DNA of 35,941 bases from an uncultured Chlorobiaceae bacterium (GTDB lineage Bacteria > Bacteroidota > Chlorobiia > Chlorobiales > Chlorobiaceae), in NCBI GenBank assembly GCA_903887845.1, contig CAISRC010000112.1:1-35941 (forward strand). The letters are read 5' to 3'. A program made the translations under genes and the position numbers. Each line of letters begins with the position of its first letter. The first letter of the stretch is position 1. Below the pieces are notes generated by a model. That model was not told the DNA's origin. It saw only the letters and a list, made by a program, of their open reading frames with translations, and did no database searches. Positions 1 to 35,941 of this stretch are shown piece after piece.

Positions 1-223
1 ACTGCATTGAAACGACCAACGTGCAAACAGCCATGGGCACCCACCGTTGGTCTACCGAATCAGTACAGAGAGACAGGTTGTTCCTGGAATATCTGGGAGT
101 GCCCAGCAAATAGTGTACGCTTTATCCTACTTTCAGGATACTATGCCGAGCCTGAGCGCGGCGTTCTCAGGCAGGGTTCAATAAAAAAGCCGGCAACCCA
201 TTACAGGTTAAACCGGCTTTTTT
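1..223 (+). ncRNA. candidate structured RNA, 5' end outside window, class unknown
   Basis: The first 223 bases contain a chain of short hairpins: CCAACGTGC (16-24) can pair with GCAC (37-40) and CGTTGG (45-50); CAGG/CCTG (74-77/83-86); CTGGG/CCCAG (93-97/102-106); TATCCT/AGGATA (123-128/135-140); and GCCTGAG/CTCAGGC (150-156/166-172). An intrinsic terminator follows at 183-223. No convincing protein reading runs through it. Hairpins ending in a terminator on the plus strand suggest an independent small RNA or the 3' end of a longer one. I do not see the hallmarks of tmRNA, RNase P RNA or SRP RNA. A lineage-specific Chlorobi RNA or a 6S-like RNA is possible but unproven. Confidence 0.35.
183..223. 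terminator. bidirectional intrinsic terminator
   Basis: A perfect stem pairs AAAAAAGCCGG (183-193) with CCGGCTTTTTT (213-223) around a 19-base loop. It is T-rich on both strands. It lies 27 bp beyond the stop of the minus-strand Cyc2-like gene and at the end of the plus-strand structured segment, so it could serve both. Confidence 0.8.
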
Positions 224-249
224 ATTATCGAAACGAGGGAATTTTCACA

Positions 250-1512
250 TCAGAATGCACTGAAGAGCACAAGCGATGTCTTCTGGTCTCCGACTTCTGG
301 TGTTGGTACATCTGCGCCATAAGAATAGAAGCTGTGGTTCAGTTGCAGAAGAACATTTTTGGCAATATTATAGGTTGCTGCAAGAGTAACGGCATTTTCG
401 CCATCACTGCCTCCAGTTCCATTATTTGCTTTTCTGTAAGCAAGTCCAAGACCAAGCTTTGACGGGACAACTCCCAAATCGGCGGCGATGGTAAAGGCGG
501 TTCTGTTGGCAACGGTGCTTTCGTTAAAGTCGTTTGGAGTAGCTCCCTCCGAAGCATTCGATTTCGCGGCACTGCCATAAACGACATAAACACCAAGAGG
601 ATAGTCTCCGACTTTTCCCTGCGCCTGGCCATCAACTGCCCATACATCAGCCTTGTGGGCACTCGGGTTCTCCGGGTTGTCTGGAATGTCGATACTTGAG
701 GTTCCTTTCCAGAGCTGAAATCCGGCAGCAAGCTCAAAGTTTCCTACTTTTGCAGGAGTAACAACGCCTCTCACATAGCTCATGAACTTGTGTGGTGTTG
801 CGGTGCCAAGGTCGGCAGTGATGTATGGCGTATAGCTTAAATATCCATACTTGTGATGGAAAACCAGGGCGACTCCCGTTGTGCCGTTATTCGTTTCATT
901 CGCGTCCTGAACAAGATATTGTTGTGCGGAAGTCTCTGCTCCATTTTCAAACGGCCTGGAAAACTCAACGGCACCTGTGTTCAAGAGTTCGTAGCCGTAT
1001 GCTGGGCCTTGCGTATCGGTAAAAAACGGAATGGCGCTGAGGATAAAGTCATTCTGGGGGAAAACAAAGGGCATCTTGAAGCCTGCCAGGAGAGCGGAAG
1101 ATCTGTCGAGACTGATATCAGCCTGATATCCGATGTTTTTTGCTACCCTGCCGGCAAGAAAAAGGCTGGCTTCATCAGGCATATTAAACTCACCCCCGTT
1201 TGTTCCATCTGTGGTCGGGCCATTGGTTTTCACATACCTGAGCTTGGTGACCACTGCCGCATTAAGTGTTACTGGAAGAGAGAGCGAGTTATCTTCAATA
1301 TTCTCCTGTTTGCCTGTTTGCGTATATCCGTTTGCCTTGAACGATCGTCCGTATGCATTGAGTAACGGATATCTCTGGAAATGGCAGGCTGCGCATGACT
1401 GTCCCGTCTGCCTGGAAAATGCAGGTGTTGCAGATGCCTGCGGCACCGAACATAAAAAAGGAGCAAACGCTCCGATAGAAATCAAAAAAGCACGCATTTT
1501 GTTTGCTGGCAT
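250..1512 (-). CDS. Cyc2-like outer-membrane monoheme cytochrome-porin fusion
   Basis: A 420-residue exported protein with a signal peptide (about 1-28, ending ASA). Directly after it comes a heme-c module with one CAACH site (residues 40-44). The flanking pattern, FSRQTGQSCAACH followed by YPLLNAYGRSFKANGYT, closely matches the N-terminus of Cyc2, the fused cytochrome-porin that oxidises Fe(II) at the outer membrane of iron oxidisers. The remaining ~350 residues alternate polar and hydrophobic residues like beta-strands and end in Phe, as outer-membrane barrels do. The length suits Cyc2 (roughly 400-480 residues). A c5-type cytochrome gene lies upstream on the same strand and could be the periplasmic electron acceptor. 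The start could also be Met6; neither has a good ribosome site. Iron as substrate is inferred; sulfur or electrode/partner electron uptake is also possible. Confidence 0.75.
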   Translation of the reverse strand: MPANKMRAFLISIGAFAPFLCSVPQASATPAFSRQTGQSCAACHFQRYPLLNAYGRSFKANGYTQTGKQENIEDNSLSLPVTLNAAVVTKLRYVKTNGPTTDGTNGGEFNMPDEASLFLAGRVAKNIGYQADISLDRSSALLAGFKMPFVFPQNDFILSAIPFFTDTQGPAYGYELLNTGAVEFSRPFENGAETSAQQYLVQDANETNNGTTGVALVFHHKYGYLSYTPYITADLGTATPHKFMSYVRGVVTPAKVGNFELAAGFQLWKGTSSIDIPDNPENPSAHKADVWAVDGQAQGKVGDYPLGVYVVYGSAAKSNASEGATPNDFNESTVANRTAFTIAADLGVVPSKLGLGLAYRKANNGTGGSDGENAVTLAATYNIAKNVLLQLNHSFYSYGADVPTPEVGDQKTSLVLFSAF

Positions 1513-1868
1513 AATAATAGTCCGGTTTTATTGTTGAGAAAACATCGGTTTAAATACTTCAGCCCTTCAAAATATTTTCAAATTCATTTTGAATCGATTA
1601 AAAACTACTATTTTGTTTCTTAAAGAATCATTAATTAATGACTTAATTACACTTAAAAAGCATGATTATTCGGGTATTTAATTTTAACAAGGGTGATTGT
1701 CTGGAAAATAATGTTTTAACTTACAGCACTACTATGATATGCTTCTGACAAGTTTGTCACAGTAGAAAAGAATTCTTGTCTGGTAACTATCGAGGATTAT
1801 GAAATCCTCGTACAGAGATCTTAAGCCTGCTGTTGAGACCTTCTGATATTGTGTAACAGTAAACAGGA
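1513..1868. promoter_or_regulatory. AT-rich intergenic region upstream of the Cyc2-like gene
   Basis: 356 bp without a credible gene. It is very AT-rich and holds an 8-bp inverted repeat, TTCAAAAT (1566-1573) and ATTTTGAA (1586-1593), and a 12-bp palindrome CATTAATTAATG (1629-1640). It also has a hairpin-forming dyad CGAGGATT/AATCCTCG (1791-1798/1803-1810). The promoter of the Cyc2-like gene should lie here unless the gene is read through from the upstream cytochrome gene. I could not fix -35/-10 boxes. Confidence 0.4.
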
Positions 1869-2231
1869 TTAATGCGTGAGGCACTGATCAACCATATAGG
1901 CCACTGCGTTGGCGCTTTCTCCCACCGTTAGGGTTGCAAGCCCGCCTTTTGAAGGCATATTATTGAAGCCCTGAATAGTATGTTGCACAAGAACCTCCAT
2001 CCCTTTGGCAATTCTGGGTTTCCATGCAGTAATATCGCAAAATACCGGTGCCTCCATAACCCCGCTGTTATGGCAGTCTGCGCATACCCGTTCGTAAATC
2101 TGCTTTCCCTGAACCAGGTTATACTTTGCTCGAAGCTCTGAACTGGCAAGTTCTGGCGCAGCATTTACAAGTTGCGGGGTTGAACAAAAAAAGGCGACAA
2201 CCATAGCATATACCTTAACGGAAGGTTGCAT
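1869..2231 (-). CDS. c5-type monoheme cytochrome c
   Basis: A 120-residue exported class I cytochrome c. A hydrophobic signal segment (about 5-24) is followed by a mature domain with the heme site CADCH (residues 50-54) and a likely axial Met92 in the stretch FNNMPSKGG. The ending ESANAVAYMVDQ is the usual last helix of the cytochrome c5 family. Two extra cysteines (65 and 117) could form a disulfide, as in other c5-type proteins. It probably shuttles single electrons in the periplasm. The Cyc2-like porin-cytochrome gene lies 356 bp downstream on the same strand, so it is a natural candidate for the partner that takes electrons from that outer-membrane protein. That pairing is inference from position. 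No Shine-Dalgarno is visible before the ATG. Confidence 0.85.
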   Translation of the reverse strand: MQPSVKVYAMVVAFFCSTPQLVNAAPELASSELRAKYNLVQGKQIYERVCADCHNSGVMEAPVFCDITAWKPRIAKGMEVLVQHTIQGFNNMPSKGGLATLTVGESANAVAYMVDQCLTH

Positions 2232-2616
2232 AATTTGTTAAGTTTATATGGTTTATATTCAGGCACTTTTTATCGGTTTTCCGGGGAGGTACCGATAATC
2301 TCCTTTGTGTGTATGTTTAACGATTGTTAAATAATATACATAATACATATATAATAAATTTTACTGAGAGCCGCAAAATTTATTTCTGATTTTATACGTG
2401 GCAAGCTGGAACTGCCTCAAAAGCAATAGGTAATCTATCGGTCAAGGTGTTGTTTTTTTTGTTTTATCATAAAAGTTATTCTGTTAATAAGGGTTAAATT
2501 ACCCTCTCGCTTTTCGTGTTTGTCAATTAGTGTTGCTGTATATGGTTGACGAAACTGATGCAAACCATTCTATTTTGGTATGATGAAGAAGATTTTCAAA
2601 CCAGAAGAGGAATCTT
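2232..2616. promoter_or_regulatory. divergent intergenic region with two dyads (cytochrome c5 / murB)
   Basis: 385 bp between divergent genes, with no credible ORF. It holds two perfect dyads. TTATCGGT (2270-2277) pairs with ACCGATAA (2291-2298), about 40-67 bp upstream of the cytochrome ATG. TTTAAC-GATT-GTTAAA lies at 2316-2331. Next comes a very AT-rich stretch (2331-2365). A TTGACG hexamer at 2546-2551 could be part of the murB promoter, but its best -10 match (TATTTT, 2571-2576) is 19 bp away. The murB ribosome site AGAGGAA is at 2606-2612. Confidence 0.45.
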
Positions 2617-4224
2617 ATGTCCGATGTTACTTTGCCTTGCTATTTTGAATCTGATGTTTCGCTTGCTGCCAGAACGTATTACGGAATTGGCGGTACCGCC
2701 CGTTTTCTTGCTTTTCCGACTTCTCTTTCAGAGTTCTCCAATCTTCTGATCTGGAATCGTACACACCGTTTTCCACTGGCGCTTATGGGGAGTGGGAGTA
2801 ATATTCTCTTTTCTGATAATGAGTTTTCCGGTATTGTAATCTCTTTGAATGGGATGCAGCGTCTTTTCTGGCTTTCAGATGATGAACTTTTCTGCGAGGC
2901 GGGTGTGGACAATACCCTGATTGCTGAAGAGCTTTTTTCTGCCAGCAAGGGAGGGGGAGAGTGGCTTTATCTTCTGCCGGGTCAGATCGGGGCTACGGTA
3001 AGAATGAATGCGCGATGTTTCGGGGGGGAGGTTTCGGAAATTACGGCTGGTATTCTGACGCTTTCGGTTGATGGCCGGTTGCGATGGAAAAGGCCCGACG
3101 AAGTTTTTCATGGCTACAAGCGCACGTCATTGATGGATAATCCGGAAATTGTGGTTGCTGTTGTCTTGCGTTTTCCCGAAAGTCGCCCTGTCGAAAAGAT
3201 CAGGAGTGCAATGCTTGGTTATGAAGAGGAACGTTCCAAAAAGCACCATTTCGATTTTCCAAGTTGCGGTTCAGCCTTCAAGAACAACTATGCTGCAGGC
3301 AGGTCGAGCGGCATGATTTTTGAGGAACTTGGCTTCAAGGGGCAGACGGAAGGTGGCGCCATGGTCAGTGAGCATCATGCCAATTTTATCTATAACACAG
3401 GAGGGGCCACGGCGGAGAATGTGCTCAGGCTTGCTGCACGTATGAGGGCAGCGGCTTTTGAGCAGGCCTGTGCTGAACTTGATCTTGAAGTTCAGTGCGT
3501 CGGCTTGTTTGATGCTGAACTTCTTGCTTCATGTGGTGTGGGGTTTGAAGCTGATCATCGGGACTCTTCACAGGGATGGGTCGGACTGTTGTGGTCGCCC
3601 AGGCAAAAGGAACATACTCTTCAGGAGCCTCTGTTTCCCCGTCTTCTCATGCAGGGACCACTGACAGGTTATTTTGGTCTTGACAGGGAGTTTCCTGAGG
3701 ATGTTGCTGTGGAGGTTGAGCAGTTGTGTTCGTTGGATGCTGCTGCTGCTGCTCCTGAAACACCTTTTCTTCGCTGGATAACCCGCAGCAATGATCCTCT
3801 GCTGTTTTCGTTGAAAGCACCTGCTCCAGCAGGGTTTATCGACGGATTATGGCAGTATGGTGTTTCTGAACTCTTTATTGCCGGAACTCCGGGTGGAGGC
3901 TATCTTGAGTTTGAAATGACTCCTGAGGGTCATTGGGTAGCGCTGCGTTTTGATGCTCCAAGAAAGAGGGCAAAAGGTTTTGAGGTGCTTTCCGCTGAAC
4001 CATGGAACAGGAACGTACGTTTCGTTCACGATAAAGGGAGTTTTGGGATGGAGTTCTGCTGGCATCTGTTAAAGCCATTTATAAGCGAAGGGCAGGTTAT
4101 TGCCTTGCAGTGCGCGGCCTCTTCCGGCAGGGGAGAGCTCGGCTTGTTTCCCTGGTGGCAGACGCCCTCTTCACCGGCCGATTTTCATCAGCCTGATCAG
4201 TTTTTCCGGATTTCTTTGATATGA
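2617..4224 (+). CDS. murB: MurB (UDP-N-acetylenolpyruvoylglucosamine reductase) with C-terminal CBM9-like extension
   Basis: A 535-residue protein. Residues 1-~298 are a complete type II MurB, which makes UDP-MurNAc from UDP-GlcNAc-enolpyruvate using FAD and NADPH. Visible motifs are YYGIGG (21-26), the flavin loop GSGSN (58-62), YKRTS (168-172), PSCGSAFKN (215-223, with the proton-donor Ser at 219) and VSEHHANF (250-257, with Glu252). MurB normally ends near here. Residues ~300-535 form an extra domain with features of carbohydrate-binding family 9-like modules: a central YLEFEMTPEG and an ending LGLFPWWQ...DFHQPDQFF. That domain call is by eye. The ATG has a good ribosome site (AGAGGAA). 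The stop overlaps the next start as ATGA, so translation is probably coupled to the ATPase. Confidence 0.9.
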   Translation: MSDVTLPCYFESDVSLAARTYYGIGGTARFLAFPTSLSEFSNLLIWNRTHRFPLALMGSGSNILFSDNEFSGIVISLNGMQRLFWLSDDELFCEAGVDNTLIAEELFSASKGGGEWLYLLPGQIGATVRMNARCFGGEVSEITAGILTLSVDGRLRWKRPDEVFHGYKRTSLMDNPEIVVAVVLRFPESRPVEKIRSAMLGYEEERSKKHHFDFPSCGSAFKNNYAAGRSSGMIFEELGFKGQTEGGAMVSEHHANFIYNTGGATAENVLRLAARMRAAAFEQACAELDLEVQCVGLFDAELLASCGVGFEADHRDSSQGWVGLLWSPRQKEHTLQEPLFPRLLMQGPLTGYFGLDREFPEDVAVEVEQLCSLDAAAAAPETPFLRWITRSNDPLLFSLKAPAPAGFIDGLWQYGVSELFIAGTPGGGYLEFEMTPEGHWVALRFDAPRKRAKGFEVLSAEPWNRNVRFVHDKGSFGMEFCWHLLKPFISEGQVIALQCAASSGRGELGLFPWWQTPSSPADFHQPDQFFRISLI

Positions 4225-6770
4225 AAAACGCCATTAAACCTGAAGGATTTTCGGGTCTTTCAGAGGCGGAAGCCGCGGAACGACTGGTTTCGGAGGGATA
4301 TAATGAGTTGCCTTCTTCAGGGCAACGCGGGATATTCTCTTTAGCGTTTGGTGTTATCCGGGAACCGATGTTTCTGTTGCTGGTTGCCTGTGGAGCGGTC
4401 TATCTGGTGCTTGGCGATGTTCAGGAGGCCTTGATGCTTCTCTGCTTTGTTTTTTTTGTGATGGGTTTGACGCTCTATGAGGAGCGAAAAACAGAGAATG
4501 CGCTTGATGCGTTGCGGGATCTTTCCTGCCCCCGTGCACAGGTTGTCAGAGATGGTGCAGAACGGCGTATTGCGGGGCGCGAGGTGGTGCGGGGCGATCT
4601 TCTTGTTGTCAGTGAAGGTGATCGTATTCCTGCGGATGCGCGACTGCTTTCATGCCTGAATCTTTCGGTTGATGAATCGTTGTTGACAGGGGAATCGGTT
4701 CCGGTCAGGAAATCTGATGATGATCTGGAGGGAAAAGAGGTTTGTCCCGGCGGGGATGATCTTCCTTTCATCTATTCCGGTACCATGGTGGTTCAGGGTC
4801 AGGGTATTGCCAGGGTTATCGCAACCGGTACAAAAACAGAGATCGGTAAAATCGGTGCTGTATTGCAGAGTGTTGAGCCTGAAAAGACGCTGTTGCAGAA
4901 AGAGACTGATCGATGGGTGCGTACCCTGGCTGTTTTTGGTCTGTCGTTGTGTCTTCTGGTAATTATTTATTACAGCCTTACCCGTGGCGACTGGCTTAAT
5001 GGATTGCTTGCCGGCGTTACTCTTGCTATGGCAACCCTCCCTGAAGAACTGCCTGTTGTTCTGACTATTTTTCTTGCTCTGGGAGCCTGGCGTATTGCCA
5101 AAAAGCAGGTACTTACCCGTCGAATGCCAGCCATAGAGACACTGGGTTCTGCTACGGTACTTTGTGTGGACAAGACTGGTACGCTTACCATGAATCGCAT
5201 GTCAGTCAGCAAGCTTTTTGCGGTTGGAGAGCTTCTTGATGTTGGCTCGGGTTCACCTCATTCAATCCCGGAAGAATTTCATGAGCTTCTGGAATTCAGT
5301 ATTCTGGCAAGTCAGCTTGATCCTTTTGACCCGATGGAAAAGGCCATCAAAGAGACTGGAGAAGACTACCTGACAGAGACGGAACATTTGCACAAGGACT
5401 GGGAGCTGGTTCATGAGTACTCCTTGTCAAAAGAGCTGCTATCAATTTCCCGTGTCTGGAAATCAGCTGAAAATGAACAGTATACTATTGCAGCTAAAGG
5501 TGCTCCAGAAGCAATTATCGGGCTTTGTCATTTTGATGAACCTGCGAGATCGGAACTTTTTACTCATGTTGCCGAAATGGCTGACTGTGGGTTGCGGGTT
5601 TTGGGAGTGGCAAGGGCATTTTTTCAGGAACAGGTGTTACCAAATGCACAAGGTGACTTTGTTTTCGAATTTCTTGGTTTCATAGGTCTTTCTGACCCGG
5701 TGCGTCCGACTGTTCCTTCAGCAATTGCGGAATGTTATAACGCCGGAGTTCGAGTGGTGATGATCACCGGTGATTTTCCCGGTACGGCATGCAATATTGC
5801 TCGGCAAACAGGGCTGAAAAAAGCTGACAAGTGTCTTACAGGTCAGGAACTGCAGTGTATGACCGACCGTGAACTGCAGGAGAAGATCAATGATGTGAAT
5901 ATTTTTGCGAGGGTTGTGCCTGAGCAGAAGTTGCGGCTGGTTAATGCGTTCAAGGCTAACGGTGAAATAGTCGCCATGACGGGGGACGGGGTGAATGATG
6001 CTCCTGCACTGAAAGCGGCCAACATTGGCATTGCTATGGGTGGACGCGGAACGGATGTTGCCCGTGAGTCGGCGTCACTGGTTCTGCTTGATGATGATTT
6101 TTCCTCAATTGTGCAGGCCATCAGGCTGGGGCGAAGAATTTTTGACAACATCAGAAAAGCCATTGCCTATATTTTTGCAATCCATGTTCCCATTGCAGGG
6201 ATGTCGCTCTTTCCGGTGCTTTTTCAATGGCCGCTGCTCTTGCTGCCGGCGCATATCGCTTTTTTACAACTCATCATTGATCCTGCCTGCTCAATTGTTT
6301 TTGAAGCTGAGGGAGCAGAAGCTGATGTGATGAAGCGTCCCCCCCGAAACTCTAGGGAGCCGTTATTCTGCAGAAAGACTGTTGTGCTCAGCCTGATGCA
6401 GGGAGTTATGGTGCTTGCTGTTATTCTGGGTGTTTTCTGGTTTGCCCATTCAAGAGGAGCTGACGCTCAGGAACTTCGCGCAATGACCTTTACGACGCTG
6501 ATGATTTCCAATCTTGGCTTGATTATGACGAACCGTTCCTGGAGGAGCACGTTTGTTTCTGCCATGCGATCTCCCAATGTAGCATTGTTCCCTGTGATTG
6601 CCGGTGCAATACTCTTTTTGGGAATTGTGCTGTATGTTCCTTTTTTTGTTCATCTTTTCAGGTTTTCATCATTGCATTTTCCTGATCTTCTGCTTTGTCT
6701 CTCCGCAGGGCTTGGAAGTGTTCTCTGGTTTGAAGGGTTCAAGAGTGCTTTCAGAAGAAGCGGTAGGTGA
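4221..6770 (+). CDS. P-type cation-transporting ATPase (type II-like)
   Basis: An 849-residue membrane ATPase of near-standard length. In order: an N-terminal cation-ATPase domain; membrane pair M1-M2 (~46-85); the actuator domain with TGES (156-159); M3-M4 carrying PEELPVV; the phosphorylated Asp317 in DKTGTLT; the nucleotide domain; the hinge TGDGVNDAP starting at 587; then M5-M10. It should couple ATP hydrolysis to cation transport at the inner membrane. The M4 motif is PEELP rather than the PEGLP of Ca2+ pumps, and M6 reads LIIDPACS, so the ion cannot be named; Ca2+, Mg2+ or another cation are candidates. Its start overlaps the murB stop by 4 bp. Its last 121 bp overlap the convergent nuclease gene. 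Confidence 0.92.
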   Translation: MKNAIKPEGFSGLSEAEAAERLVSEGYNELPSSGQRGIFSLAFGVIREPMFLLLVACGAVYLVLGDVQEALMLLCFVFFVMGLTLYEERKTENALDALRDLSCPRAQVVRDGAERRIAGREVVRGDLLVVSEGDRIPADARLLSCLNLSVDESLLTGESVPVRKSDDDLEGKEVCPGGDDLPFIYSGTMVVQGQGIARVIATGTKTEIGKIGAVLQSVEPEKTLLQKETDRWVRTLAVFGLSLCLLVIIYYSLTRGDWLNGLLAGVTLAMATLPEELPVVLTIFLALGAWRIAKKQVLTRRMPAIETLGSATVLCVDKTGTLTMNRMSVSKLFAVGELLDVGSGSPHSIPEEFHELLEFSILASQLDPFDPMEKAIKETGEDYLTETEHLHKDWELVHEYSLSKELLSISRVWKSAENEQYTIAAKGAPEAIIGLCHFDEPARSELFTHVAEMADCGLRVLGVARAFFQEQVLPNAQGDFVFEFLGFIGLSDPVRPTVPSAIAECYNAGVRVVMITGDFPGTACNIARQTGLKKADKCLTGQELQCMTDRELQEKINDVNIFARVVPEQKLRLVNAFKANGEIVAMTGDGVNDAPALKAANIGIAMGGRGTDVARESASLVLLDDDFSSIVQAIRLGRRIFDNIRKAIAYIFAIHVPIAGMSLFPVLFQWPLLLLPAHIAFLQLIIDPACSIVFEAEGAEADVMKRPPRNSREPLFCRKTVVLSLMQGVMVLAVILGVFWFAHSRGADAQELRAMTFTTLMISNLGLIMTNRSWRSTFVSAMRSPNVALFPVIAGAILFLGIVLYVPFFVHLFRFSSLHFPDLLLCLSAGLGSVLWFEGFKSAFRRSGR

Positions 6771-7756
6771 TCGGAATATCCTCCTTTATATTTCCTTTTT
6801 TCGTATGTCGCGTAAGGCTTTTTTCCTGAATCGTCCAGCAGGCGGGAAAAGGCGAAGCAGCGGAATGCGTTGTCTGGCGCAAAGAAGCCTCTGTTCTCAA
6901 GCATTCCTCCGCTGAGGAGGATCTGGTCAATCTGCTGCCAGTGGTTGTTGTAGAAGTAGCTGCCGATTCCCTTGTAGCCGCTCCAGCAGTTATAGAGAAG
7001 GGTGTTGCTGTTTGTCTTGACTGTTGCGGCATCGAAGGACGAACCAAGGACCTGTTTGATTGAGCGGTCGTTTGGCTCGTCATTGAAGTCGCCCATGACA
7101 ATAATATCGGCTTTCGGGTTGCCGACAAGCAGGCTGTCAACAATGTGCCGGGTGACCTTTGCGGCGGCAAGTCGTTTTGGTTCGCTCCATCCGGTATCGA
7201 AAGCGCGTGATGGCCAGTGGTTCAGAATAACGTGAAACGGGTGCCCGTCAGCGGAAAACCCCGCGACAATAATTTTTCTTGTCTGTCGGGCAAGAGGAAC
7301 GGAATAGGGTTTCGATACTGTGGGGCGGAGCGTTTGCGGATTGTAGCCAAGTCCGATATCGATGCCTCTCGGGTCTGATGACTCAAAATAAATGCTCTTG
7401 TACCTGACTCCCTGAAGTCGGGAGAGGGTTTCCTCAAAGACGTTCCGGTTTTCAACTTCCGCAAATGCTACAATGTCAGGATATTTCCGGTAGTCAGGGT
7501 GCGCCTCTACTGCCGTGAGAAGGTGGCAGATGCGCATCTCTTTGAGAAGAAGTTTTTTTTCTGTCCACTGTAGTTTTCCTTCCGGGGTGAAGTCGTCATC
7601 GTCAGTCAGCGGGTCATTCTGTGGATCAAACAGATTTTCAACGTTCCACCACAGGAAAAGCACGCTTTTTTCCGGTTTTTGATTTCCTGAGGCAGGATGG
7701 GAAATCAGGGATGCTGCGCTGAAGAGGAGAAAAAAGAAACAGAGTAATGTTCGCAT
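6650..7756 (-). CDS. secreted endonuclease/exonuclease/phosphatase (EEP) family protein
   Basis: A 368-residue exported protein with a signal peptide (about 1-24). It is a full EEP-fold metal-dependent phosphoesterase (DNase I-like). Visible catalytic motifs are WNVENLFD (37-44), the metal-binding Glu100 in AEVENR, NHWPS (179-183), GDFNDEP (222-228) and the terminal GYSDH (326-330). Its substrate may be extracellular DNA or another phosphodiester; the sequence does not tell. The domain ends near residue 336, and a basic 32-residue tail follows. Residues 329-368 are encoded opposite the 3' end of the P-type ATPase gene, and the codon for catalytic His330 overlaps that gene's stop codon. No terminator separates the two. 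Confidence 0.85.
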   Translation of the reverse strand: MRTLLCFFFLLFSAASLISHPASGNQKPEKSVLFLWWNVENLFDPQNDPLTDDDDFTPEGKLQWTEKKLLLKEMRICHLLTAVEAHPDYRKYPDIVAFAEVENRNVFEETLSRLQGVRYKSIYFESSDPRGIDIGLGYNPQTLRPTVSKPYSVPLARQTRKIIVAGFSADGHPFHVILNHWPSRAFDTGWSEPKRLAAAKVTRHIVDSLLVGNPKADIIVMGDFNDEPNDRSIKQVLGSSFDAATVKTNSNTLLYNCWSGYKGIGSYFYNNHWQQIDQILLSGGMLENRGFFAPDNAFRCFAFSRLLDDSGKKPYATYEKRKYKGGYSDHLPLLLKALLNPSNQRTLPSPAERQSRRSGKCNDENLKR

Positions 7757-7862
7757 AACCTCTTTCTATGTAATTTTTTTTCTTTACCATAATGATTATG
7801 TAACTTAATCGGGATTTTGCTGCTATCAATATTTTTTATTTTCAAACGATCCGGAAAGCATT

Positions 7863-8261
7863 ATGACCCAAAAGAGTGATGTCAAAGAGCGGGCGAAAGA
7901 TATCCTCGATGAAACCCTCGACCGGGAGGCGGTTATTGTGTTGGCAAGGATTTCCGAAGAGATGCAGTTGCTTATTCTGGCTCATCCGGAACCGGAAGCC
8001 GATAAGGTTAAAGAGATTGTGACCGGTTTTTTCCTTGAGAACGGCAGATCGGAACAGTTCATTGATGACTGGATACACACCTCTGAAGAGTACAGCCGTA
8101 CCAGGGGGCTGAGTGAACAGGATCAACCGAAAGCCATGTTGTCGGATCTTGGTGTGTTCAGATTTATGAACTTTTTGAAGGACAAGGGACTGACTGACGA
8201 TCAGATTACTATTGTGCTTACCGGAGCGGTTCAGCAGGCGGCTTCTGATCAGTCAGTGTGA
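7863..8261 (+). CDS. conserved-looking hypothetical protein, helical, 132 aa
   Basis: I do not recognise this family. It is a soluble, charged, probably all-helical 132-residue protein with no signal peptide, membrane segment or cysteines. Codon use looks normal and there is a plausible ribosome site (GGAAAG, 11 bp of which fall before the ATG region). The N-terminus is rich in Lys, Glu and Asp. A central IHTSEEYSRT stretch and a C-terminal helix, FRFMNFLKDKGLTDDQI, resemble a small helical bundle. It diverges from the EEP gene across 106 bp and lies 70 bp upstream of purC in the same direction, so it may be cotranscribed with purC. A purine role would be speculation. Confidence 0.7.
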   Translation: MTQKSDVKERAKDILDETLDREAVIVLARISEEMQLLILAHPEPEADKVKEIVTGFFLENGRSEQFIDDWIHTSEEYSRTRGLSEQDQPKAMLSDLGVFRFMNFLKDKGLTDDQITIVLTGAVQQAASDQSV

Positions 8262-8331
8262 GAGTTGATGATTTTTCAGGATATACAGGGTTATCGGCTG
8301 CGATAGCCACTTAAATATAAAAACGTTCACT

Positions 8332-9042
8332 ATGACAAAGACGACACAGCTCTACGAAGGCAAGGCTAAAAAGGTTTTCTTGACGGAGGACAGCAACCTG
8401 GTGATACAGGAGTTCAAGGACGATGCGACGGCGTTCAATAACAAGAAAAAGGGAACGATTGCTGAAAAAGGTATTGTGAACAATGCGATCTCCTGCAAGC
8501 TTTTTACCATGCTTGAGGAGAACGGGATACGTACTCATCTGGTTGAAAAGCTTTCTGATCGTGAGATGCTTTGCCGGCGTCTCGATATTATCAAGGTTGA
8601 GGTTGTGGTCCGCAATATTGCGGCTGGTTCGCTGGTGAAGCGGTATGGGTTTGCAGAAGGAACCGTGCTTGAAAGGCCGATTGTAGAGTTCTATCTGAAA
8701 GATGACGATCTTGATGATCCGCTGATGAATGAATCCCATGCGGTGGCGCTTGGTGTTGCCACTCTTGAGGAGCTTGCGGTTCTGAAACAGCGTGCCGAAG
8801 CGATTAATGTGGTGCTTCGTAAATTTTTTGCAGAAAGGAAACTGAAGCTGGTTGACTTCAAGCTGGAGTTTGGCCGTCATAACAATGAGATTCTGCTTGG
8901 CGATGAGATAAGTCCCGATACCTGCCGCTTCTGGGATCTTGAGACGAATGAAAAAATGGACAAGGATCGTTTTCGTTTTGATCTGGGCAGTGTTGAAGAT
9001 GCCTATAGCGAGGTGCAGAGAAGAGTTCTTGATCTTGACTGA
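8332..9042 (+). CDS. purC: SAICAR synthetase (phosphoribosylaminoimidazole-succinocarboxamide synthase)
   Basis: A 236-residue single-domain PurC of normal bacterial length. It ligates aspartate to CAIR with ATP in de novo purine synthesis. The N-terminal ATP-binding strand LYEGKAKKVF (7-16) is intact. So are VEVVVRNIAAGS, the substrate-loop pattern DPLMNESH, LVDFKLEFG and GDEISPDTCRFWD, all typical of the family. Cytosolic. No other purine gene lies next to it. The DedA-family gene follows after 26 bp. No Shine-Dalgarno is evident. Confidence 0.96.
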   Translation: MTKTTQLYEGKAKKVFLTEDSNLVIQEFKDDATAFNNKKKGTIAEKGIVNNAISCKLFTMLEENGIRTHLVEKLSDREMLCRRLDIIKVEVVVRNIAAGSLVKRYGFAEGTVLERPIVEFYLKDDDLDDPLMNESHAVALGVATLEELAVLKQRAEAINVVLRKFFAERKLKLVDFKLEFGRHNNEILLGDEISPDTCRFWDLETNEKMDKDRFRFDLGSVEDAYSEVQRRVLDLD

Positions 9043-9068
9043 TACAGTAACGACAGACGGGGTTTGCC

Positions 9069-9713
9069 ATGCTTGAATCTGCGATTTTCTGGCTGCAGCA
9101 TGCAGACCCTTATGCGGTCTATAGTTTTCTTTTTCTGATTGCTTTTCTTGAAAACGTCGTCCCGCCGATACCTGGCGATATTCCTGTAGCTTTTATCGGG
9201 TATCTGATATACAGCAGTCAGCTAACGTTTGCTGGCGCGCTGTTCTGGTCTTCGCTTGGCTCTACGGCCGGGTTTATGGTGATTTATATGCTGAGCAGGC
9301 ATCTCGGGATAAAATTATATGCCGCCGGTGATACTGAGGTGCAGCACCGGTTTTCGAAAAGCGTTCACCGCTTTTTTCCGCCCTCAGACATGGTTCTGCT
9401 GCGCCATAAATTTACTACTCATGGTTACCTTGCAGTATTGGTGAACCGGTTTCTGTTCGGGTCCAGGGCAGTTATCTCTGTTATGGCAGGTCTGATGCAT
9501 CTCAAGACGCCATTTGTTCTTCTCGCTGCGTTGACCAGCGCTGTGGCATGGAATGTATTGTTGCTCTACGGTGGCTTTTTCCTTGGAAGCAACTGGCAGC
9601 ATATCGGTGGTTATGTTGCTGTATACAGTATTCCGGTCACGATTATTTTTGTTGTGGTGCTTTTATTTTCTTTATGGAAGTTTCTCAGGGAAAGAAAGTT
9701 GAAGCATGAATAG
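9069..9713 (+). CDS. DedA family inner-membrane protein
   Basis: A 214-residue polytopic membrane protein of the DedA/VTT family, whose members flip or transport lipids such as undecaprenyl phosphate or phosphatidylethanolamine, or support membrane homeostasis. The family hallmarks are present: an early membrane-embedded FLENVVPPIPGD (26-37), a Gly-rich second segment (SSLGSTAGF), and NRFLFGSRAVISVMAG, which corresponds to the conserved re-entrant F-x-G-R...AG motif. A hydrophobic C-terminal helix and a basic tail follow. The substrate cannot be read from sequence. It lies between purC and the transketolase subunit and may be part of a long plus-strand transcript. Confidence 0.88.
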   Translation: MLESAIFWLQHADPYAVYSFLFLIAFLENVVPPIPGDIPVAFIGYLIYSSQLTFAGALFWSSLGSTAGFMVIYMLSRHLGIKLYAAGDTEVQHRFSKSVHRFFPPSDMVLLRHKFTTHGYLAVLVNRFLFGSRAVISVMAGLMHLKTPFVLLAALTSAVAWNVLLLYGGFFLGSNWQHIGGYVAVYSIPVTIIFVVVLLFSLWKFLRERKLKHE

Positions 9714-9755
9714 TTTTTATTAATTCACAAGAATTTTGTTGACATATTTTCAATT

Positions 9756-10667
9756 ATGGCAAAAGACGTAAAACTTTATCCTGCTGAAAAAAAAGGCGTG
9801 TTGCTTGAGCTTCCAGCAATTGATGACCTCAAGGAAATGGCCCGTCAGGTCCGTCGGGATATTATCCGAATGCTTGCTATGGCAAATTCCGGTCATACCG
9901 GCGGGTCGCTTGGGATGGCTGATATTTTTACTGCGCTCTACTTTCGGGTACTTCAGCACAATCCTCATGAGTTCTGGAATCATCAGGATGAGGATATGGT
10001 TTTTCTCTCCAATGGTCATATTGCTCCGGTCTGGTACAGTGTTCTTGCCCGTTCAGGTTATTTCCCTCTCAGTGAACTGAACTCCCTCCGCCAGGTTAAC
10101 TCCTACCTGCAGGGTCATCCGACCTCTGAATCAAGACTTCCAGGTATCAGAATCGCTTCCGGTTCTCTTGGTCAGGGTCTTTCTACCGCAGTGGGAGCAG
10201 CTCTTGGTCTTCGTATGGATGGAAAGGAGAACGATGTCTTTTGTCTGATGGGTGATGGTGAGTGTCAGGAGGGACAAATATGGGAAGCGGCTATGAGTGC
10301 GTCCCATTACAAGCTTCACAACATTATTGGTATTGTTGACTACAACAATCTGCAGATTGACGGCGAGGTTTCCTCTATCATGGGCGTGGAACCGTTTGCT
10401 GATAAATGGCGGGCATTCGGATGGGATGTTTATCAGTGTGATGGCAATGATATGGAAGCTTTTGTCAGCACCATCGAGACAATCAAATCGAACAAAAGCC
10501 GTAATGTACCCACGGTTGTTCTTGCAACAACTCTTATGGGAAAAGGGGTTCCCTTTTTTGAGGGATCCATGCCGGATAACAGCAACTGGCATGGGAAACC
10601 GCCATCAAAGGATGATGCGGTCAAGGCTCTCACCATTCTTGGCGAGACCGTATTCGGTGATTTTTAG
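9756..10667 (+). CDS. transketolase, N-terminal (TPP-binding) subunit
   Basis: 303 residues covering only the thiamine-pyrophosphate half of transketolase, as in split two-subunit enzymes. The TPP motif runs from GDGECQEG (starting at 166) to YNN (196-198). Conserved histidines sit in SGHTGG (45-50), SNGHIAP (85-91) and GHPTS (120-124). A complete reaction (two-carbon ketol transfer in the pentose phosphate pathway) needs a C-terminal pyrimidine-binding half. No such gene is adjacent; the next gene, rsmD, begins 15 bp later. The partner must be elsewhere in the genome, or this subunit works with another protein. Cytosolic. Confidence 0.9.
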   Translation: MAKDVKLYPAEKKGVLLELPAIDDLKEMARQVRRDIIRMLAMANSGHTGGSLGMADIFTALYFRVLQHNPHEFWNHQDEDMVFLSNGHIAPVWYSVLARSGYFPLSELNSLRQVNSYLQGHPTSESRLPGIRIASGSLGQGLSTAVGAALGLRMDGKENDVFCLMGDGECQEGQIWEAAMSASHYKLHNIIGIVDYNNLQIDGEVSSIMGVEPFADKWRAFGWDVYQCDGNDMEAFVSTIETIKSNKSRNVPTVVLATTLMGKGVPFFEGSMPDNSNWHGKPPSKDDAVKALTILGETVFGDF

Positions 10668-10681
10668 GCTGAAACAATTTC

Positions 10682-11224
10682 GTGCAGATTCTGGCGGGTA
10701 CATATAAAGGGCGAAAAATAAGGAACTCATCGTCGCACGCTATACGTCCATGCAGCAGCAGGGTGAAGAAATCGATATTTGATACGCTGGCAGCAAGAAT
10801 TGACTTTGAAGGTGCTTTAGTTCTTGATTTGTTTGCCGGATTCGGTTCTCTTGGTTTTGAGGCGCTGAGTCGTGGTGCAGGCTCAGTCTCTTTTGTCGAT
10901 CAGCATGTTGATGCGCTGAAAGCCATGAAGGCAACAGCTCTTCAGCTTGGTGTACAGGAGAGTGTAAAAATTGTCAATGCAGATGTTCTGGCATTTCTCA
11001 GGCGTGCGACCGGCCATTTTGATCTTCTGTTTTGCGATCCGCCCTATTCCTGGCCTGATTACGATCAGTTGATTGAGATGATTTTCGGAGGCGCTCTTCT
11101 CTCCGACGGGGGGATGCTTCTTATTGAACATAGCACACATTTTGATTTTAAGATGTCGTCGCACTACTCTTTTCACAAGGATTACGGCATGACAAGAGTT
11201 ACTTTTTTCAGCAATAACCTTTGA
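10682..11224 (+). CDS. rsmD: 16S rRNA (guanine966-N2)-methyltransferase RsmD
   Basis: A 180-residue Rossmann-fold methyltransferase. The SAM-binding motif VLDLFAGFGSLGFEALSRGA begins near residue 47, and the N2-guanine catalytic motif is DPPY (119-122). Length and the N-terminal GTYKGRKI fit RsmD, which methylates G966 of 16S rRNA in the assembling 30S subunit. Translation starts at GTG (10682), which fits the family N-terminus. It is packed 15 bp after the transketolase half and 6 bp before coaD; the rsmD-coaD pair is common in bacteria. Confidence 0.93.
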   Translation: MQILAGTYKGRKIRNSSSHAIRPCSSRVKKSIFDTLAARIDFEGALVLDLFAGFGSLGFEALSRGAGSVSFVDQHVDALKAMKATALQLGVQESVKIVNADVLAFLRRATGHFDLLFCDPPYSWPDYDQLIEMIFGGALLSDGGMLLIEHSTHFDFKMSSHYSFHKDYGMTRVTFFSNNL

Positions 11225-11230
11225 ATCACG

Positions 11231-11734
11231 ATGAAATCAAAAGCGATTTATCCGGGAACATTCGATCCCTTTACCAATGGTCATCTTGATGTGCTTGAAC
11301 GTGCCCTGAATATTTTTGAAGAGGTTATTGTTGTTATCGCCGAGAACAGCCAGAAACATGCCCTGTTCACTATAGAGGAACGAAAGGTAATGACGAAAGA
11401 GGTAACCGGAGAGTACCCCGGCGTTTGTGTTGAGGTGCTTCATAAAGGATTGCTTGCTGATTATGCCCGGCAGGTTGGAGCAAAAGCAATTGTTCGGGGT
11501 GTACGGCAAGTCAAGGATTTTGAGTATGAGTTTCAGATGTCGCTGCTTAACCGTCAACTTTATCCGGAAGTAACCACAGTTTTTCTGATGCCTAATGTCA
11601 AGTATACCTATGTTGCGTCGTCAATAATCAAGGAGGTGGCCATGCTTGGCGGTGATGTCAGCAAGTTTGTACACCCTTGTGTTCTGAAGATGATGCATCA
11701 AAAACGTGAAGAACTGAACCAGAAACATTTATAA
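11231..11734 (+). CDS. coaD: phosphopantetheine adenylyltransferase
   Basis: A 167-residue nucleotidyltransferase of normal CoaD length. It transfers AMP from ATP to 4'-phosphopantetheine, the fourth step of coenzyme A synthesis. Visible are the N-terminal [12 protein letters not shown] (7-18, with the T-x-G-H ATP motif), [13 protein letters not shown] in the centre and [10 protein letters not shown] near the C-terminus, which corresponds to the second ATP-binding motif. Cytosolic, hexameric in known members. It sits 6 bp after rsmD and 16 bp before the aminotransferase. Confidence 0.96.
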
Positions 11735-11750
11735 CCAACTATTTCTAAAT

Positions 11751-12959
11751 ATGTCGACAACAGCTTTGCCAGAAGAACAATATCTCACTCGCAGGGTACT
11801 TGGTATGCAGGAATCGCAGACCATGCGAATCAGCAATCTTGCTGCTAAAATGAAAGCTGAAGGTATGGATATTGTCAGCCTTTCAGCAGGCGAGCCCGAT
11901 TTTCCAACTCCTGCCCATGTTAATCAGGCGGGAATAGATGCAATTAATGCCGGATTTACCCGTTATACGGCAAATTCAGGTATTGCGGATCTTAAAAAGG
12001 CTATTATCGAAAAGTTCAGGCGCGATAATGGTCTGGAGTTTTTGGAAAACCAGATCATAGTCAGCAATGGCGGCAAGCAGACTCTTGCCAATACCTTTCT
12101 TGCGCTTTGCGAAGAGGGTGATGAGGTGATTGTTCCTGCTCCTTACTGGGTGAGCTTTCCTGAAATGGTTCGTCTTGCGGGTGGTACTCCGGTTATTGTT
12201 CATACCACTCTGGAAACCGAATACAAAATGACTCCCGCCGAGCTTGAGGCTGCCATTACTCCGAAAACAAAGATTCTTGTCCTGAATTCCCCCTCGAATC
12301 CCACCGGCGCGGTGTATAGTGAAGGAGAGGTGCGCGCCCTGATGTCGGTTGTCGAAGGTCGCGGCATTTTTGTTATCTCCGATGAAATGTACGACATGAT
12401 TGTCTATGGCGGTGTTCGTCCTTTTTCTCCCGCAAGAATTCCTGCAATGAAGGAGTGGGTTATTGTGAGTAATGGTGTGTCAAAAACCTACGCAATGACT
12501 GGCTGGAGAATTGGATACCTTGCCGGTCCGAAATGGCTGATTGATGCCTGCGACAAGATACAGTCACAGACCACCTCCAATCCCAATGCCATTGCACAGA
12601 AAGCGGCTGTTGCAGCGCTCAATGGTGACCAGGGAATTGTTGAAGAGCGTCGTGCTGAATTTGAAAAGAGGCGCGATTACATGTACAAGGCCCTGAACAG
12701 CATTCCTGGTTTTAAAACTGCCTTGCCCCAGGGTGCGTTCTATATTTTTCCTGATATCAGTGGTGTGCTTGGCCAAACCTTTAATGGTGTGGTCATGAAA
12801 GACTCAGCCGATGTTGCTGAATATCTTCTGAAGGTGCATCATGTCGCCACCGTACCTGGTGATGCTTTTGGTGCTCCGGAAAACCTCCGTCTCTCCTATG
12901 CGGCCTCAATCACCGCGCTTGAGGAAGCGGTAAACCGTATCAGGAGAGCTTTCAAATAG
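11751..12959 (+). CDS. aspC: aspartate aminotransferase, class I (subgroup I-gamma type)
   Basis: A 402-residue PLP-dependent aminotransferase. The catalytic Lys245 is in [15 protein letters not shown]. Asn184 (NSPSNPTG), Asp211/Tyr214 (SDEMYD) and Arg253 hold the cofactor and substrate. The family pattern [10 protein letters not shown] (45-54) is typical of bacterial aspartate aminotransferases of the I-gamma group. It should convert oxaloacetate and glutamate to aspartate and 2-oxoglutarate. Some enzymes of this group also act as prephenate aminotransferases, which cannot be decided here. Cytosolic dimer in known relatives. It is tightly packed between coaD and the acyltransferase gene. Confidence 0.9.
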
Positions 12960-12966
12960 GGCGCCG

Positions 12967-13749
12967 ATGCTGAAAGTTCGTCGCAGTCGCCTCTATACGT
13001 CATGGTTTGGGTGGTATTCCCGCCGGCAGTTCAGAAGGCATTTTAATTCGGTACGTGTTTTTATGCAGCCCGGAGTGCAGGAGATGGATCTTCGTACTCC
13101 GGTTATTTTTTATGCTAATCACGCATACTGGTGGGACGGCTTCTGGTCGCCCCTGTGCACCGAACAGTTTTTTCACCAGCGGCTGCATATTATTATTGAG
13201 TTTCAGCAGTTGCGGAAACACCGTTTTTTTACCCGTATAGGAGCGTTTTCGCTTGACCGTTCCCGTCCGAAAAGTTGGCCCGCTACGCTTCGTTATGCCG
13301 CTGAATTGTTGACCGACGAAAACGAGCTGCAGAATGCTTTATGGATTTTCCCCCAGGGAAAGATAGAGCACGTCGATAAGCGTCCGCTTGTATTTTTTAA
13401 AGGGGCGGCTTCCATTGCTTCTCAGGTGCTTGAAAAGCTCCCGCAGCTTTACGTTGTTTCAATTGTCAGTCGGATTGAATATCTTGACGAACAAAATCCG
13501 GAGCTGTTTTTATCTTTCAGGGAGCCGCGTTTGGTTTCCCGGAAGGAATATGCCGGCGCCAATGATCTTACCGCATATATGCAGAAGATGACGGAGAGTC
13601 ATCTTGATGAACTCAGCGAGAAGATTCGGAGCCGAAAGCTTGATGACGCAGTGACTCTTGTCAAGGGGAGTGCGTCTGTAAACAGAAGGAGTGAAGCATT
13701 CCGGCGGTTCATAGGTCTTGACGGCGGTAAACAGGTTACCGAATCATGA
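12967..13749 (+). CDS. PlsC-like lysophospholipid/glycolipid acyltransferase family protein
   Basis: A 260-residue acyltransferase of the PlsC/LPLAT superfamily. It has the catalytic NHAYWWD motif (His52, Asp57, i.e. H-x4-D) and the downstream WIFPQGKIEH block (around 126-135), which replaces the usual FPEGTRS. These enzymes move acyl chains onto lipid acceptors at the inner membrane. No clear transmembrane helix precedes the motif, so it may be peripheral. The acceptor is unknown. Besides phospholipid synthesis, green sulfur bacteria have a carotenoid glucoside acyltransferase (CruD) of acyltransferase type; whether this is the ortholog cannot be settled by eye. It begins 7 bp after the aminotransferase stop. 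Confidence 0.82.
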   Translation: MLKVRRSRLYTSWFGWYSRRQFRRHFNSVRVFMQPGVQEMDLRTPVIFYANHAYWWDGFWSPLCTEQFFHQRLHIIIEFQQLRKHRFFTRIGAFSLDRSRPKSWPATLRYAAELLTDENELQNALWIFPQGKIEHVDKRPLVFFKGAASIASQVLEKLPQLYVVSIVSRIEYLDEQNPELFLSFREPRLVSRKEYAGANDLTAYMQKMTESHLDELSEKIRSRKLDDAVTLVKGSASVNRRSEAFRRFIGLDGGKQVTES

Positions 13750-13887
13750 GAGTATTTCATGAGCGCCTGATCATTGTACAAGAAGTTGTAACTACAGAGA
13801 TTCAATAACGTTCCTCATTTTTACCCAGTGTGATTGGGGAACGGCAAGAAGTGGTAAATACACAACATCAACAACGTCCCCCTATTC

Positions 13888-14865
13888 ATGAGTAATGTTA
13901 TATGCAGTTGTCTTTTGGGTGATAATGCAAAGGTAAGGTTAAGGCTTTCACAATTGTTGCACAGTGAGATGGAATCGATTTACGGGGCTTCTCCCGATAT
14001 TGTTTCTGATGATATCTGTGAAGTTGAGTTACAGGGTTGCAGGCGTGAGTTTTTTATCAATAATACAGGCATCCCTTTCAGTATCGGACAGCAGGTTGTT
14101 ATTGAATCGGATGGAGGCTATGATTTTGGAGTTGTTTATTCTACCGGTCAGATTGCCCGTAAAAAACTTCAACTCAAAGGGTTGGATAAAAATGGCCAGG
14201 AGTGGACTGCCGTGTTGCGGATTGCTGACGAAAATGACTGTCAGGCAATTATTGAACTTAAAAAACGGCAGACGGAAATCCGGGAAATCTGTCTGAACAA
14301 GATTAAAAAGCATGAACTTGATCTGAAGCTGGTTGATGTGGAATTGCGTATGGACCAGCAGAAACTTTCGGTTTACTATACGTCGTCACACCGGGTTGAT
14401 TTCAGGACGCTTGTGCGTGATCTTGCCGGAGAGTTCAAGGCAAGAATTCAGATGGTGCAGATTACCACACGAGAAGAGGCCAGAAGGGCAAATGCGTTGG
14501 GGCCGTGCGGCTGCCTCTTGTGTTGTTCGAGCTGGCTGCAGAAAATTCATGCCAATCCGTTTGCTGAAAAATCTCAATATTCTGAGGTCGCAGGCAATGA
14601 GAGCCATGCCTTCAATATTACCGGTATCTGTAACCGCCCGAAATGTTGTCTTGGTTATTCGAAACATGAGAAGGGTTGCCGTTCTCAAGCTTCAGTTCCG
14701 TCACTTGTTCCTTCTCCTGGAAGCATGGTTTCAACTCCCGAGGGGCCGGCCATGGTTGAAAGCATTGACGCCCAGAAAAAACTTGTCTGGCTTCGTTACC
14801 AGAATAGCGATCAGACCCGCAGGTTTCCTGTCGACAAGTTCAATGCGCTGTTCGTTAAAAAATAA
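13888..14865 (+). CDS. PSP1-domain protein (RicT/YaaT-like)
   Basis: A 325-residue soluble protein with a PSP1 C-terminal domain. The cysteine pattern GPCGCLLCC (205-213) followed by GICNRPKCC (246-254) matches RicT (YaaT) of Bacillus, where such cysteines help hold iron-sulfur clusters in the RicAFT complex that affects RNase Y and phosphorelay signalling. RicA and RicF equivalents are not in the window. The N-terminal ~80 residues, including IGQQVVIESDGGYDFGVV, form the beta-rich part of the PSP1 fold. It lies 12 bp before metG, so the pair is probably cotranscribed. The exact role in this lineage is unknown. Confidence 0.85.
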   Translation: MSNVICSCLLGDNAKVRLRLSQLLHSEMESIYGASPDIVSDDICEVELQGCRREFFINNTGIPFSIGQQVVIESDGGYDFGVVYSTGQIARKKLQLKGLDKNGQEWTAVLRIADENDCQAIIELKKRQTEIREICLNKIKKHELDLKLVDVELRMDQQKLSVYYTSSHRVDFRTLVRDLAGEFKARIQMVQITTREEARRANALGPCGCLLCCSSWLQKIHANPFAEKSQYSEVAGNESHAFNITGICNRPKCCLGYSKHEKGCRSQASVPSLVPSPGSMVSTPEGPAMVESIDAQKKLVWLRYQNSDQTRRFPVDKFNALFVKK

Positions 14866-14877
14866 CGGTTTCTCTCT

Positions 14878-16986
14878 ATGCATAAGTTTACAAGAACCCT
14901 TGTCACTTCAGCCCTTCCTTATGCCAATGGTCCGGTGCATCTTGGCCATCTTGCCGGGGTGTATCTTCCTGCGGATATTTATGTTCGCTATAAACGGCTC
15001 AAGGGAGAGGATATCATTCATATCGGAGGGTCTGACGAACACGGGGTGCCCATTACCATTACGGCTGAGAAAGAGGGGATTTCACCACAGGATGTTGTCG
15101 ATCGATACCACAGGATGAACCAGGATGCTTTTTCCCGGTGTGGTATCTCTTTTGACTATTATGGCAGAACCTCTTCGGAGGTGCATCACAAAACCGCTCA
15201 GGAGTTTTTTCTTGATATTGAACAGAAAGGCATTTTTCAACAAAAAACCGAAAAGCTTTTTTTTGACCGGAAAGCCGGGCGTTTTCTTTCTGACCGTTAT
15301 GTGACTGGAACCTGCCCCGTCTGCAATAATCCCGAGGCTAACGGCGACCAGTGCGAACAGTGTGGAACCCATTTAAGCCCTCTCGAACTTATTAACCCGA
15401 AAAGTAAACTTTCGGATGCAACGCCGGAGCTGCGCGATACCATGCACTGGTATTTTCCGCTCGGTCGCTTTCAGGAGCAGCTTGAAAGTTATGTACAGGG
15501 TCATGAGGATGACTGGCGTTCAAATGTGGTTAATTATACCCGTACCTGGCTTTCGCAGGGATTGAAAGAGCGGGCTATAACCCGTGACTTGTCATGGGGA
15601 ATAAAAGTGCCCCTTGAGCGTGAAGAAGCCCTTGGAAAGGTACTCTATGTCTGGTTTGATGCGGTTCTTGGTTATATCTCCTTTACCAGGGAGTGGGCGG
15701 CTCAGCGGGGAGAGAGCGATCTATGGAAATCATACTGGCAGGATCCGCAGTGTCGCCTTGTTCACTTTATCGGCAAGGATAATGTTGTGTTTCATACGCT
15801 GATGTTTCCGGCCATTCTGCTGGCATGGAATGAAGGGCGTCAACGTGACCTCTACAATCTTGCCGACAATGTGCCTGCATCGGAGTTCATGAACTTTGAG
15901 GGAAGAAAGTTTTCGAAATCGCGAAATTACGCGGTCTATCTTGGCGAGTTCCTTGACAAGTTTCCCGCTGATACTCTGCGCTACAGTATTGCAATGAATT
16001 ATCCTGAAAACAAGGATACCGATTTCAGTTGGCAGGATTTTCAGAACAGGACAAACGGTGAACTGGCCGACACCCTTGGCAATTTTATAAAACGTTCGAT
16101 TGATTTTTCCAATGCCCGCTTTGACGGGGAGGTGCCCTGTGACTCTACTGCTGAAGAGTGGAACGCTCTGGGGATTGACTGGCTTGATACTCTTGAAAAG
16201 CTCGACCTCGCTTATGAAGGGTTTCATTTTAGGGAAGCAGTTTCTCTCGGGATGGATATCGCAAGGGCGGCCAACCGTTTTCTGACGGTATCGGAACCCT
16301 GGAAAGTGATCAGGATTGATCGTGAAGCTGCGGCAAGAACGATGGCGCTCTCACTGAATCTTTGCCATGCGCTTTCTGTTGCTCTCTATCCGGTTATCCC
16401 TGAAACCTGCAACAGCATTCATGCCATGCTCGGATTTGAAGGGCGTATCGAGGATCTTGTGACATCAGGCAAATCTCTTTACACAGAGCTTCTGTTGCCC
16501 GGACTTAAAAAAGGAGACAAAATCAGGGCAAAATCTGAAATTCTTTTTACCAAAATTGAGGATAGCGATATTGCGCCGGAACTTGCAAAAATTGCAGGGT
16601 TGCTGGCTGAAGCGGAAAAACGGGATGCTGGAGTTGCAGAGAGCCGTATGGAGTTCAAGCCGGGAATCAGTTTTGACGATTTTCTCAAGGTTGACCTTAG
16701 GGTTGCAAAAGTAATCGCTGCCGAAACGGTTAAAAAAGCCGGCAAACTTCTGAAACTGCAACTGCAGGTTGGCTCGGTCACAAAACAGGTGCTGGCTGGT
16801 ATTGCGAAGCATTACACACCGGAAGAGATGGTCGGCAAAAATGTGGTACTGGTGGCCAACCTTGCCGAACGTTCTATTCGAGATGAGGTTTCAGAGGGTA
16901 TGATTCTTGCTGTCGAGGGTGATGATGGACGATTATATGTTGTTGAGCCCGGAGGAAATGAAATAAACGGCAAACAGATCCAATAA
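14878..16986 (+). CDS. metG: methionyl-tRNA synthetase
   Basis: A 702-residue class I synthetase that charges both initiator and elongator tRNA-Met. The HIGH-type motif is HLGH (21-24) and the KMSKS loop reads KFSKS (344-348). A CPVC...CEQC zinc knuckle (Cys146, 149, 159, 162) sits in the connective insertion. The C-terminal ~100 residues (from about FDDFLKVDLRVAKVI) form a tRNA-binding OB-fold domain, as in dimeric MetG. Cytosolic. The initiator tRNA gene begins 45 bp after its stop, which places the enzyme and one of its substrates side by side. Confidence 0.97.
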   Translation: MHKFTRTLVTSALPYANGPVHLGHLAGVYLPADIYVRYKRLKGEDIIHIGGSDEHGVPITITAEKEGISPQDVVDRYHRMNQDAFSRCGISFDYYGRTSSEVHHKTAQEFFLDIEQKGIFQQKTEKLFFDRKAGRFLSDRYVTGTCPVCNNPEANGDQCEQCGTHLSPLELINPKSKLSDATPELRDTMHWYFPLGRFQEQLESYVQGHEDDWRSNVVNYTRTWLSQGLKERAITRDLSWGIKVPLEREEALGKVLYVWFDAVLGYISFTREWAAQRGESDLWKSYWQDPQCRLVHFIGKDNVVFHTLMFPAILLAWNEGRQRDLYNLADNVPASEFMNFEGRKFSKSRNYAVYLGEFLDKFPADTLRYSIAMNYPENKDTDFSWQDFQNRTNGELADTLGNFIKRSIDFSNARFDGEVPCDSTAEEWNALGIDWLDTLEKLDLAYEGFHFREAVSLGMDIARAANRFLTVSEPWKVIRIDREAAARTMALSLNLCHALSVALYPVIPETCNSIHAMLGFEGRIEDLVTSGKSLYTELLLPGLKKGDKIRAKSEILFTKIEDSDIAPELAKIAGLLAEAEKRDAGVAESRMEFKPGISFDDFLKVDLRVAKVIAAETVKKAGKLLKLQLQVGSVTKQVLAGIAKHYTPEEMVGKNVVLVANLAERSIRDEVSEGMILAVEGDDGRLYVVEPGGNEINGKQIQ

Positions 16987-16990
16987 ATGT

Positions 16991-17018
16991 TTGCAAATGA
17001 GAATTTATTGCTTACATT
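16991..17018 (+). promoter_or_regulatory. possible tRNA-fMet promoter
   Basis: TTGCAA (16991-16996) and TACATT (17013-17018) are separated by 16 bp, each matching 4 of 6 sigma70 consensus positions. Initiation would fall around 17025, just before the mature tRNA 5' end at 17032. Read-through from metG is the alternative. Confidence 0.3.
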
Positions 17019-17031
17019 AAAGGACAAACAT

Positions 17032-17107
<76 letters not shown>

Positions 17108-17110
17108 GTA

Positions 17111-17141
17111 AAAGCCGCCCGATTCTGAGGCGGCTTTTTTT
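17111..17141 (+). terminator. intrinsic terminator after tRNA-fMet
   Basis: AAAGCCGCC (17111-17119) pairs with GGCGGCTTT (17129-17137) around a 9-base loop and is followed by T's to 17141. It ends the tRNA (and possibly metG) transcript just before the namZ ribosome site. Confidence 0.85.
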
Positions 17142-17166
17142 GTGCATATTATTTCGGAGGCACGCA

Positions 17167-18429
17167 ATGACTCTTGATCCCAGCTCGTTTTCGATGCTTT
17201 ACGATATTGGAAAAAAGAGCTTTTTTATGCTCTGGCTAACTCTTGCAGTTCTCTTCCTTGTTCCGCATCCTGTCTTTGCTGAACAGTTGCTCAATGGCAT
17301 TGATCGGCTTGAAGCCTCCGGGTGTCGGGAGCTTACAGGTTTGAGCGTTGGCCTTATCACCAATACAGCAGGCGTTACCCGGGGAGGGGAGCAGGATTAC
17401 AGTGTGATGCTCCGGAGTGGCGTCAGGCTGAAATTTCTCATGGCTCCCGAGCACGGTTTTTCGGCTGATATCGAAGCGGGCAAAAAGGTCGGCAGCACGG
17501 TTGTTGCCGACACGATCCCGGTTTACTCACTCTACGGCGTCTCCAAAAAACCTGCTATCCAGCAGTTGCGGCAGATTGATGTGCTTGTTTTTGATCTTCA
17601 GGACATAGGTACACGTTGTTATACCTACATCTCGACCATGAAGAATGCCATGGAGGCTTGTAATGAGGCTGGCATAGCTTTCATGGTTCTGGATCGCCCC
17701 AATCCGGTTGCGCCCCTCTCACCGGAAGGTTTCATGCTGACGTCCGGATATGAGTCCTTTGTCGGAGCCGTCAATATTCCTTATGTTCATGGAATGACGG
17801 CAGGTGAAATTGCCTTGCTGTTGAAGGAGCAGCGTTATAAGAAGCTTGATCTCAGGGTGATACCCATGCAGGGGTATCGTAGAAACAGGTTTGGCGATGA
17901 GTATCCGGGGTTCACCTTTAAGAGCCCTTCGCCGAATATCAGAACTGTTGATACGGCAATAGTTTATCCCGCTACGGTCTTTCTTGAAGCGACAACGGTC
18001 AGTGAAGGGCGGGGTACCGACGCTCCCTTCATGCAGTTTGGTGCCCCTTATATCAAGAGCGGGGAACTTGCTGTTGCTCTCAGGAAATACGAGCTTCCCG
18101 GAGTGTCGTTTGATAACGTTGTTTTTCAGCCATGCTCAGGCAAGTTCAGTGGAGAGCGTTGCGAGGGGCTGAAGCTTTCTCTGACCGACAGAAAAACGTT
18201 CAGCCCCTTCAGAACCGCGACGGCGCTTCTCCTGGTGCTTCAACGTCTTTACCCTGGGAACATTGCTCTTGACAGGAGGGGCAAGTTTTTTGATAACCTT
18301 GCAGGGACACCTCTTTTCAGGGAGATGATCAAAAAACAACTGCCGCTTGAGGTTATTATGGAAGAGAGCCGTCGTCAGGCAGGAGAGTTTAGCCGAAGTA
18401 ATCCTTCACGTTTTTTTCTCTACCACTGA
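17167..18429 (+). CDS. DUF1343/NamZ-family exo-beta-N-acetylmuramidase, exported
   Basis: A 420-residue exported protein of the DUF1343 family, whose characterised member NamZ removes terminal MurNAc from peptidoglycan fragments. The start at 17167 is chosen because CGGAGG (17155-17160) sits 6 bp upstream; longer in-frame readings run through the tRNA gene and are not real. An N-terminal signal (around residues 19-38, ending VFA) is followed by the family blocks GLITNTAGV, FLMAPEHGF, VFDLQDIGTRCYTY and VLDRPNP. Its site of action is the periplasm. It fits a cell-wall recycling theme with MurB and the lytic transglycosylase. It converges on cfa with only 4 bp between stop codons. Confidence 0.9.
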   Translation: MTLDPSSFSMLYDIGKKSFFMLWLTLAVLFLVPHPVFAEQLLNGIDRLEASGCRELTGLSVGLITNTAGVTRGGEQDYSVMLRSGVRLKFLMAPEHGFSADIEAGKKVGSTVVADTIPVYSLYGVSKKPAIQQLRQIDVLVFDLQDIGTRCYTYISTMKNAMEACNEAGIAFMVLDRPNPVAPLSPEGFMLTSGYESFVGAVNIPYVHGMTAGEIALLLKEQRYKKLDLRVIPMQGYRRNRFGDEYPGFTFKSPSPNIRTVDTAIVYPATVFLEATTVSEGRGTDAPFMQFGAPYIKSGELAVALRKYELPGVSFDNVVFQPCSGKFSGERCEGLKLSLTDRKTFSPFRTATALLLVLQRLYPGNIALDRRGKFFDNLAGTPLFREMIKKQLPLEVIMEESRRQAGEFSRSNPSRFFLYH

Positions 18430-18433
18430 CCAG

Positions 18434-19552
18434 TTAGCGGGGAATGGTTACTTGGCCCCTCAGACCGTTTTTTGAGAGCAGTATCTGCCAAAGCTGGAGA
18501 AAATGGGTCCGAAACGCACCTGAACAGCTCAGAAGGTAGAAGCACCACATACGGTAAAATTTCTCGCTGTAGCGGGATTGCAGTTCAGGCCATTGCTTCT
18601 CCAAATTCTCATGCCATGCCTTGAGCGTCAAAGAGTAGTCATAGGTAAAGACATGCCAGTCTTCGAGGATGAAGAGCCCTTCGTAGTTTTTTGTTATCTG
18701 GCTTGCAGACGGAATCATTGAGTTTGGAAAGATGTATTTGCTGATCCAGGGATCGGTATTTGCACAGGGCAGATTTCCCCCTATGGTATGCAGGAGGGTC
18801 AATCCATCCGGCTTCAGGCTCCTGTTGATTATCTCGAAGTACTCACGATAGTTTTTATACCCGACATGTTCGAACATGCCTATCGAATAAATCCTGTCGA
18901 AAGAACCCTGTATTGTGCGGTAGTCTGTTAGTCCGATAGTCACGGGCAGCTCTCTGCATCGTTCCCTGGCAATTTTAGCCTGTTCGGTTGAGACGGTTAT
19001 TCCTGTTACCGAAACTCCATAGTGTTCGGCGGCAAATTGGGCGGCGCCTCCCCAGCCGCAGCCGATATCAAGCACCGACATGCCGGGCTGAAGCTGCAGC
19101 TTGTCGAATACAAGGCGGAGTTTCCCTTCCTGGGCTTCGTCAAGGTTGTTGGCCTCTTTCCAGTATCCGCAACTGTAGATCATGCGTTTATCGAGCATGG
19201 TTTCAAAGAGGTCGTTGCCGGTGTTGTAATGTTTTTCGCCTACGGCAAAAGCCCTTGAAGGAGACTGCAGGTTGTAAAGCTTTCCAATAAGTTTACCGGT
19301 CAGCTTTGATGGAGTGACTATTTTTTCATCAGCTTTTGAACTGAGGAGTCTGAAGAAGAACTCTTCAAGGTCATCACAGTCCCACCATCCATCCATATAG
19401 GCCTCTCCAAGACCAAGATTTCCCTTGGTGATTGCGCTTTGAAACACTTGAGGGTGGTTGAATTGAAAATCCCATGGACGGTTGCCCCCTATTGTGATAT
19501 TGGCCGGTTCGAAGAGCCTCTCAAGCTGTTTTCTGAAAAAGTTGTCTGACAT
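18434..19552 (-). CDS. cfa: cyclopropane-fatty-acyl-phospholipid synthase family methyltransferase
   Basis: A 372-residue SAM-dependent enzyme that adds a methylene bridge to unsaturated acyl chains in membrane phospholipids. The N-terminal lipid-binding part includes GEAYMDGWWDCDDLEEF. HYNTGNDLF (108-116) and YSCGYW (126-131) line the active site of known Cfa proteins. The SAM site is LDIGCGWGG (161-169), and GMFEHVGYKNY follows. The length is close to E. coli Cfa (382). It is peripheral to the inner membrane. The acyl substrate is inferred from the family. A 9-bp dyad lies 130-153 bp upstream of its start. Confidence 0.94.
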   Translation of the reverse strand: MSDNFFRKQLERLFEPANITIGGNRPWDFQFNHPQVFQSAITKGNLGLGEAYMDGWWDCDDLEEFFFRLLSSKADEKIVTPSKLTGKLIGKLYNLQSPSRAFAVGEKHYNTGNDLFETMLDKRMIYSCGYWKEANNLDEAQEGKLRLVFDKLQLQPGMSVLDIGCGWGGAAQFAAEHYGVSVTGITVSTEQAKIARERCRELPVTIGLTDYRTIQGSFDRIYSIGMFEHVGYKNYREYFEIINRSLKPDGLTLLHTIGGNLPCANTDPWISKYIFPNSMIPSASQITKNYEGLFILEDWHVFTYDYSLTLKAWHENLEKQWPELQSRYSEKFYRMWCFYLLSCSGAFRTHFLQLWQILLSKNGLRGQVTIPR

Positions 19553-19681
19553 TCCCCGATATTTTGTTTCGATAAAGGGTGATATGATGATCTTTTCGCT
19601 GGAAACTCTTATGCTGTAAATCGCAAAATCCGGAAAACCATGTCGCTGACTTTTCTGTCGCTATCGGAGGGGGGGCAGCAA

Positions 19682-19705
19682 ATCACTTACTTCATTGTAA
19701 GTGAT
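19682..19705. repeat. 9-bp inverted repeat between the STAS gene and cfa
   Basis: ATCACTTAC (19682-19690) and GTAAGTGAT (19697-19705) form a perfect stem around a 6-base loop. On the minus strand it starts 14 bp after the STAS gene stop, so it may end that transcript, although no T-run follows. It could instead be an operator for cfa. Confidence 0.5.
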
Positions 19706-19718
19706 ATTTCTGTATTTG

Positions 19719-20306
19719 TCAAGTTTTTTTTGGGCGTCCCCTTTTTTTTAAGCCAGACTCTTTCCCTGTCAGGGGATCTGCTCTTTCGGAGTCACTGGAT
19801 ACTTCATCTGATTCCACAAGATGCTCGTCAAGATGTTCATCGAGATGTTCGTCATGCAGATCGGGTTCTACAATAAGGTCAAGGTCATCGCAGAGAAGTT
19901 CGTCTATAATTTCATCTGCTGGCGTCTGTGATTTTCCCCGGGCACCACGTTTGCTTTTCATTGCCGGTTCGATGAGGGTCATAACCTCATTGATGGATGA
20001 AAAAATGTACAGTTGTTTGTCCAGATTGGTCAGTTTCAGAAGATCTTTGATCTGCTTGCAGAGGGAGACAAAAATTGCGAGTCCAGTGGATTGATTGGCA
20101 AGCTGATGGGCAAGCAGCATTGAGCTTATCCCACAGGAATCAATAGCTTTTACCTGGGAAAAATCGATGATCAGGTTTTTGGTGCTCTCCTTGTTAACCA
20201 TACTGTCAATTTCCTGCTTGAATGAATCGCTATGACGAAAATCGAATACCTCTTCCTCGATTTTCAGAATAGTTAACTCTTTACGCGTTGATATCGAATG
20301 TTTCAT
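19719..20306 (-). CDS. STAS-domain protein (anti-sigma antagonist-like) with acidic repeat and AT-hook-like tail
   Basis: 195 residues. Residues 1-~112 form a STAS domain like SpoIIAA/RsbV. The switch segment is IDFSQVKAIDSCGIS (47-61), where Ser57 aligns with the phosphorylated serine; the next position is Cys rather than Ser. STAS antagonists bind anti-sigma kinases, or sit in stressosome-like and chemosensory switches. A low-complexity tail (~117-195) follows. It is acidic and contains three DEHL units (152-163), then ends in a basic KKRGRPKK (187-194) that resembles an AT-hook DNA-binding core (RGRP). No cognate kinase or phosphatase is nearby. It lies 162 bp downstream of miaA on the same strand. 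Confidence 0.82.
   Translation of the reverse strand: MKHSISTRKELTILKIEEEVFDFRHSDSFKQEIDSMVNKESTKNLIIDFSQVKAIDSCGISSMLLAHQLANQSTGLAIFVSLCKQIKDLLKLTNLDKQLYIFSSINEVMTLIEPAMKSKRGARGKSQTPADEIIDELLCDDLDLIVEPDLHDEHLDEHLDEHLVESDEVSSDSERADPLTGKESGLKKRGRPKKT
19818..19853 (-). repeat. three tandem 12-bp units encoding DEHL repeats
   Basis: Three near-identical 12-base units encode Asp-Glu-His-Leu three times in the tail of the STAS protein. Slipped-strand copy changes would keep the reading frame. Confidence 0.75.
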
Positions 20307-20468
20307 GGTAAATTCCTGCTATAAAACGTGTAAAATATTACTATTAAAACACACTAACAATTCTTTGTTCCGTGGGCTTTGATACTCGGTTAAAAAAATC
20401 CGACAGAGCTGGATGCAAAAACATTATTAATACCTAAGGTAAAAAAAAAGCTCATTGTTAATATTTTT

Positions 20469-21407
20469 TTAAGCCAAAAATTTACTGTTTTCCAACCCCT
20501 TCCAAAGAATATCAGCATTCATCCAGTTAACGGTAAGTCTGTTGTTGAAAAAAGTCAACTGTCGTTTGGCATAGTTGCGCGTATGCTGTTTGATCAGTCT
20601 CACTGCTTCAGCAAATTCAATTGTGTTGTCGAAATATTGAAACAGTTCCTGATATCCCACCGATTGCAGCGCGGATGTTCTTTTGTCGGCAAGAAGTTTA
20701 TGATATTTGTGATACAGCAGTTCAGCTTCATGGCAAAGACCGGTTTCAATCATGTCATCAGTGCGCTGGTTGATGCGCTGATAGAGTGTTTCACGGGGTA
20801 TTGAAATCCCTGTAGTCAAAAAGTGCAGGTCGGTTTGCTGCTGTTTACCCCTGGCCTGTAACTCAGTCACACTCAATCCTGTTATCTCAATTATTTCAAG
20901 GCTTCGAATCAACCGCTGTGTTTTTGTGGGGTCAAGGGTTGCTGCCTGTTCAGGATCTTTCTGGATCAGCTTTTCGTAGAGTCGTTCTTTTCCGCTGTGT
21001 TTAAGTTCAACCAGCAGCCTTTCTCTTATTTCCGGGTTTGCCGGCGGTAAAGTCGCAAAACCTTTGAGAACTCCTTCAAGATAGAGGGTAGAGCCACCTG
21101 CTATAATTGCTCGTTTTCCACGTCGGTGAATATCGCGGATTCGTTTAACGGCTTCATTGGCAAAGTCTCCGGCAGTGAATGACTCCCCGATATTTTTCTC
21201 GTTGACAAAATGATGTGTCACTTCCTGAAGCGCTTCTGTCGAAGGTTTTGCCGCGCCGATGTCGAGTTCCCTGTATATTTGTCGTGAATCGGCTGAAATG
21301 ATTTCAGCCCCGATTTTTTTTGCCATAGCGAGGGCAAGAGCGGATTTACCGGAAGCCGTAGGGCCGAGGATCACAATGACTGGCGGCTGTGCTGCTATGG
21401 AGCGCAT
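20469..21407 (-). CDS. miaA: tRNA dimethylallyltransferase
   Basis: A 312-residue MiaA of normal length. It prenylates A37 of tRNAs that read UNN codons. The P-loop is GPTASGKS (15-22), followed by ISADSRQIYRELDIGAAKP (37-55), which binds tRNA and substrate. GGSTLYLEG, DPTKTQRLIRSLE, and the C-terminal SALQSVGYQEL and TRNYAKRQLTFF are all standard. Cytosolic. It follows maf by 21 bp and probably belongs to the same transcript as maf, the symporter, the PfkB kinase and the GH13 gene. Confidence 0.96.
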   Translation of the reverse strand: MRSIAAQPPVIVILGPTASGKSALALAMAKKIGAEIISADSRQIYRELDIGAAKPSTEALQEVTHHFVNEKNIGESFTAGDFANEAVKRIRDIHRRGKRAIIAGGSTLYLEGVLKGFATLPPANPEIRERLLVELKHSGKERLYEKLIQKDPEQAATLDPTKTQRLIRSLEIIEITGLSVTELQARGKQQQTDLHFLTTGISIPRETLYQRINQRTDDMIETGLCHEAELLYHKYHKLLADKRTSALQSVGYQELFQYFDNTIEFAEAVRLIKQHTRNYAKRQLTFFNNRLTVNWMNADILWKGLENSKFLA

Positions 21408-21428
21408 GGTTATCCGAAGATGCTGATT

Positions 21429-22007
21429 TTAAAAAAAGGTTTTCAGCGATTTACAGACACGCGAAATCGGGAGCCCGACAACATTATAGTAGCACCCCTC
21501 AATGCGCCTCACATGACAGGCGATCAGGGGGTCCTGAATGCCGTAGGCTCCAGCTTTGTCGTACGGTTTTTCTGAAAGAAGGTAGCGTTTAATTTCATTG
21601 TCGGACATTGGCTCAAACTCTACGGTGGTGCTCACGCATTCGGTGTGGGTCTTGTTGCCGTAAAGAAGCACAAATCCGGTATAAACCCGGTGGGAGCGAT
21701 TCTGAAGACTTTTGAGCATAGTGAATGCCTCATCGAACCCAGCCGGTTTTCCAAGGATATAGTTTCCCTTTGCCACAACAGTATCCGCAGCGAGAATAAT
21801 GGTGTTGTGACCATGGTCGGGCAGCAATACTTTTGCCGCTTCGGCTTTTTCAAGAGCAATTCTGGTAACATTCTCTTCAATTGACTGTGAAGGGTCAAAT
21901 GTTTCATTGGTGACAACCGCCAAAGTTTCAAACGGAATAAGCATCAATGAGAGAATATCGCGTCGTCTCGGTGACTGCGAGGCAAGAATCAGGGCTGGTT
22001 TCCCCAT
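21429..22007 (-). CDS. maf: Maf family nucleoside triphosphate pyrophosphatase
   Basis: A 192-residue Maf/HAM1-type pyrophosphatase that hydrolyses canonical or modified dTTP/UTP to the monophosphate, a house-cleaning role linked to septum inhibition in some bacteria. The substrate loop LASQSPRRRDIL (8-19), ADTVV with Asp75, GKPAGFDEAFTML and KPYDKAGAYGIQD are clear. The KAGAYGIQD form is typical of the dTTP/UTP (YhdE) subgroup. Cytosolic. It lies 9 bp after the symporter stop and 21 bp before miaA. Confidence 0.94.
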   Translation of the reverse strand: MGKPALILASQSPRRRDILSLMLIPFETLAVVTNETFDPSQSIEENVTRIALEKAEAAKVLLPDHGHNTIILAADTVVAKGNYILGKPAGFDEAFTMLKSLQNRSHRVYTGFVLLYGNKTHTECVSTTVEFEPMSDNEIKRYLLSEKPYDKAGAYGIQDPLIACHVRRIEGCYYNVVGLPISRVCKSLKTFF

Positions 22008-22016
22008 GGTTGTTTG

Positions 22017-23777
22017 TCAGTTCAGGTTGTTCCAGCCCCGCCGGTTCAGGTCTGCAAAAATAAGGGATCCGGCAATTACTCCAGCACCAAGGAAAAGTGA
22101 TCCCTGGAGGATGTCGCCAAAGATAAATTTCCCGGTGCCGAAAAGGATAGCGTAAATCATGATAATTCCGAGTGCCCAGTCAACAAAGAGCATGACAAAG
22201 CCGCTGTCGGCTGCAACATCAGGCAGATTTATGGAGACCTTTTTCCATAGAACACCGCCTACACGTGTGGTTCGGTAGAAGGTCTCTAATTGTGCGGTTT
22301 CTGTTGGCGGTGTCAGAAAAGTTACAATAAGGGTTGTCGCAATGGTAAAAGCGACAATAACAAAAATCGAGAACGGAAAGGTAATGGAGGTAAAAAGTCT
22401 GATCCAGGTGAATGCGATAAACGGCGCCACCATGGAGGTGATTTCCGACCACGCATTCAGTCTCCACCAGAACCAGCGAAGGATGAGAACGAATCCAGTG
22501 CCTGCTCCGCACTGGATAATGAACTCCCATGCTCCGGTGATGGTGTCGAGCACAAAAAAGGTGATATAAAGAGCAAAAGCCGCAGTCAGAAACGTGGTAA
22601 TTTTTGAAACCCGGACATAGTGCTTTTCAGTCTCATTTTTTTTCAGGAACCGTTTGTAGAAGTCGTTGATCAGATAGCTTGTCCCCCAGTTCAGGTGGGT
22701 TGAGAGGGTTGACATGTAGGCCGCCAGGAAAGCGGCAATAAGCAGCCCTTTCAGCCCGGGGGGCAGCACAGCTTTCATGACATAGACGAAGCCGTCCTCT
22801 TTCTGGTTCATCGGCAGGTCGGGAAACATGACGAGACTCACAAGGCCGACAATGATCCATGGCCAGGGTCTCAGACAATAATGGGCAACCGTAAACCAGA
22901 GGGTTGCAAGGAGCGAATGTTTCTCGTTTTTGGCACTCATCATGCGTTGAGCGATATAGCCGCCGCCGCCCGGTTCAGATCCGGGGTACCATGATGACCA
23001 CCATTGGACGAATGCCATAGCAGCAAACGAGATGAAAGGCAGAGCTACTGCTCCAGTGATGCTTTTACCTGATGTCGAGGAGGTGAAGGTGGGGAAAAAG
23101 TCGAACATCCATGCCGGAAGGGCTTTGGTGAGGCCTCCCGCTGAGACCACTGCAGGTGAGTGAACGGCGAGGACGGCAAGAATGATACAGCCTGTCATGG
23201 CAATGACAAACTGCACGGCATCGGTAATGGATACCCCCCATAACCCTGACAGTCCCGAATAAAAGGTGGTCAGCAGGACAAGAATGACAATGGCAACTTC
23301 AGGGTTCAGCTCCGGGACCATGATCCGGATGATCTTGAACATGGCGAGGTTGACCCATCCGATGATGACTGCGTTGATGAAAAGGCCGAAATAGATGGCC
23401 TTGAATCCGCGCAGAAAACGGGCTGCTGTGCCGCTGTAGCGCAGCTCAATGAACTCAAGGTCAGTAAGAATTTCTGCCCGTCGCCAAAGACGTGCAAAAA
23501 AGAAGACGGTCAACATTCCGCCGGAAACAAAGGTCCACCACACCCAGTTGCCAGCAATACCGTTTTTTGCCACAAATCCTGCAACGGCAAGTGGTGTGTC
23601 AGCGGCAAAGGTTGTCGCTACCATGCCGGTACCGGCAATCCACCAGGGGAGCTGGCGCCCCGAAAGAAAAAACTCTCCGACATTTTCCGAAGCGCGCGAG
23701 GAGAACCACAAGCCAATAACAAGCGTCAGGAGGAGGTAGCCGACGATGAAACTGTAATCAAGGATGTTGAGCTGCAT
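22017..23777 (-). CDS. sodium:solute symporter (SSS) family transporter
   Basis: A 586-residue multi-spanning inner-membrane protein. The N-terminal YSFIVGYLLLTLVIGLWF (8-25), FFLSGRQLPWWIAGTGM, and the Na+-site region ATTFAADTPLAVAG are characteristic of the SSS fold, and GLSGLWGVSITDAVQF follows. About 13-14 hydrophobic segments are visible. The substrate cannot be assigned; the family includes sugar, amino acid, proline and organic-acid carriers. It sits between the PfkB kinase (39 bp upstream) and maf (9 bp downstream). The GH13 and kinase genes upstream would fit a sugar, but that is only context. Confidence 0.9.
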   Translation of the reverse strand: MQLNILDYSFIVGYLLLTLVIGLWFSSRASENVGEFFLSGRQLPWWIAGTGMVATTFAADTPLAVAGFVAKNGIAGNWVWWTFVSGGMLTVFFFARLWRRAEILTDLEFIELRYSGTAARFLRGFKAIYFGLFINAVIIGWVNLAMFKIIRIMVPELNPEVAIVILVLLTTFYSGLSGLWGVSITDAVQFVIAMTGCIILAVLAVHSPAVVSAGGLTKALPAWMFDFFPTFTSSTSGKSITGAVALPFISFAAMAFVQWWSSWYPGSEPGGGGYIAQRMMSAKNEKHSLLATLWFTVAHYCLRPWPWIIVGLVSLVMFPDLPMNQKEDGFVYVMKAVLPPGLKGLLIAAFLAAYMSTLSTHLNWGTSYLINDFYKRFLKKNETEKHYVRVSKITTFLTAAFALYITFFVLDTITGAWEFIIQCGAGTGFVLILRWFWWRLNAWSEITSMVAPFIAFTWIRLFTSITFPFSIFVIVAFTIATTLIVTFLTPPTETAQLETFYRTTRVGGVLWKKVSINLPDVAADSGFVMLFVDWALGIIMIYAILFGTGKFIFGDILQGSLFLGAGVIAGSLIFADLNRRGWNNLN

Positions 23778-23816
23778 ATCTTTTTTTTGCCTGAAATGTT
23801 GTCTCTCTCCCTTTCC

Positions 23817-24728
23817 TTAGGCGTCGATTCTTGAAAGTTCACGGAAGCTTTGGAACCGGTCTTCGATTTCAAGCAGCTCAAGCGATGCAATTTTTTCGGT
23901 ACCGAACTTTTCTACGCAGAAGCTTGCCATAGTGCTGCCGTAAAGAACAGCTTTGCGCAGTTCAATATCGTTGATGGTTTCACATCTTGAAAGGTGGCCG
24001 ATAAATCCTCCGGCAAAGGTATCACCGGCACCAGTGGGGTCAAAAATATTTTCGAGAGGGAAGGCGGGAGCGGCAAAGATACCATTGTCGGTAAAGAGCA
24101 ATGCTCCGTGCTCACCTTTTTTGATGATAAGGGTTTTCGGGCCCATCTGGCGAATGATTCTTGCTGATTTGACAAGATTTGGATCACCGCTCAGGAGTCT
24201 TGCCTCCCCGTCGTTTATGATGAAAATATCAACGCGCTCAAGAGTTTTTTTGAGTGCCTCCAGTTTTCCTTCAATCCAGAAGTTCATGGTGTCGCAGATG
24301 ACGAGTTTCGGTGTCTTGATCTGGTCAAGCACCTTGAGCTGAAGGGCGGGGTCTATATTGCCGAGGCAGACAAATTCCGCATTCTGATACTGATCGGGAA
24401 CAACGGGATCGAAATCTGCAAAGACGTTTAACTGGGTGTCGAGGGTGTCGCGGGTGTTCATGTCATAATGATACCGGCCGGCCCAGCGGAACGTTTTCCC
24501 GTACTCAATCTTCTGGATCCCTTTTGTGTCTATGTTTCTGGAATGTAACAGTGCGAAATGTTCATCCTCGAAGTCATAGCCGACAACTCCAACCATCTGT
24601 ATCGTTTCGGTAAAATAGCTGGCCGACAGGGCGATATAGGTCGATGACCCGCCAAGGGTGTTGTCGGAATGTCCAAAAGGCGTTTCGATATCGTCAAAGG
24701 CAAGAGAGCCAACAATGAGAATAGACAT
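23817..24728 (-). CDS. PfkB-family carbohydrate kinase
   Basis: A 303-residue ribokinase-fold kinase. The N-terminal substrate motif is LGGSSTYIALSAS (25-37). The C-terminal PfkB signature DPTGAGDTFAGGF spans 230-242, with catalytic Asp236. ATP-dependent phosphorylation of a sugar, nucleoside or related alcohol is expected. The insertion and lid sequence (RWAGRYHYDMNTRDTLDTQL) does not name the substrate for me. Cytosolic. It is 27 bp after the GH13 gene and 39 bp before the symporter. Confidence 0.9.
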   Translation of the reverse strand: MSILIVGSLAFDDIETPFGHSDNTLGGSSTYIALSASYFTETIQMVGVVGYDFEDEHFALLHSRNIDTKGIQKIEYGKTFRWAGRYHYDMNTRDTLDTQLNVFADFDPVVPDQYQNAEFVCLGNIDPALQLKVLDQIKTPKLVICDTMNFWIEGKLEALKKTLERVDIFIINDGEARLLSGDPNLVKSARIIRQMGPKTLIIKKGEHGALLFTDNGIFAAPAFPLENIFDPTGAGDTFAGGFIGHLSRCETINDIELRKAVLYGSTMASFCVEKFGTEKIASLELLEIEDRFQSFRELSRIDA

Positions 24729-24755
24729 AAGGCTGATAGTTTGGTTAATGAAAAC

Positions 24756-26648
24756 TTATAACAGTTCAAAAAGCATGCATTGTCCGGGTTTGCAGCTTAT
24801 CCCAAGCCGGTGTTCCTTGATAGAGAAGGATTGCTCGCTGATCAGGTCTCGCATGGTATCATTTTCCATGCTGAATTCAAGAAAGCCGCTTTTGGTGTCG
24901 TAAAGGTTACTGTTGCCGACAAAAAGCAGTGATCGACCGGCAGTTGTTCTCGTTACGGCAAAAAGCTCCGGTTCGCTGGTATAGGGGATGGTTATAGAAC
25001 CTGTTTCTCCGCACAGTACAATATCGAGGTAATGTGCGCGAATCTCCAGAATTTTGCGGATGTAGCTGTTGAGAGGAGTCAGCCCATTGGTATTTTCCCA
25101 GTCGTAGCTGAAAGCACTGAAGAGCGGAAGTTTTTCGGGAGGATAAAGAGCACGATCTTCATCTCTGAAATTGAGGCCGAGGTTAACCGGATACCATTCA
25201 CAGAGTTCCATGCCCGACTGCAGAAAAGGTATAGTTGGCAGTATGGCGCTGAGTGTGAAGATAAACTTCGAATGATTTCGTCCTGCTTCCTGACGAGGAT
25301 AACGGAAACATACGCGAGGGGTGTTGTGATTTTCTCCTGTCCCGAAAAATGGGAGTGCGACGCCGGTTTTGTTCAGGTGGTTCAATAAGCCACGGATAAA
25401 AACAATATCATGGATGACAAACGGCAGTGAGCCGAACACCGCATTAAATCCTTCATTGCGTATTTCTTGCGTCGGATTGAAATTTTCATCCCAGAAGGCA
25501 AAATCCGCTTTTTGTGCGCGCGCCTTGACGACAATGGTTCGTTTCAGAAGTGCTGGCAGGGCATGGCCCATATCAATCATTGCGCCGTCAATCTGATACT
25601 CCGCCTGATAACTCGGTATAATATCAGAAATTTCGTTCCACAGGCCGGTATTGAACGTTTCCGGATTGTCCAGAGCACTGTCGTACATCCGGATGGTGTT
25701 GTAGGCAATGTAGTTGAACGCGTCATGGAGATGCATTTTCAGATAGGTGACATCACTCCATGCTGGTTGCTGGTCGTCTGGAGGCCAGTCGGAGAAGGCG
25801 CTTGCGATATGACAAGGTTCACCTGTTTCTGTGGTTCCCGAAAGCTGGCCATACTCTTCATGTACCGTGACCGGTTGTGCAACGAACTGCTCCCGGTACT
25901 CCGCTGGCGGTGCAGGAAGGTTGCGTAACTCATGGCGGTCGACAACCTCATAAATCCTGTTGAGCGTATCACTGTCAAAATGCGGCGGGCCGTAGTTGCC
26001 GGAATTGTTTTTCAACCAGTAAAACCAGTCGGGATGATCCGTTATCCAGTCGCAGTCGATAGCTGTTGTCCTGAAGACAAATTCAAGAACAACGTGCATG
26101 TCAAGAAGATGTGCTGCTTCAACGAATGCTTTGAGCAACATTTCTGACGATAATCCGAGGGCTGGTTCGTTGAGCAACGGATCCAGCTTGCGGGGATTTT
26201 TAATGGCATAAGGCGAACCGAGAGAGCCTTTTCTGCATTCGGCGCCTATTTCGGTGACCGGCAGAAGATAGAGTGTATTTGCACCAAGATTCTTTATATA
26301 AGGCAAAAGTGCAATGGCTTTCAGCAGTGTGCCTGTTTCCCTGAAGCCCGATTCGAGTGGTTCTGTACTGATGACCCCGTCGCCGTTATGATCAAACGCG
26401 GCAGTAAGGCGTATAAAAAGGTTATAGACCACTGCGGTCGTTTTCCAGTCAGCATCTTGTTGTAAAGAGGGACCAGTGTTGTTCAGGATGTTTTCGATGA
26501 TGTGACCGAAGTATGCCGCAGGGTTAACCTGCTCTGTGCCGTTCGTTTTGCCAGTCCAGATACCGGGGACCCGGTAGGAGCTTTCGGTCAAGCGCTCAGG
26601 CAGGCCTTTCAGCGCCAGAAGAAGCGATTCTAGATGAGTTTTCTGCAA
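24756..26648 (-). CDS. GH13 alpha-amylase superfamily protein with altered catalytic motifs
   Basis: About 630 residues, cytosolic, with a (beta/alpha)8 barrel of the alpha-amylase type. The start is uncertain: the frame stays open to an ATG at 26951 inside the opposite-strand truA. I prefer TTG at 26648, which leaves a 120-bp divergent promoter space. With that numbering, an EF-hand-like loop [10 protein letters not shown] is at 85-94, the nucleophile block is DGAMIDMGH (354-362, Asp359), the acid/base block is FWDENF (Glu388) and the third block is ENHNTPR (439-445). The normally invariant Arg two residues before the nucleophile is Met357, and the third catalytic Asp is Asn442. The region LEFVFRT...HPDWFYW recalls maltosyltransferase-type members. 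Activity is therefore uncertain. It leads a tight run with the kinase and symporter genes. Confidence 0.8.
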
Positions 26649-26768
26649 TATTGTGCTGTGTTTTTCGGCAAGATGGAAGATAACCAGAAGATAATTATTA
26701 TACGAAACGCAATGTACTAAATTCTCTTTTAAGGCAAGGCAACTGAACAGAATGAATAATGTCTCAGC

Positions 26769-27500
26769 ATGAAAAATATTCGAATTACTGTTGAATATGA
26801 CGGCACTTCTTTTGCGGGCTGGCAAAGACAGTCCGGCAAAATTGTAACTGTTCAGGGGGAGATTGAGGCTGCACTTGGCACGATTTTGCAGGAAAACATC
26901 TCTCTTGCTGCTGCAGGTCGAACCGACAAGGGTGTTCATGCCAGAGAGCAAACGGCAAACTTTGTTACCGCGTCATCAATGGAGCCCTCCAGAATTGTGC
27001 ATTCATTGAATTCTTTGCTGCCCGGGACAATCAGGATCAGTAATCCCGCTGAAGTGCCAGAGGATTTTCATGCACGGCATAGTGCTAAAGAAAGGCTTTA
27101 TCGTTATTTTCTCATTGAGAAACCCTCAGCGATTTACGGCCGGTTTGCGGGGTGCTCCTATGGAACGCTTGATCTTGCGATTATGCAGGAGATTGCCGGG
27201 TTACTTAAGGGAACCCATGATTTTTCTGCTTTTTCAAAGGAAGATCGGCATAATCCGGATCGTATCTGCCATGTGATGAGTTGCGAATGGTATCGTGACA
27301 ATGGTTTTCTGGTTTTTCAGATTTCAGCTAACAGGTTTTTAAGAAGTATGGTACGCTATCTTGTTGATGCCATGATAACTGCGGGAAAGGGAAGGCTTTC
27401 AGTTGAAGAGTTTAGTCGAATGCTTGAAACAGGAGTCATGACGAATCAACTGAATCCGGCGTCGCCGGGTGGACTTTTTCTCTGGGGAGTGAAATACTGA
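26769..27500 (+). CDS. truA: tRNA pseudouridine(38-40) synthase
   Basis: A 243-residue TruA of normal length. It forms pseudouridine at positions 38-40 of the tRNA anticodon arm. The catalytic Asp53 lies in [11 protein letters not shown] (48-58). [13 protein letters not shown] (9-21) and [10 protein letters not shown] near the C-terminus are family signatures. Cytosolic dimer in known members. It diverges from the GH13 gene. Confidence 0.96.
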
Positions 27501-27629
27501 TATAAGCAGAAACGGTTATTGCAATAGTGGAGAACTGTTTTTATGTTGTTTATGACAATTCAACAGGGATTTTTGCTGTCGCAGCATTGATCGTTTGGCG
27601 ACCATTACATCTAAATCAAACTGCCGCTT

Positions 27630-29573
27630 GTGAAAATCAGCATATATTATACAATATTCAGGGTGTTGTTTTCGGCACTTGTATTTCAATTTCTGGCTCA
27701 GCCGGTTTTTGCTTTGGATTCTGTTGTAGCCAATAACCGGGGAGAGCTCAGCAAGTCATCAGTTACCGATATTCTTGACAGCCTTGTGAATGCCATATAC
27801 TTTAAGGATGAGCACTTTTCCATTCCTAAAGAGTCTGAAAAGTTCGGATTTCCTTCCTCGTTCGTGCCGCAGTATAGTGATTCGGTATATACAGCAAGAA
27901 TCGCCACGTTGAACCGCAAAACTCCGCTCCACTTTGTTTACAATGCTCAGGTGAGGGGATTTATAAGGCTGTATGCTGTCGAAAAAAGAAGCATGACTTC
28001 AAAAATTCTCGGATTAAGCAAAATCTATTTTCCGCTTTTTGAGGAAAAACTTGATGCAAACAATGTTCCGCTTGAAATGAAGTACCTCGCCATTGTTGAG
28101 TCAGCACTTAATCCGACGGCGGTTTCTCCTGCAGGCGCAAAAGGGCTTTGGCAGTTTATGTATGGAACCGGTAAAATGTATGGACTGCAGTCATCATCCT
28201 TCATTGATGAGCGGTACGATCCTTACAAGTCTTCGGTTTCAGCAAGCAGGTATCTGAGAGATCTCTACAAGATTTATGGCGACTGGTTTCTGGCACTTGC
28301 CGCATATAACTCTGGTCCGGGAAATGTCAACAAAGCAATCAGACGGGCTGGCGGGGTAAAAGACTACTGGGCAATATGGGATTACCTCCCGGCTGAAACA
28401 AGAGGTTATGTCCCTGCTTTTATTGCGGTGAACTATATTATGAGTTATTATAACGAGCACAATATACGACCGGTTGAGCCGGGATTTTTGTATCAGGATA
28501 TCGACACTTTGCGGACTTCCCGTCTTTTGTCGTTCGAGCAGATCAGCGAAACTATCGGAGTGCCGATGACGGATCTTCAGTTTCTTAATCCGCAGTACAA
28601 GCTTGGTATTATTCCTGCTGCAGGGAATTCCGGAAATGTTATCAGGCTCCCGAAAAAATTTATTCCTCAGTTTCAGAAACGGGAACAGGAGATCTATGCG
28701 TACAAGTCTGCTAAAACTATTGAACGTGAGGCGCTGTTTGCTCGTCTTGAAAGTCTTCATGCCGGATCAGTCCACAGGAATAGAGAGTCAGGCGCTGAAG
28801 GAAAAACACAAAAGATCCATATCGTAGAGCAGGGCGAAAGTCTGGGGTCTATTGCACGGATGTACCGCACCTATATCAGTCAGCTTATTGCCTGGAACAG
28901 CCTTAAGGATTCTGATGTTACTCCCGGCCAGAAGCTCATCGTTTTTGGAGGCCCAGACAATGGTATCTCTTCTCAGGCTGATGTTTCCGCCGGACGGACA
29001 AAGAAAATGAAAGGAAGTCGCAGCTTGAAAAAAGAGGTCATAGTCCAGAAAAAATATATCGCCAAGCCTCAGGTAAAAGAGATCGTTGCAGAAAGGTTGG
29101 CTAAAACTGTTGAGCGTGATGAGCTGTTTGCTCTCGTTGAAAGTCATAAGGAGCTGAAGGCAGTAACCGGCGTCCCGTCAGCAGAGCCCCATGTGAAGGC
29201 AGTAACCGTCGTCCCGTCAGCAGAGCCCCATGTGAAGGCAGTAACCGTCGTTCCGCCAGCAGAGCCGCATGTGAAGGCAGTGACCGTCGCTCCGCCAGCA
29301 GAGCCGCATTTGAAGGCGGTAACCGGCGTTTCGTCAGCAGAGCCGGATTCTGAAGGACAGGTATATATAACACATGTTGTTGAGGAAGTTGAAAACCTCG
29401 GTTCCATTGCAGCGAAGTATGGTACTACTGTCAGCCAGCTCATTGTCTGGAACAGCCTGAAAGATTCTCAGGTGACACCAGGTCAGAAACTTATTGTCTT
29501 TGTCAATGACGGTAATGGGGCTTCCTCCCCGGCCGTATCAGGAACGGGAGATGTTTCAAAACAGGTGCAGTAA
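27630..29573 (+). CDS. MltD-like lytic transglycosylase with two LysM domains
   Basis: 647 residues, starting at GTG (27630), with a signal peptide (1-28, ending VFA). The lytic transglycosylase domain (~140-275) has catalytic Glu157 in AIVESALNP, then SPAGAKGLWQFM and LALAAYNSGPGNV. It cleaves peptidoglycan between MurNAc and GlcNAc, leaving 1,6-anhydroMurNAc. LysM domains at 396-439 and 580-624 bind glycan chains. A linker-plus-LysM unit is duplicated: AKTIEREALFARLES (361-375) matches AKTVERDELFALVES (491-505). Between the second linker copy and LysM2 are nearly five 13-residue repeats. It acts in the periplasm. No Shine-Dalgarno is visible. Confidence 0.92.
   Translation: MKISIYYTIFRVLFSALVFQFLAQPVFALDSVVANNRGELSKSSVTDILDSLVNAIYFKDEHFSIPKESEKFGFPSSFVPQYSDSVYTARIATLNRKTPLHFVYNAQVRGFIRLYAVEKRSMTSKILGLSKIYFPLFEEKLDANNVPLEMKYLAIVESALNPTAVSPAGAKGLWQFMYGTGKMYGLQSSSFIDERYDPYKSSVSASRYLRDLYKIYGDWFLALAAYNSGPGNVNKAIRRAGGVKDYWAIWDYLPAETRGYVPAFIAVNYIMSYYNEHNIRPVEPGFLYQDIDTLRTSRLLSFEQISETIGVPMTDLQFLNPQYKLGIIPAAGNSGNVIRLPKKFIPQFQKREQEIYAYKSAKTIEREALFARLESLHAGSVHRNRESGAEGKTQKIHIVEQGESLGSIARMYRTYISQLIAWNSLKDSDVTPGQKLIVFGGPDNGISSQADVSAGRTKKMKGSRSLKKEVIVQKKYIAKPQVKEIVAERLAKTVERDELFALVESHKELKAVTGVPSAEPHVKAVTVVPSAEPHVKAVTVVPPAEPHVKAVTVAPPAEPHLKAVTGVSSAEPDSEGQVYITHVVEEVENLGSIAAKYGTTVSQLIVWNSLKDSQVTPGQKLIVFVNDGNGASSPAVSGTGDVSKQVQ
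29157..29345 (+). repeat. 39-bp tandem repeat (4.8 copies) in the lytic transglycosylase gene
   Basis: Units begin at 29157, 29196, 29235, 29274 and 29313 (the last partial, 33 bp). Each encodes a version of KAVTGVPSAEPHV, making a Pro/Ala/Val-rich flexible spacer before the second LysM domain. Unit length keeps the frame, so copy number may vary between strains. Confidence 0.95.
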
Positions 29574-29734
29574 ACATGAATTTTGGTGCAGTAATTGTTA
29601 TTTCATGATATTCAATAAAGGATAATTTTCTTATCTTTAAATTCACAGGTTTATGTTAGTCAACTGACGCATAATAATTGTTGGCAGAAACCGCTGTAAT
29701 TCAATAATTCTTTAAATGAGAAATCCTTAAACGT

Positions 29735-30922
29735 ATGCGTAATATCATTTTTACCGGAAAGGGTGGAGTTGGTAAAACCTCTATTGCTGCTGCAACAGCA
29801 CTCAGGGCTGCAGATATGGGGTACAAAACCCTGATCATGTCTACCGATCCGGCACACAGTCTGGGTGACTCGCTTGATGTTCAGTTAGGGCCTTCACCTG
29901 TGAAAATTGCTGAAAATCTTTGGGGTCAGGAAGTAAGTGTCTTTGGTGATCTCAATCTGAACTGGGATGTTGTCAGGGAGCATTTTGCTCATTTGATGGA
30001 AGCCCGTGGTATTGAAGGTGTTTATGCTGAAGAGATGGGAGTGCTGCCGGGCATGGAAGAGCTTTTTTCGCTTTCCTATATCAAGCGTTATAATGAGCAG
30101 AATGAATACGATCTTCTTGTTGTTGACTGTGCACCTACCGGAGAAACCCTTCGACTGCTTTCTCTGCCTGAAACCTTCGGATGGTTTATCAAGATGATCC
30201 GCAATGTTGAGAAATTCATGGTCAAGCCTGTCATCAGGCCTCTTGCCAAAAAAGTCAACAAGATCAATGATTTTGTCGCTCCTGTGGAGGTGTATGACAA
30301 GGTTGACAACCTCTTCTCTTCAACTGAGGGAATTATTGACCTGCTTGCCGACGGCTCCAAAACAACCATGCGCCTGGTCATGAATCCGGAAAAGATGGTT
30401 ATCAAGGAGTCCATGCGCGCCCTGACCTATCTTAACCTTTATGGTATTACCGTAGACAGGATTACCATTAACCGTGTCATGCCCGATCAGAGCCCTGACC
30501 CGTATTTCCAGAAATGGCGTGCTATTCAGCAGAAATATATTGTGCAGATTCAGGAAGCATTTGCTCCGATTCCTATTGTCGAAGTTCCATTGTTTGATGA
30601 TGAAGTTGTGGGGCTTGCCATGCTTCGCAGAGTAGGTCAGAAAGTCTACGAAGAGACGAATCCTCTTGATATATTTTTCAACGAAAATCCGATTGATATC
30701 AAAAAGGTTTCAGACGGACACTACAAGGTGCGTGTCAGGCTGCCGTTTATGGAGCACATGGGGCTTGAACCAAAAATTCTCAAGCTCGGAGATGATCTTA
30801 CGATTCGCATCGGTGATTACCAGAAGATTGTTGCTTTGCCGATTTTCCTTGCAGGCATGGAGTCAACAGGCGCCTCCTATGAAGACAAGTGGCTCAGCAT
30901 TGATTTCGCGAAGTCCAAATAA
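29735..30922 (+). CDS. ArsA/GET3-family ATPase with C-terminal HSP20-like domain
   Basis: A 395-residue P-loop ATPase of the ArsA/Get3 group. The deviant Walker A is [11 protein letters not shown] (6-16), the A-loop is [13 protein letters not shown], and the switch segment is [12 protein letters not shown]. The last ~80 residues, including [10 protein letters not shown] and [14 protein letters not shown], look like the HSP20-like domain found at the end of many bacterial ArsA-family proteins. Only one cysteine is visible (in DCAPTGET). The three metalloid-binding cysteines of true ArsA and the zinc CxxC of Get3 are absent, so arsenite pumping is unlikely. Its role is unknown; such paralogs recur in Chlorobi and cyanobacteria. 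A terminator follows. Confidence 0.88.
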
Positions 30923-30957
30923 TTTTGTGTTTGCGAAGCAATCAAATTAGTACAAAT

Positions 30958-30990
30958 AAAAAAACCTGCCTTCATGAGCAGGTTTTTTTA
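30958..30990. terminator. bidirectional intrinsic terminator
   Basis: AACCTGC (30963-30969) pairs with GCAGGTT (30978-30984) around an 8-base loop, flanked by A's on the left and T's on the right. It lies between the convergent ArsA-family gene and serA and can serve both. Confidence 0.88.
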
Positions 30991-31006
30991 TTGATCAATA
31001 ATTTAT

Positions 31007-32587
31007 TCAGAGCGATACAAGATTGGCAATGCTAACGCCATTAACATTTCTTATTTCGTCAAGCAGCGCTTTTGTCACTTCGCCATCGACAACAATTGCT
31101 GTCATAGCGACCTTTTTCTCTTCATCTCTGGAAAGCGCCACGTAAGCGACATTCAGGTTGTGCTGTAACAAAAGCTGAGTGACATTGGCGATGACACCTG
31201 GTTTGTCAATATTATTGTAAATAATGATATTCCCTTCCGGTTTGAACTCTACGAGAAACTGGTCTATCATCACAATCCGTACCTCCTTGTCGCCAAAGAC
31301 AGTTCCGCCAATCATCCGTTTCGTTGTGTCGTTTTCAAGCTCAATGCGGATCAGGTTGGTATAGTCCAGATTTTCCTTTTCAAATTTCTGGTTCAGGCTG
31401 ATGCCGCACTCCTTTGCCATCGTGAACGCATTGATATAGTTTGTATCCTTTGACTGTCGGATATCAAGGAATCCCTTGAGAGCTGCAGCCGTGATGACTT
31501 CATTGAATTTATGAAGAAATTCACCGGAGGTTCTGACGGTCATTTTGTCTGCATTAACCGGTGCCATCTGCGCCAGTGTAGCACCGAGTTTTTCGGCAAG
31601 GTTCAGATATGATCGTACGCCTGGAGCCTGTGCCAGTTCGACAGCCGAGGCATTGACGGCACCCTCAAGTTTTCCTGTCTGTTTCCATGCAACAATCTGT
31701 TCTGCAATCTGAACGGCAACCTTTTCCTGTGCTTCGTTGGTGGATGCGGCAATATGCGGGGTAGCAATAACCTGTTCCAGTTTCAGAAGCGGATTGTCGG
31801 GGTTGACCGGCTCAGTTTCAAACACATCAAGCGCTACGGCGGCAACTTTGCCCGATGTTATTGCTTCAGCAAGGTCAGTTTCATTAATAATTCCTCCCCT
31901 GGCGCAATTGACAATGATAACACCCTGTTTCATCAGGTCAAGAGTATCTTTTGCAATAAGATTACGGGTCGATTCGTTGAGTGATGAGTGGAGGGTAATA
32001 AAATCAGCGTGAATAAAATTTTCATGCAGGGGAAGGAGCTCAATGTTGAGCTGTGCTGCGTATTCGTCGGGAATCATCGGGTCATAGGCAATTGTTTTCA
32101 TACCGAATGACTGCATTCTGGATGCAACCTCACGCCCGATTTTTCCAAGGCCGATAATTGAGAGGGTTTTCCCTTCAAGCTCAACTCCTGTAAATTTTTT
32201 CTTGTTCCAATTGCCTTGTTTCAGGTCGGCGGTTGCCTGCGGAATTCGTCGTGCGGCGGAAAGCATCATGGCGCAGGCATGTTCCGCCGCTGAAACCGTG
32301 TTTCCGCCCGGGGTGTTCATCACAATAATACCTTTGCGGGTGGAGGCTTCAATGTCGATGTTGTCGACACCGGCCCCAGCTCTTCCAATGAGCTCAAGGT
32401 TTGTGCCGCACTCAAGAATTTCTGTGGTAACCTTGGTTGCGCTTCTGACGATCAGCGTATCAAAGCCGCCAATGATCTCTTTGAGTTCTTCCTTGCTGAT
32501 TTTCGGCTTTTCGGTAACTTCAAAACCGTTTTGTGCGAGGATTTGACCGCATTGAAGATCAACACCGTCAGTGATCAGTACTTTCAT
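31007..32587 (-). CDS. serA: D-3-phosphoglycerate dehydrogenase
   Basis: A 526-residue long-form SerA. It oxidises 3-phosphoglycerate with NAD+ in the first step of serine synthesis. The NAD-binding loop is GLGKIG (146-151). The catalytic residues are Arg230 (NCARGG), Glu259 (FETEP) and His278 (ATPHIAAST). An allosteric substrate-binding domain follows at ~320-450. A C-terminal ACT domain starts near IIIYNNIDKPGVIANV and usually binds serine for feedback inhibition. Cytosolic tetramer in known members. It diverges from the DAHP synthase gene over 299 bp. Confidence 0.96.
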   Translation of the reverse strand: MKVLITDGVDLQCGQILAQNGFEVTEKPKISKEELKEIIGGFDTLIVRSATKVTTEILECGTNLELIGRAGAGVDNIDIEASTRKGIIVMNTPGGNTVSAAEHACAMMLSAARRIPQATADLKQGNWNKKKFTGVELEGKTLSIIGLGKIGREVASRMQSFGMKTIAYDPMIPDEYAAQLNIELLPLHENFIHADFITLHSSLNESTRNLIAKDTLDLMKQGVIIVNCARGGIINETDLAEAITSGKVAAVALDVFETEPVNPDNPLLKLEQVIATPHIAASTNEAQEKVAVQIAEQIVAWKQTGKLEGAVNASAVELAQAPGVRSYLNLAEKLGATLAQMAPVNADKMTVRTSGEFLHKFNEVITAAALKGFLDIRQSKDTNYINAFTMAKECGISLNQKFEKENLDYTNLIRIELENDTTKRMIGGTVFGDKEVRIVMIDQFLVEFKPEGNIIIYNNIDKPGVIANVTQLLLQHNLNVAYVALSRDEEKKVAMTAIVVDGEVTKALLDEIRNVNGVSIANLVSL

Positions 32588-32886
32588 GTTAACTTTCTTG
32601 ATTATTGATTGTCCGGACTTTTATAAATTAATTTGAATATAAAGAAATTTTGTTGCTCCATCTCTTTGGAACGTATGAATCCGCGTTCAGGAATTTATAA
32701 GCGCGGATGCTCATTATATTACCCGTTAGTTTTTTATCTTGCCTCCTTTAAAATTATAGCTCTTTCGGGGTAAATTATCCGAAACCCTGTTTTGAGAAAA
32801 GAATGTCAAAAGAAGTGAAAATTCAATACCTCGAAGCTTTGCAGCGAGGGAGCTTTATTTATAGTTATTAGTTAGTTATAAAACTG
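32588..32886. promoter_or_regulatory. divergent serA / DAHP synthase regulatory region
   Basis: 299 bp with two dyads. ATCCGCG (32679-32685) pairs with CGCGGAT (32702-32708), and TTTCGG (32763-32768) pairs with CCGAAA (32779-32784). The second overlaps an alternative pairing of GGGT (32768-32771) with ACCC (32784-32787), so the two stems cannot form together. A possible leader ORF follows at 32803. Promoter boxes could not be fixed. Confidence 0.4.
32803..32871 (+). CDS. possible 22-aa leader peptide ahead of DAHP synthase
   Basis: A small ORF starting at ATG after a weak GAGAAAAG site and ending 15 bp before the DAHP synthase ATG. It ends in SFIYSY, so three of its last five residues are Phe or Tyr. 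This resembles leader peptides that sense aromatic amino acids, and the gene downstream starts aromatic synthesis. There is not enough room after it for a terminator, so any control would be by translational coupling. It could be chance. Confidence 0.28.
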   Translation: MSKEVKIQYLEALQRGSFIYSY

Positions 32887-33939
32887 ATGGAACAGTTACA
32901 TGATTTAAGAGTCTCACGAATTATTCGTCTTCCCTCACCAAGGGCGCTCAAGGAGATGCTGCCAGTCAGTGATGGGGTAGCCAGTACGGTTACTGTAGGA
33001 CGTCGTGAAGTTGAACGTATATTGACTGGCAAGGATTCAAGACTGCTGGTTATTGTCGGACCTTGTTCGATACACGATGTCGATGCAGCCCGTGAATATG
33101 CTGAAAAACTTGCTGCATTGCGTGTTGAGCTCCAGCATGACCTCTGTCTTATGATGCGGGTCTATTTTGAAAAACCGCGCACAACTATCGGATGGAAGGG
33201 TTTTATCAATGATCCTCATCTTGATGATACCTATGACATTGAGCATGGTCTTTTTCACGCAAGAAAGCTTCTGCTGGAAATAAATGAAATGGGCTTGCCG
33301 GCAGCGACTGAATTTCTTGATCCCATAACGCCCCAGTATGTTGCTGATGCCGTGAGCTGGGCTGCAATCGGAGCAAGGACTATTGAGTCGCAGACTCACC
33401 GGCAGATGGCAAGCGGCCTTTCAATGCCTGTAGGATTCAAGAACTCGACTGATGGTCGCCTCAATGTCGCTGTCGATGCTATCCGTTCAGCAATGCATCC
33501 GCACAGTTTTCTCGGCATCGATCAGGAAGGGCACAGCAGCGTGATTACAACAAAGGGCAATCCATTTGGACATCTTGTGCTGCGAGGCGGCGAAAAACCG
33601 AATTATGATGCGGTTAGTATTGCGCATGCTGAATCATGGATAGGAAAGGCGGGTCTGGAACAGTCACTTCTGGTCGACTGCAGTCATGCTAATTCAGGGA
33701 AAAAACACGAGCGTCAGTTGACGGTCTGGGAAAATATTCTTAAACAGAAAATTGAGGGTAATAAAAGCATTGTTGGTGTCATGATAGAGAGCAATCTCTT
33801 TTGCGGCAATCAGCCTTTTCCGGAGGATCCCGAGAAGCTCAGGTACGGCGTATCGATAACCGACGAGTGCCTTTCATGGGATGAGACCGAACGCATACTG
33901 CGTGAAGGAGCAGAAGTCATGCATAAGCTTGATCGATAA
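32887..33939 (+). CDS. aroF: 3-deoxy-7-phosphoheptulonate (DAHP) synthase, class I alpha
   Basis: A 350-residue type I-alpha DAHP synthase of the AroF/G/H kind. It condenses phosphoenolpyruvate with erythrose 4-phosphate at the entry of the shikimate pathway. Visible blocks are VGPCSIHD (58-65, metal-binding Cys), [42 protein letters not shown] and the final [11 protein letters not shown]. The N-terminal extension of this group carries the aromatic amino acid feedback site; which amino acid cannot be told, so the aroF symbol is a group label. Cytosolic. No Shine-Dalgarno is visible; a possible leader ORF stops 15 bp upstream. Confidence 0.94.
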
Positions 33940-33998
33940 AATTGTTGCCGTGGACATTGTGCATGTTTTTTTGATTAAACGTTTTGAAGGGGGGGAGT

Positions 33999-35132
33999 AT
34001 GGCTATTGATATTCGACAAGTCCGGAATAAAAAAGAAAAGAAGCAGTTTATCACCTTTGCGTGGCAGATCTACCGTAAGGATCCCGAGCTCAACAAGCAC
34101 TGGGTGCCGCCGGTTATTGACGATTATATGAAAACACTTGATACGGCAGTGTTCCCCTTGTATGACCATGCCGACCTTGCTCTGTTTACGGCATGGAAAG
34201 ATGGGGTTATGGCCGGGACTATTGCCGCAATAGAAAATCGCAGGCACAATGCCTTTCATGCTGACAAGGTTGGATTCTGGGGCTTTTTTGAATGTGTTAA
34301 CGATCAGAGTGTTGCCAATGCCCTGTTTGATGCCGCCGGAGGATGGCTCAAAAAGAAGGGACTGAATGCCATGCGAGGTCCGATCAGTCCCTCCATGAAC
34401 GATCAGTGCGGTATGCTCACCAAAGGATATGACAGCCCGCCGGTTTTTCTCATGCTGTATAACCCTCCGTACTACAATGACCTTGTCTTGAACTACGGCC
34501 ATCGTATTGGTCAGGAACTGCTTGCCTGGTACATTGATCAGAAAGTTATCGATATTGAACGCCTGCGCCGAATCTCGGAGCATGTCAAGAAAAGGGAGGG
34601 GCTGACGGTTCGGATTATGAACATGAAGGATTTTGACGGGGAAATTGAGCGTATACGGGAGATTTACAACAAGGCATGGGAGAAAAACTGGGGATTTGTT
34701 CCCATGACAAACAAAGAGTTTGACTTTCTTGCAAAAAGCCTCAAGCCTCTTGCAAATCCACATTATATCTACTTTGTCGAGGATCGCAACAAGCGCACAG
34801 TAGGTTTTTCACTGTCGCTTCCCGATGTCAACCAGGCATTGAAACATGTCAATGGTAACCCCTTTTCGCCTATCGGATTGCTGAAATATCTCTGGTACAG
34901 CCGAAATATTTCAATGGTACGCACCATAACCATGGGCGTGCTGCCCGAATATCGCAACAAGGGTGTCGACAGTATTCTCAATACGGAAATTGCTGATTAT
35001 GGAGGCAGGCACGGGGTTTTTGCCGCTGAAATGAGCTGGGTACTTAAAGCCAATGAACCGATGAGCAAACTGGCAAAAGTAATCGGAGGAACGCCTTACA
35101 AGGAGTATGTTATTTACGAAGCGGATCTTTAG
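33999..35132 (+). CDS. GNAT-like conserved protein of unknown substrate
   Basis: A 377-residue soluble protein. The ATG at 33999 is preferred over the in-frame TTG at 33984 because GGGGGGGAG lies just before it. The second half has the feel of a GNAT acyltransferase: VGFSLSLPDVNQAL as the central strands, then TMGVLPEYRNKGVDSIL, which matches the acyl-CoA-binding loop (R/Q-x-x-G-x). The first half contains RGPISPSMNDQCGML, a block I associate with a widespread uncharacterised GNAT-related family. Substrate and pathway are unknown. It follows the DAHP synthase by 59 bp and converges on the porin gene. Confidence 0.82.
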   Translation: MAIDIRQVRNKKEKKQFITFAWQIYRKDPELNKHWVPPVIDDYMKTLDTAVFPLYDHADLALFTAWKDGVMAGTIAAIENRRHNAFHADKVGFWGFFECVNDQSVANALFDAAGGWLKKKGLNAMRGPISPSMNDQCGMLTKGYDSPPVFLMLYNPPYYNDLVLNYGHRIGQELLAWYIDQKVIDIERLRRISEHVKKREGLTVRIMNMKDFDGEIERIREIYNKAWEKNWGFVPMTNKEFDFLAKSLKPLANPHYIYFVEDRNKRTVGFSLSLPDVNQALKHVNGNPFSPIGLLKYLWYSRNISMVRTITMGVLPEYRNKGVDSILNTEIADYGGRHGVFAAEMSWVLKANEPMSKLAKVIGGTPYKEYVIYEADL

Positions 35133-35148
35133 CTGGCATTGAGGAAAT

Positions 35149-35180
35149 AAAAAAGGAGGCAGTTTCAGTCCTCCTTTTTT
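35149..35180. terminator. bidirectional intrinsic terminator
   Basis: AAAAAAGGAGG (35149-35159) pairs with CCTCCTTTTTT (35170-35180) around a 10-base loop. It sits between the convergent GNAT-like gene and the porin gene and is T-rich on both strands. Confidence 0.88.
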
Positions 35181-35199
35181 ATTTGTAAAGATATCCGGA

Positions 35200-35895
35200 T
35201 CAGAACGATGCCATAAAGACAAGGTGTGAAGCTTCAGTGTTCGGATTGTAGATATAAGAGGCGGTATAGCGATCTTTTGAAACCGATATGCCGGTGTTGA
35301 CAAGAGCAAAATTATCGTTTTTCCTGCCGCGCTCGTTGTCGCTGTAGTAATCTGCATCTCCAAAACCTACAACACCTTTTGCCGTGTAGCCATCCTTATT
35401 GTAGAACTTGTAACCGGCTTCACAGTATTTGGCATTTTTGTAACCGATGGCCGTATCATTGCCAGCTACGTTGACAGCAGCAAGCAGGCTGAGATTATCC
35501 TTCGCATAACCGACGCTGAGCTCAACCACGTTCGGCCCTTCACCGCAGAAATCAAACGATCTGTTGTTGTCGCCAACAGGAACATAATAATCCGTTGCAG
35601 TCAGACTGAATGGCCCGGCGGGAACAGTAACGTAAAGGTCAACCTCTTTGTACTTGTCGGCTCCGTTGGCTTCGTTAACGGCATAGGAACCCCATGCACC
35701 AACAATAATACCGCTACCCTCAAAGGTATAGGAAAGAGCTGGCTGAATAGCCGGTGAATCACCCAAATCGATACCTCTCCATACGTAACTGCTGACGACA
35801 TCCGCGCCAACTTTAAATCCTTCTGCCTGGGCGGTACCGCTCAATCCCGCAAAAAGAGCTATTGCAAGGCTTAAAAGTTTTGCTGTTTTTTTCAT
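35200..35895 (-). CDS. TorF-family (Gcw_chp) putative outer-membrane porin
   Basis: A 231-residue exported beta-barrel protein. The signal peptide (1-24) ends in AQA. The mature start, KVGADVVSSYVWRGIDLGDS, has the S-x-Y-x-W/F-RG pattern seen at the N-terminus of TorF/Gcw_chp proteins. Alternating strands follow, and the protein ends in Phe as outer-membrane proteins do. Two cysteines (in FDFCGEG and KYCEAG) may pair. It probably forms a small outer-membrane channel; the solute is unknown. Its promoter should lie in the last 46 bases of the window and beyond. Confidence 0.8.
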   Translation of the reverse strand: MKKTAKLLSLAIALFAGLSGTAQAEGFKVGADVVSSYVWRGIDLGDSPAIQPALSYTFEGSGIIVGAWGSYAVNEANGADKYKEVDLYVTVPAGPFSLTATDYYVPVGDNNRSFDFCGEGPNVVELSVGYAKDNLSLLAAVNVAGNDTAIGYKNAKYCEAGYKFYNKDGYTAKGVVGFGDADYYSDNERGRKNDNFALVNTGISVSKDRYTASYIYNPNTEASHLVFMASF

Positions 35896-35941
35896 TGTTT
35901 TCTATACTATTTTTGGTTTTGTGAAAGCTGTTGTTGAAAAA

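Follow-up and report, generated by a model that had tools for sequence, protein, structure and literature searches.

A Cyc2-type cytochrome-porin gene and its c5-type neighbour as a candidate electron-uptake pair in an uncultured Chlorobiaceae bacterium

Cyc2 cytochrome-porins are known from neutrophilic iron oxidizers, and a Cluster 1 Cyc2 has been found to oxidize Fe(II) in vitro (PMC8406198). In most Zetaproteobacteria, the proposed periplasmic carrier is the diheme cytochrome Cyc1 (PMC7029218). The occurrence of Cyc2 in Chlorobium is already in print (PMC8125076; PMC8302410; PMC5374249; PMC6498223), with cyc2 reported in 40% of Chlorobium mOTUs (PMC8125076). As of PMC9342728, no culture test of Cyc2 function in Chlorobi existed. 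The Cyc2 described here is thus a further case of a type already known in related lake bacteria. To our knowledge, growth on Fe(II) is without proof in Chlorobium luteolum DSM 273, in which cyc2 is present.

The window analyzed here, a stretch of 35,941 nucleotides, is a single contig (C112) of a 2.65-Mb genome that is 98.8% complete. At its left end, the minus strand carries a c5 gene (1869..2231), a 356-base gap, and cyc2 (250..1512), the latter encoding a monoheme cytochrome fused to a porin. An intrinsic-terminator-like hairpin with a U tract follows just 3' of cyc2 (about 179-227, minus strand; -26.8 kcal/mol, z -3.87 by RNA folding) and is not among the listings of a consensus scan of positions 1-2700. 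The contig begins at window base 1, where the view downstream of cyc2 stops. To the right of c5, a MurB-like gene and then a P-type ATPase, the latter named by its sequence, lie on the plus strand; in the nearest relative (G077) these two genes are found on that side too, and two extra ORFs separate MurB from c5. The MurB-like protein (2617-4224, plus strand) has about 240 additional C-terminal residues with no Pfam match at E 0.001, and at the other end of the window a protein with a Pfam match to Gcw_chp (PF09694) is encoded (35200-35895, minus strand).

In length, leader, and possession of one CxxCH, the window Cyc2 resembles the Cluster 1 Cyc2 proteins of Mariprofundus ferrooxydans PV-1, Gallionellaceae, and Chlorobium ferrooxidans, and the likeness extends to the AXPXF.RQT and PXL motifs, a predicted 16-strand OprO/OprP-like barrel, and a clade shared with Gallionellaceae Cyc2. 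It differs from Cluster 1 Cyc2 of iron oxidizers in that its host is phototrophic and its gene neighbour is a c5 cytochrome. The protein has 420 residues, a probable signal peptide judged by eye (residues 1-28, with the boundary between ASA and TP; 1429..1512, minus strand), and a sole CxxCH, CAACH at residues 40-44 (1381..1395, minus strand), within ...TPAFSRQTGQSCAACHFQRYPLLNAYGRSFKANGYT... and flanked by RQTG on one side and PxL...GRxFKxxGY on the other; it ends in ...LFSAF. It therefore combines the traits that define Cluster 1 Cyc2, namely secretion, as far as the signal peptide read by eye indicates, a single N-terminal CxxCH, and a length of at least 365 residues. The published consensus places AXPXFAR[Q/K][T/Y] before the heme site and PXL after it (PMC8406198); the window protein reads ATPAFSRQT, which fits save for one A to S substitution, and PLL stands four residues past the CxxCH. 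Residues R34, Q35, C40, C43, H44, P49, L51, G55, F58, K59, G62, and Y63 are invariant in 10 aligned sequences. The initial annotation had read in this ORF one CAACH after a leader, flanks of the form RQTG...GRxFKxxGYT, and a terminal Phe, all of which are borne out.

The fold of the protein was predicted with AlphaFold2 from an alignment of 10 rows. The model reached a pLDDT of 57.8 and a pTM of 0.64, with values below 50 across the heme domain at residues 10-55; it is therefore a rough one in which this domain is not resolved. Even at this low confidence, 16 long strands can be counted in it by DSSP, within a predicted beta-barrel of residues 85-419 (256..1260, minus strand). The best Foldseek match in the PDB is OprP, and a second structure comparison gave OprB (Z 23.0), OprO (22.3), and OprP (22.0) over 308-311 residues; OprO and OprP are also the porins named for the Cyc2 of Mariprofundus PV-1 (PMC8406198). 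The protein is accordingly predicted to carry a 16-strand porin barrel like that of OprO/OprP.

Such a barrel might belong to an ordinary porin, or the protein might be a secreted cytochrome, in either case with an incidental CxxCH and no part in extracellular electron transfer. The matches to Porin_4 (21 bits, cut-off 27) and YadA_anchor (21.5 bits, cut-off 22.7), both below the Pfam thresholds, and the finding of no relative in the PDB by sequence (phmmer) could be taken that way; a comparison with NCBIfam gave no match either. However, the heme site and its flanks, together with GFKMPFVF at residues 144-151, are among the best-conserved parts of the protein in Chlorobia and Gallionella alike, and the cytochrome gene next door is conserved as well. 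The incidental-motif explanation was rejected on the conservation of the heme region and is considered very improbable.

Near full-length Cyc2 orthologs were detected in 22 of the 98 genomes of the order, the window's own included, and all of them belong to the window's genus. They score 405-945 bits (E 1.2e-121 or lower), and the next matches, short and N-terminal, lie far below them at <38 bits. The named records with the closest orthologs are Chlorobium or Chlorobiaceae, and two named Gallionellaceae records match at 42 and 40% identity; in the family to which the first one, a Gallionella genome, belongs, 42 of 60 sampled genomes match Cyc2. For phylogenetic analysis, porin-cytochromes were gathered by requiring a single CxxCH within the first 90 residues and F, W, or Y as the last residue; this rule excluded at least one Gallionellaceae locus (L055) and left 15 Gallionellaceae rows beside the 42 sampled genomes that matched. 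The resulting tree (69 rows, 446 columns) comprises these 15 rows, 32 paralogs of the order, and the 22 Chlorobia Cyc2. The last are united in a single clade (100/100), whose closest sister is one Gallionellaceae row (93/95), and a further branch at 100/100 splits Chlorobia Cyc2 plus the 15 Gallionellaceae rows from the 32 paralogs. This branch, with about 4.2 changes per column, is the longest in the tree. The paralogs differ from Cyc2 in carrying ARKY...CxxCH without PxL and in their gene context. The tree agrees with the published placement of Chlorobi Cyc2 next to Gallionella and Sideroxydans (PMC9342728), and transfer is likewise found in PMC12442345.

Placement among unrelated secreted cytochromes is ruled out by the 69-row tree. 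The initial annotation had proposed a Cyc2-like porin-cytochrome, named a predicted 16-strand barrel as a check, and would have counted placement among unrelated secreted cytochromes against the proposal. The assignment to Cyc2 is upheld by the grouping with Gallionellaceae Cyc2 at 100/100 and by the published motifs, with their single A to S change; separation from other porin-cytochromes was recovered in a tree whose rows exclude the validated Cyc2 of PV-1 and A. ferrooxidans; and the strand number agrees with the 16 strands of the low-confidence model and its matches to OprB, OprO, and OprP at Z 22-23. As far as sequence can place it, the window protein belongs with the cytochrome-porins of the Cyc2 type found in neutrophilic iron oxidizers.

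The c5 gene encodes a 120-aa protein with a leader and one heme site, CADCH (2070-2084, minus strand). It matches Cytochrome_CBB3 (47 bits, cut-off 27) and Cytochrom_C (25.1 bits, cut-off 21.3) in Pfam, and among solved structures it comes closest to cytochromes c-555 from green sulfur bacteria (4j20, E 6.7e-19) and c-556 (8hn3, E 7e-19), with cytochrome c5 (1cc5) at E 6.4e-08. By Pfam and PDB comparison, it is a small monoheme class I cytochrome akin to c5/c-555. The presence of such a gene upstream of cyc2 on the same strand, pointed out in the initial annotation, was confirmed and proved to be kept in 21 of the 22 cyc2 genomes, the c5/c-555-type gene lying directly upstream in each. The spacing ranges from a slight overlap to 381 bases by ORF starts, against 356 bases in the window. 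In the exception, G051 (L077), cyc2 has no c5 alongside and a 399-aa ORF takes its place.

Could the c5 be a general c-555 paralog that stands beside cyc2 by chance and is no partner of Cyc2? Genes of the c5/c-555 type match in 87 of the 98 genomes, usually several per genome, the window pair is separated by 356 bases, and the pairing is missing in G051. Since such genes are usually several per genome, our own rough estimate of a chance adjacency is about 0.001 per genome, against which stands a co-oriented adjacency in 21/22. Near full-length orthologs in 22/98 genomes and the upstream c5-type gene in 21/22 place the conservation of cyc2 and its pairing far beyond chance. A tree of c5 proteins (43 rows, 87 columns; row L093 excluded) also argues against coincidence, as the 21 c5s linked to cyc2 divide into three groups corresponding to three clades of Cyc2. 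The window c5 belongs to a group of 19 rows (99/99), comprising 12 cyc2-linked c5s, five beside another porin-cytochrome class (labelled PCc5; SWARKY), and two beside no porin-cytochrome, and it stands apart from three more c5-like genes that its genome carries; another two c5s linked to PCc5 are placed outside the group. The adjacency of c5-like genes to a second porin-cytochrome class likewise speaks against a chance neighbour, which is regarded as improbable. Because the upstream gene is present in 21/22 genomes, the c5 is very likely the periplasmic partner of Cyc2.

Among the PCc5 loci annotated (L069, L070, L071, L075, L076, and L083), a c5-like gene lies alongside in 6/6, a count biased by the picking of most loci for their c5 hit, and TlpA and DUF3570 come after PCc5 in 5/6, with L083 as the exception. 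Among the matches listed in the literature, no description of a c5 neighbour of cyc2 was found; the likeliest place for one is the 2020 ISME J paper of Tsuji et al., reportedly the source for L227-S-6D, which may already report the c5 neighbour.

Taken as a Chlorobium electron-uptake pair, the two genes would carry electrons from Fe(II) through Cyc2 and c5 into photosynthetic electron flow, an optional route alongside the oxidation of sulfur; we put the probability of this reading at roughly 80%. Cyc2 would form a 16-strand porin of the outer membrane and bear its one c-type heme on a small N-terminal domain, placed at or within the mouth of the barrel on the periplasmic side. On entering the pore, Fe(II), or perhaps a different small reduced donor, would pass a single electron to the heme, and Fe(III) would exit. 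The adjoining c5/c-555-type cytochrome may then accept the electron in the periplasm and ferry it to the c-type cytochromes that would supply the type I reaction centre; there, light would lift it to ferredoxin for CO2 fixation. A path from Fe(II), or reduced humics, through Cyc2, c5, and c-type carriers to the reaction centre is likely, since the nearest solved relatives of c5 are c-555 and c-556. Cytochrome c-555 feeds the reaction centre of green sulfur bacteria. The conserved c5 partner would offer a concrete, testable step within the little-known periplasmic stretch of this route.

The genome of the window carries dsrA over its cut-off, and as it encodes DsrA, iron would most likely be an optional donor beside sulfur oxidation. 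A precedent for such coexistence is Chlorobium strain N1, in which a Cyc2 homolog occurs together with the sulfur pathways common to Chlorobi (PMC6498223). The absence of sulfur oxidation from cyc2 genomes was considered as a rule and rejected: within the genus, dsrA is over the cut-off in 11/22 genomes with cyc2, the window's among them, vs. 32/43 without (Fisher p 0.059), and in the 49 genomes at least 90% complete the counts are 11/20 vs. 25/29 (p 0.022), p values in both cases being uncorrected for relatedness. With dsrA in half of the cyc2 genomes, including the window's, iron need not be the natural donor.

The same barrel and c5 could indeed serve mainly a donor other than dissolved Fe(II), such as reduced humics, minerals, electrodes, or partner cells. 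Besides the DsrA encoded in the same genome, this suggestion draws on Trout Bog Chlorobium, which reportedly transcribe one Cyc2 homolog far above the genes for other donors, and on the tying of daytime water oxidation to these Chlorobium in a setting whose chief electroactive pool is dissolved organic matter (PMC12285243). However, the activity found for a Cluster 1 Cyc2 under test is Fe(II) oxidation, and it has been argued that the single heme can be reached by Fe(II) only through the pore (PMC8406198); small soluble donors therefore fit better than solids or cells. A donor mainly other than Fe(II) is rated fairly unlikely, and Fe(II) is preferred as the probable donor. The bacterium would then be one more DsrA-encoding Chlorobium that could draw electrons from iron, and iron use by Chlorobium bears on lake iron cycling and on models of early photosynthesis.

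Outside the window, the same genome encodes a second porin-cytochrome (G000:C95:13795-15114), a homolog of Cyc2 by profile match (99% probability over 351 columns) that resembles it in having an N-terminal heme domain, a porin part, and about 420 residues, yet stands far from it in the 69-row tree. It heads a Rieske/cytochrome b/multiheme-c locus that is split over two contigs (G000:C95:10841-19311, L068; G000:C33:1-8797, L088), with the same stretch at both contig ends and a divergent ResB/CcsA alongside. The order of genes is porin-cytochrome, Rieske, ferredoxin-like, cytochrome b6-like, subunit IV, large multiheme c, monoheme c, cupredoxin, TlpA, DUF4266, DUF3570, another ORF, ApbE, and DsbD, the ferredoxin-like and b6-like names coming from reading the sequence. 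Clusters of DsbD, thioredoxin-like, DUF4266, DUF3570, and ApbE genes have been described, and flavinylation has been demonstrated for the DUF3570 protein of C. luteolum (PMC8238504); the thioredoxin-like Pfam of those clusters is other than that of TlpA in the locus here, and Cyc2 is unnamed in the main text of that paper. Among the matches listed, judged by titles and abstract starts, no paper on the Rieske/multiheme locus was found. The three Cyc2 homologs reported in the Trout Bog Chlorobium suggest that the paralogs may already be counted there (PMC12285243).

The multiheme protein, with eight CxxCH in the intact copy of Chlorobium sp. L227-S-6D (G035), is present in 35 of the 98 genomes of the order, plus a marginal 36th match (G027), and 25 of the 35 are without Cyc2. 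A porin-cytochrome stands at the head of the locus in 29 of these 35 annotated loci, and in five (G004, G057, G058, G071, and G075) the contig stops before the head position. The notion that a porin-cytochrome always heads the locus was rejected, as G038 has an intact locus without one and its porin-cytochromes lie on other contigs. L227-S-6D has a Cyc2 ortholog at 87% identity with c5 upstream, as in the window, but there the c5-cyc2 pair lies inside the Rieske/cytochrome b/multiheme-c locus, between cupredoxin and TlpA (L078:6192-18735), whereas the window pair lies beside the MurB-like gene and the P-type ATPase. Two broader associations also failed. Cyc2 does not go with the multiheme locus in the genus (10/22 genomes with cyc2 vs. 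15/43 without, p 0.43), and cyc2 does not always precede TlpA-DUF3570, both of which follow in three of 19 loci (G035, G028, and G042) and DUF3570 alone in one (G053), the window, G024, and G064 reaching a contig edge too soon among the 22 loci.

Strong Cyc2-like paralogs (E 1e-77 or lower) occur in 58/98 genomes, of which 42 are without Cyc2. We tentatively suggest, at somewhat less than even odds, that Chlorobiaceae possess a modular porin-cytochrome family in which Cyc2 is one exchangeable head, wired either to c5 or to a Rieske/cytochrome b/multiheme-c complex and often placed before a TlpA-DUF4266-DUF3570-ApbE-DsbD flavinylation module. The genome of the window has both the Cyc2-c5 pair and such a locus, and the two are joined in one near relative (G035). 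If this is true, the modular heads would provide green sulfur bacteria with a route for electrons between the quinone pool and the cell surface. Most of the genomes that own it here (25 of the 35 with the multiheme protein) are without Cyc2, and the Rieske/multiheme locus would be a candidate surface electron route for Chlorobia that lack Cyc2. Relatives of the multiheme protein were also observed outside the order, in other families of the phylum, in 11 genomes (e.g., G272:C48) among 394 searched, a set that includes members of the order; these relatives are mostly partial and share 31-45% identity (E <1e-30).
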